A DNA stretch of 64,000 bases from Eudorina sp. 2006-703-Eu-15 (lineage: Eukaryota > Chlorophyta > Chlorophyceae > Chlamydomonadales > Volvocaceae). The stretch lies in the NCBI GenBank assembly GCA_003117195.1, contig BDSI01000012.1, positions 496,001-560,000 of the forward strand. The letters are read 5' to 3'. The notes under the pieces were generated by a model. That model searched no databases, had not been told where the DNA came from, and saw only the letters and a program-made list of their open reading frames with translations. This document shows, in pieces, positions 1 through 64,000 of this stretch. Every line of letters starts with the position of its first letter. Positions within the stretch are counted from its first letter, which is position 1. Made by a program: the position numbers and the translations under genes.

Positions 1-128
1 TTTGGTGATTGTCGACGGCGTATTTTGTTACATGTCTATCTGATAAGAGCATGAACCCTGAAAGGTGTTGGGAGGCGGAGTGATTCAAGAGGCAGAAAGC
101 GACTACGGACGGCCCAGCGCGGTTCAAG

Positions 129-310
129 ATGCCGGGAAAGAGTCGATGCGCAGCCGATAAGTATCGCCGAGAACGTCTGGAAATGATGCCTCTATCCGGC
201 CTGGCAGACAGCCTGCGCACAACAGACACTGCAGATAGTGGACTTTCGGAGATTCCTGCCAACCTGCCTTCGCCGGCGCACAGCCATGGGGAGCTGAATG
301 ACATGAATAC
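129..310 (+). CDS. Possible 5' exon of the Gln-rich gene
   Basis: An open stretch starts at an ATG (129) and runs into a textbook donor, GTAAGT, at 311. It would encode about 60 residues with a basic start (MPGKSRCAADKYRRER) and a polar, Ser/Pro-containing tail. An in-frame TGA at 81 limits upstream extension unless an acceptor near 90-95 is used. It ends in phase 2, and I found no strong acceptor of matching phase before the next coding block (a weak one is at 824/825). The link to the downstream gene is therefore inference from strand and proximity. Confidence 0.3.
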
Positions 311-817
311 GTAAGTTCATAGTTTTATTTATTATACTGGCAGCAATGTCGCTCAAGGCTTGGCGCGGCGGACGGGGCGGTGAGAGAACCCGCTCGACGC
401 CGCATGCTTGACGGGCAGTTCGCTGTTACATGACGCAGGGCTGGACTATGCAGCCCGCTCGATGGTCGCCAACAAATTTTGGCCGATCTTGAGACTTTCC
501 AACGTATGTTGCCTAACTATCTGGGTGGGTGGGAGCGTTCACGGGTGTGCGTGTTCGGTGCATTTCGTCTGATCGCTTCGTATTCCTGTCGGGAACGTGA
601 ATCTGTTTAAGGCTTTTAACTTGGCAGCGCTATTGGTATGAAGTCAAATGTGAATGCGAGCACCGGTTGCGAGCACCTGTCGCGAGCGAAAGGCGGCACC
701 ACTGCGCCGTCCGTAAAACGTGTTGCATGGCTGCATTCCCGCCGCACCGAAAAGGAATCTACGCTTATTTCAGCATTTAAATCGTACCGCTTGGGCGATC
801 ACCGTGCCTTCGTTCAG

Positions 818-3073
818 GCCCGAGGCCGACGTCGGCAGCATCCCTGACATTCAACGGCTATGCGTCACCCTCTTCCTCCGGCGACTCCACGCCGACCAAC
901 TCCTCGGGGGACTCCGCTTGCAGCATGGTCGGCTTCAGCAACAGCGGGGATGACAGCGCCACGACGGTCACCTCCCGCGGCGAGCTGCGGCCCCGCCGGA
1001 CGTCCTCCGGCGCCGCCGCCGCCGATGTCCGCGCCGCCGCCGCCGCCGCCGATGTCCGCGCCGCCGGCGGCGCGGACGCCCTGAGCGACGATGAGGGCTC
1101 CACCGCGCCGCGTGAGATCCACTCGTTCGATGTGCAGCTGGCGCGCATGCTGGCGGCTGTGTCGCAGGGCGCCGTCGTGAGTCCGGCCCAGCTGCTGCAG
1201 GTGCTCCTCAACTTCGCGCCCGAGGACTACTTGGTGAGCGGCGGGCGAGCGGGCTGGGTGCGTGGGCGCGTGTGCGCGGTTAAAAAGAAAAACGTGGGTG
1301 CGTGGGGTGCGTGGGCGCGGTTAAAAAGAAAAACAGCCCAGACACATGGGTGAGTGAGATGCACGCCAGGTGAATTACCGTACATGCCCTTCAGCGTGAT
1401 GTGCGCTTGGGGCAAATCGCTTCGGGCCAGCGGCCGAACTTCTGCCGGCGATGGTCACTCTCGGGGCGAACAGCTCCGCGGCCTCCCCCCCCGTCGATTG
1501 TACCAAAGATGGGCGCGGTTTGAGGAATCCGTTCGGAGCAAAAAGAGAGTGTGCGTAACCCGTCACAGACACCTAACGAGGTGCGGCCTAGTTGCCTTAT
1601 TGGGGTACGGACCCTCTCGTCCCGCCCAGCCTCTTCATCAGGACAAGTTGCGGCGCCGGGATGTTTTCCTGCCTGCCTTCCCATCGATGGTTGTGTTCAT
1701 GTGTTCTGGTTCGGCGAGTACAAGATGAAGCACCTGCTGAGTGCTGGCCAAGGGTCGCGCCTCCCTCGCGGGTTGGTGATGCGCACGCAGGACCTCGTGA
1801 ATTCGGTGGTCGAGAGCGGCTGCAGCTGCGTCCACTTGCTGGCCTGCCACCTCCACAACCTGCGCACCATGGCGGAGGAAGCCATCGACGGAACAGCGGC
1901 CGGCGAAGGCAAAGACAAAGACAAAGACACGGCACCTGCCGCCGCGGGGCCCGGCGCCGCAGCCGCCGCCGCTGCTGCTGCGACCGGCAAATCCTCCAAG
2001 TCCGCGTCTGAGGGCAGCTCCGCCGCCGGGCGGAAAGGCAAGGGACGCGGTGCGGCCGCTGCCCAGTCTTCCCGCGACGGTGACGCGGAGGGGGAGGCTG
2101 AGCAGAGGGCTGCGCAAGAAGCCCTCCGCGCCTCCATCATGGACCAATACCGACGGGTTGTGTGCCGCCTGGTCGAAACCGCCTTGGGCCTTCTGAACCC
2201 GGAGACACGGCAGGAGCACGGCCTGATCCGGGGTCCGCCGCCGTCACCGCCGCCGCCGCCACCGCCGCCGCCACCGAAAGGGCATAGCAGCGGCAGTGCA
2301 AGCGCTGGTAGCGGCATCGGCAGTGGCGGTCGGATGGGCCGTGCGAGTAATCAGCTGAGCCGGTCGCGGTCGACGCCCATTCCGGCGTCCGCAGTCCCGC
2401 AGCTGTCAGGTGCCCGAGGTGGGGCCGCTTCGAAAGGCACGAACCCGAGCGGCTTGTCGAACGCCACGCCAACCACGGGCGCAACGCCGCGGGCGGCGGC
2501 GCCGTCGACACAACGCGGCGGCCGCAACGCGCCACCCGCTGGCGGCCCCGCGGTCGCCGCCGCTGAGGCCGGCACAGCCGCCACCCAGGTGTCGAGTAAC
2601 ATCCGGCAGCTCCAGGGGGTGATTCAACAGCTGGTCCCGGAGCAGGCTGCGGAGATCGTGGACGCCTTCGCTCCCGCTGCACGAGCAGAAGCCGGCGAGC
2701 AGTTCATGCCGCCGCCGCCGCACGTCGTCGGCGTGGCGCCCCTCGCGCGCAGCATGTCACAACCCGTGGCGGTGCCGGTCAGTTTCGGCCCCGGAGCGCC
2801 CAAGTCGGCAGCCGGCACGCCACGTAACCGCGCGGTGACCACATCGGCGTATGTGGGTGTACCCCCTGCAGCAGCAGGGCCTGGAGGGGCGCAAACGAAA
2901 TCGGCAGGTGGAGGTGGGCGGTCAGGCGGGTTGCCGTCGACGCCCCCCATGCGTTTGGCGGTTGCCCCTCCGTTGGCTGCTGCTGCCGGTGTTCAGATGT
3001 TGGGCACTCCGTCGCAGCGCTGCGATCCGTCCACAGAGCAGCAGCGCCGCCAAGCTGCCGCTGCCTTGATGCT

Positions 3074-3108
<35 letters not shown>

Positions 3109-3554
3109 TGACGCCGCCACAGCAGCAGCAGCACCGCCATCATCTTCAGTTGCAGCAGCACCTGCAGCAGCAACAGCTGATCAAGCAGCAGCAGCAACAA
3201 CACCTGCACAAGCAGCTTCAAGTGCAGCAACAACTGCAGCAGCTGCAGCGTCTCCAACACCTGCAACAGCAGCAACAGCAGCAAGCGCAGCTACAACACG
3301 AGCAGCAGCAGCAGTTGCAGCTGCTAGCGCTTCTCGCGTCTGCGAACCCGGACGGCAGTGCCGCCCTCGGTCTGAATACACACAGCCTTGCGCTGCCCAA
3401 CCCCTCAGCAGCCCTGGGGCCCCAACTAGGTGCGGAGCATGACAGCTTCACCGTTGCCGCGGCGCAGCTCGCCCTGCAAGCGTACGACAGTGCCTCCGTC
3501 GGTATCACTGCGGATCCCGGCGCCTGGCGAACCCTGGACTCCTTGGCTGCCCTG

Positions 3555-3589
<35 letters not shown>

Positions 3590-3848
3590 CCAGCAGCTGT
3601 CAGCAATATCTTTCCCTGTTGATGCTGCTGGGGACATCGCCCCGCTCCACAAGGCCCTGTCCCAGCAGCACCAGCAGTACCTTCTGATGGCGGAGGGCGG
3701 CCTGCTCTCGGCGGCTGTCGGCCGGGGAGGCCTGGCAGGTGCGGGAGTGGGCACAGGCGGCGCGCCGGCGGTTGGAGGGCTGCCGTTTGGGCTCACGGCC
3801 TCCGGTGGCTTCGCCCGGCAGCCGCTCGCGAGCTCGTGGTTGATGTGA
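818..3848 (+). CDS. Gln-rich low-complexity protein of unknown function
   Basis: There are two confident coding blocks. The first ends at 1233 after FAPEDYL, followed by a GTGAGC donor. The second starts at 1719 after an AG at 1717-1718 and runs to TGA at 3846-3848; the join is phase 0. Before the junction lies a predicted helical segment (SFDVQLARMLAAVSQGAVV), and after it another (LVNSVVESGCSCVHLLACHL). These look like one folded N-terminal domain that I do not recognise. The rest is disordered: Ala/Gly/Lys-rich, a Pro run near 2240-2275, Ser/Gly-rich, then Gln tracts at about 3075-3330 and 3557-3600 with His and Leu mixed in. Such Gln-rich tails are common in transcriptional and RNA-binding regulators, but no DNA- or RNA-binding domain is visible. 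The 5' end is unsettled; the acceptor CAG at 815-817 is the best-looking start of the first block. Confidence 0.7.
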
Positions 3849-3957
3849 GCCTGCTGGTGGTTGATGTGAGCCTGCTGGTGGTTGATGTGAGCCTGCTGGT
3901 GGTTGATGTGAGCCTGCTGGTGGTTGATGTGAGCCTGCTGGTGGTTGATGTGAGCCT
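3836..3957 (+). repeat. 21-bp minisatellite across the stop codon
   Basis: About six near-perfect copies of a 21-bp unit (GTGAGCCTGCTGGTGGTTGA plus T) run from the last codons of the Gln-rich gene into its 3' UTR. The gene's frame reads Trp-Leu-Met-stop through the first copy. Because 21 is a multiple of three, every copy carries the same in-frame TGA. One other frame is open and reads a VVDVSLL repeat. Confidence 0.95.
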
Positions 3958-4106
3958 ATCTACAAGAAGGGCTGCAGCCCTGGCGGCACGGGCGGTGTGC
4001 AGATTGCCACGCAGATTCTGTCGAATGAAGAAATAAATGGCGGACTTGGATCGCCTTTGCAATAATGATGTTGTGGACGGCCGCCACAGCAATTTGATTG
4101 TGAAGC

Positions 4107-4111
4107 TGTAA
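4107..4111 (+). terminator. TGTAA polyadenylation signal
   Basis: TGTAA, the usual polyadenylation word of volvocine algae, occurs 259 bases past the stop of the Gln-rich gene. It would give a 3' UTR of roughly 270-290 bases that includes the minisatellite. Confidence 0.55.
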
Positions 4112-4440
4112 GGACAGACACCTCGCGGCCACCGGGCGGTTTGTGATGGGGCGGGGCGGACTGAGCCATTTCAGGTGGCAGGCGGTGTGGCGCAGCGGGA
4201 CGTTCAGGTGAACGCACGAAGCCGGGCTGGGTGTGCTGCACACCGACGACGACCGCCTGCCTCGTGTGTGGTGACGGGGGTGGTGGTGGTGGTGGTGGTG
4301 GTGCAGGCGGTGTCGGAGGCTCTGCATGCAGGGGCCGCGCGGCGGCGAAATGGAGCGGCGCGTCCCGCCCCCACTTACGTCTTCTGACGCCGCGGATCAC
4401 ACGATGCTGCCACGTGCTGCCCTGACACATTTACCATATC

Positions 4441-4480
4441 CTATCTACCTACCTACCTACCTACCTACCTACCTACCTAC
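4441..4480. repeat. (CTAC)n microsatellite
   Basis: About nine CTAC units in a row, followed by degenerate CTAT/CTAC units. Simple-sequence DNA with no coding signal. Confidence 0.9.
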
Positions 4481-4915
4481 CAACCTACCTATCTATTTAC
4501 CGATCTAGCTGTGATCTATCTATTGGTATCATCATCTATGCTGTATTGGCTTGGAGCCGACTTCCTGGCGCGCGTTCGTTTATGGTTCGAGCTGCTCAAC
4601 GCTTTTGGTGCGCCGCTGCTTTTGGAGCTTTGCCTTTTTTCATCCGACGTCGGCGCGCCAGGCAGGGTTCGGCGCCGCCGGTAATCCCCCGCAGAGTCGC
4701 GGAGATTGGGTGGGACTCCATCGCTGAGGGTAGAGGTGAAAATCACGGCTTCTGAGAGAAGGCGTAAGCATGTTTTTTGGAAGAGGTTAAGTACATATGC
4801 TGCTCGAGTACGGGCGAGTACGACGCAAGGTAGGCAGGATATACGGGGTATGGCATGTCAGCAGCAACCTGTGTCGTTTGGGTGCGTGCGTGCGGGCGGG
4901 CTGCGCATAATTGTG

Positions 4916-4977
4916 GGGTGGTGTCAGATCGGGGTGGTGTCAGATCGGATCGGGTGGTGTCAGATCGGATCGGCTAG
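4916..4977. repeat. Short tandem repeat (GGTGTCAGATCGG)
   Basis: Three tandem copies of a unit built on GGTGGTGTCAGATCGG, two of them extended by ATCGG. No gene is seen around it. Confidence 0.8.
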
Positions 4978-7900
4978 CGGCGCCAGGAAGGGAAGACTGA
5001 TCGGTTGTTGCTCTGTTCTGCAGTGGCGGGGAAGCCGTCACACCGTGCAATAGCGTGAGACTGTTGAGGCCTGCGGAGCGGACCGGCCTTGAGGGCCGCG
5101 TGCGTGGGGTTTCCTCACGGTCTGGCCTTGAGGCCGTTTTTGTGGTTATGCTGTGGCTGATTGGCGCGCATTCGTCCGCCGTACCGCAGCGCGGCGCGTG
5201 TGGTAATCCATTTCGTAATCGATGGGCGGTTAAGAGAGGCAGCAGGAGGGACCATCATAAAGAAACATCCTAGGATATGCTATCTTGTAGGCGGTCGCCT
5301 GCGTTGTGTATCAGCTTGTGGCGAATGAGTGGGCCCGGCGATTCGTCGGGTCGAGCTGCGCTGCTTCTCGCCACTCAGGAATTCATCCCCCGTCTACCTG
5401 CTCGCGCGTCATTGCTGAGCCGTGACGAGGAGTCGGTGTGTCATCGTGATTTATCTCCCCAGGCCCGCTCAATGACTGGCTGACCGACAGGCGGCCCCTG
5501 GGTCGGAAATCAAGACGGAAAGCAAGGAAGGGCCGGGGGTTGTATGTGTGTATATTTGCGCACGTTGTGTATTTATCGAGGTAACCCGCCTGACTTCAAC
5601 CGCGCGTTCGTGTGGTAGTGCGTGTGCGGTGGTGCGCGGTAGTGTGCGGTGGTGTGTGGTGGTGTGGTAGTGAGTTGTGTTGTGTTCCCGAGCTCAGTTG
5701 ATCGTGCGGTGCCAGGCAGGGCGGGCGTCCAAATGGTGAGCGACAGAGGATAGAGGCGGCTCACCTCGCGAAGGGCTCGTATCGCCTGACGTAAGGACGT
5801 GCGCACGTACGGAGGGGAGTGAGCGCGCGTTCAGAATTCGCCCATCATTTTTTTCCGCGGGCTGTGGCCACAGTAATAGCCCGCACGTGAGTCCGTTCGC
5901 GGATGTGCCCCGAGGGGGCCGTGAGGTTTATGTTGTGTTTGTGTGGGGGGCCAGTCGGACCCCGAAGTGCGTGGCTCGCTCTTCGCCGTCAGGTCTGGGT
6001 GAAACTAATGTTCTGAGATTTAGGTGTACGACGATCATCAGCGGTAGTCGGATGTGACACCTGACGGGGGCTCGTTGCAAGCTGCTGGTGTTTGAATGGG
6101 TGTACTTCGTTTGCTTTGTTGCTTCCGAGCGCATTACAGGTTTACTTGCGTGGTGGTGTTTTGCGTTCCAGGTCCGTAGGGGTGACGGTAGCACGCAGCT
6201 GCGCTCCTGGCGGACGGCGGCAGTCTTTGCGTGTGGGCGCGGGTGCGGGTCATGAACGGGCACCTGCAGGACCGTCGGTCGACGGACCATATTTGAAGCC
6301 GGCGCGATTGTGCCGTGGATTGGTTGCTTGCTTACGGACGATTTCGAGTTGTGAATCAGGTAGGTCCGTCCAGGAGGCAGGCGAGGTGTAGCGCGGCCGA
6401 CGCGCTCCGGTGCCTCTGCCGGCAGTAAACCATACTTCAAATACGCAGAGGGTGCGTGGTGCCCACTTGAGTTTCGCTGCAACTGGTGGTTTCTGGATTT
6501 AATAGCGCCTGAACCTGCGCCCAAGTATTTTTCACGGTACGCCTCCATGCACAGGTTTGCTGCTGGACTGGTGGTGTCTGCGAGGGTTTGGTGTGGTGCG
6601 ACGACGGTGGTGGTGGTGGTGGTTTGTGAGTATGGTGGTGATGTGTGCAATGGTATATTTTGGTGCTGGTGTTTGTTTGTGCGTTTCGTGGGTGCCTTCA
6701 GCAGTGACGTGGGTGCCTTCAGCAGTGAGTTATTCGCGAGTCCACGGATGTTCGTTTCCGGACGATGTGGTGAAAGTTCGTTTTTGATGAAAACGATGTC
6801 TTCGTTGTCAGCAGCTTCGTTATCAGTGAATGGGTGATGCATGCCCTGCGATTCTTTGGCGGCGCGTCGCTCAGGCTGGCGCTGCCAATATCTATATACC
6901 CATCCCGCCAAGTTCCTGCCCCGCCACGCCCTGCGAGCGGGTTGGAAACGAAGGATGCGCGCAGCGGCATGGTGTTCCGTCGGTTAGCCATGATGGTTTG
7001 TTTTGTGCCCCTACTAAGCAAATATGTGCGGCGGCCAGCCGGTTGCGTAAGGCGGTCTGCTGCTCTGCACTTGCGAATCAGATTTTTCGGCGTCCCCGAA
7101 GTGCTGCAGTTTGACTAAACGACATTCTTTGCCAGCCGGCGCATCTTGGCCGATGGCATCCGATGATACGTGCGCGGTCGACGCCCGCGCGCACTGTTCA
7201 GCTGTATGTGTGCGCCGTGCTTTGTGTGTTCGCCGGCTGCCGGGCCTGCCCACCCACATGCACTTGCTGGCTTTGTGAGGTCTCTCATTCCGTCCTCGTG
7301 GCGTGGGAGGGCTGGTTGGGAAGCCCATATGCAGATACGTCCCCAGGAGGCCGATGAGCGGGTTTGCTGCCGCGATGCACCTGAGCATGCCTGCGCGCGC
7401 CGGCGTCCCGTGGATGGGTGCCGGGGGTTCGGAGCGGTGTGTGGAATCGCAAGCCAGCGGGGCCTGCTGGCGATGCGGCGCTGGACACCCAACCACCTAC
7501 ACACCCATACACCCATTCACACACACACGGCTCGTTGCCGGGCGAGCGAGCTTCAACACACTGGGGACTGTTTGTCGGTTGTTGTAGGATTCCGCCTTCG
7601 GCGCCATTATCGCAACTCCATGTGGCCTCGCTTGTACGGCCCAGGATTCGATCCGTAGACTCGCCGAACGGACCAGTTCGCGTGTTTTGAATTGTGCATT
7701 GGTTGCCCCGCCGCGCACACGTTCCAAGTGGTTGGTGAACTTGGCAAGTGAGGCGTTTGTGGGGCACGCTTTATTGGTTTGGTACTTGGTGCCGCCGGAG
7801 GGCGGCCGACGGCGTTGGCCTCTCGTCTTACCGTAGTCGCCTTGCGTGCATTCGTTGTTGATGACCACCTCGGCGGCGCGTCGGTCGCGCGCGCGCCCAG

Positions 7901-8216
7901 ACTTTTGTCTCCTGCTCGGAGACGCGTGCAAGCAATTGACACGAACACCATTCTGTCTCCATAGCATTGTTTTTGCACGCCTGGCCCGGGGAGGCTTGCA
8001 GGCGTCAAAAGCCTGCGGCCGGCTCGTGCGTGGTGGTGGACACCACAAGCCCTGCAGATCGGGCACACACAATGGTCGGGAACATACATCGAAGTTGCGG
8101 CGGTGCATGCATGCGCGTATGTGTGTGCGAAGGGATTTCGCTGTACCATATCTGCCGGTGTATGCGCTGCTTCCGTTGTCGTCCTCCGCTTGCAGGTCGT
8201 GTTCTTGCATTGTCCG

Positions 8217-9269
8217 TAGGGGTGGAAACTTACGGCGTAAGGCATCTTCGGCACCGTAATTGACGTAAACCGTAATTGTAAGACCGTAATCTGACGTCAA
8301 TTACGGTCCAGCCAACCTGCAAGCCGACCGTAACGAATTACGGTCCGTACTCCGTGACCATTTTCGTGTACCCAAATGCGTTTCGTTAATCAAATCAACA
8401 ACTTATATCATTTTAAGTATCCCAATAGTCCCAAACGTGTGCCGGCTGCAAGATGGCCGACCAGCCACCAAAAAAGGTCGGCATGCGGGACATGAACACC
8501 GCACTAAAGGAAAGCTCTACATTACTAGCTGCGACCAATAGGAACCCAGCTGGCCTTCCGGCACTGCCACCGCAACCTGGTGGTGGGAAGAAGAAGTCGT
8601 GGCATGCGGGGGCGGTGCGGCCAGCGGCGGTGAGGCTGGAGGCAGCGGCGGTGTGGCTGGAGGCAGCGCGGTGGACATGCAGGACGACGACAGCGACGAT
8701 GACATCGCGATCGGCCGGCTCGTTACGAAGGCCTAATTGAATTTGCGGCTTAGTGCCTTAAGGAGCAGTTTGGATGCATTAGGCTTTAGGCAGGTGGAGC
8801 GGGCAGCTTGGCGGACAAAGCTGCACGACAACGATGCGCGCGAGTATGGTTTAGGGCGAAGTAGTATTGTTTAGACCGTTTTGCTATTTCGTGTTAATGT
8901 AGATGATGTATATCATAAAATACGTAATGCTGGCTGATCAGATATGTTACACGATAAACTATGGGCGTGATGGCGCGGCACATTTGAAATACTTGACATG
9001 GTCTGTTGATCTGGAGCTTCGGATTTCTTCTCGTTGCATTATGTGGACGTTTGGGCTGTCGTGGAGGGCGTTCTGGGCTCGTTTCGAGACGTTCGGTAAG
9101 GTTGTGCGCAACAACTTTACGGTTTTACCGTAAGATTGCCTAAACGGATACCGTAAATGACATTACACCGTAACACCGTCAAATAACGGCACTTTTTTGG
9201 GCTGACCGTAATTACAGCAACCGTAAAACCGTAAACCGTAATACCGTAAACCGTAGGTTTCCACCCCTA
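8217..9269. mobile_element. Non-autonomous hAT-type DNA transposon
   Basis: The left end begins TAGGGGTGGAAACTTACGG and the right end is its inverted form with one mismatch (CCGTAGGTTTCCACCCCTA). The element is flanked by a perfect 8-bp direct repeat, ATTGTCCG, at 8209-8216 and 9270-9277. An 8-bp target duplication and TAGGGGTGG-type termini are hAT superfamily traits. Inside each end lies a cluster of the word ACCGTAA or its complement: about seven within 8228-8345 and about nine within 9118-9250. These resemble the subterminal transposase-binding repeats of hAT elements. At 1,053 bp it is too short for a hAT transposase (usually 600 aa or more), so it must depend on another copy. The perfect target duplication suggests a fairly recent insertion. 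Confidence 0.9.
8453..8737 (+). pseudogene. Possible remnant reading frame inside the hAT element
   Basis: An ATG-initiated frame starts MADQPPKKVGMRDMNTALKE and becomes Arg/Ala-rich after about 50 codons. A second frame overlaps it and ends with an acidic tail (DMQDDDSDDDIAIGRLVTKA) and TAA near 8735. Read together, they could be the two ends of a deleted or frameshifted transposase-encoded protein. No zinc-finger or hAT dimerisation motif is visible, so this is speculative. Confidence 0.25.
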
Positions 9270-9277
9270 ATTGTCCG

Positions 9278-12200
9278 TGTGCGCCGCTTGATGTGCGCCA
9301 CATAGTCCCCCATGCCATGATATTCGATACCTTGTAAGGCCAGATAGACCTCGATCGGCCGGTGCAGCAAGCAGCGCACCTCGGCTCATCACCGTAAGCG
9401 TATCCGGTCGAGACTCTCCACAGCCGTATCCACAGCCGTATCCACAGTCCACGGCGAGATCTCCGCCGCGCCGCCAGCAGCGCCAACGCATCAGACAGCA
9501 CCCCGCTGCAACGGGTCCCCCAGCCGCACCAGCCACCCCAATGTTCTACCGTACACACTTAATATCTACGCTGGCAGTAATTCGTTGTTCGCAAGAACTA
9601 CAGTTCCGCGCAGTACCACTAACCTCTCTCCTCCCAATGACCGCTGCGCGAAGTGGAAACAACGAAGGCGGCACCTCTGGCGCCCGTCGTGTCCCCTCCC
9701 GTCAGTGCTCGCGCCAGAGCGCCAGCGGCGACGGATAACGAAGGGCTGTCCAACCGTGGCGGGGGAAGCGACGGCGGCGGCAGCAACGGCGGGCCGCGAA
9801 ATGGACACCCACAACCACAGCCAGAAATCGACGCCCATCCACACGCAGCCACGAAATGGACCACGACGCTGCCCCGGAGGTACGACTTCACGGTTCCAGG
9901 GTGGGAGTCGCAGGAGTGTCCTTTGACGGGAAGCCAGAGCCATGTCCGGGAGGGGGTCGCAACACGCAAGACCCCTATCGAAAGCAGTCCCGTACGACAG
10001 ACTTCAGCAAGGCCCCGTACCCCCGTTCACGGGAAACCAGACCGCTGGATCGGGGGGGATCGAAGCGAAGGGTTTTATTGTTTGCGATAGGGGGGCTCTC
10101 CGGGGCGGGCTGTTGGGGGCGGAGCGCGGAGGCCTATGCGTGCCCCTATGGCAGGGCAAGCACTGGTCAGCACTGGACTGTGTCCGTTCCAGGCCCACAC
10201 ACAATTCTCCGCTGGAGGATTGGAATTTTGCCTTTGGGGACGCAATTTGACTGTGAACGTGTGGCAACCAGGATACCAGGTCCCCTCTCCCTGGGTTTAA
10301 CAAGCACACCCTCAATATGTTTGGCATGCGGTCGGGTCGCATGCCACTGTAATTGACCCACCTGTCCGGTGCGCCTTGGTGGCGCAGTTTTGTTTACCCT
10401 CGGGGACCCTGGAAGATTTTCAGGTCAGTATGTGGTGAGGAAGCTTCGGCGGTCACCGATGGCCCGCGGGGTCCGCTGTAACATCCTTAATAATAATTGA
10501 CACTCCGCGGTTCTCAAAATCCTGCTTCGTTCCTTTCCGCACCGCCCGCACGTATGAACCCGGCGGATAGAGATGGGTTACCCGTCGTGGAGCTGTGTTG
10601 GGAAGGTATGGGTATCTCTTGAAACCATATTTCCAAGGAATGTCTGCCTGGGACGTGAACGCTTGCAGGATGTGACACTTCGCACCGCAACACGTGCATG
10701 CAGACGCGCTGCGGCCTGCGGGTCGCCAGCTCAGCCACATTTTCCCGTGACGCGATCGTGAGGGCGCCAGCGAGGGCCCCAGCGATTATCAACAGATGTG
10801 CTGTCGCCAGGGTACAAAGCTCAAATCCAAAAGACGGGGGCACTTAAAACCTCTTCTAATTCGACCTCCGCCGAAACCGCCACAGTTACAGACACACCTT
10901 CACGCATTCGAGGTGCGTGACGACCCGGCGACAAGCGAAAACAGGAGATTGACCGACGCACCACGATACTGCCGTTCCATGTTCGTACTTTTTACACGGC
11001 AATGCGGAAAACGTGAACACCGGAGACACACATCGCGCCATCACCTGACCAACGGGGCACAAATCATACCACGTCCTCACATGATAGCTCAGCAGGCGTG
11101 TACATCACCCGACAAACCCGCAAGCGGAGCAAAGCAATTGCGTACCGGTACGTACAGGAGCCCTCCCCATCAACTAGAGCCTTACAATCACACGGCAAAT
11201 AATTAGCGCTGTCGGACTCATTCCGTCAAAGCGCAACCTCTGGAGAATTCTGCCCATGAACCGCGATGTACGGCACGTGCAAGGAAAACGATGCACGGGG
11301 AATCTCTTTACCTGGGAAGTGGCGGCCACCGCGATATCTAGGGGAAGGCGACATGGCCTCATCATCACGCAGCAGACCGCGATCAAAGAAAGTAAAACCG
11401 TTCATGCTAATCGGGTTATCGGGTTACGGAGCGCCTGATCTGCGCTGTCCCATGAGCTTGAATTGCAGCCGTGCACACACTCGACGTGATACCATCGCGT
11501 GACGTTCTTCGCCGACGCGCATGCTGTAGCGGTTACACCAGAGCGCAATTGTGAGCATGCACGATGAATGGGAGTGGGAGGCGCCTCATGCAAATGTAAA
11601 ACGGGTACTGCTCGGCACGTCACGATTCCTCACATTCGCCCGCTCCCGCATATACATCTCACGGCCCCGGCCCCTAGTGACAGGACGAAGTTTCCCACAT
11701 CAGCATGGCTAAATCACGAGTTAACAACTGTGTGCAGGACTTCGATGGGTTACGCAAGACGGCGCAGCCGACAGAAACCCCCAGCAGCATAGGAATCATC
11801 AAAGAGCTGTGCTGCGCTAACACATGGTAAATTACTACTGGGCACGCCTGCGCAAGACTCCTGCACCACTGCTCGTCTATTCCGCCAGCATGTACGACCC
11901 CTTTACACACCCCACCGGAGCACACAAGCATGGGTAGCTACACGTCCCTGCACAACACTGCAACCGACGGTACATTACCTGTCCATCACGCACCGGCCAA
12001 CTGCAAACTGTGACGTTCTATGACGAACTTACAACCGGCAAACGCAACTACCAGCACATCCTAGTGCCAAGACAAGCAAGAGTCCGGAGCGAAACCACCG
12101 CGCCGGCTGCTTGCAAAGGACAGCCCACCCTGCCAACCAGCTGACAACGCGTCAGCAAAGCGCCTTGCAGGAGTTGATGGTGCTGTTGTACAGCACAGCA

Positions 12201-12296
12201 TCAAATGCCCAAGCACATCCTGGCAGCAATGGCACGGAACACGGAAAAGCAAATACTGGGCAAAGGAACACAGACGTGCGGGGCCACTGAAACACC
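9278..12296. other. Intergenic stretch without a convincing gene
   Basis: No frame here shows codon bias or a recognisable domain. Contents seen are three tandem copies of CCACAGCCGTAT near 9418-9450 and one copy of the dispersed CCGATG/GGTCC repeat at about 10432-10500. From about 10.8 kb on, the plus strand is C/A-rich. Confidence 0.6.
10432..10500 (+). repeat. Dispersed repeat R1, copy a
   Basis: It carries the core GTCACCGATGGCCCGCGGGG followed by TCCGCTGTAACATCC and an AT-rich tail (TTAATAATAATTGA). The sequence before it includes GTGCGCCTTGGTGGCGC, which resembles GTGCGCCAAGGTGGCGC upstream of copy c at 51.8 kb. The family unit may therefore be longer than the obvious core. Confidence 0.75.
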
Positions 12297-12301
12297 TTAC
12301 A
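12297..12301 (-). terminator. TGTAA polyadenylation signal of the KDTA-like gene
   Basis: TGTAA on the minus strand lies about 270 bases past the stop at 12570, a typical volvocine 3' UTR length and the same spacing as in the Gln-rich gene. Confidence 0.5.
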
Positions 12302-12569
12302 ACAAACACCGTGGCCCGTTCACGAATCCTGCAAAACCAACCGTGCACGTCAGCCCGCCCATGTCAGGCGCTGGTCTTGAAGTCATCACAACGCTTCCCA
12401 GCGCCACGCATCCAGAGAGCAAGGAAACCATGGAGCGACCGCGGCCTTCGTTTGCCATTCAACCGAACCAGATGCCCCGACTCGGCAGTCGCTGCGCAAT
12501 GGAGGGCAGCCCAACACGACGCATCTCCGGCGCCTCTCCCGTTCGATCATCAACCCCCCAGTTGTTGTG

Positions 12570-14642
12570 CTACACCCTGGCACCCCCTGCAGTGATGTAC
12601 TCCTGCAGCGCCGGTGCAATCACCATATCTTCCAACACACTCCACACCGTCGTGACCAAGCTCGATGCCAGTCTTGCGGCGCCCTGCACGCAAGCGACGG
12701 AAAGATGGGGGATGTTGTCGTGGACAAAAGAAACGAGGGGCGCAGCATTCAGCGCTACATTTGAACACAACCGGCATCGCTAAACGAGGACCACACGCTA
12801 CCTAGATCGCCTAAGGTCTTCCCGTACCTGCGCTGCCGCTCGTCCACGTGACCGGCGTTCAATCGGATCCCGCAGCAGCGTCGACAGCGCACTGGCCAGT
12901 TCGTCCTCGTTCGAGACGATCCACACAGCGGGACCGACCCGCGGGTCGCATGTCAGGTGCGCGGCGGGAATCAAATACTGATCCCCGTACCTGCAAACAC
13001 CAGGAGGGCCGTGCCACCGCGGTGTCGGTTGCAAGAACTGGCGTGCCCGGGCCATCATTTCACAGGAAGGACCCTTAGGTTCCTGAATATTTTATTTGCA
13101 GTGAAAACTCATGCCTAGGTCTGCCCAGGCTACCTTCGGCCTTATCTTTTCACCCACATGTCACCCACGGGCCGTACCTTGCGCAGGGTGCCACATAATG
13201 CTCCCTGTCTGGTCCCTGTCCTCCGCCTGTCGATCCAACCGGTGAACCATCCACGGCACCCGCAGCAGCTGCCCTCCGCTCTGGCGTCCTTGAAAGCGGT
13301 TGCTGCATCAGGTTTCGGTCTCGTGGCGGCATCACCGGCGGCGCCGCAGCCGCCGGCGATGTCCCGTTCCTGACATCCAATGCGTTGCCCGGTCCGCAGC
13401 GCTGTGCGCCGTCGTGCTGCTGACGATGACCTAGTGTGTTCACAGCCACGGTGGCGGCGGGCGGCAGCGCTGACTGTCCCATAGCCGGACGGATCTCACC
13501 CTGTTGGGGTGCACGCGGCTCGCCGGGGGCTCCGGTGCCAGATCCCATCGCCTTACCAGCCACTGCGCTCAAACCGTCGCCAGCGGCGGCACTGCCTCCC
13601 GTGCCAGCATGGCCCTGTGAGGCCCCGGCAGTTCCACGACTCTCACCGACGATACCGCTGCCGCCCACCTGAGCCTGCGGCTTCAGGTCCACCGACATCT
13701 CGACGGCTCCGAGACCAGCGAACGGACGCCCGTGCGGCGCCGCCATGTGACCAAAGGCGGCCGGCGATGCGCGCGGGGACAGCGGCGCCGCGGCGTGGTA
13801 GTCAGGGGCCGTGTTGGGCCGACAGCCCTGGGTGGCACCAGCGAAGACCCCGGGACCATCGCGCCCCGCGGATCCTCCGGCCACTGGCAGGGCGGTGGGG
13901 GTCACGACGCGCGTCTCAATAGGCAGGTCCGCGGCACCCTGCTCGGCAGCCATGAACTGCGACTCCAGCACCGCAAGCGCCTCTTGCTCAGCCACGGGCG
14001 GCATGCCGGGCAATGGGATGGAGGAGACCCTGGAGGTGGGGGCCACCCTGGGGCTCGTCGGTACCGGTCCGTAGAACTGTGAGAGCTGCGGGGCCGACTG
14101 ACGGAACATCCGCCGGCCAGACGGCTCCGCGGTGGCGTTGGAACCCGCGTCCTGGGGGCCACCCGGTGAGGGCGCCATCCCCGCGGGGTGCGCCAACACG
14201 GGGGGCCAGTTCGCAGAGGGCCCATAGGCAGGCACCGCAGACACGGAGGCACCGCGGCAGGCCGGCGATTGCCGAAGACGAGGAAGTGGCGGCAGTGCAG
14301 GCAAATGCGGCAGCGACGGGACCGAATGCTGCTGCTGTGCGCCAGAGGTTTCAGCTCCAGGGTGCATCTGCTGCTGTTGCTGCTGCTGCTGCTGCGCAGA
14401 ACCTGCCCCAGCGGGCGACCGGCTGCAGCTGGTGCTCATGCTCTGGCCACTGTATGACGGCTGCGGTGCGTTCCGTTGGGGGGATAGACGCTGCGGCGCC
14501 TCCGGCTCCCCAGAGAGGGACGTCTTGCGAGCCTGCTGCAGCAGCGCCGTCTGCAACAGCGGACTCGAGGGCCTCTTCGTCGTGATGGGGCGCCGACCCC
14601 CGCTGGCGGCCGCCGCCCCGCTAGAAGGGCCTGCAGCGGCCT

Positions 14643-14681
<39 letters not shown>

Positions 14682-17600
14682 GACGGGCACCACCCGACGG
14701 CGTCCCACCCACAAAAACACGCGGCGAGAGCGGCGGCGGCGGCAGCCGCGGCTGCGGTGACACCGGTGACGCCACTTGGACCGTCATGTTCGCCAGAAAC
14801 TCATCCAGCTCGTCAACGGAGCGGCGGTCCGGAGTGGCAGTGCTCGCAGCCCGGTGGCCGCCCTCCGGGAACAGCCGACGCGACACCTGGCTCCAGCTGG
14901 GCGACGGCGGCTCCGCAAGCCCGTGGGTCCCCGGGTTAACGCCGGCGGCGCCAGTGCCGCCGCCGCCAGTCGTAGGTTGGACTGGCGGAAACAGAACACG
15001 CGCGGACCTCGGTGTTCCCTGTGCGCTGGCTGCGTGATAGGGGTGCAGCTGGCGCTCCTGTTGCACCTCCCAGGCCTCATCAGCTGCGGCGGTGAGCGCA
15101 TCGCGGGCAGAGTAGGTTTCGACCTGACCCGACACTGCCGCATCGAGCGCGAAGACCGGCGGCGGGCGGGTGGGTGAGGTCTTCAGCCGGGGCGACCTCG
15201 GCGGCGCCTCCACGGGAGAGACCACGACGTCCATGTAGCCGCAGAGGGATGACGAGAACGACACGGGCAACGGTGCCGGGGCCCCGTCGCGCGCCTCCTC
15301 GCGGCCGCTCTCGCGGCCAGAGAACAGCGCCCGCGCGGACCGCGGCGTGCCGGCCGCGCTCGCGTTGCGCGACTCTGCCCGCGCGCGGTCCCAGGCCTGC
15401 TGCTGCTGCGTCCTCTGATTGTAGAGCTCCTGAGACTGCCGGGCAGCTCCAGACTGTGGACTTAGGGTGGGTTGCACGTCACGGCGGCCAGAGTAGCGAT
15501 GCGGCTGCGGACGCGCCCTGTCTGCCAGGGTTACAAAGCCAGCTGGGGCGCTCGCCCGTGTGGACAGCAGCAGCTCATCCGGTGCGGCTCCAGCGGGCCA
15601 CAGCTCCTGGCGCGGCAGCCAAGGCGCAGTGGGCTGCGAAAACACCGTCGGGCCCAGACCGGCCGCGGCGGCGGCAGCAGCGGTGGGGCTCGGCGGCGCG
15701 CCCACAGCCGGCTGGGTGCGCACGGGCGCCACTGAGCCCAAGCCGGCCGCAGCAGCAGACGCAGAGAATCGCCGGTCCGGGGTGGAGCTGTGGGCGCTTC
15801 CACCAAAGATTGACGAGGCCAGTCCCGCCGCGTCGCTGGAACTGAATGGCGCAAAGAATGTGGCGACGTCCAACGGATCCTGACGAAGCGGCGTATCGGC
15901 GGGGGTGCGCTTCACGGCCGTCATGACCTTGATAGGACTGGCCCGCGGGTCGGTCACGCAGGGGGACATGTACGACGCCGGGGGAGAAGAGGGCACCTGA
16001 GGAAAGCCGCCGCCGCTGGTGCTGGCCCTCGGCGACAGGGGCGGCGGGGACGTCGGCGAGCGCGGGGAAGACTGCGATGGCTGCGCGGGCATGTACGGCA
16101 GCGATACATTGCGCGGCGCCGCATCCGAGATGAAGCTGCGCGGCACGGGCGACGAGTGAGTCGAGTGCAGAGGCGGCTTCACTGGAGACGCACTCGGGCA
16201 GTTGCTCTCCGAGCATCTGGTCCGCTGCTCCGGGGACCGGGGCGGCGAGCCCGCCGCCACCGACGATGATGCCAGGCTGCCCGCGCTGCCGTGACCCAAC
16301 ATGCCGCCTGCTGCGCTGCTGCCGCCCTGCGCCAGGGCACTGCTGCCATCACCGCCAACCTGAACCCCACCGCCACCGCCACCGCTGCCGCTGCCGCCGC
16401 CGCTGCTGCCCCTGACACTGCCACCTACGTTGTTCCCGCTTCCGCTCGCGATGCTGCTGCAGCTGCCGCACCGTGATCCGTCGACGCTGCGGCTGGCGCG
16501 TGGCGTCTCATCCGCCTCATCCGATACGATGATCGACACTTCGGGCAGACCCATGGAGGGCTCCTTCTCCAGTTCGGAGTCGCTGTCCGCGAGGCGGGGG
16601 GTGCTTGTCTGGGAGAGGTTCGACTTGGGCAACGAACCGCTGCCGCCGCCGCCGTTGCCCGGCACTGCCGGCACCACAAGCAGGCCGCCGGACAGGGTGA
16701 TGCGGGGCTGTCGGGGCCCCAGTGACTCTGCCGGGTGCGGAAGCAGCCGTGACTGGGAGGCGGTGTCGCCGCCGCCCTCGTCGTCGTCCGTGTCCGCGAG
16801 GCTTGGGATGCGACTGAACGTGGGCGCATTGTCCAGGTTGATGGGCAGCGAGTTGTTGCCGGCCTGAGCACGGCCGTGGCTGGCCGCCGCTGTGGCCGCC
16901 GTGGCCACCTGGTTGGTGGGCGCCAGTTGTGCTGCCCTGCTCGCCCAGACCGCAGACGTGTCCTGCAGATAGGCGTAGTGCAGACAGGCGTAGTGCAGAC
17001 AGGCGTAGTGCAGATAGGCGTTGTGCATATACAACCATCGTTAACAATAAGAACCTACAAAAGAAGCAACCGAGAGTACGCATGGGAAGTCCGGGCAATG
17101 ACGCGCGGTTCAACGACGCAGACACGTCTGTGTCATCAAGCTTCAGACATCAGGCTGCCTACCATCGGTGCATCAACTGTGTAGCAGACAGGCGAACTGG
17201 GTTCCGGAGCCGATTACCCAAGTATCCAATCCGCACCTGCGAGAGGCTCGACGCCTCCGCATTCATCACGCGGGACATGAAAGGACCTTCTGGACGACCC
17301 GTGCTCGAAGTCGCTACCAGAGCGCCACCGGCCCTGCCGAAGGACAGGCGATGGAGCCCAGGCGACACCTGCTGCGCGAACGCCGACGGCAGCGCTGCGG
17401 CTGCGCTGCCGACGGACGGCAGCAGCGGCGGCAACGGTGCGGCGGCGGGGCCCAGCGACAGGGGCCCGGCGCCCGGCGACAGTCCGCCGCGGAGGGGGGC
17501 ACCTCGCAGTGCAGCCGCCGGACCCGCCTCGGCAGCGGCCGCCGCCGCGGCCAGCGGGCCGTCGTCCCGTGGCGCTTGCATTGAGAACAGGACGTTGTGG

Positions 17601-20600
17601 CTGTTGGCCCGAGGGGACAGGGGCTCGGGATCCTCCGACTCGTCGGCGGCCGCTTGCCCGGCTGCCAGCTCTTCTTCTTCCTCCTCCAGAAAGAGACTCC
17701 GAAAGGCCGTTCCCGGTCCCGGACTGTTCGACGGCCCCGCAACGGACGATGCCATCGCTGCCGCGAAGGGCGACTTGTACGGTGAAGAATAGGGACTCAC
17801 GTGCAGCGAGCCTGCCGGACGAGCGGGGCTCTTTGTAGGCCCTGCGCGCACCGCCGCGTCAAACGACTCCTCAAAGCGCTCGGGGTCGTTGTGGAAGTTG
17901 GGGCTCTTGGGGGGCTGGAGGACCGGACGGCGCTCGCGGAAAGGGGACGAGGCCGTATCTGCGGCGCGGGACGTTGGAGTATTCGGGCAGTCTGACGAGC
18001 CATCCGAGCCGCAGGACTGCAGCACATTCGCCGCCTGAACCCCCGCTGCCATGTCTGCGGCGCTGCTGATGTTATAGAGGCCGAGCCCGCCCGAGCCGCC
18101 AGCCCGTGGGGAGACGGGCAACAGCGCCGCAGCGCCGGGGACGACGGAGAAGGTGCTCCGCAGCGGCGAAGATGACGGAGACGCCCGGTGGACTGGCATC
18201 GACATACGCCTCTGGAGTTCCCGGCGTGGGGTGTTGATGGAGGGCAGCGCCACAGGCAGCGGCGAACGGTCGCCTCGCGGCGCCTCCCCAGCGCGCGAGA
18301 GGCGGCCACTTGTGCCGCCGGGTGCGCCTCCATGCATCCACAACTCCTGTGGCTGCGATGGGCTGGTGAGGACAGACAGCATCGCCTCCGTCGGTGCAAC
18401 TGCAGGCACTGGCGAGGATAAGGACCCGACGGGTGCCGGGCCATGTTGCTCCGCTGCCGGTGACATGACGCGCGCGACCCGAACCGGCGACACTGGCGAA
18501 CGCGGGGAGTTCAGCAGCGCAGATAGCTCATCCTTATGAGTCGAGCGCCGCGTGGTGTCGGCGGCGGCCACGACCGGCTCAGCCCTTGGATAGGTCGCCG
18601 CCGCCACCGCCGATGGCGGCGGCGGCGGCAGCGGCCGCGGCGGAGGACTGAAAGTGCCAGTTCCGCTGCCGGTGCCAGCCGCCGCGGCTGCAGAGTACTG
18701 CGACGGCTTACCCACTGTGAAGGCCGACGTCACCTGCTCGCTGCTCACCGAGCTGGTCGGCCGCAACGGCGAACTCGAAGTCGCCGCGCCTCTTGGCGAC
18801 AGGATACTCATGGCGGGCGGCGGCAGCGGCGCGGGGTAGCTGGGTGCCGCGTGCGCCGCCGGGAACAGGGTCGTGGTGACCGACGCAAGCGCCTGCGGAT
18901 TAAAGCCCAGCGGCCTGTCGTCATCAAAAGCCCGCAAGGGGGAGTGCATGGGCGCACGCAGTCCCGAGGCGACGCCCTCGAGCGCCACGGCCGGCGCCGG
19001 CATTCCGCCACTGGCGTCCCGCTGCCCCAGCTGCTGCGAAAACCACACCCTGGGGTCGTGCTGTGCCTGGCTGCGCTGCAACCCCGGGGACGGCTGCGGC
19101 AACATGACGCCAAAATGGTCCAGCCAGCTGCCAATGGATGCCACCTGGTGGAAGCCGGTGGAGCCCCGCGTGCCGATGCTGGCTGCGCTGACCGCAGGGG
19201 ACAGTGACGGCCCGCGCGCCGATGACAGCTCAGCAGGGCCTGCGCCTTCGCCGCCAGAGCCCGACACCGAGCGGCTGCGATCGTCGCCGGTGTTTGCGAG
19301 CGGCACAGCAGAGGCGATGCCATCAGGCAGCCACTGGAAGCATGTTTGGCCAGCAAAGCAGCTGCCAGCGTTGTAGGGGCTGCTCTCTGTCGAGCCACCC
19401 CCGGTCGACGGCCCGGGAACCGGCTGCCGTGGCGCCTGGAAGCGCGAGGGCTGCATGACGGGAGAGCCGTTGCGTGTCGGGCTTCTCGAGGGTCCGGACT
19501 CTGACCAGCTGTTGCTGCTTGATGGGCTGCTGGTACGGCTGTTCGGCCGCTGAGCCCCCGACTGGGAGCTTGCCGCAGCCTCAGACTGCAGGGAGCCCAC
19601 CTCCTGACCGTCTGCCGCAATGTACGACTGCAAGTTGGCGCCCGAGCCGTTGTGCACGGACGCCGTTGCCAGCAGCGTCGGTGACCCGGAGCCCGTGTCG
19701 TCCGGCACAGAGCCGCCAAACTCGAAATCCGACTTGGGACTCTCCGCAGTGCAGCCCGGATGAGCGTCCGCCACCGCTCGGCGCGCAGTGGTCTCGGAGC
19801 CCAGAGAGCCGCCACCGCTCGACGCCGCGAAGCTGGTGGGGCTCGAACCCATCACGTCTTCCTCCTGACCGACCGGTATCTCCGGCACTGCGGCCGAGAC
19901 GACAGTAGGTGATGGCTCACTGGAGTTGCTGTCGGGATCTCCATCCGCAGCCACGGCGTCCTCTCCGATAGCAACTCGCGGGGGCAACGGCAGCAGCGCC
20001 GTGCTGCCTGGCTCATCGCCCGTCAGGCCATTGATACCGTCGGAGTCAGCGCCAACACCAGCAACGCCGCCAACACCAGCAGCAGCCTCCTTGCATTCCG
20101 GAAGCACCGCGCCTTGATCCTCGTCTCCAGTCTCCGGCGCAGTCCCCGCCGCTTCACCCAGACCCACCAGGTTTGTCATGCTGCCATTCGCCGTCGGCAC
20201 CTTCAACGCCATCCGTATCAGGCTCCCGCGCGCCGCACGGCCCATGGTAGCGCTCGGCGACGAGGCCATGAGCGCCAGCGGATTCTCGGTTTGGAGGTAG
20301 TGGTCCAGGGAGCCGCGGAAGCTGGGCTGCGGGCTTTCAGCCCAGATGCCATACGCTTCACGCACAGCCGTGGCGCTGCCGGGCTGGGAGGTGACCGACC
20401 GGACCGCAGGCTCCATCGGAAACGCGCCCTCGTCCTCAAAAATCGTCGCCATGTTGACGTCGTTGGCCCACGTCTCCGCAAGCGCAGCGTCATTGAGGTC
20501 CGAGGGTTTCGGCGACTTGTCTGCCGACGCTGACGCGGCCTGGATGGCGATAGGGGCCGAACAGACTGCCGCAGAGCTCTCGGATGTCCCGGAAGCAGCA

Positions 20601-23600
20601 CACGACGCAGCCGACGCCGAGTCTTGGTGGACGGCGTCGACCACAGAGGACGTCGCGATGGGCCACTGCTGGGGAAGGTTGCATGGAGCGTCTGTTTCGG
20701 CGCCCATCAAGAGCAACAGGCTCGGATCCGAGGGCAGGCCGGGGTCACTGACCATGTGGCGAGCCTCGCGCTTGCCCATCCGCTTCGGCCAGTCGGCCTC
20801 CAGTTCGTCAACGCAATCCGCGCCGCCTCCATCCCTGCAGATGACCAGGTGCCCGAGGTGCGTTCCGCGAGGCGGTGGCAAATCGTCAAGGGCAGGCGCG
20901 AAGCCTTGGCCGTCGTCCTCCGCCAGCTGTGGCACCCTCAGGCTCCGCGCTGATACCTCGCCGCCGGTCTCGTCAGAGGTGAAGAGTGCCTTGTAGCGCT
21001 GCGCGGCGTTCGTAGATCCGACTACTCCATCGGGGGCTTGCAGCCCATCAGCCGACGCGGGCGCGTCCTTAACCCCAATCAGGTTGATCGCGCTTGCCGT
21101 CGAGACCTCAGCGATCTCGCAGGACAGCTCAGCCGGCTTCTGCTGTCGGCCAGCAGCATCCGACAGCAAGGCTTCCTCCGACAGCTCCACACCCTCCAGT
21201 CCAGCGGTAACCTCTTCCAGCAGCCTCGACGCGGACGCGCTTTCACCGGCGCGGGCTACGGCAGTCGCATTGTCACTCGTTACGACTGCTGCAGCCGTAT
21301 CCACTGACGCAACAGCCACGGCTTGCGGAACCAGCTCCTCTCCGACCTGATCAGTCTCCACAGCATCGTGGAAGTCGTTGTCGTCCATCTCTGACCCGAC
21401 GCCGTCGTCAGTGTCACCGGACTGGCGGCTTGCCGGGTCAGCCGGCGGCGCGAGCGGCAACTCAACAGCGGCAGAACTGCAGGTTTTGTTGGTTGCAGCG
21501 GGTTGCGCAGCAGCTGGCTGACGTGTATCCTCCGAGCCGCGCCCCGAGGAGGCCTGCAGGTGCAGGGGACGCCTCGTTGCTCCACGCCAACATCGCAGCG
21601 CGTGGCATGCAAATTGGTTGCAAGGTGGTTGTAGGCATATCTTACGCGGCAATGGGCTCCAGCAGAAAGGACACCCCCCCACACACACACTATTCATGGC
21701 ATTTTCACACTTGCAGAAGCGGCCAAGGGCTGGCACAACGCACAGAGGCCGAAAGCCAAACACTTTCTGACCATCACATTGTCCTGTGACCGGCTTTGTG
21801 TGTGGCCCCTTCCAAGTCGACGACGAGCCGCACCTGAGGATTCGCATAGTCGCGCGGCGCAGGGGCCTCTGATCCGCTTGCGGCTTGTGACTGCTCCGCG
21901 TGTGCGTTTCCGTCGCGCATCATCTTGGTGCATGTCCCGGCAGCAGATGCGTGCCCAGTCAGAGGCGCTCCGTCGTTATTGCGCGCAGTCGCCACACCCG
22001 GCTCCTCGTCCTCCGAGTCAGACGTTGAAGACGCGCTGGCAGAGTCCTCCGAATCCTTGTCCTGCGTGTAGCCGAAGCCAATCACCTCCCTGCTGGTCGC
22101 CCAACGAAACCGATCGATTGCGCGCCGGCGTGTCCGATTCCCGTTCGTGCCGCAGGCTGTGGGCGCTGAGGCCGGGGTCGCAAAGTCCATCGAGGTAGCC
22201 TGCTCGGGACTGAACGCCGCCAAGCCAGGGCCTCCGAAACCGTACGGCACGCCAGGGGTCGTGAACGGCGCAATCAAGACGGTCTGGCCATTCGCGCCCG
22301 GCTGGAGGGCGTACGACTCATACGACAGACCGCCAAGAGGCGAAAGGCCAAAGGACGGCGCACCGGGCCGCAGGCCAAAGAATTCGGGAATTGTTGGAGG
22401 TGCCGACATAGGCCTACAGAAGGGACAAGGACAGGCGGCGTATAAACTCAGCATATACCAGATGCACCTGGTATATAGAAACATTTGCACATTGGACTGT
22501 CGCTTAGGTTTATAACAATAAGGACCGGCCATGCCATGTTGAGCTGCTGACCAGGCCATGCATCTGATCCGCCAATTAGACACCACACGGTGAACGCGCG
22601 TGCGATACAACGGGACCTACGGACCTACCGCGAGGAACGCACGGGACGGTGCGCGTCCGACATCAGTTGCTGCCAGGAGGGGCCGCTGCTCCCAGGCGCT
22701 CCGCCATCCACCGCGCCATCGACAACTACTGATGTGGATCCAAAGCTGTCGAGCGTGCCAGTCCTCGGGGCAGCACCCTCCATCCGGACCCCGGTCGAGG
22801 AGCTACCGCGACCCTGTTCAGGCGCCCGGCTTTCACGCGGCGTATCGTAGCCGGCTGGGTTGATCCCGCGCATCGTTGCGCCCGTCTGCGCCACGGCCGC
22901 CGCCACCTCATCCGACGCCATTATGGCAGCGTGGTTAAGATCCGTCGCCATGCCTTGGAACTCCGCGCCGTGCGGGCCCATCAGCAGCGCGCAGCCCGCC
23001 ACAGCCGGCGCGGCCGGGCTGCTCGCGCCGTCGAGCGAAGGGAGCAACGAGCCCCCCACAAGCACCACCTCGCTAAGAGAGTACAGCGCTGTGAGGGCTT
23101 CGGGATCGTCCAGTACGAGCACATCCACATCCGACGTCAACCCTGTACGGCAGTACATGAATCGAATGCAAACCATGACACGAAACCATCAAGCACAGTA
23201 GGATAGATACCACACGTGGAATGCTAACCATGACACGAAACCATCAAGGAAAGTAGGATAGATACCACACGTGGAATGCTGGAAGAGACACATTTTTTCC
23301 ATGCAGGTGTTAAGAGCCGACTTACGCCCTGGCTCCTCGACAGCCACACTCAGCAGCTCGACTTGCAACCGCTTCTCGGCGGATACCCGTCGCGCTGCAG
23401 CGGAATATGCTGACGACGCTTGGCTGCTGGAGACCGACGGGGTGCGGCCATCCGCCGGTGATGTCACCCGAGGGGCAATCAGCGTCAGCAGTCCTTTGTG
23501 CCGGCTGCGAAGAGCCGCATGGATGCGCGCTACGACCACGTCCTCGCCAGGGAGCGTATTGGCTGCAATCCAGAGCTGCCGCTTCGCCAGCCCTGCATGC

Positions 23601-25332
23601 AAAAGGGACAGGACCGGGAACTCAAAAACTTCTGCGCGGAAATGTCCTGCACTGTTAGGCTCCGGTATTCGGCTGCTCCTCGCCCAGAAAACTTACGCTT
23701 CAAGAGCGGCCGGCAAAGCTTAGGTCGCTGGTGCAGCAGGCGTGTTGCGCACGCCCCCAACTCGGACGCTTGCTGCAGATCCGTTGACCAACCGGGCATC
23801 TGCCCAAGCGTCGCTCCGAACATGCGAAAGCGCCCCACGTCCTGCAGGATCAGGCCGAAATCCGCGTTGAACCCGGGGCGGAAATGGGCTGACGTCCAAT
23901 CCGCGCGCCTTTCAGATACCCCCCTGTCCACGCTCGGGCCGGAGTTGACACGCTCGAGACAATGCGCCTCTGGACGCTGGGGCTGGTGCGCGCGTGGTCG
24001 CTTCAAGCATCTCATGATGCAATGTGCCGTACTTGGGCGCTCTACATTGTCGACGAATTCAGTGATCAAGTGGCACCTGAGACCTTTAAACTCACCACGT
24101 ACGTGCGCGGCACAATCAGACTGTAGGACCGCAGCGCCTGCTTCAGCATCTCCCGGCTGGTCTGCCGCGCATGCCATTCAATCATGTCCTCTCCGGGCAT
24201 GTGCGCGTTCAGCAGTGCGAGCCGTACCCCCGACTCCCGGGCCATCAGCGCGAGCTGGCGGTGGAACGGTGTCTCCTGCGTGCCGGAAAAGCGAGGTGCT
24301 TTAGGCCCAGTCGTTTCGGGAATCTGGAGCGTGACATTTTGCCGACACTCTCACCAGAAACACTCCGACTTGCGGTTGCCATTTTCGCAAGAATGCGGAG
24401 ATCGTGAGAGGGTTCGCCATGGGCACCAGCTGGACCAGGACCTGGGGAACAAGGGGACCGAAGGCATTCTTGAGATAAACCCTATGAGATGCACCCGATA
24501 GATTCCGGTGGAAGGAGTGCAGAACTTGCCCCTGCCGATGAGCGTTGGTGTGGATCGCTTGGGTCGCGTGCGAAACCAATACCCCGACCCCGCCTTACCC
24601 TCTGGGGAAGAGCCTCCACTAGCAGCTTGTACACATCTATGCACGGTGTAGTCACCAGCACGGTAACTTTTTCGTTGTATTCCTGCTTGTGGTCAATTCA
24701 AGGAGAGGTGACACAACAGCTCAATCGTAAAAGACGGCGTGGTAGATTCTTTGCACTGGAGATAACGTTTACTTGACCACTTGCAAGAACGGATTGGATG
24801 CTTGTGAAGTTGCTGAAACCCAACACGATCGAGTACTCCAACCGTCGCGTGACGCACCCATCCGCTACAAGTCTATTTTTAACGCACCTGGAGGCATCTG
24901 AACACCACAGGTAGCACCGTTGAGGTCTCCCCTGTACAAAATGGGCAAGGAATTGTGTTGCACAGGTTTTGGCGCGCTCACGCCTGCCCGAGGCAACCTT
25001 ACCGACTCCATTCACATGAAACCAGAGTACTGGTCCATTACGACGCTCAATACTGCTCCATCCAAGCCGTTGAAGCTACATTCATGAAACAAGAGCGCGC
25101 TTCAGCACTTGCACGGGAATCGAATTGGCAAATCTACGCTCACCGCCATTCCCAGGGTCTCCTGCTTATTAAGCATACGCAGAGCCAGATACGCCAATGA
25201 TCCTGGAAGCTTGGCTACCCCCTACCGCGCAAGATGTCAAGTCACAATATGTTCAACCAAACTGCAGCAGCCTGTAAGGTTTAACAGTAACATTCTTACC
25301 CATGCGAAGGCAAGAATGTTATTGCCCTCCAT
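12570..25332 (-). CDS. KDTA: Kdo-transferase-like protein (KDTA/WaaA family) with giant insert
   Basis: The family (GT30) transfers 3-deoxy-D-manno-octulosonate to a lipid A-type acceptor; plant KDTA is mitochondrial. Minus-strand exons: 25332-25300, 25221-25144, 25075-25003, 24931-24888, 24682-24599, 24441-24355, 24275-24096, 23841-23697, 23592-23326, 23142-22629, 22413-21834, 21553-17237, 16962-13178, 12990-12828, 12683-12570. All junctions are GT...AG and in phase, giving 3,487 aa. Family blocks appear in order: PVLWFHVNGVGE, VTVLVTTPCIDVYKLL, WIAANTLPGED, EVVLVGGSLLPSL, then after the insert DELASALSTLLRDP and a terminal helix. The usual protein is about 420-450 aa; exons 11-13 (8,682 nt) add 2,894 codons. 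Skipping them keeps frame and gives 593 aa. Several family signature residues look lost (the GHN..E segment reads GASSPAAPA), so activity is doubtful. The start ATG is chosen because its 11-codon exon joins in phase 0 to the conserved N-terminal helix. Confidence 0.8.
13150..22413 (-). CDS. Giant disordered cassette inside KDTA (insert or nested gene)
   Basis: Three exons (22413-21834, 21553-17237, 16962-13178) carry open frames rich in Ser, Pro, Ala and Gly. No folded domain was recognised. Ser-Pro and Thr-Pro pairs are very frequent, GTPRSAR occurs twice, TPDRR twice, and four RxLF tetrapeptides occur (RSLF, RVLF, RALF, RRLF). The first exon has an ATG four bases after its acceptor (22409), giving MSAPPTIPEFFGLRP. 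If the last donor (13177) is ignored, the frame stops at 13150. The cassette could thus be an independent same-strand gene of about 2,900 aa nested in a 9.6-kb KDTA intron, an alternative cassette, or a constitutive insertion. Splice phases fit all three. The intron at 17236-16963 holds a 15-bp repeat. Confidence 0.6.
16968..17027. repeat. 15-bp tandem repeat abutting an intron acceptor
   Basis: Four copies of a 15-bp unit (GACAGGCGTAGTGCA and variants) lie immediately upstream, in the minus-strand sense, of the acceptor CTGCAG at 16963-16968. They occupy the place of the polypyrimidine tract, which on the minus strand reads as repeated CTGCACTACGCC. Confidence 0.85.
22453..22476. promoter_or_regulatory. 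Palindrome with TATA-like core upstream of the cassette ATG
   Basis: ATATACCAG and CTGGTATAT form a perfect 9-bp inverted repeat around a 6-base centre. On the minus strand, a TATATA word at its edge sits about 65 bases before the ATG at 22409. It lies within the intron that separates the last pre-insert KDTA exon from the cassette. It could be a core-promoter element for a nested transcript, a protein-binding palindrome, or chance. Confidence 0.3.
23171..23280. repeat. 55-bp tandem duplication in a KDTA intron
   Basis: Two adjacent 55-bp copies (23171-23225 and 23226-23280), starting AACCATGACACGAAACCATC, differ at only about two positions. They fill most of the 183-bp intron between KDTA exons 9 and 10, so the duplication is recent. 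Confidence 0.95.
25288..25321. repeat. Inverted repeat over the first KDTA 5' splice site
   Basis: TAACATTCTT and AAGAATGTTA are perfect 10-bp inverted arms separated by 14 bases. In the transcript the hairpin would enclose the end of the 11-codon first exon and hold the GTAAGA donor in its loop and stem base. Confidence 0.6.
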
Positions 25333-27325
25333 TGCTTGGGGCCCGAACTCAACCAGCTACTGGCCCTGTCAAGTATGTATTGCAGGCTTCATCGAGGACC
25401 AAAATAGTTGGTTCAACAATCGAGTTGAATAATTTACCTAGTTGACCTCTGAAGTTGAATTGAACAGATTTTGGAGTACTCAGTGCCGCTAAACACGATG
25501 GCCGTACACGTTCCCTTCGCGCCAAATTTTATAATGAAGGCCATCAACCATTTTCCGGCCACCGGACTGATTCTTATGGCTACCAATTGACGTCTGGAGT
25601 GGTATAATCGCGGAACGTTTTGCTGCACGGCCACCGAGCAGCTTCGTGTCTCACGTTCATCGCCTGTTGCGACTACTTAGTGGTCTTCCTCGGGAGATCT
25701 TTCTTGGGCTTTAAACACAGCAAAAGTATTACGGCATTCTTGCCTTTTCTTGTTAGTGCAACTGGTCACATCTTCATTGGTTTCCTGTAGGGCGACCTCA
25801 AAGGCCATTGTAAAAACCGGTTTACACAAACACTGCAATATGTTTGTGGTCTTGGGGCTGTCCTATGTATCCACAAGGAAACAGCAACCTTTTGGGGCTG
25901 GCGCACTACGGGCCAACACCTTGGCCACCACGTCAATCATTTGTTCTCTAGGATTGACGTAGGTGTCAGTCTGCAGACTCGATGCAAACCGGGTGCGATC
26001 GAAGGGGTTAGACAGTGCGCGCCGGGGGCGGTGTTGTGCAGGTTCGTTCGTTGGGGGCGCGCCGGCACGGAGGTCTTGAGGCAGCTGGCGTCGACTGGAG
26101 AACAAGTCGCATTGCCTCCCCCATGCTTACTGCTGTCAGCTTGCTGTGTGCCGTATGGTTGCGGTGGTGTCAGTCCGGACTGCATTTCACAGCTGCATTT
26201 CTTAGCATATCTTACAGCTCACCTCTTGGCAAAGGCAAGCTTGCGCAGGGGAGACAGACTGACCCTGCGCAAGCCATGGTTCTGTGCTATCCTTGGTCCT
26301 ATCCTGACAATCACTACCTCTTCACGGCGTCTCACGAGGCATCGCAATGCACACACCGAGACACAGCGCTGTGCAACACTTGAGCACCAGGCATCCCCCT
26401 CGTGCACCGTGCTTCATCTGCTGCACGCAACGTCCAGGAACACGTCATCTGGCCCGCGAACCCCACAGTGAATGAATGAACGTTACAGCGGACCCCAAAG
26501 GGATCGACGGTGTACACCAGGGCAAGCCCCAGCAGGCCCCACCGCCAAGGCGGCAAGACACCTCCACACCTCAACGCCGCAATAAAAAACACACCGGGCC
26601 ATGACCCCACCCAGACAGACCCTGAAGCAAGCAGTGTAAGCACTGGCACAACCCCACAGTGTAAGCACTGGCACACCACCGGTGACCCTGTTGACCGTGC
26701 AGGCGACATTCATTCCCTGCGGGCCAAGGACCTAGGGTGCGCGCGGACCATTGCATCCTCAACGCACCGCCGCCTGCGCCGCTCGTTCTGTTCTCCCACG
26801 GCACGTCCCGAGATACGGGCCAGTAAGGGAAGCGACACCCCGTGCAATTGCGCACTCATTAAGCAAAAACGTTATGGCATGTCGCCAAACCGCCAAGGCG
26901 GGGGCTGGCGTCTCGTAGCACTCCTCTCCTCGCTGTTCTCGCGTCCCACCGTGTTGTGGCAACCGTTACTGATACACAGGTTCAAGTATATTGGAGATTG
27001 GTTTGGGTCGGGCGGGTCTCTTCTCTAAACACAGGTTCACAGAGCAGATGCACGGTGTAGCTGCCCCGCGGACGGAACGCTCATCGTTGCTCTCTCCACT
27101 CCTTTACGCCGTCCACTCGGAACCTAAGAGCCACCATTCACCCAACACCCATTGTCGCGGTGTCGTGCAATCGATTCCGCTAAAAATCGCATCTGCGCCA
27201 CACTGTGATCCAGGTATGCATGGATGCCGTTCACCGATCCGCGCGTACGACCGGGGTCCGCCCGGGTGCGGCACTGCACGGCATTCCGTCCTTCCCCGCG
27301 CAGAGGCGGGCGCGTCGGCGCCGTG
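25333..27325. other. Spacer between the KDTA-like and J-domain genes
   Basis: Both neighbours are on the minus strand, so this 2-kb spacer should contain the KDTA promoter and the J-gene 3' UTR. No gene was recognised. It holds a partial R1 repeat at about 26474-26520 (minus orientation, GGGGTCCGCTGTAACGTTC) and a copy of the GTGTTTA...ACCCGCCCG motif at about 26999-27036 (minus). Confidence 0.55.
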
Positions 27326-29611
27326 TCAGGACTTAAAAAAGATGAAGAACAGCAGCCTCGCCGCCGCCAGGCGCTTGAACCACCGCCAGTAGAACCCCGG
27401 TGGCAAGCGTCCCCGCTGCCGGTGCAGCGCCGGTGGCACAGCAGCTGCGCCCGCCGCGCCAGGCTCCACCGTCGTCCCCGCCTGGTTCCGCGGAGCGTCT
27501 GGCTCAAGCTGTGGCTCTTCGCCGCCGCCGGCGACGCCATCGCCGCATCCCACTGCCTCGCCGGTAGCAGCAGCAGCAGCGGCGGCGCTTCCAGTCGAAG
27601 GCTGCCCGGGTATCCCGCTGTTGTGCGCCTCGCCGGGGCCGCCGGCCCCAACGACGTCCGCCAGGAAATCGGACAAGAGCGCCCACTTGAAACCCGCTGA
27701 GCTGGGCCCGCCGCTGCTGGAGCCCGCGCCGTGGGCCCCAGCTCCGCTGACCGCAGCTGAGGAGAGATAGAGATCAGAGCAACGGGGCGCGAGAGGATGT
27801 CAGAGGCGCGGTGGACCGATCAGGCAGCGAACACCTGTTTCCGCTGTTCACCTGTGTTACAGAACAGTATTCAGGATGGCCCCAGGCGGCCACTGCCGCC
27901 GATTCCCATATGTGGCACAGGCGTTCCTCCACGTCGTGCAGGGAGGGGCACGGGGCCCAGCAGGCGGTAAGGGAGGTAGTGCAAGGAGCGGAGGTCATCC
28001 AGATGAGACGGAAACGGTAGTAGGGTGACAGATCGCCGGCATGGCCGGGAGCAGCACGAAGTGCCACCAGGTTGCCCACTGCCCACGCACTACCGGCATT
28101 GCAGTTGGGGGTCACTAGCTGGGGGGGCCACGAGGGGGCAACTAGGTTGCCCGTTGCCCATGCACTGCCCAATGCAGCTGCAGACGACGATTGCTTTCGG
28201 CGGGTGCTCATTGGCACCCTCTTGTACGTGAATCATGCCACTCCCTAAGCAAGGAAGGCCGACGTCCTTATGTGCATGGGACGAGGACAACCGCCCGAGC
28301 GGGGTTGGGATGCTCGCGCACGTGCTCCTGCCAACCCCCTCCCCTGGTGCCGCACCTTGCCGCCTCTTGCGCCTGCGCTCCACGCGCCTGCGTATCCGCC
28401 GCCACAGGTCGTCCAGGGACTGGGCCGCGTCGGGAAACACGGCGCACACGCCCGAGGCGCTGCCGCTGGCGCGCTGGTGCCTGCGGGGCCCCCGTCCGGT
28501 GGGTCAGGCCGGCACGGTTCCAGGAAAAGTGAACCGTGCGTCTAGCGGGTCACAGAAAGCGGTGTACCATTTAAAGACAAGCCTGCGGCTAAAGTGCGCC
28601 CCCCTTGGATTGCTGTGAGGTAGCCCCGTGCCTCTAGTGTACCGGACAGCCGCAGGACCGCCACAGGCAACCGCTCTTTCCGAGCTCCACAAATGTGATC
28701 GCCACAGCGCCCGCGAGAGCAAACCGCCCTTCCGAACTCACAGGAACATGATATCGAAATCAGAGAGCCGCAGCTTGTGGGCGTACATAAGGAGAAGATC
28801 CACAGACAGCTCATCTAAAAGCTGTTCATCGGTGTCGTCGGGATCAAGAGCCTCGCCGGCCCCTGGTCCGGGATCTCGCGCGGCCATGGCGTGGCCACCG
28901 CCCGCGTTCCCGGCTGCGGCGTGCAGGAGCAGCTGGTAGGCGTTGACAAGGCGCTTGAAATGCTCCGCAGCCTGTTCTTGCGTGCAGCTGCCCGAGGGTC
29001 CAGGTGCGCTAACAGTTGATGGTGCGCTGGGCGACGTGGCTGCCACCCCGCGGTCGAGGGGCCGCGTGGGGCTCCACGGATGCGGTTGCGCTGAGCTCTC
29101 ATCCTCCTCGGCCACGGTGGCTTGCACTGGTGGGGTCGCGAGGCTGTTGCTACTCGGTGTGTGCTTGTCGGGGTGCCTGCCGGAGGTATCGGGTGAGAGT
29201 GCGCTGATTGTTGTCGAGGCTGATTGGCATCCGCGTGACAGTGCGATAGGATTGCATGACTTGTAAAAACCTAGCCTGGACGTCAACCTCCAGGACCATG
29301 GTCACGCCGCGGCACTTCCTCAGATGTCGGCAGGGAACTCAAAGATAACTGCGGGTCCCGCGCCTACCCGTCGTAACGCACAGGTATGTGCTGTACAACA
29401 CAACCAACTCCAACCACCCACCTTTGTTGACTATGGCACTTTTATAACATCGATGAGCATTATTCAGCGCAGTTGCTTTGGGACTGATGCCTCCCACCAC
29501 TCACCATTGCAGCGCCCGCAAACGGAAAGCCCTTCGGATTTCATCGACGGACGGAAGGGTTGAGCCCTGCCGACGATGGTAGATCACCACGTCAAACAGA
29601 CCTAACAACAT
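27326..29611 (-). CDS. J-domain (DnaJ-like) protein with expanded loop
   Basis: Exons on the minus strand are 29611-29505, 29176-28742, 28480-28356 and 27756-27326; phases agree (2, 2, 1) and the product is about 365 aa. J domains stimulate Hsp70 ATPase. Visible elements are MLLGL then SVDEIRRAFRLRALQ (helices I-II), the HPD motif restored across the first junction (W-HPDKH), and EQAAEHFKRLVNAYQLL (helix III). About 63 residues of Ser/Pro-rich sequence separate HPD from helix III, where fewer than ten are usual. The C-terminal half has an Arg-rich segment (LWRRIRRRVERRRKRRQ), an Ala/Gly stretch and a hydrophobic tail (RLLFFIFFKS) that may anchor it to a membrane. The Gly/Phe region and zinc fingers of type I/II proteins are absent, so it would be type III. 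The start codon is tentative, since an upstream first exon could exist. Confidence 0.75.
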
Positions 29612-30182
29612 TGATTTAGACGAAAAATCACCAGCACCGCCGCCAAACCTGCCTGGCGCTCGGCTATGAAACCCAGCAGGTGAAGGGCCTCCACTACAGC
29701 CATGATATTGTATAATGAGGGTACGGTGACAAGAGGTGGTCAGGAGGGTGGCAGTAAAGCATCGGCATCGTTATACAGTCATCTGCCAAGCGACAGAGAA
29801 GTGGGACGCCAGCCCTTAAGGAAATTCTTGGTACGTCATGAAGGTTCCATTGTGATAAATGGATTACGAACTTTACGTATGTATGACTTTGAGTCTGTGG
29901 GAACAGTTGCAATGAAGTCGGTGGCAGTTATCGGTTACCAAAAAACCTAAGACAGACGTGCCAACTGCACAGACTGAGGCACTGGGCCCTTCGGTCATCG
30001 AGCCGTCACGTGGTCGCGCATCGCGCGGCGCTACCGCACACCAACTGCGGTTGTACCTCCGTAGCGCTTCGTTGCTGCAGGCGGCTGCAGGCGGGTGCAA
30101 GGTATGCAACCTGAACCCCAAGTCCCGAACGGGGGATCCAGCGGGCCCAGATAGCTTCGTAAAAGCCTCGTGAAGCCTCATA

Positions 30183-30310
30183 CCATCAACCCTGCGCACT
30201 CATCCCCACCCTCCCCGCGCGGGTTCATGCCGTCATACCGGCCAACACACCAGGTTACTGACGCGCCGTGATTATTGCCCCTCCTGGAAACCGCACCAGA
30301 CCCGGCCCTC
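30183..30310. repeat. Dispersed repeat R3, copy 1
   Basis: It shares with 31075-31205 the words CCAACACACCAGGTTAC and CCTGGAAACCGCACCA in the same order and spacing, at roughly 75% similarity by eye. The family was not recognised. Confidence 0.65.
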
Positions 30311-31074
30311 TCAGTCTGGCACGCTAAGGCCTGCGGCATGTTTAACTTTGCAGCACTGTGCGACCCGATCGCTGCCGAAACTTGAACCTTGGCGCGTCAC
30401 ACCAGGTCACACACGACCTCAGCTTTGCTGATGCCTTCACAACCAAAAGCACGCGAAAAACTGAAGCATGGTCGACGTCGCCCGCATGGTTTATGTCCTG
30501 CGGATGGCGGCTGGGGGCTGGCACGTGCCGGTGACCAAACTTGCACGTCGGAGACGCAGAGTCCGCTTGCTATTGTCCACGTTCCGTAACTAGGTCCGTT
30601 ATGACCTAAACGCTTTCTCTGAAGGAAGCACTTGCTGTGCCGAGGGCGCGACGCTTTGGAGAGCATGAGGGGCCGCGGCCATCCCAATCGCCCCGGGTGA
30701 CATCGCTGTACAATGTAACGTGCGAAGCTCGATCCATCCCAACCGGAACCAAACGTACCGACCTGTCATCAAGTCAACTGTAGTCAGTGGCAGATGTGCC
30801 ATCAAGAGGCCCGAAGGTAAATCGGACATGCAAGGCAAAGGGCAGAGGAGGTAGTGAGGAAGAAGGCACAGTGAGCAGCTATGCACAGCAAGCAAAGGCC
30901 CTTGAAGATAAGTGGGCGAAAACAGGGCTTACGAAGACGTGTGAAGACATGGGGGTCATATGTGGGCGAGGGGAGTACAACAGGGTCGAACGTGGGATCT
31001 GCTGTATTGTAACCGCCACAAGGTGGGCCCTTAAGTTCCGACCGGGTGTTCAAACGGGCCCGCCTCATCTCAAC

Positions 31075-31228
31075 CCCTGCCAAGTACTGCGCAGCCATCC
31101 TCCATCACCCGGGGGGGTCATGCCACCATACCGACCAACACACCAGGTTACCAGTGCGCCAGGATTATCTCGCCTGGAAACCGCACCAAACCCGCCGAAT
31201 CACTTGGCGGGGAGGGGGCCGGAAATCG
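31075..31228. repeat. Dispersed repeat R3, copy 2, with a B-box-like word
   Basis: This is the second copy of R3. Just beyond it, the minus strand reads GGTTCGATTTCC (31217-31228 on plus: GGAAATCGAACC), a match to the internal B box of tRNA-type pol III promoters. No A box was found at the right distance, so a tRNA-derived SINE is only a suggestion. Confidence 0.45.
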
Positions 31229-33988
31229 AACCGCGGATCTCTGGACAAAGTGCCGACGTAGAGTCGGGGGCATCGGGTGAGGGCCGGGTGGGGGCCCGTG
31301 GGTTGACGGGGTGAGATGGGAGCCGCGTTCGTTTTGAGTCAATGACCACGGAGGGGGCCCCTAAGGGGTCCACTCTGTAACGGATGCATCAAACCACGGA
31401 ATTCGCAACGCAAGATGCCCGACAGACGTGCGTTTCTGGACGGCTGATGAATTGCAGGTGTGAAGTGAAAAAGATCTGGCGGGCGAGGGCGGGCGTCAAG
31501 CCATCGCCCGGCCGCTGCCCAACGCCATATATGCAAATCCACGCAAACGAGCAACCGCCCCCGCACAACCATCCTGCCCAGCCATCTAGCCACGGATCAA
31601 ATCTGATTGCCGCATTTCTATTTTGCGTTCCTCACATCGGCAGCGCGCGCATGAAAATGTCGCAGGGTTGTGCGGTCGTACGTGCAAGGCTGTTGCATAT
31701 CCGATGACGGGTTAAGATATTGGGATTTCAAGAGGCGCGGAAATTCTTAAGAAAAATGATGCTGCAGGACCCGCACTGAGAACCCTTGGAATATGAGCGA
31801 CCGGCATCCTTCAAGCATTTGCGCGTCCCAACGCAGGAAAAATAAATCGTAATCAGTTTCGTAACAGTTCATATTCGTACAGGCTCGTCTGTGAAGAGAT
31901 GCCGCAATTCCTACCGTTCATACCTGCTTCGCAGGAAAACTCTGGTGCATACGGCTACTCAAGGCCACCGTACATACCCAGACCGCAACGACCAGTGACA
32001 GCTGGCGTCTTCAAAGACTTTTCAGTTTGATCCAATGTGCACCTTGCAGGATCTGTAGTAAAGGTAAACAAAAGGATTGGTTGCCGGCTCGGTTGCCGGG
32101 GCAATCCTGCTTGAAGGGGCTTGAACATGCGCTGCACCCCAAAAGCCACCCGCGTTCAGCCAGGTTCAACCTTGGCAACATGGTTGCAGAATCGCCCAAG
32201 CCATCCGTTGCATGCGGTAACAGGAGGCCCTGTTGTGGCCGTCGTCGAGCGGTGACCGTATTCACGTTGGTGTCAAGGCCAGCAAGATCCATCAAGATCC
32301 ACCCGTACTGCCCAAGCTGACAGAAAGCTGCACGGCCTTGAGTATGCCTCCAGCTTAACGAAGGTAGAAATCAGCAATAAACCTGCAAACCGGCATTTGC
32401 ATGTGTGTTGCATCAGTGCCACGCTGCCGTTCGTTCGCCGCTCTTTCACCAATACGTGATAGCAAGCATGAAGCGCAGGGCTTCGCAAACCTGGACTTAG
32501 GAGGTGTCTCCAGGGCAACCAGTAGGCCACGTAAAGCACGGCTTGGAGAATCGGACGTATGCGGGGGGAGGGGAAGCGGAACGGGTCAGCATGCGCCTCT
32601 CGAAACCTTCCACTACAAGACAAGCATTTGCACACGTTGTATCTGCCAACGGTCAATATCTAAGCAAATCCCGCTGGCGGTTTTTACACGGTCGGGTCAA
32701 GTGACTCATATGCATGATATCTTGCCAATGCACAAATTATTTTCAAAGGCTTTGCACTCAGTTATTCTTTCATACTCAATCTTGGTGCTTCACGACAATA
32801 TCATTCAACCGATAGGCTTATGTAATAAAATCATTATAGCCGTCACGGCTTTCTCGGCAGCCTCAAATTGCAATAGTTCACGTTTGAAACATACATGTTC
32901 TAGCCTGCACATTGGTATGTTCCTTGATGGGCGCCCTCTCCAGTTGCTTAGTGAACCGGGGCGACGCACCACGCGCCCCCGGTCACACGTCTAAGTTGTC
33001 GAAGACTCTGCATGTGCAAGGTTATGAAGGATTGCTGCAGTCAGCGGACACGGGCGCACAACGTTGCGAACTGGGAGTCGGTGAGTGCGCACTGTTGTTT
33101 TATTTCGATGCATCCAGATTGAATTACACAACCTTCATCGCCTTCGAATTATTCTGTCAGAATGCTCTCCGGTTCAGCGGCATCTGTCAATTACTCAGCG
33201 AGCCACAGGCGATAATGACACCGTTCAACGCCTTTGTTATCATACAGGTAAAAAGCGGTCTGCTGAAGGAGAATTTTATTTGGGAGCGTGCCACTTTGTG
33301 CCATTTTAGGTCCTGACTGTGAAGGTCCTAACGATTTCAGGTGGTCTCAAACATCACAGGTTCAAAACGCTAACCTGCTTCACCAGATGCCAATTTATAT
33401 CCTATATGCTTGTGATGTAGTCAGAGCACTTCGTGCCCACCTAGAACCGTGCGCTGGTGCCGATGCACGTGTTCAGCAAGTAGAGTTACACCAGCTGCAC
33501 AGCGGTTCCCTGCAATGGAGCCCAACGCGCCGGGGTCTTACACATGATCGGCCTATCGCTGCGTGTGCAACGCTCAAACGAAGCGCAACTCTGCATCTGA
33601 CGCGATGCCGTGGGTGTACGGGAGTCGACCTAAACCACGAACCCACGAACGTCATGACCGTCCGAGAGGAGCTGCACGATCGCAGCGGAACAGACTTCAC
33701 AGTACCCAGCTCGAGCGCACTGACAAACAAAGTGGGGTCTTAAGCCAATCACACTTGACAGGTCAGACAGCGCGATGAAGACGGTTTCACCGCGCGGCAG
33801 CTGCAGCTGTAGATTGCTCCGAAGTCCGGACACCGTCATGCCGGGCACCTAAGGTTGACAACTACTAGTGTCAAGGGCTCGCATCACATTACCACAATAC
33901 ATTAATTCGTTAACAGCTGTGTGGCGTCCGCAGGACTAGTCACACATGAATTAGACTGTGTCCGGTACCCCTGTCCAATGTTACAACG

Positions 33989-36900
33989 ATGGAAACGGCC
34001 GCTTCCCCCTGCCACTTAATCCACAACCGGCCTGCAGGCGCTGACCTCGCGGTCCTCAATCGCGCGGCGCTTGATGCCGCGCTGCGGGAACTCCCTCAGC
34101 AGGTCGCCGTACTGTACGTGCCGTACACAAGCACGTCTATCCCCGCAGCGGCGCAGCCCGAGGGGTTGGCCGCCAGCGCAGGCCAGCACCAGAGTTGCAG
34201 TGGCGTCGCTGGCGAGCGTCGGAGAGCTGAGATGACTCCAGGGTCTGGTGGTGGTGGTGATTTCACCCAGCAGCAGCAAGGCAGCGGCGGCGGCCTGGTT
34301 ACTGGGCCCGCCGCTGCCTCGTCGCAGGGCCAGGCACAGTCCCCGCATCGCCATCTGGTAATCACCACGGAGCAGGGCTCCACAGCTCTGGGCGTGGTGC
34401 TCACAAACCGCGCCGCGGTGGGCGCCCTGCAGCTGGCTGATGACGACGACATACTGCGCTTTCTGGCACGCGCATTCGAGCGGGACTCGTGCCTTCGAGT
34501 GCTGTTCCAGGATATCGTCAAGTAAGAATGAACCTGGGACCAACTCTGTTACGATGCATGCCACACCTGGGTGCGGGGGAGCGCACCGGCGAGCGAGGAA
34601 AATGGTGCAAACAGAGACTGCCAAGAGGGGCGGGCGTGACAACTGCCCATGAGGTTTAGCTGGCAGCATGGGATACGGCTCGTGAATGCCCCGCGGCAAC
34701 GCTTACAGACGACTCCGTCGTGTTCATGTAGAAACAAGGGGGCGGGGCGATGAGGCGAGGGCGGCCCCCGCGTCCCGCAGGCGACGCTGTTGACTTGTGG
34801 ACTGTTTGGCAACGCTGTTGACTCGTGGACTGTTTGAAGGCACCCCGTGGGGCGCCTCATGCCCTGCACCGATGCCCGCAACGCGCTCGGAGCCCCACGT
34901 TTCTTGGTGCTGCCTGCACACCCGCGATGCCCGCGAAGACCCGCTCGTTCCGTCTGCCCCTGGCCAGCCGACTGCTGCAGGGCAACCTGCACACGGTCCA
35001 CCACTTCGTGCCCGGCGACTTCGGACGGGGCCGCTACTTCCTGAGCTTGCGGGTGGGTGGGATCCGTGAAAAAGGGGTACCGAAATTCGGTAGGCAACAA
35101 CAATGAAACGCACTGACTGCCTGAAGAGGGAGTTGCTCCGCAGCGTCAGCGCCTGCGGGCGGGTGTACAGCTTGTGTCGCCGTCAAGCACGGGGCCCAGG
35201 GAAAGGACATGAAGATTCCCCCAGGCCCCGTCCTCTCCTCTCAATTACCCCATCTGGGTCCGCCCCTCATATGCCGCGCGATGGGTCGGCTGCAGGTCTC
35301 CGCCTTTGTCTACCAGACCGACTCGGGACCCGGACCTGGACCCGGACCCGGCCACCTCTCCTGCCCCGGCGCCTTTGCATCCGAGAGCATCCCCGGCGTG
35401 CACCAGGCGCCCGCCTCGCAGGCCTCGGGGAGCCACTCGGCGCTTCCCAGCGCGGGGGGCTTCGCGAGGTCTCCGACGGCGGCGCACCTGGCGCCGGGGG
35501 CTGTGACCCCGGCCATGATCCTGGAACTGGACGTGCCGTACGAGGGCAAGGAGCTGGCGGCGCGGCTCCAGCGGGACTACATGATCATCTCCAACATCCC
35601 CTGCATCGTCACCATGTTTGACGCCGAGGGGTGAGTAGCGGCGTAATGACCGGAAATATTGTTATCAAGGATGTTACAGCGGACCCTGCGGGTCATCGGT
35701 GAGAGCCGGAGGTATGTTGCACGAGCAGGGGCACCCAGGGCGTCCGAGCGGCTACGCGCTGCGCTGGAATGGTGTACCACCCATCAGGACCGGCGGGCCC
35801 CGCTCTTCACCGAGCGAGCCTCCAGGGAATGCACCCGTGCTGTGCGTGTTTCACGAGAAGCCCACCCGAACCACCCAAGATGCCCAAGATGCTTACCCGT
35901 CAAGCTGCAATGTGCTTACCAGGGAGGCGGCGAAACGTGCAATTTGCAAACAAAACAAGACGGCCGCGCCACCACCGGTGTGCTAAGCAAGCGTGATTTG
36001 AACTAAGGATAACGTTGTGCGTGTGTGTGTGTGGGTAGGTGGGTGGTGTCGATCGGTGGGCAGGAGTGGGGCGTGGGCATGGGCACGGGGGCGCCCAACG
36101 TTTGCCCGTATGCGTAAACTATGCATCCCATGCCCGGGCGTGTGCGTGTGTGTATGCGCGCGCGCGAGTGTGTATTAGAAACGGAGTGCGTGTATTCACC
36201 CTGCGCGAGTGTGTGCGTGTGTGATCAGATGCTCCCGATCTGATCCGCCGGAAGCCCCGCCCGGTTGTATATGCCCTGTGCGTCTCCTTTGCGACCCTCA
36301 GGCGCGTCGTACACCAGAACCGCGCCAGCATCGCCTACATGGGCCACATGGTGGGCTTGGAGCAGCAGCAGGAGCAGCGGCGGCAGTCTGTAAAGCAGCT
36401 GCAGCAGCTCACCCCGGCGCCGGAGCTCGCACGTCAGACTCAGGGGCCTAGGGAGGGGCCCAGTCCGAATCGGCTGCAGCAGCTGTTTGCAGAGGACCCC
36501 GCCAAGCTGCGGGAGGTCATGCAGGCGCTGGCGGGTGGTGCAGGGGTGAGTGGGGTGTGTTTAGCAGGGGTTGGGGGATGAGTGGCGTGTGTCCAGCAGG
36601 GGTTGGGGGGGTGAGCGGGGTGTGTTCAGCAGGGGTTGGGGGGATGAGCGGGGTGTGTTCAGCAGGGGTTGGGGGGGATGAGCGGGGTGTGTTCAGCAGG
36701 GGTTGGGGGGATGAGCGGGGTGTGTTCAGCAGGGGTTGGGGGTTGGGGGGGATGAGCTGGGTGTGTCCAGCAGGGGTTGGGGGGATGAGTGGGGTGTGTG
36801 GTAACCAAACCTGCCCGAACCAAAGCAGTCGCAGAATGATAAAAACGGCGGCCATAATCTGAGGAGTGGGGCAGTTGAAGGCGAGCCCTGGAGAAATCGA

Positions 36901-39900
36901 TCAAGGAGGGGATGGGGGTTAGGCCCGCTTGACTTTCGGCATCGAGGGGCGTAAAGATCTGCCGTCCAGCAGGGGCGGGGCGGGGCGGGAGTGTCGATGA
37001 GTCGAGTTGAAGGTTGCACCTTGCAAGCTGGTCTAGGGGGGCTGTGGAGCACGACGAACTAAGCAGGCCAGGTTAAGAGGTTCGCTGCGTGATTCGTGGC
37101 TCACTGCCGGCTGCAGGAGTGGAGAGGTCTCGTGCGCGTGGCGGACCGATTGTGCCACGGAGGGCCCGGGCGGCGGTCTGCCCTTCCCGCCACCCTCGCC
37201 GGCGGCAGCAACGGTGACGAAGGCATCATCATCGGCGGTCGTGGCAGCGGCGGCGGCTGCGAATCCGGAGGCGAAGGAACGCCCGAGGCCAGCGGCGCCG
37301 CCACCTCCAGGGCGCTCCGAAACACTTCTGCGGGACAGCTTCCAGCAGCTCCCAACCTGGGCCCTTTGGCCGGCGCCTTTGCCTCGTCCGCGTCACCCAG
37401 CCCATCGGCAGTGGCGACCGATACCCGCCGGGATCTAGAACCTGCCCCTGCGTTCGCAGCAGCTGCCGCCGCCGCCGCATCTGCGGCGCCCGAGAGCGAG
37501 GCTGCTCCGGCGGGGGCTAGTGCTGCCACTGACGGGGGGGTGAAGCCTGACGAGGTGGCCCGGACCTCGTGGCCGCTGGCGCACCTCGGTCGCCGCGACC
37601 CGCCGGCCCAGGTGGTTCGGGCGATGCAGTCAGTGCTGAAGCCCCGGGGCGGCGGGAGCTGGCAGGGCAGCCGCGCGCGTCCGCGCGGCGCCGAAGTGGG
37701 TCCCAGGAGCGGCTCTGTGACCCTACCGCCCCGGTCGGGCGGCGGCAGGGATAGGAAGGGGGAGCGGGGCCATGGGGATGCGGTCCCGGCCGGGGGCGGA
37801 GGAGTGGTGGAGGGCGAGGAGGCCGACGGGGCGGCGGATGCGGTTGATATCAGCCCGTTTGCGACTGCGGAGGCGGCGATGCCAGCGCTTGCGGATGAGA
37901 GACCGCTGTTGGGAGATGGTGATGGTCGCGGCCCTAGTGATGCGGAAGGGGAGGGAGGCGCGGTGCCGGGTGCGGCTGACGGACAGTTTCAGAAGCAGCG
38001 ACAAAGCCAGGAGGGCGCTGAGAGCGCCGGCACGCTCGAGCTGCAGCCCCCGGCGCCGCGCGGGGTCGATGGTGGGTCCAAGCGGACTCATGGAGCCGAA
38101 GGTGAAGGCCCGGGAGCGGAAGGCGCCAGCAGCAGCAGCAGCAGCGGCAGCAGCGCCGAAGCAAGGCTGTGCGAGTCTGCCGATGAAACAGACGTCGCGG
38201 AGGCTGAGGCGGTGGAGGCGGAGGCGGTTGGTGTCGGAGTGGTGGCCGTGGCAGAACCGCCGCTGGAGCCCAGCTCTGGACAGACGTCGGTGGCGGCATC
38301 TGGCCATCTGGAGTCGGATGCCCTCCGCCTCCCGGGCATGCTGGACCCTCCGGGCATGCTGGAACCCGGGGAACGGAAGACCACCACGCATAGCACCGAT
38401 GACGTCGACGGTGAGACGGACGGCCTGGTATCGCCCAGGCAGCTGCGGCCGCCGGGCACGACGACGCGGGAGGCCGCCCCAGCGGGGGCCCCCCGGGTGG
38501 TGGTGCCGGTGCGCAGCTTCCCGGTGTCATTGGTCTCGGAGCCTGCGTCGGCGGCGCCGGCGTCGACCGACAGGACCTCGTACGGCAGTGTTCCAACGGC
38601 GGCGACGCTGCTGCTGCACCGCGTGACGGCCTGCAAGCCGGAGCTTCACTCCCTGGAGGCCGCGAGGGACTCTCAGTTGAACACGGCGGGTGAGCTGACG
38701 GGAGGGAGGGCCGGAAAGTGAGGACGGAAGGGCAGTGGCGGTTGTGGGGGCAGCGAGGCGCGAGGGCAATGGATTCGCATCCGCCGTGCTGTTACGACAT
38801 GTGCCGTATACCAGTACTTCACCTTCTCCTATGTGCGCCTGCGTCCGGGGCACCGCCCTAGACGGGCTAACCCCTCTGGCGCCCCGCCGCCGGTGCCGCC
38901 GCGGAGCTAAGCTGCGCCGTGGGATCTGGGAGGAGGAGCGGCGAGCGGGGTGTCGTGGGAAGAGCGTCATGCGAAGATGCGATCCAAGGCTCCACGGTGT
39001 AGCGCCCTGGCGGCACAACCCTGACCCTCTCTTCCTTTGCGTTTGCCCCATCCTACTTCTCTTTCTGCTGCCACTGCTGCTACTGCTGCTGCTGTTGCTG
39101 CGTCCCTAATTCCGTACACAGCGGCGCTCGACGAGGGACAGACTATGATGACCACCGACAACAACTTCTCCATCGAGTTTATGACCCAGACTGGCAGGCA
39201 TGATGGCGGGGGAGATCCGCAGCGGCGGCACCGGCACCGCCGGCAGCGGCGGCAGCGCCGGGATGTGGCGCAGCGGCGCCCGCTTCGGCAGCCGCGCGTC
39301 GCCGCGGGACCTTCCGCTGCCGGCGGCGTTCCGGCGCACCAGCGGCGCCGTTGCCGCCACTGCCGCCGCCGGCGCCATCGGCGGCGGCGGCGGTGAGGCC
39401 AGCAAGGCCCCGACTGAGCAACAGAGCTTCGAAGAATTATCGTTCCTGCTGCCCAAGGTCGGCTGTGGAGGTTATGGCGGGGGCGGCGGGGTACGGCAGC
39501 CGCCGGCGGCGTTCATGCGCAGGGGTGCGCGGGCGGCGATGCCCCCTAGGGCCCACGGCCGAAGGGCAGACGGGTTGTTACCTGGCTGACCCGCTGTCGG
39601 CCTCAGCTGAAGGGGTCACACATCTCTGGGGAGTTTGTTTGACAACCCTCTCGGCGAGGACCACACCCATGAGGCCTGCTCGTATGGCGGCTGCCCTGCT
39701 GTCGCTGCTTGCGACTGCCGGTGTGCCGGTACGGGCGGCTTGACGTACCATGCCGTACCGTACTGTACCGTATGTGCATCGTCGTATAATAATCATGTGA
39801 TCACGCGGAGAACGGACTTGAGCTGGCCGCCCAGGTGGCGACCCGCCAGGCAGCATTCCCCTGCCCCTCCCTGCCACCGCTGACGTCGCCCTGCATCCCT

Positions 39901-42900
39901 AGGTCCTTATGCCGTTGCCTGTGGCCCTGCTGTCGCTGCCCCGGGGGCTTTGCTCTGTCGCAGCTGGCCCAGGGCAGCCCCGGCAGCTCCCCCAACCACC
40001 TGTCGGCGGCCGCGGCCGCAATCAAGCTGGAGGCGGGGCAAACGGGCAGTGGCTCACCGAGGCGGCGGCTCAGGCGCTTTGTCGTGGTGGGGTGGGTGGG
40101 TGGGGCAGGGAGTGCGTCGTTAGCTGCACACGGCGGCCGCGGCCCGCACCTCCTGACGCTGGCCGAAGGTAGGTGACCCATGGGCCTCGTGCACGGACCC
40201 GTGGGTCGGTGTCGTCACACCGGGCACCTCTGCGTTGCCTCCCGGCCTGCCTCTGCTGTCGCTTCCCCCGAAGCGCACTGACCACCAGCAGCCGCGCGGT
40301 GCACGATCCAACGCCCCGGGGGGGAGTCGCCGCCTGCGTTTGGGAAACAAACCCGCCCCACTTGGGACACCCACAGCGGCCCCATGATCCAGGTTCAGGA
40401 ACCCCACCCGCCCCGACCCGCCCCGACCCGATCCGACCCGCAGGGCCACCCACTCTCCGGCAGCGGTTCCGCGCCGCAGTCCGCGGACGTGGGTGCGGCT
40501 GCCGACGGAGCTCCGCCGCCCCCGCACACCGAGGACAGGCTGCGTGCCGCCACCGCGGCCGCGGCCGCGGCCGCCGCCGCCGCTTCCGCAGCCGCCGTCG
40601 TCGCCGCCGGCCCTGGAGATCCGTCGGAGGCAGCTCCACTGTCGGGCGGCACCACAGCAAGCGCCAGCCTCAGACCCTCAGAGGAGATGCGCCTCTCGCA
40701 GTTCGTACGGGGCCGTGACCACGCGGCGGCGGGGGATCTGAATCGGCCGCTGCCGCCGCCGCCGCCGTCACGCACCGTCAGTAGTCCGCAGGTCCCGGAG
40801 TCAGTGACGGCGGCGGCGATGGCGACGGCGGCGGCGGCGTCTGCGCGGTCGAATGCCCCGGGAGGCTCGACGCGGGCGGTGACGGCATCCGCGATGGCGG
40901 CGCAGGTTTCCGAGGGCGGCGGCGGCGACGGCGCCGCCGCGACGACACTCTCAGACAGCGGCTGCCCCACGGGTCGGCGAGGCGTCAGTGCCGCCAACCA
41001 TTCGTCGGTGAGAGACGCGGCGGCGTCTCTGCAGGCCAAGGCGGCGGTGGCGGCGGCGGCGGCATTCGAGTCGACCGGGGAGCTGTGCGCTATACGGCGC
41101 CACGCGACGGACCCCTTGACGGCGTCGCCGCCGTCGCCGCGCGGCTTGTCCACTGTTGCACCCCTCGGCGGTGGCGGCGGCACTGCCGCCGGCGGCGGTG
41201 CCGCCGGCGGCCTGCCGAGTAGGAGCAACAGCAGCACCTCCGCCGCCGCTGCGACGACCATGACCACGAGCACGGCCGGCACCATCGGCATGTCGTACCT
41301 GCAGCACATGGGCGGGGAGAACGACAAATGGATCCGTACAGTACGGCGTGCGCTGGAGAGCTCCAACTCCGCCAGTATCGCCAACAGCGGCAGCACCGCC
41401 GCCAACGCGCTCATGGTACTGCAGCATCCGTCACAGCTACAGCCACGACGGTACTCCGGGCCCCTGTCCGGCAGCGACAAGCTGCTTGTCGTACGCACGG
41501 CAGCCGCCACGACGACGATGACAGCGTCGACGGCTTCGCCGGGGATGACAGGGACCGCACCCGGCGCGCCGTCGTTCGCCGGGTTCTCTACGGCAACACG
41601 GCCGTACCCGAGTCACCTCAGCGGAAATACGGAACGTACGAGCGGCGGTTGTACGACAATGGAGCTGCGGAGCGTGGGGCTCATGTCGACGGCGGCGGCG
41701 ACGGCCGAGGCCGGGGCGGTGGCGGCGGCGCCGGGTCCCTCCGGGGTCTGGCCGGCGGTCTCCGCACCGTTGACGTTCATCTCCCCGAAGATGGACACCT
41801 GCAGCGGCCCCATCCCCGCAGCGGTGAGCGTGAGTCATAAGCTGACGCAGCTGATCTTGAACTCGCAGACGGGCGGCAGCGCGGCCGACGGCGCGGCGGC
41901 GGCAGCGGCGGCGGCGGTGACCCGTGGGTCAGTGATAGGCGTCGAGGCGCCGACGGGCCACAATGTCGAGGCGGGCGGCGGCGGCGGCGGCTTTCGGTGG
42001 CACGAGGTACACGTGCGGCGGTGCTTCGACCCGATCAGCAGCGAGCCGCTGACCATGGTGGGTGAGGGGCTATGGGGGGAGCGGCGGAGGGCTGGGGTGA
42101 CGGAGGGCTGGGGGTTTACCCGGTCGGGCGGTGGACGGGGGCAGGAGGGTAGGGGTAGGACTTTATGCCGCAGCCGCTGCGGACCGAGTCCTGGCGGTAC
42201 GGCACAGGCGGTCCTACCTGGCGGCGGCTGGCGCCGGACTGGGCAGCTGGCAACTCTTGGCATAGCCTCGGCAGCTCGAATTTCCTTTCCTCGGATTTCC
42301 TTTCCTCGGATTTCCTTTCCTCGGATTTCCTTTCCTCGGATTTCCGACGGCATGCAACTGATGTCCAACACGCCAGGGTGACCAGTGAGGTTGCTGTTTC
42401 GGCTGCGCTAGGTGGGAAAGGAGGTAGCCCTACCGAGCTTGTTCGCTGCCCTGGTAGCTTTGATGGATCATGGCTATGTTGACGCCTCTCCGTGTGTTTA
42501 GAGAAGAGACCCGCCCGTGTGTGTGTGTGTGCCGCCTCACCGTGGCCCTGCAGGTGATCCAGACGGACGTGACCAGCAAGGTACGGCATGTGGTACGGCA
42601 TTGAACATCGATGGGGATGTGGCATGGGACACGGTATGACACGGCATGACTCGGGGCATGGGCCATCGGGTACGGCATGGCGTACGGCATTGCTCACGAC
42701 GTAGCTGACGTCAGCTGACGTTCATCACTGCGTGAGGCCGTTGGTGGATAGGCCGACGGCACTACGCGCCGGTCCGCCCCTCCCTCAGGTCCGCGCCGAG
42801 GCCTTCCTGGCTGCCGTACTGGAGGCCGAGCACCGCCTGCTGGCGGACATCTTCCCCAGCCATGTCGTACAAGTGATGACGCGGCGCCGCCAGGACGAGG

Positions 42901-43992
42901 CGCTTCTGGAGCGGAGCGGGCTGACGCTGCTCCGGAACATCCAGGTGGGGGTGGTGTGTGTGTGTGTGTGTGAATCGTTACATATCTGCCGGGCCGACGC
43001 TGGCCGGGGGCGCTAACCCGCCCCATACGGGAGACCGCCGAAGTGTGTGTTAAAATAAACCGAGAGACACGAAGTGTGTGTGTGTGTGTGGAAGGGGGAG
43101 GGGGCTCTCCGTGCGTCTCCAGGGAGGGGGCTAGGAAATTGGTAGACAGGGAGGGGGCAGGTGTCCGGACATCGGCACCGCCAGCTGTGCGCCCCTCCCG
43201 ACCTCGCAACCCCTCCCCGGCCCCCCCCCCGGCATATGTCCGCCTGATCCCGGCTGCGCGCCTGCGCCTCACGCGACGGCCGTCTCGCCCCCCTGCTGCC
43301 GGCCGACCGCTGATGTATTATCCGTTTATCCCTCCTCGGGCCCCGCCGCTGCGGCACCGGTACGCGCAGCTGTCCCCGATGCAAGGTCGACCTGCACCCA
43401 TCCGCTGAGCCCGCGCCTGCCCCCTCCGCCTCCCCCCTCCGTCGCCCCTTCGGTCCTCAAACCCCACACGCCAACATCCCACTCCAACACCCGCAGGACC
43501 CCGCCGCGCTGGCCACCCAGCATGACAGCGTGACGGTCCTGTTTGCAGGTGGGTGGGTGAGAGGGGTTGACTGCGGTGCTCCACCTGATCTCCCCACCCA
43601 CACCCGACGACCTCACCCACCCCCACCCCCCACCCCTCCCACCCCCACCCCTCGTCCCCCACCCCCTCAGACATCAAGGGCTTCACCGAGATGTCCAAGG
43701 CGGTGGCGGCCACGCAGGTGATGACCTTCCTCAACGACCTCTACACGCGCTTCGACAGGTGGGGGCGGCGGGAGTGGGCAGGCACACACACACGGCGGGC
43801 GGGCGGCGGGCGGGCGGGCGGGCGGGCGGGCGGGTTTCATTTATAAACACACGGCGTAGTTCGGGTTCCGGGTGCCATCTACTCTCATCGCCTGTATCTC
43901 CTATTACGCTGGACCTCGCTTCTCGCGGCTCAGTTTCCTTTTACACACACACACACACACACGGCGGCATTTTTCGCGGCTCAGTTTTCATT

Positions 43993-44038
<46 letters not shown>

Positions 44039-46893
44039 GCGGCATTTTTCGCGGCTCAGTTTTCATTGACACACACGCGCGCGGGCTGATCATTAAACAC
44101 ACACGCACGCGCGCGCGCCGGCTCACTCGTACCACGACCCGCAGCCTAACCGACGTGTACGGCGTGTACAAGGTGGAGACCATCGGCGACTGCTACATGG
44201 TGGCGGGCGGGCTGATGGCTCGCGACGAGGCGGGCGGGTACGGCAGGGCTGTACGGGGCCCCGGCGAGGCTGACCCGCTCCACGCGATGCGGGTGGTGGC
44301 CTTCGCGCGGGCCATGCTGGAGGAGGCCGCAAAGGTGGCGCTGCCCAACACGGGGGAGCCGGTGCAGGTACGGTACTTGCGTGTGTGTGTGGGGTGTGTG
44401 TTTAGGTTGCGAGGTTTCCATGGGCCTGTGAGACGGCTCTGTCCACGTCATGGAGGGCAAACCCCTGCCTATCAGTACTTACAGAATTGCAGGGCAGGCA
44501 GTGTGTGACATGGGTTTAGAAATGCAACCCGCCCGCCCTCCCGATCCCAGGTGGCAATAGGGTGACATGTGTTAAAATAAACCGAGAGACATGTGTGTTT
44601 AGAAGTGCAACCCGCCCGCCCGCCCGAGACATGTGTGTGTGGGGGGGGGACAGGAGTGCGTGACATGCGAGGGGGGGCAGAGCAGTGCCCAAATGAATGA
44701 TACATGACACTGTGTCATTGTTTGAGGAGGGGAGGGCCGCCTGAGAGGTGGCCTCGTCTCGGGGCGGCGTCGCTCAGCGTGTCACCACCAGTTCGTGCTC
44801 GCCTGTGGTTGCGAGTACGACATTTTCTTCCTGTGTTGATATTTGTGTGGATGTGGACGCGGAGGTGCACGTGTATGCGGATGTGTGTGTGTGTGTATGA
44901 GTGTTTTGGCGGAGTCGAGAAGGCCTCAGCACCCCTCCGACCCCGACCCCGACCCCGGTCACCCCGCCGCCCCGCCGCCCCCTCCAGATGCGAGTGGGCA
45001 TCCACAGCGGCTCCGCCATGAGCGGCGTGGTGGGGCAGAAGATGCCACGGTTCTGTCTCTTCGGTGAGCGCCTCCTCCCCGCGGGTGTGGGTGTGGGTGT
45101 GGGACTGGGTGGGTGATCGGGGGTCACAGCTGGCCGACCCCCATTGTATGGGCCGGCCCCGGCCACCCGGGCCCTCTGGGACGGGGGGCTAAATTAAAAA
45201 AATAAATAAACCCGTAGAACGAACCCGGGCACACCCAGCATAACGCAGTATACTTACGGGGTGCATCGACGGACCTCAACTCTATCCCCGCCCTCGTCAC
45301 CTCCTCGCCTAATCCTTCCTGCTCCCAACCGCCCTCGCAAATGGCCGCAGGTGACACGATCAACACCGCGAGCCGCATGGTGAGCTGACCCGCGGGTCGC
45401 GGCGCCGACGCGCTGTGGGGGGGCTCCGGGGGGAAGTTTCGCCGCCACGTGTTTTCGGCCGGGCTGGGGCGTGCTGCCTGGTTAGGACACGACAGGACGG
45501 GACCTCTTCCCGGTTCCTGGGCCATTTGGTACAGACGGGGCGGCCCAGCCGGGTCTGCGCCCACCCGAAGCGAGTTCGCGGCGCAGACGTGGGCTCCCTC
45601 CCTCCCCCGGTTGGTCGCACCCGCTGCCTCGCCGGCTTGCGTCAATGTTCCGCGTCATCTCTCTCTCGCGGCTGTGTGCGTCGTTTTCCTACAGGTCCTG
45701 CCATCCCAGGTCCTCTGCGCGTCGTTTTCATAGCACACCATGGACCCTCCCTCCCAACGTCCCCTCCAACTCCCTCCCTGGCCCCCTCCCTCCCTGGCCC
45801 CCTCCCTCCCTGGCCCCCTCCCTCCCTGGCCCCCTCCCTCCCTGGCCCCCTCCCTCCCTGGCCCCCTCCCTGCCCCCCTCCCTCCCTGGCCCCCTCCCTC
45901 CCTGGCCCCCTCCCTCCCTTGCCCCCTCCCTCCCTGGCCCCCTCCCTCCCTGGCCCCCTCCCTCCCTGGCGCCTCTCCGCCACCGCAGGAGAGCACGGGG
46001 ACCCCGGGGGCGATCCACGTGTCCGCCGCCACCCGGTCGCTGCTGCCGCCGGAGGAGGACGACGAGCTGTGGGCGCCCACGGGCGGCGTGGAGGTCAAGG
46101 GCAAGGGGCGCATGGACACGGTGGGGAGGGGGGCGGGCGGGGGGCGGCGCGTGTATCGTGGGGGAAACTGAGCCGCGAGACTAGGCGACGGGGAAGATGG
46201 GTTTGTTTGTGGTGGTGGATGAGGGGTCAGTTGGGCGTGTCCCCCGGCCTGCACACGTCCTTCCTTAAGTTCCACACACGTCAACTTGTGATCTGGGTCC
46301 CGACATGTACGGACGCCGCGCGGGCCTAACGCACCCAAAGATTGGGATTCCGTACATTTTATATTCCCGAGGCCAAGATCCGCAGCCGGTTCTAACCGCT
46401 GGTCTGTTCTGTCCGCCGCCCCCTTGCCCTCCTTGTCCTCCTGTTCCTCCTTGTCCTCCTTGCCACCGCCCTCCAGTACATGTGGTCGCCCCGCACACGT
46501 GCCGCCAATCGCCAGCGGCGCAGCATGGAGCAGCGCGCGCGGCTGCTGGGCACGCTCAGCACGCTCAGCACGGAGTCGCGGCAGCCCTCCCGGACCCCCT
46601 CCCGCCAGGCCTCTCCGCTGCTGTCGCCGTCCGGCAGCATCACCGCGCCCAAGGGGCTGCCGCTGTTCGGGCCGCCGCCGCCGCCCTCATCCCCGCGGGC
46701 CACGGCCGCTCCCACAGCCTCCTCACAGCCTCCGCCTCCGCAAGAACTGCATCACCAGCACCACGCGCAGCACGCGCAGCAGCACCGGGCTGCAGCGAGC
46801 CGCGGCTCCAAGCCCAGTTCAGGCGGTCGGGGCCGAGGGGTCGGTGGCGTTGCGGCGGCGAGCGCGTTTGATCCGACAAGCACCGTCTGCTGA
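33989..46893 (+). CDS. PAS-domain class III nucleotide cyclase, guanylate-type
   Basis: The product should make cGMP from GTP. Modelled exons: 33989-34521, 34893-35052, 35296-35630, 36302-36545, 37117-38689, 39198-39490, 39964-40086, 40393-42057, 42554-42580, 42789-42944, 43497-43548, 43671-43758, 44145-44367, 44988-45063, 45351-45379, 45989-46120, 46477-46893. Phases fit throughout, giving about 2,041 aa. A PAS half ([30 protein letters not shown]) is followed by some 1,150-1,200 disordered residues. The last PAS strands come next ([21 protein letters not shown]), then a signalling helix ([12 protein letters not shown]) and the catalytic domain. Both metal Asp are present ([19 protein letters not shown]), as are Asn/Arg in NTASRM and [11 protein letters not shown]. 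The purine-selecting positions read Glu (KVETIGD) and Cys (RFCLFGD), as in guanylate rather than adenylate cyclases. No membrane segment was seen. Exons 9-17 are firm; exon 2's acceptor, exons 6-7 and the start codon are uncertain. Confidence 0.85.
34784..34839. repeat. 28-bp tandem duplication
   Basis: ACGCTGTTGACTTGTGGACT and the following bases are repeated directly (34784-34811, 34812-34839) with a few changes. It lies in the first cyclase intron, close to the uncertain exon 2 acceptor. Confidence 0.85.
35660..35715 (-). repeat. Dispersed repeat R1, copy b
   Basis: On the minus strand it reads CTCACCGATGACCCGCAGGG then TCCGCTGTAACATCCTTG. It is inserted just after the donor of cyclase exon 3, with an AT-rich tail (ATAACAATATT) as in copy a. 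Confidence 0.75.
36546..36795. repeat. Intronic minisatellite, about 35-bp unit
   Basis: About seven imperfect copies of a G-rich unit containing GATGAGCGGGGTGTGTTCAG and CAGGGGTTGGGG fill the start of cyclase intron 4. The GT-rich units contain several cryptic GTGAG-like donors. Confidence 0.9.
42284..42345. repeat. 15-bp tandem repeat TTTCCTTTCCTCGGA
   Basis: Four tandem copies lie in cyclase intron 8, just after the giant-insert exon. Confidence 0.9.
42554..42580 (+). CDS. 27-nt micro-exon of the cyclase gene
   Basis: CAG precedes it, GTACGG follows it, and it encodes only VIQTDVTSK in phase 0. These are the last PAS strand and the DVT that normally leads into the linker helix. It is part of the cyclase CDS and is listed separately because gene finders often miss exons this short. 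Confidence 0.8.
43930..44095. repeat. (CA)n arrays embedded in a duplicated unit
   Basis: Long CA runs alternate with copies of a unit containing CGGCATTTTTCGCGGCTCAG, at least two almost identical, in cyclase intron 12. The arrays end about 50 bases before the exon acceptor at 44144. Confidence 0.9.
44511..44630 (+). repeat. Two copies of the GTGTTTA...ACCCGCCCG motif (R2)
   Basis: GGGTTTAGAAATGCAACCCG (44515 region) and GTGTTTAGAAGTGCAACCCG (44597 region) sit in cyclase intron 13, with GTTAAAATAAACCGAGAGAC between them. The last word also occurs near 43046. Related copies occur near 27.0 (minus), 36.8, 42.5, 43.8 (minus), 48.47 and 52.08 kb. Confidence 0.7.
45770..45970. repeat. Minisatellite CCCTCCCTGGCCCCCT
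   Basis: About a dozen tandem 16-bp units fill the 3' half of cyclase intron 15 and form a very long pyrimidine tract up to the exon 16 acceptor at 45986-45988. Open frames across it on either strand are repeat artefacts. Confidence 0.95.
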
Positions 46894-49800
46894 GCGGCCA
46901 TTTGCGGTCCCTGCGGTTCCTGTCGGCGACGGTCGATCCATGTTTAGGATCCAAGCCTCAGTTGCTCGGGTAACCCCTGAGAGAATATATCGGCAAAGTG
47001 ACGACGGTCGGGAGCAGGACTCGATCTCGTGTGGACGTACGTGTGCGGTCCGCGAGTCGGGTGGGCCGCCCGACCTGCGCCTTCCGGGTGGCAACCACCT
47101 GCATTCGGCCCGAAGCACACTGCTAGATAGAATTGTTATGTCTGCACATTGCACTGTCGAAACAAGCGAGCTTTCGTTCAATGAAACCCTGAATTTTTCA
47201 AGAGACCTTATATTTCGGATCGTCGCACGATGGGGTTGGGTAGCGGAAGGTCCTCGTCGGGGTCGCGGGCCCCTGCACGGTGGGGCGGCGGAGAGGACCA
47301 GGCTGCGTGAGCCATCTCCGGGAGCCATCGTAAAGCGGGAAATGGAGAGAGAGAGAGAGACAAGAGAGAGAGAGAGGGAGCCTAGCTGGGCGGGCGCAAG
47401 CATGGCAGGGACAGGGACAGGGATAGATGTGTCGTTGGCCTATCTGCGGGATCGCATATCCCGTCCGACGGCGCTCTGTCCAGGGCTGCTGTCCAAGGCT
47501 GCTGTCCAGGGCTGCTGTCCAGCCCTTCCAAAGGGACCCCCAAACACTGGTCTTGCGGGGTCAGGGTTTTAATTCTGAACCCCTCAGCTTGCCGACAGTT
47601 GGAGAGGTCCTTTGCCGGGTTCAGTGTCAACTGGGGTCCGAGAGAGGCGCGTGTGTGTGTGTGAGGGGGGGGGGCCGCGGGGGGTAGGGTGAGATGTGGG
47701 GGGAAGGTTCAAAGCATCGAGGAGGTCGCCGCCCCGGTCGTGTGCCAGTTGGGTGACCGCCCCTTGCGGCCTTGTGCACTGCCCGGTTTTCGTAAGTAGC
47801 TGCCTTGCCGCTTGTGGTGCGGAGATGGGGTCGGGCACCTGCGCGCATGGAGCATGGCAAGTGTGCTGGCTTCCGTGGAAGGAGGTGAGCCTGGTTACCC
47901 TACTTGGACTTTGTTTCGTCTCGGTAGGCAAACCCACAGTGAACTGTCGTAAGAGCCTTATGTCGTACATGTCATGGGGGATCGCTCATTGGCTTTGGGG
48001 GTTAAGCTGCTCGGAAAGGCGCCCACTGCCGGACATCCATGAAGGTGCATTTCCTGCCATATCCACGCATCAGTATGTTCATGGCCGGTCATGCATGCGG
48101 CTTGGCCTGGCCTGGCCGGACCTGACCCGGCGGCCGCATCCCCCGCGCAGCCTTGGAACGTTTATTTGCGCATTCTCCATGGTTTTGTCGAGCGGCAGAG
48201 CATCCATTTCCTGGCGCCGATCTTTCTGCATGCGGCTCTCACTGTGCGAATCAATCACCCGGGGGAACCTACCCCTCGCGAACGGTCCGCGGTTCCAATT
48301 CCCGGTCAGGTTGAGTGATAGCGGATGTAGGGGGTGGGATTTAAGTGAGGCGGTGTGGGGTGGGGAGGGTGTATGTGTGTGTGTGTGTGTGGCGCGTGGG
48401 AAGTCTGAGTGGCGAGACTGGAAGTTGGTGGCCACGACGACAGGCGCCTATGTGTTCGTGCTCGTGCGTGTGTGTTTAGCGAAGACGCCCGCCCAACCAA
48501 AACGAATTTGTGGGTGTGGGACGGTGCGGGTGTGGGTGTGGGTGGGTCGTGCGTTCATTTGCTCATGTGGGGGCGGGACCATTCCCCTGGCGACGGAATC
48601 TGCCAGCTCTCTAGGTTCGAGCCAGGCCTTCCCGTGGGGGTTGATTCCAGAGGTCCCTTGCTCCAAGGGCGGGCCTGCCCCTCCTTGGAGGTTCCGTTGT
48701 GCTTCGCTTCATTCACTTTACTTCATTGGCTTCGACGCGACACTGACATGTATGGCTTCTAGTTGTGCAATAAGAGCACTAACCAAAGGCGCCGTTTCTG
48801 ATTCCTTATGGCTCTGTCCTCAGCGGCGGGGCGGGGGAAACACATTGGAGGGCGGCGGGGTGCATGGGAACCCTAGGCCGCCGCGCTGGCGCGGAGACCG
48901 CCGCCGCGTGCTGACGATACGATTGGGCCCCAGGCCCTTTCCCGGGGAGACCTTTTTCTCCGCCGGGCTGGCTGCTGTCCGGCGGCGCGCCCCGTGCGCA
49001 GCATGTGCATTCGACCCGCGGGTGTCGTTCAGGAAGGTCGGCAGCAGCAGTCGGTTGGCGGCTGGGTGAGCGGGTGGTTGGGTGAGTGGTTCGGTGGGTG
49101 GTGGCCACGCCCCGATGTGCTGCCCGACGGAGGAGAGTGCTGGCCTCTTTGGGTGCCCGGGATGCTTCTCTGATCTCTGTCGGATCTCTGTCGGATCTCT
49201 ATAAAAAAAAGTCTCCCTGGAGCGGCGCGCTGATCCCACCGCCCAATCACCTGGGCGCGCGGGTCATGCATGCGTGAAGGCCTGTCACGGCGGGTGCGTA
49301 GGACGTTTGGTCGGCGCAGGGTCCTTGCTCCTTGGCCCCTTGGAGGAGCTTATGTTTTTTAAGCATGAGGCAGCCGGAGGGAGGCGCTCGGCAGCGGGCA
49401 CCCCACGAGCAGGTGCGTCGTGGGGAGGGCGACTGCCGGTCGCCGTGCGTTCGTTGGGTGGTCGCCGTCTGGGTGGTCGCCGCAGCCGGAGGGAGACAAG
49501 CGGGTCGGTGGGGGCTGTGAGGACATCGCGCGCTGTGCGGATGTAGGGCGGATGTGAGTTTTCTGTGACGGCATTATACCACATTCCACATAAGACCACG
49601 GCCGATCTGGTTGGCGGCTTCCCCGATCGATCTTTGCGGTGCCGTGCGTGCAGTTCATGCCGTGCCGTGCTGCTGGGGGTTTGCGTGGGTTGGGTTGATG
49701 ATGTATGATGAATTGGACTTCTACATGATTGGGAGGCGGGTGAGAACTGCGCAATGCGCTGCACTGGCGCGCGCTTGGGGGAGATCCGAGGGCTTGAGCC

Positions 49801-52129
49801 CGGGCCTGGAGTGGCCATAATGGAAGGGCCTCTCCTGGGAGGGCCCTCCAGGGGCGCAGAAACGTGGTGCCGGTCCTCCGAGTAAGCGAATGACCTTCGA
49901 AAGCAAGATGGTATCCGCACAAAGCAAAGCGGCAGCGCGAATGTGCTCCGGCGGTCTGTCGTTGCGGCTGCAGGCGGCAGGAGTAGCAGCAGCAGCGGGC
50001 GCAAGCGCGCGGACCGTGACGGGGCAGTAGCATGGGGTTAGGGTTTTGCGGCGGAGGGTGTTGACGAGCTGAAAACAATGAGGACGAGGAGGAGGAGGAG
50101 AACGAGGAGGAAGGCAATGTGAAGGGCTGCGACGAGCGCGCACGTGGATTCAGAGAGCTGTCTCTTCTGCTCCGGTGTCTTCCACACCGGTTTGATGACC
50201 TCGAAGAAGGACGGGTCCGAGAGCTCGCTTGAGAGGGTTCTCTCTTGAGGCCGATGGAGCGACCTTCCAAAGCCTCCGTCCGGGGAAGTACCGTACGCGG
50301 TGCGGCCTGTGGGGCTGTGGGACCATTGCTGGTGCGTCATGAGGCGGTGTGGGCCTGTGGGGCCGAGTTGACATTTCATTCAATTGAGGCGTTTAGGAGT
50401 GTGCGCACGGCGAGGCACCTGCGGGTGCGGTGCGGTGCGGCGAGGTGCGGTGCGGTGCGGCGAGGTGCGGTGCGGTGCACTGAGGTGCAGTGCGGTGTGG
50501 TGTGGTAAGTGATGGATGCGGATGCGGAGCGTGGGGGGCCGAGCGTCCCCGAAAGATTCACGACGTTGGGTCGCAGGGATGGAAGTCGTGTGGCGGCGTC
50601 TTGCGGGCGGGGTTCCCCGATATCGTGCTGTCGTACCGTCGCACCGTGGCACATTAAACCATTGGCACAGGACCGGTGGTCTGGGCCGGGTTGGGTTCCT
50701 CTTATGTGCCCCTTCAGGAAGGCAGGTTGCCATCAGGTTTTCAACGTCAGGAGTTCTCTGCCCCCATCAATCTGATTCCATGGTACACCATGGCCATCTC
50801 TGACCCGACGCTTCGAAGCGCGGATGGTGTCGCCGGCGGCGCAGTGTGATGGGCGCTCTGTGGGCCGCTGCGCTGCGCTGCGCGCCTGGATGCCAAAGCG
50901 AGCGGCGGCGAAGGTTTGCGGGGAGGCAGGTCAATCGGTGGCATCAAGGGGAAACCCCACCACCACGGGTGGTTGACCAGGGCACACACTTCAAAGGCGG
51001 GCGGCTTGCTGGCCTGCACCCTTCATGGGTGACACCGTATGCTACGAACCTATGATTCGACACCATGGTCTGATGTCCCGGACGGGAGGAAGCAGCGGAG
51101 GAAGCAGCGGCAGGTGTGGTGCGCTGGACGCGCGCGGAGGAACACGGGTCCTGCGGCTCCTTTGGACGGCAGGCAGACGGGCAGTTGGGTGAGTGGGTGG
51201 GTGTGAAGCGCCCACCCACCCACCCACGCACAGCGGTGGAGCACCAGTCGGGTGGCCGCGGCTCCCAGTTGATGACGAAGGAGGGCGCACTGACCCACCC
51301 GCCCCCATCAGCTGTAGAAGGTCGGTTGGTGCGATGTCCCAGCCTGGTGTGACCAACGACGTCGACACCGGCGTAGGCACCGGCATAAGCACCGACATGG
51401 GCACCGACATGGGCAACCCACCGGTCCGGTCCGGTCCCTCACCGCATGCAGCAGACTGTACGGAAATGTACGGGCATATGCGGTACGGCAAACACGCGTC
51501 CAGCGTTGCCGGCAGCGCCCTGAGCGTTCCCCCTCCCCCGGTGGCGATCTGTCACCGATCAGACACCCGGTCGCGGCTCTCTAGAGGCCCCGTCGCCTTG
51601 CAAGACGACGGGCCACCACCGGAGACGGGAGCCGGTCCCGGCCGTGGTGATGGTTCGCTCATAGGGCCGCCCCGGTGGCTAACTCCCCCTGAGCGGGCTT
51701 CATCCCTGGCGGTGGCTGAGCCTCAGAAAAAGGGTGGCTTCCTGGTGGAATGGGTGCGGGGTGGGTTTTCCGGTGCACCTGTGGAGCCTGCCCTGTGCGC
51801 CAAGGTGGCGCGGGTTCGTTTTTTCCAGTGCGCGGTGAGGAGGCTGCGGCTGTGACCGATGACCCACGGGGTCCACTGTAACATCATTCATAATTGAGCC
51901 GGTCGTTCGCCATTATTGCTGTCGCTACATACGGTTCAGCCAGGGTGAAGCGTGATTTTACTTAACCAGGATGGCATCGTCGTGGCATGCACGTGAGGCA
52001 GTGCCGTACTACCCTGCGACGGCAAACGGTTTCTAACGGTCGCCCTTCGTCCAATGACTTTAAGATTCGTGTGGCACTTCTGTGTTTAGAAACGGAACCC
52101 GCCCGACCCAAATCAGTTTTTTGTGTTAC
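46894..52129. other. Intergenic stretch without a convincing gene
   Basis: Several long open frames cross this region (up to about 457 codons at 47696-49069), but they overlap on both strands, are Trp/Cys/Arg-rich and show no domain or G/C-third bias. Contents: a 15-bp repeat (GGGCTGCTGTCCAGG type) near 47470-47525, a GCGGTGCGGTGC-type array near 50400-50515, R2 motifs near 48470 and 52081, and R1 copy c at 51829-51898. On the minus strand at 50038-50200, a short frame encodes one hydrophobic helix but is built on a purine-rich simple repeat. Confidence 0.5.
51829..51898 (+). repeat. Dispersed repeat R1, copy c
   Basis: It reads GTGAGGAGGCTGCGGCTGTG then ACCGATGACCCACGGGGTCC and ACTGTAACATCATTCATAAT. 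Upstream, GTGCGCCAAGGTGGCGC matches the sequence before copy a. Confidence 0.8.
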
Positions 52130-52660
52130 ACCGAGGCCCAATCGTTTCGAGACCTGTGACGACTTGGGGCAAATGTCCCTCCCTCTCTCGCGCGCGCCTT
52201 CGAGGGGAGTGTTCTCAATATTGACGGCCCTCCGGACAATCGCGCACCTGGGGGCACCTTGGTCCCTCGGCCCGTTGCATCACTTGCACATCATCGATGG
52301 CGGTTGAGCGATCCCCCCAAGTCGTTGCATCACCAGGCTGCCGCGAAGCTACGGCAGGTTCGACATGCCCGCAGATTGAGACGAGTGGCGCGCCATCTCT
52401 GACCACTTTCCGCAGCACTTTGCGCGTGGTGTTCTTGCTGTACCCAGCTCGCACTTGGCTCAACACTTGCGAACACTCTAGAAGCCGTCCAGCAACGAAC
52501 GTCAGTGGTGGTGGTGGTGGTGGTGGTGGCGGTTGCGGACATGTCGCCTGCTGGATGTGTTAGGTGAGGTGGAGGGGTTGCTGGTGGGTCAACAGGGCCG
52601 CCCATCCGGGTGTCGCCGAGCTGTCAGTGACCGGCAACAACGCACATGACTTCAATGTTC
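52130..52660. repeat. Upstream flank shared by the two oxygenase copies
   Basis: This stretch is similar to 59330-59775. Shared landmarks in order are CATCGATGGCGGTTGAGCGA, GAAGCCGTCCAGCAACGAAC, ATGTCGCCTGCTGGATGTGT and GTCAGTGACCGGCAACAACG. Similarity is roughly 75-85% by eye with indels, including a (GGT)n expansion at 52505-52530. It marks the upstream part of a tandem duplication unit of about 7.2 kb. Confidence 0.85.
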
Positions 52661-52812
52661 AATCACGGCCACAATAATGATCGAGGGGCCGGGTCGCCGT
52701 CTCGCAGCGCGACGCGCTCCGACCCACGGCATCTGCAAGGTGGTCTCCTAGAGGTGCACGGCGGTCTAGAGCAGGGCCTAAGCAGACAGAGGGGACAAAA
52801 AACGGGCTGCTG

Positions 52813-55800
52813 ATGCGAGCTCGAGAGGCTCGACCTTCCTACGAGGAGCGCTCGGGCGCCCTCCGCCCTCCGCGCTCCGCTGCAGCGCGGCCCCTCGCAC
52901 GTTCCCAGTCAGCTGCCAAAAGATCCCCTGCGCCGCACGACACTCGATTCCCCCGGTTCGCCAGCCCAGCCGCGAGTAAGTATATTCGGCCTTCCCAGTG
53001 CAGGCTGGCTGCGGTCCCGTCGGGGATCCCGCAGCTGCTGCCCCTGAGGTCGCCGCCGCCGCGCCGGACGGCTGCTGCCCGGCAGCTGCCGGCGCAGCTT
53101 CACCGCCGAGCGGCCGGCGGCATCGCCACCGCTGCCGCCGCCGCTGGCGAAGGCAACGGAACCGGCAGCCGCACCACCGTTGTCGCGACCCCGCTCGCCG
53201 GGGCGACCCCGGCAGCCCATGATCCGGCTGCTACTGCCGCGTCTGGTCCCTCGGGGGTCTCCAGGGAGGTGGCGGAACCTGCAACTGCACCTCGACCCGC
53301 GGGATCAGCGTTCTCGTGGACCAGGTAGGGCAGGGCAGGGCACGGGGGAGGGCACGGGGGAGGGGTATAGCGGGGCTGCGACCGTGCGACGTAAACACGC
53401 CTCCGGTTTGGAGCGTTGCTCCGAACGCGGTTCCGGTACCTGCACTATCTCCTATCTATTCTGCTGTGCCCTAGCCCTGAGGCAACCTGATTCTGTACGG
53501 CAAAGGCTGGCCCACACCACGCGTACGGCGGTGCCGTACAACCCTAGGGTCCGGCCCCGGCCCCGGCCCCGCCGGGCTGATCCTGGCGAGAATCCTCCGT
53601 CTCAGGATGCCCCTTCCAAGCCCGTCTCCCCGTCCTCCCCCTGCCCCTCCCCATCCCCTCCCCGGCTGCCAGGCACTGGTGGCCCCTGGTCCCCGTGGCC
53701 TACCTCCTCCCCGACCGCCCCAACGCCATCACCCTGCTGGGAATCCCCCTGGTGGTGTGGCTGGACAAAACCACCGCCCCAGCCACCGCCCACGGCAGCA
53801 CCCCGGCCGGCACCTGGCGCGTGTTCCGCGACCGCTGCCCGCACCGCCTGGCGCCGCTGTCGGAGGGGCGGCTGGAGGCGGACGGCAGCCTGGCCTGCTC
53901 GTACCACGGCTGGCGCTTCGATGGTTCCGGAGCGTGCCGCCGGATCCCGCAGGCGGTGGACGCGGCGGCGGAGGCGGCGGCGTGCGCCAGTCGCAGGTCG
54001 TGCGCCACGTCCTTCCCCGTGCGGACGGAGGTGCGGCGGGATGCGGAGGCGGGCGGTGTGGCAAGGGGCGCCGCACTGGGGCAGCCTACTGGGCTGTCGT
54101 TGCATGAGGGGATGGATAGTTGGATAAGAATGGATAGTTGGACACAAAGTGTGTTCTTATAAAACTCGGCTTGGGTTGAGCGCGCTCGTTTCCAGGCCTT
54201 ACCTGCGCCTTTCTTCTGACCCCCACCCTTCATCCGCGCGCTCATCCCCAGGCCGGCATGCTGTGGGTGTGGGTGGATGACTCACCCGGCGCGGCGGAGG
54301 AGGCGGCCGCCACTCCTCTCGTAATGACCAATGACCTCCGAGAACGGGACCGGCGCTATTACGACTACGTCAGCCGTACGGCCGCCGGCGAGAAACCCGC
54401 CGGGCCGGCGCCGCCCCCGGTGGTCTGGTTCATGCAGGACTTGCCGTACAGCTACGAGGTGCTGATGGAGAACCTGACCGACCCGGCGCATCTGCCGCAG
54501 AGCCACCACGGGGTTACACCTCTGTTGAACAGGTAGGGGTTGGGTGGAAGGGTGCAGGGCCGTGGGCAGGACCACAAGACGGGCGTGCACGTCCACGGCA
54601 ACACGGCAACACGGCAACACGGCAACACGGCAACACGGCAACACGGCAACACGGCAACACGGCAACGTTTACAGGTTTGATGACACAGTTGATCCGCCAC
54701 GTCTGGACCCACTCAGGACCACGTCGGCGGCGTGGCTGGCACATGAACTCCGCTGTAACCTGTGGGGTCCGCTGTAACGTAAAGTCGTCAACTCACGTGA
54801 ACTTGGGCCCAGTGTGGTGGTTGCCTTCTTTGGCGCGTTGAGGCACGAACGGAGGAGGGTTGGAGGATGATACAACAGAGGGGTCTCCGGGCTGTGGATG
54901 TAGCTGGGGTCTTGCATGTGTGGAACGGCGGTGGCAGTCGGAGGGGAGCTGCGGGGATTAGAGGTCTGGTCAGGCAACGGCGCAGATTGAATGAATGTGG
55001 AGGGGGTCGGTCAGGGTCCGCAAAGGTTGAGTCTCGAATGGCTCTTGGAACGGCAGCGAGCCCCGACCTTGTACGGTATACTGATATGGTCGCAGCCCCA
55101 TCGGCAACCCGTCGGCTTCCCGGCTGGTCTTGATCGGTGCCGCCTAGGTCGTCAGCCCTGAGCCCCCTCACCGCCGCTTCGCGCCCTTTATGTTTATTCC
55201 ACGTGCGCTCAGGTACAAGGATGCCGCCATGCCAATGAAGCGCGCCCAGCCCACCGTTGCCGGCACCGCCCCCGCCCCCGCTGCCGGCACCAGCGCCGCC
55301 CCCGCCCCCGCGTTGCCGGCTCACTGGGCGTCTCCCAGCGGGCCCGACATCGAGTACGACTACTCGTGGATCCTGTCGCAGGATGGGGTCATCAGCGTCA
55401 CCATGCCGCACCATATGGTGTACACGTACCGCTCGGCCCTGGTGAGCTGCGGCTGCGGATGACGTGATGGGCTCTCGTTGGGAAGGGCGTCGGTGTTGCA
55501 TGGGACCAAGGGTGGTTCGACTGCACCACGGATTGCCGACACATACAGGGTCGTGCGCCCCATCCCAAGGACTACCTCCTCCCCCGCAAATGCCTCCCTC
55601 CAATGCCCTCCCTTTCTCTAGAACAAGATCGTGTCGGAGATATTTGCGGTCCCCGTGGCCCCGGGCCGGAGCCGCTACATCACCATCATGGCCAGCAGGC
55701 GGCCCATGCCGCTGCCGCCGCTGCCTACGCTGCTGGCCGACCCCCGGAAGGCCGTCTTGCCCTTGGCGAGCCGGTGGGTCACGGTGGTCATGGGCGTAAG

Positions 55801-57970
55801 GGAGGAAAGAAGCTGATGTGCACCCAGATTTCATTCATCCCAGATTTATTTTAATGACATGGCCGGCGGTAAGCAGTCCCGCGCGCGCGGCGGTGTGCCG
55901 GACTTCGCTGACCCGGTCTTAGGTGTGTGTTGAAGACCGGGCCAGCTGCGAGCAGTGTCGTGCCGGGACGGCCGGGGCGGTGTGCGGCCGGTCGGTGGGG
56001 TGCCTAGGCCGGAACCACATTTACCCGGTCACGTCCGTAGTCCAACCCTGACCACGCCCCTCGTCTCCTGCCAACCTACTACAACTGTCCTTACTCGCCG
56101 AACCTTGGTTGGTTGTGCCTCGTCACGGGGCAGCGCGCCCCCGCTGTGCATGTGCGCGTCGTGGTCAAGGTAGCGCCGACCCTTCTCCCCACGTGCATCC
56201 ATTTTTGTGTCCGATCGTTGCCGATCGGGAAGCGAGTACGGTAAAAAACGGTAATAGCGCTACGGCGGTCCCGCGGCGGCCACATCCCGGTGGGAGGGAA
56301 GCATCGCTGGATAGATCCGCCGCGAGGCAGCCGCTCCCCGGACCCCGACGGGGTGTACTGCGCCACACCCGCGCCTCCCAAAGCTTCAGAATTGGGAGCC
56401 TGGCTCTGGCTTGCCGTCCAGTCGTTTCTCAACCTAGCCGAAAATGGATCCTGTCGCCACCTAATGGCTGCAACCCCCGGCCCGGAAATGGCTCTCCCCC
56501 TGTACATGACTCTCCCCCCTGTGCAGGGTGTTCCCGGAGATGGTGCATCACGTCACCATGAACGACATTCTGGACGGCGACAGCGTCTTCCTGGCCACGC
56601 AGGTGGGGACGGGGCGCGCCAGGGCAGGGGCAGGGGCAGGGGCAGGGGCAGGGCAGGGCGGCAGGGCCCTGGTGCCCCGCGTCGCGAACGAAGATGACCT
56701 GATCAGGCGACTGCCGACTGGGCCCGCAGCTGAGGGCCAGGCCCCACAGGTTCCGGCCGGAGAGCGGTACAGCGGACGGCCCCTGTCTGGGATCTTGCAC
56801 CTGTCGTAGCGCGTCATCTCAATGAGTCATGGCCGCCTGTCGAGGTCCCATCGGGCGCTTGGCACCGCTTCCCGGTTGCGCCCTTCCTACAGTCCACAGC
56901 AGGGAGGCTCCTCAGCCCGTTGCGAGCTCCATCGGGATTTGGGAAGAACGCGAACCACCGGCGGCACCCACCCATGCTGTGTTTCCCTCCCTCCTGTCGC
57001 CCGCTTACTTTGTCGCAGGATGAGCTGCTCAAGGAGGTGGAGGCGCAGGCGGACGCGGACGCGGCGAAGGGCGCAGGGGCGGACACCCAGGGGGTGGCCA
57101 GCGGCGGGGAGGCAGCTGCTGCCCGCGCAGAGGGCGGCGGCGGCGGCGGCGGCGCCGGGTTCTGGTCACGGCTGTACTACCTGCCCACCCAGGCCGATAG
57201 TGTCGTACTGGCGGTACGGAGGTGGCTGGAGGAGCGGGCGGGAGGCGGCCCATTCCGCTCCAGGCAGCGGTGGCTGCTGGCGGGACCTCGGACTTCGGCA
57301 GCGGCGGCGGCGGAGGGGCTTATGGGCCAGCCCCTGGTGTCCACTGTGCCTGGCGAGGTGGGTTGGGCCGGCGGGGACTGATTTCCGGGAGACAATGCGG
57401 GCGGGTCGGCGTCATCGCTGACAATGCCGCTACGCACCTAAGGAGGCTGCGGCTGTCACCGATGACCCGCGGGATCCGCTATAAGGTAAATCCAGTCTTC
57501 CTGCTGTGTTCCTGCTGTGTGACACGGGGCATGTGTGTGCGGCCTGCCAACACCGCCCGCAGGCGCCCAGCCCGCAGGAGCGCATGCGGCGTCTCAACCG
57601 GTACGAGCAGCACACCCGCCACTGCCCCTACTGCCGTCCGATGCTGGAGCAACTGCAGCGCATGGCTGCAGTGGCCCGCGGCGTGCAGGCGGCGGCTGTG
57701 CTCGGGATGTGCATCGCGGGGGGAGCGCTGGGGGCGGCGGCGGCGGCGGCAGCCGCGGCGGCATCTGCGGCCGCGACGGCGGCGGCAGCGCCGGCTTCCG
57801 CAGCCGCCGGGTCGGCGACTGTTATGGCGGCGGTGCCTTGGACCGCCCCGGCGGCCCTGCTGGCGGCCCTGGCGGCTGTGTGGGCGCTGGCGGGTGGGCT
57901 GGGGGCGGTGGCGGACAGCCTGTCCCGGGTGTTCCAGTTCCAGGACTACGTGCACGCGGAGAAGAACTGA
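52813..57970 (+). CDS. Rieske oxygenase, PAO/TIC55/PTC52 family (copy 1)
   Basis: Plastid Rieske monooxygenases of this family act on chlorophyll-related tetrapyrroles. Exons: 52813-53324, 53673-54030, 54252-54532, 55213-55441, 55622-55773, 56527-56602, 57019-57357, 57563-57970; all in phase, 784 aa. The N-terminus is Arg/Ala/Ser-rich and acid-poor, like a chloroplast transit peptide. The Rieske centre is RCPHRLAPLSEG plus ACSYHGWRFDGSG. The mononuclear-iron triad is NLTDPAHLPQSHHG (D-x2-H-x4-H). A late CxxC (HCPYC) and a C-terminal hydrophobic Ala/Gly stretch are the family's thioredoxin-target and membrane-anchor features. All key residues are intact. The exact substrate cannot be told, since PAO, TIC55 and PTC52 types share these motifs. 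The first exon is least certain: similarity to copy 2 begins only at 52991, where CAG at 53001-53003 could be an acceptor. Confidence 0.85.
52991..54048. other. Conversion-like tract shared with 60315-61373
   Basis: Most of exon 1, all of intron 1, exon 2 and the first 18 bases of intron 2 are almost identical between the two oxygenase copies. Only scattered substitutions and a few small indels near the intron 1 acceptor are visible. Similarity stops abruptly after GATGCGGAG, and exon 3 of the two copies is clearly diverged. Confidence 0.85.
54595..54666. repeat. (AACACGGC)n microsatellite
   Basis: About eight tandem 8-bp units lie in oxygenase copy 1 intron 3. Further on in the same intron, near 54751-54785, is a partial R1 repeat (GGGGTCCGCTGTAACGTAAA). 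Confidence 0.9.
57437..57486 (+). repeat. Dispersed repeat R1, copy d
   Basis: AAGGAGGCTGCGGCTGTC then ACCGATGACCCGCGGGATCC and GCTATAAGG lie in the last intron of oxygenase copy 1. Confidence 0.75.
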
Positions 57971-59325
57971 GGGTCGTAGCAGCGAGCGCAGGGCCCCCTG
58001 GCCAACTATGTAGAGTGTAGACTATCCACCCGGCTGAATGAGTGACGCCGCGCATCACAGCCACGCCATGTGCCCGTACGTGTTGAGTGTATGTGAGGCT
58101 GAGGTGCCCGCACCCTCCTCCTCAACAGTGGGCATGCATGGCAACAACCTGCCGTACTGTACCGTACCGGGGGCACGTCGGGTACCAGCTCCCTCAGATC
58201 TGTTGGTAGCGCGGGGCGTGAGCAGGTGCACACATACACCAACGTTCCGGTCGATGCCATCTAATGGGCCGTCCTGCTGTACAAATGGAGGGATCGCATG
58301 CGGCGCGATAAGTACGGCGGCAAGTTCCAACACACAGAGGTGGGCACACCGTAGGTACGGCGGGGACGGCATCAGCGCGTCTTGGAAACATCGCTGACGG
58401 TTGTTTCGCCCACGCTGGCGCGTGAGGTTGCATCGTATATCGTGCCATGCACGATGGCAGGCCAGGGCAGCTGGGTGATTCAACTTGATTAACATTCGAA
58501 ATTATGCTGGGAGCACGCGGCCTAGACATGGGGGCAGTCCGATGATGGGTCGAGGAATGCGAAGAGGTAAGGAGTCGGGTATGGATGGATGGATGATCGG
58601 TCGGTTGTTGGCTGATGAGTAGACCGTCGAGCGAGTCGCCTTGGAGTCACAGCAAGCCTCCGTGTATGCCGTGCATTTGTTTTATGGTTTATACTTTGTT
58701 CTTTGTACTGCGTGTACTAAGCTGTTGTACAACCTGGGCACTTTGGGATTGTTCTCATTTACACGCACTAACCTGCTTCACCAATACCTCACCCTCCAAT
58801 TGACAACGAGTATGAGACACAAACGCGCGCAAACCCATCTCGCGCGCGTTCCTTCAATCGCTCCGGAAGTAGCGCAACGGATATGCTGTTACCACTTGTA
58901 ATGAGAATCCGTGGAAGCATATATAATACTTTCCATTTTGTCTTGTAAATGTATTTAATATGACAGTCACCACTGACATCTGGCACTCCGATGCGGGCAA
59001 GAAGGTCGCATGATAATAGTACTACCCAGCAGGCAAATGCTGGCAACAGAACCGAACCAAATTCGGACACAAAACCTTTCTCGGACGAAGGCAACTGTGC
59101 CGTCTGCACCTGCACGGCGAGCGAGCAGCTTCATTGCTGATCTCTTGAAACGATGCTTCCTGAATGAGCCCCATTCGGCGCAAGTACGCAAATACGGGGA
59201 GCAATCATGACACAGCCGGCTGCCGTACGGAAGGTCCAACGGCATTGGGCCCATACATCATCCGACCTCGGGCGGGTCCAATGCCTCCTCAGTTCATGTG
59301 GAACTCGTCTGTGTACACTGAGAGG
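57971..59325. other. Spacer between the two oxygenase copies
   Basis: It holds the 3' UTR of copy 1; TGTAA words occur at about 58895 and 58945 in an AT-richer patch. No gene was recognised. Beyond about 59325 the sequence becomes similar to the region upstream of copy 1. Confidence 0.5.
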
Positions 59326-59329
59326 CACT

Positions 59330-59775
59330 GAGAACGAAATGTTCCGAGACCTGCGACGACTGGAACTGGGAGCCCTTCGAGGCCCCTTGGCCGCCTAAGC
59401 CCCTTACATCACCCGCGCATCATCGATGGCGGTTGAGCGATCCCCCAAGTCGTTGCACCACCACCTCAGCAGCGCAGCTCCCGACTGATTCGGCACGCCT
59501 ACAGCTTTGCGCGCGACACCAGCGGCTTTTCCGCAACGGTTTGCGCGTGGTCTTGCAGTGCCCAGCTCGCACCTGACTCCACACTTGCGAACACTCTAGA
59601 AGCCGTCCAGCAACGAACGTCAGTGGTGCTCGTGGCGGTGGCGGTTGCGCACATGTCGCCTGCTGGATGTGTTAGGTGAGGTGGCGGGGTTCGTTGCTTG
59701 TGGGTCAACAGGGCCGTCCATCCGGCGTGCGCCGACCGCCGAGCTGTCAGTGACCGGCAACAACGCACATGACTA
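59330..59775. repeat. Upstream flank of oxygenase copy 2 (duplicate of 52130-52660)
   Basis: Same ordered landmarks as the upstream flank of copy 1. It lacks the long GGT expansion and has several small indels. Confidence 0.85.
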
Positions 59776-60232
59776 GAGGTGTTGGGCCGCCGTCTCGGAC
59801 CGCGACCCTCGGGTCGGTGAACCTGCCCTCCTCGCTGGTCGCTGCCCGGGCACGGCGGGTCGGAAACAAACAAACGCCATGGTAACGAACACTGCAGCGC
59901 CGCGTGTGTTCGGGTTATCGGGCCCTTGGGTGCGGCGAAAGAGCCAATGCGTGAGGGAAGTGTGCGGGAGGCTTCGCTTTCCGGGCCCTGACCAGCTGTG
60001 TTGTGCCGCGAGCGTCCCCCGCCCGCCCAGCCCCGCGGCCAGTACGTCCTACCGATATCCGCCGCAGCGCCACCGCCGCACACCTGCACGCCCGCGCCCT
60101 CACCCGCTCATTCAGTCCCAATCAGTCTCCTCAATTAATTCCCGGAGGATCCCCGCCTCGGCGCGTAACGTGCCACAGTCACTTTTCCTCATTCCCCAAC
60201 AGCAGTCCCGCATCCCTCCCTGCAGTCGTGCA

Positions 60233-60295
60233 GTGTGTGGTGAGGAAGCCATGGCTGTCACCGATGACCCGCGGGGTCCACCGTAACATGGTTAA
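60233..60295 (+). repeat. Dispersed repeat R1, copy e
   Basis: GTGGTGAGGAAGCCATGGCT then ACCGATGACCCGCGGGGTCC and ACCGTAACATGG. It ends about 20 bases before the start of similarity between the two oxygenase copies and carries an in-frame TGA upstream of the first recognisable exon of copy 2. Confidence 0.8.
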
Positions 60296-60327
60296 TCCCT
60301 CCCTCCCGGTGCGGAACTTCCCGGTGC

Positions 60328-63300
60328 AGGCTGGCTGCGGCCCCGTCGGGGATCCCGCAGCTGCCGCCCCTGAGGTCGCCGCCGCCGCGCCGGACGGCTG
60401 CTGCCCGGCAGCTGCCGGAGCGGCTTCACCGCCGAGCGGCCGGCGGCATCGCCACCGCTGCCGCCGCCGCTGGCGAAGGCAACGGAACCGGCAGCCGCAC
60501 CACCGTTGTCGCGACCCCGCCGGCCGGGGCGACCCCGGTGGCGCATGACCCAGCCGCTACTGCCGCGGCTGGTCCCTCGGGGGTCTCCAGGGAGGTGGCG
60601 GAACCTGCAACTGCACCTCGACCCGCGGGATCAGCGTTCTCGTGGACCAGGTCGGGCAGGGCAGGGCACGGGGGAGGGCACGGGGGAGGGGTATAGCGGG
60701 GCTGCGACCGTGCGACGTAAACACGCCTCCGGTTTGGAGCGTTGCTCCGAACGCGGTTCCGGTACCTGCACTATCTCCTATCTATTCTGCTGTGCCCTAG
60801 CCCTGAGGCAACCTGATTCTGTACGGCAAAGGCTGGCCCACACCACGCGTACGGCGGTGCCGTACAACCCTAAGGGTCCGGCCCCGGCCCCGGCCCCGCC
60901 GGGCTGATCCTGGCGAGAATCCTCCGTCTCAGGATGCCCCTTCCAAGCCCGTCTCCCCGTCCTCTGCCTTTCTCCCCATCCCCTCCCCGGCTGCCAGGCA
61001 CTGGTGGCCCCTGGTCCCCGCGGCCTACCTCCTCCCCGACCGCCCCAACGCCATCACCCTGCTGGGAATCCCCCTGGTGGTGTGGCTGGACAAAACCACC
61101 GCCCCAGCCACCGCCCAGGGCGGCACCCCGGCCGGCACCTGGCGCGTGTTCCGCGACCGCTGCCCGCACCGCCTGGCGCCGCTGTCGGAGGGGCGGCTGG
61201 AGGCGGACGGCAGCCTGGCCTGCTCGTACCACGGCTGGCGCTTCGATGGTTCCGGAGCGTGCCGCCGGATCCCGCAGGCGGTGGACGCGGCGGCGGAGGC
61301 GGCGGCGTGCGCCAGTCGCAGGTCGTGCGCCACGTCCTTCCCCGTGCGGACGGAGGTGCGGCGGGATGCGGAGTTCGAGGTACTGCGCTCGAGTACCTGT
61401 GTCCCGGCGGAACGCTCAGTTAGAAGCCGCAGGCCTGGGCCAGACCTTGGGCCAGATGAACCCCACAACCCGGCCCCGCGCCGCCCGCCGCGCCGTCCCT
61501 GGCCCTACCGCAGGCCGGTATGATTTGGGTGTGGCCCGATGACGCACCAGACGCGGCGGAGGCGGCCGCAGCCGCCCCCAACCTCCTCCTCCTCAGCTAC
61601 GGCGCCCGGCACCTCGACCAGCGCCATCGGGACCACGTCAGCGGGGCCGCCAGTGGGGGGTTGCCGTCGGGCCCGGCTGCCCCTCCCGTACTGTGGTTCA
61701 TGCGGGAGTTGCCGTACAGCTACGAGGTGCTGATGGAGAACGCCACGGACCCCTCCCACCTGCCCTTCAGCCACCACGGCGTCACCCCCGGGCTGGACAG
61801 GTGGGGTCGTGTCAGTGTATGATTCGTTCGTACATATGTTGATCTGTACGACGAAGATCACCATCATGCGTGCCAAGGCTTGCCGTACCGGAGGGTCAAC
61901 TAGGAGTCGTGAGGGCCGCGGGGAAGAGTTCTATGATTGGGTGGAAGGCCTCTATTGTGTTGCCTCAGGTGTCGGGTTTAAAGGCAGGGAACTGTACCGC
62001 CCGGCCTCCACCTGAGGGGAAAGGAGGCGCTGTCCTCACCACACCGCACGGACGCCCTGCGTACGGATTACGGAGGTAGTGTACGGATGTGTACGGAAAC
62101 GCGGCTGGCGCGGACGCTATTATCAGTGTGAGTTGGCATCTCACCATTGCATGGCACCCATGGCACTTATGTGTGCAAACCCAGGCAGCGACTGCCCCAC
62201 ACCGGCGATGCCGCCTGATGGCGACCTCTGCGCCTACGGTGACCTTCGCCGATGTGACATCGCGGCATCTCGAGATCTCATCCTTTCTCAGGCGTTCGGG
62301 CTGCAGGCTGCGCATGCCGTGATCTGCCCCTAGGCCGCCCAACCCACCAACCCCGTGTGCCCCTAGGCCGCCCAACCCACCAACCCCACGCCGCCGTCGA
62401 ACAGGAAGCGCCCATCAGCCCCCACGCCGCCGCTACGCCGCCATGCAGGAGCAAGCCCGCGGCTATGCCTATGAAACGGCCCAAGCAACCCGCAGGCACG
62501 GCCACCTGCAGCAGCACCACCATCACCACCACCAGCAGCTCCGCCACCGCCACAACCGCCTCCACCACCGGCGCCAGCAATGAGCCACTGCAACCGGGTG
62601 CGCCCACGGGCGCGGCGGCGGCGCCCCCGCCCCACTGGGTCCGTCCCAACGGCCCCGACTTCGTGTACGAGTACGTGGGGGCGGGCGCCGCCAACGCCAC
62701 CATGAGTGTCACCATGCCGTACAGCGTCATGTACCACTACCGCGGGGGCAATGTGAGATCGGGGGGAAGGGGGGGGGCGGGGCCTGGGGTGGGCAGCCCT
62801 GGGATGCAGGCTGAAAACACCCGTACTGCCGTACTGCAAGCGTCCACCCATTCGCTTTACCATACACCGTAAGCCTCACCACCCACCACCCACCCATTAT
62901 CCCTTTCTTCTCTCCCGCACCGCCCTCCTGCCTCGCCCTGTGTGTCCCTTGGGTTTCCTTCACGCGGTCATCCTCCCCCTCCCCCCGCCGAGACAGGACA
63001 CCCGCATCGAGCTGTTGATCGTCCCCATCGCCCCGGGGCGCAGCCGGCTGCTGGTCGCCATCAGGGCCATCCCGCCGCCCCTGCCGTCCCTGCCAACCTT
63101 GCTCAGCCGACCCCGCCAGGCGCTGTTGACCCTGCTGGGCAGGTGGGCATGGTGGGACGGTGCGGCCGGGTGTCCCGCGCCCGCGCCCCAGGCGGACGAT
63201 AGATCACGGTACTCGCAGCGGAAGACCATTGCGGCGCGGGCTGTAGCTGCTTTCGTGACGTCGCCGCGGCAGGTCTGGCAAGACCTGAATGTGCGGAGTT

Positions 63301-63521
63301 GCAGCTCTGTACGGCATCGGTAGTTTTCGTCCTTGCGTTGCCGTACTGCCGTACGTGTATGGTGCCTGAATCAGGTGCCTGAACGACGTCGGGCACCGCC
63401 CTGTGACCGCCCGCCGCCCTGACATCTGCTGCCTGTACGGCACAGGTACGACCCGGTGGTCTTCGCCCACGCGTGGCAGAATGAGATCACGGACGGCGAC
63501 ACGGTGTTTCTGAGCATCCAG
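60328..63521 (+). CDS. Rieske oxygenase, PAO/TIC55/PTC52 family (copy 2, partial)
   Basis: The exon pattern matches copy 1: 60328-60650, 60998-61355, 61514-61800, 62449-62752, 62997-63142 and 63446-63521. Phases are identical, and exons 2 and 6 have exactly the same length as in copy 1. The rest lies beyond the gap. The Rieske centre (RCPHRLAPLSEG, ACSYHGWRFDGSG) and iron triad (NATDPSHLPFSHHG) are intact. Exons 1-2 are nearly identical to copy 1, while exons 3-6 differ at many positions (AGMIWVWPDD against AGMLWVWVDD; a Thr/Ser-rich insert in exon 4). No in-frame ATG precedes the first exon before an R1 repeat at 60233-60295. Its true start may lie in another exon, or the 5' end may be disrupted. 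The C-terminal CxxC region cannot be checked. Confidence 0.8.
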
Positions 63522-63549
63522 GTGGGGGCAGGGGGGTGGGGTGCCGGGG

Positions 63550-64000
63550 NNNNNNNNNNNNNNNNNNNNNNNNNNNNNNNNNNNNNNNNNNNNNNNNNNN
63601 NNNNNNNNNNNNNNNNNNNNNNNNNNNNNNNNNNNNNNNNNNNNNNNNNNNNNNNNNNNNNNNNNNNNNNNNNNNNNNNNNNNNNNNNNNNNNNNNNNNN
63701 NNNNNNNNNNNNNNNNNNNNNNNNNNNNNNNNNNNNNNNNNNNNNNNNNNNNNNNNNNNNNNNNNNNNNNNNNNNNNNNNNNNNNNNNNNNNNNNNNNNN
63801 NNNNNNNNNNNNNNNNNNNNNNNNNNNNNNNNNNNNNNNNNNNNNNNNNNNNNNNNNNNNNNNNNNNNNNNNNNNNNNNNNNNNNNNNNNNNNNNNNNNN
63901 NNNNNNNNNNNNNNNNNNNNNNNNNNNNNNNNNNNNNNNNNNNNNNNNNNNNNNNNNNNNNNNNNNNNNNNNNNNNNNNNNNNNNNNNNNNNNNNNNNNN
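63550..64000. other. Assembly gap (N)
   Basis: A run of N from 63550 to the end of the window, starting 28 bases into intron 6 of oxygenase copy 2. Confidence 1.

Follow-up and report, generated by a model that had tools for sequence, protein, structure and literature searches.

The known systems close to the gene analysed here include the bacterial Kdo transferases of the WaaA/KdtA family, represented by the Aquifex (2xci/2xcu) and Acinetobacter (4bfc) proteins. For Aquifex WaaA, a review gives as site residues the base E31 together with S28, E98, W102 and K162, and the CMP contacts R212, N273 and E276 (PMC6286764). Alignment of these enzymes with the Eudorina protein reveals the same segment order, the GE motif, GGS, GPH and the C-terminal helices; the likeness to the WaaA fold itself was shown for the relative in Ostreobium and not for the Eudorina protein. 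Compared with bacterial WaaA, the Eudorina protein carries an insert of ~2,980 residues and has lost the equivalents of N273, E276, W102 and K162. A plant KDTA protein (Coffea, P0005; 29% identity) has the same layout as the Eudorina protein, but lacks the insert and keeps the motifs.

Nearer relatives are found among green algae. The KDTA proteins of Ostreobium quekettii and Tetraselmis (P0001, P0003 and P0004; 36-41% identity) contain a Ser/Pro-rich insert at the same place, followed, as in Eudorina, by a conserved block GP[AC]VW...ERRSRG. They differ from the Eudorina protein in that their inserts are 210-467 residues long and their known active-site residues are kept. The giant proteins of Volvox africanus, Pleodorina starrii, Gonium pectorale and Chlamydomonas eustigma (P0008-P0012) have the same architecture as the Eudorina protein. 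In the volvocine giants the insert sequence is also alike, with differences in length and divergence, whereas no likeness to the Eudorina insert is recognisable in that of C. eustigma. This architecture is already present in databases, where the giants of the relatives are named hypothetical protein or by transferase family. Among the open-licence papers listed, judged by title and opening of the abstract, we found none on this gene or insert in green algae, and no account of the architecture as a decayed GT-B protein with a constrained giant disordered loop.

Structure of the Eudorina Gene

The window, that is, the whole stretch of 64,000 nucleotides that was analysed from Eudorina sp. 2006-703-Eu-15 (contig BDSI01000012.1), has a single N run (63550-64000). 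On its minus strand, from 25332 to 12570, a chain of 15 exons forms a single open frame of 3,487 codons, in which 12 small exons of KDTA/WaaA-like sequence flank three giant low-complexity exons. Exon 1 (25300..25332), whose position was set by comparison with the V. africanus protein, contains the ATG and encodes MEGNNILAFAW, which resembles MKRNNFLAYIR of that protein. Exon 2 (25144..25221) encodes the N-terminal part of the KDTA domain, exon 3 (25003..25075) encodes FHVNGVG and the beginning of the xxGE motif of the catalytic base, and exon 4 (24888..24931) completes the GE. Exons 5 (24599..24682) and 6 (24355..24441) are followed by exon 7 (24096..24275), with ETPFHRQ at the ESELWPN region, exon 8 (23697..23841), with DLQQA at the DLKYA region, and exon 9 (23326..23592), with PRVT at the PRHP region. 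Exon 10 (22629..23142) encodes GGSLLP and DGASSPAAPA, the latter at the GHNxxEA region; its last ~80 residues already belong to the insert and it ends in phase 2. The insert continues through the cassette exons 11 (21834..22413), 12 (17237..21553; 1,439 codons) and 13 (13178..16962), the last of which also ends in phase 2. Exon 14 (12828..12990), encoding YGDQYLIPAAH...GPAVW...ERRSRGRAAAQ, provides the GT-B C-terminal strand and helix and matches the Ostreobium KDTA protein, and exon 15 (12570..12683) provides the final helix and the TAG stop. A candidate poly(A) signal, TGTAA, which we take to be the signal used by these algae, lies 269 nt past the stop codon (12297..12301).

All 14 introns, 68-280 nt in length, begin with GT and end with AG; with the cassette read as exons, its four introns measure 187-280 nt and the remaining ten 68-254 nt. 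Between 12.0 and 23.5 kb, the minus strand can be read for up to 1,586 codons without a stop, more than three times the maximum of 490 codons obtained in 200 mononucleotide shuffles, and long frames of this kind are therefore not due to chance. Exons 11 to 13 add up to 580 + 4,317 + 3,785 = 8,682 nt or 2,894 codons, and the chain without them encodes 593 residues. Since exon 10 ends and exon 14 starts in phase 2, skipping the cassette would preserve the frame. On recomputation these values agree with those of an earlier reading made from the letters of the DNA only (hereafter the sequence-only reading), including the 12 small exons with exon 1 among them, the two product lengths, the canonical borders and the phase 2/2 skip junction. 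The final cassette intron has the same 8-mer, AGGTACGG, at its two ends, which was read as splice consensus, a target duplication being discarded. All exons probably belong to one transcript.

Family Identity of the Small Exons

The spliced small exons match the lipid IV(A) Kdo-transferase model NF004387 with an E-value of 3e-41 over residues 1-398, with a score (141.6 bits) that is below the curated cut-off of 617, and they match Aquifex WaaA weakly (5e-4). They also match algal KDTA proteins, with 41% identity and an E-value of 3.4e-99 for Ostreobium KDTA, and identities of 43% and 36% for Tetradesmus and Tetraselmis, respectively. PF04413 (Glycos_transf_N) is found in the V. africanus ortholog at 64.9 bits (cut-off 23.9) and gave no match in a six-frame search of the Eudorina genome, a type of search that can miss split genes. 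The exons located past the cassette, which the sequence-only reading had proposed to be KDTA-like, were recovered with the Ostreobium KDTA query: exon 14 with an E-value of 4.1e-11 and 57% identity (query residues 871-930), and exon 15 with an E-value of 0.0034 (query residues 922-954). Because the 91-residue C-terminal piece alone gave no match in the NCBIfam scan, the KDTA identity of exons 14 and 15 is drawn from the sequences of relatives and not from a curated profile. Homology thus extends across both GT-B domains, which argues that the gene is WaaA/KDTA by descent and bears out the family assignment made before. In the 181-Mb genome of this alga, a close relative of Pleodorina and Volvox, every match of the Ostreobium KDTA query (six) and of the KDTA profile (two) falls in this locus; no other KDTA/WaaA-type gene (GT-B fold) was detected.

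Position and Distribution of the Insert

Three protein searches, together spanning protein lengths of ~320-6,083 residues and each limited in the number of candidates scored, returned 14 homologs among the matches listed, of which 11 are of chlorophyte type, one is from a plant and two are bacterial or metagenomic. P0003 belongs to Tetraselmis astigmatica and P0004 was taken as Tetraselmis; none of these matches bore the label of C. reinhardtii or V. carteri. In V. africanus, Pleodorina, Gonium and C. eustigma the relative is annotated in each case as one protein, with lengths ranging over 2,842-3,731 residues; all gene models of relatives are predictions, and those of Pleodorina, Gonium and C. 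eustigma begin inside the domain. Both flanks of the insert are present in the usual order in seven of the 11 listed chlorophyte-type proteins, and the insert is present in all seven. Of the others, the Tetradesmus and UWO241 models do not extend to the second flank, a V. africanus record stops at APCAR, and P0014 has its two halves in reversed order. The plant protein and the two bacterial/metagenomic homologs have no insert. Measured between fixed anchors in the alignment, the insert is 210 and 246 residues long in Tetraselmis and 467 in Ostreobium, and reaches 2,412 residues in Gonium, 2,820 in V. africanus, 2,832 in C. eustigma, 2,977 in Eudorina and 3,297 in Pleodorina. Its place is the same in all of them; in the Eudorina protein this is a loop between a GT-B helix and the next strand in the C-terminal Rossmann domain, downstream of the GGSLLP region and ahead of the final helices, where the sequence-only reading had put it.

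The borders of the cassette are partly preserved among these proteins. RPMSAP or RPMTAP at the exon 10/11 border occurs in 4/4 volvocine records and in 4/5 records of relatives, being absent from C. eustigma, and APCARY at the exon 13/14 border occurs in two of the three volvocine proteins, and two of the four relatives, that reach it (Pleodorina and V. africanus, not Gonium and C. eustigma). The two internal cassette borders fall in poorly conserved stretches. Residues common to several species at a border argue for real splicing into the cassette.

Conservation and Motifs Within the Insert

The insert is rich in Ala, Ser, Pro and Gly, and no Pfam model exceeds its cut-off in the cassette (best DUF982, E 0.044). 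Much of it is fast-evolving, with runs of Ala, Gly and Gln. Among volvocines its identity is 33-53%, versus 70-80% for the domain, a value that suggests that the fold is still needed. Nevertheless, six islands, defined by at least 8/12 identical columns, are kept in the four volvocine sequences and include those around HQVASIGSWLD, CPNTPTSR..SPFR and QQQ..WDRARAESR..SAAGTPRSARALF. Outside volvocines, similarity is largely one of place. In pairwise Smith-Waterman comparisons with 40 block shuffles as control, shuffles scored as high as the real insert in 12/40 cases for C. eustigma, 19/40 for UWO241 and 16/40 for Ostreobium; P0014 was marginal (1/40), and no other insert from outside volvocines surpassed its shuffles. 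A profile of the volvocine inserts detected nothing outside volvocines with default filters. With the filters off it detected only Tetradesmus, at E 0.0035 (0.1 for its best shuffle), while C. eustigma, UWO241, Ostreobium and Tetraselmis did no better than their own shuffles. The C. eustigma, UWO241 and Ostreobium inserts thus have in common with those of volvocines their position only, and not their sequence; the short motif TPTS(R), found also in the C. eustigma and P0014 inserts, is only a hint of kinship.

Within this variable sequence, Ser and Thr residues followed by Pro stand out. Their identity to Pleodorina, V. africanus and Gonium is 73, 72 and 54%, respectively, compared with 45, 40 and 28% for the remaining Ser/Thr and 43, 50 and 33% for Ser/Thr preceded by Pro. 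Conservation of S/T-P is thus directional. When Ser/Thr are grouped by the next residue, those before Pro rank first of 11 classes in conservation for Pleodorina and V. africanus, and second of ten for Gonium, behind those before Asp (59%, n=17). When they are grouped by the previous residue, Ser/Thr after Val reach 70% in V. africanus (n=23). The longer motif [ST]Px[RK] exceeds its counts in reversed sequences in all five giants, and [RK]xLF occurs 5, 5, 3, 4 and 2 times in them versus 0, 0, 0, 0 and 1 in the reversed sequences, which are small numbers. TP alone is not enriched in the Eudorina insert (16 forward, 23 reversed). [ST]P also exceeds shuffles in the short inserts of Ostreobium and Tetraselmis; neither these nor the partial insert of UWO241 contain [RK]xLF. 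S/T-P and [RK]xLF, which we take to be the motifs of proline-directed kinases and of cyclin docking, respectively, are therefore conserved and occur beyond local composition when compared with the same proteins' own sequences.

Decay of the Active Site

The known site residues were mapped by motif onto a 13-sequence alignment from which P0009 and P0014 were left out, and in which the six Chlamydomonadales rows form one group in the tree (97/98). The equivalents of N273, E276 and W102 are changed in all six of these rows, and that of K162 in five, UWO241 having K. In the Eudorina protein, Ser and Ala occupy the N273 and E276 (GHNxxE) positions, and Gln and His those of K162 and W102. The R212 equivalent is changed in 4/6 rows and retained in Eudorina and Pleodorina, and the E98 equivalent, likewise changed in 4/6, is retained in Eudorina and V. 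africanus. Three of the rows reach the N-terminal site; S28 is changed in all three, and the base, E31, is retained in all three, Eudorina included. All eight residues are present in Ostreobium, both Tetraselmis proteins and Tetradesmus. The two bacterial-type rows are imperfect, one of them having D at E31 and Y at E98. Eudorina retains 35 of 49 reference columns, defined as invariant in Ostreobium, Tetraselmis P0003, Coffea, P0006 and P0007. Tetradesmus retains 37 of 44, and these seven losses despite an intact known site indicate that decay has been graded and not single-step.

The background for Kdo synthesis was also inspected. KdsA/KdsB profiles (TIGR01362, TIGR00466) gave no match in the genome at E<=1, nor did six-frame searches with PF00793 and PF02348 at E<=0.001, a type of search that may miss split genes. 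The ispD control was found, but as one open frame, and is thus no measure for split genes; the KDTA profile did find the split KDTA gene in the same genome. 2-keto sugar acids are reported to be present in the theca of Tetraselmis (PMC10762512), and homologs of Kdo-8-P synthase were found in 6/13 green algae in one survey (PMC6200933), a count that fits patchy loss.

Interpretation and Alternatives

The explanation that we favour, to which we assign a probability of roughly 0.7, is that the locus encodes a pseudo-glycosyltransferase specific to its lineage, in which a giant disordered loop is constitutively present and is a target of a proline-directed kinase. In this model, one mRNA would be translated into a protein of 3,487 residues, ~2,980 of which form a disordered insert within a C-terminal Rossmann-domain loop, and inclusion of the cassette in the mRNA would make the insert an always-present part of the protein in the Eudorina lineage. 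In Ostreobium and Tetraselmis an insert of 210-467 residues occupies the equivalent position, and in those Chlamydomonadales proteins that span it the insert comprises thousands of residues. Having lost residues contacting CMP-Kdo, the domain most likely performs no Kdo transfer, and its GT-B body would be retained by selection as a folded anchor. The insert would then serve as a long flexible platform, probably a scaffold, in which a cyclin-dependent or MAP kinase could recognise docking motifs of the [RK]xLF type and Ser/Thr-Pro sites, and phosphorylate the latter.

An alternative is that glycosyltransferase activity persists, perhaps with another donor, and that the insert is a neutral expansion in a GC-rich genome. 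The well conserved GT-B domain is consistent with this, and the presence of the E31, E98 and R212 equivalents in Eudorina means that activity could be changed rather than lost. The fast-evolving stretches and homopolymeric runs would likewise fit neutrality. However, the loss of the N273, E276 and W102 equivalents throughout the aligned Chlamydomonadales argues against a working enzyme, and neither the persistence of six islands in four volvocine sequences nor the directional conservation of S/T-P would be expected of a neutral insert. We consider this alternative unlikely.

Still less probable is that the cassette is optional, so that splicing would choose between a 593-residue Kdo transferase and the 3,487-residue giant, as the sequence-only reading had proposed. 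The phase 2 on both sides of the skip junction is real but weak evidence for an optional cassette, because any in-frame chain has this symmetry and an unrelated insert has it with a prior of one third; no sequence feature forbids skipping. On the other hand, the insert is present in 7/7 listed relatives with both flanks, the residues of the first border are kept in 4/4 volvocine records, and none of the 14 listed homologs is a skipped form. Moreover, exon 10, ahead of the cassette, already encodes ~80 insert residues, and the short product, which had been thought to be a near-normal enzyme, would still be without the N273, E276, K162 and W102 equivalents. Optional inclusion was rejected on the constant presence of the insert in these relatives, and a minor skipped isoform may exist in Eudorina. 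For the homologous locus in Gonium, Volvox and Chlamydomonas, to which the same reading had pointed, the giant insert was found (Gonium, V. africanus, C. eustigma), but the skipped form was not.

A separate gene of the same strand nested in a 9.6-kb KDTA intron is highly improbable and was rejected. An in-frame ATG near the start of exon 11 (PMSAPP) and the cassette's own composition would be compatible with it; yet volvocine proteins are continuous over both borders, the introns are short with the cassette as exons and one of 9.6 kb is needed without it, and no TGTAA is present in the cassette introns, the only one between the cassette ends (15535) being in coding sequence. Fusion of unrelated loci by an assembly or annotation artefact is hardly credible and was also rejected, since proteins of four other species have the same architecture; nothing in its favour came to light.

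Returning to the favoured pseudo-glycosyltransferase, a more specific scenario is tentative and more doubtful than the general model. A Chlamydomonadales ancestor may have had a Kdo transferase with a dispensable product that turned into a giant pseudoenzyme, in which a dead GT-B domain would anchor a cyclin-docked multisite phosphorylation loop of 2,400-3,300 residues, for example timing multiple fission or the wall/matrix assembly of volvocines.

If the pseudo-glycosyltransferase model is true, a disordered insertion of ~3,000 residues in a compact glycosyltransferase domain, retained in several volvocine genera during the decay of known site residues, would represent a clear example of the reuse of an enzyme fold for another purpose. 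The series from Tetraselmis and Ostreobium, with an intact site and a short insert, to Chlamydomonas and Volvox, with a decayed site and a giant insert, allows the order of these events to be tested, and mutation could be aimed directly at the S/T-P and [RK]xLF sites that are conserved.

Related gene models and other open frames

The chlorophyte-type KDTA homolog P0014 (1,875 aa; EukProt gene12675-15905_t) has its parts in reversed order, with the C-terminal part of KDTA coming first and the N-terminal part after it, as if the gene model ran across two tandem copies or the region had been misassembled. In the model of P0004, the homolog taken as Tetraselmis, about 35 residues are missing ahead of and around the THxGEE motif, which is probably a gap in gene prediction. 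Within the window, none of the ten other long open frames scanned against Pfam contained a family above the cut-off, the one weak match among them being to PRIMA1 (E 0.0084, below the cut-off).

Repeats in the window and at splice sites

Long tandem arrays lie at 36543-36799 (33 bp x 7.6) and 45770-45970 (16 bp x 12.8). Inside the KDTA-like gene, a 55-bp tandem repeat of 2.1 copies (23164-23280) lies within the intron that separates exon 9 from exon 10. The 8-mer AGGTACGG spans three splice sites, namely the exon 13 donor (around 13178) and the exon 14 acceptor and donor (around 12990 and 12828, respectively). A further tandem repeat, with 4.5 copies of a 15-bp unit (16964-17031), reaches the exon 13 acceptor. 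Read on the minus strand, each of its units includes CTGCA, and the final copy makes the CTGCAG acceptor of this giant cassette exon.
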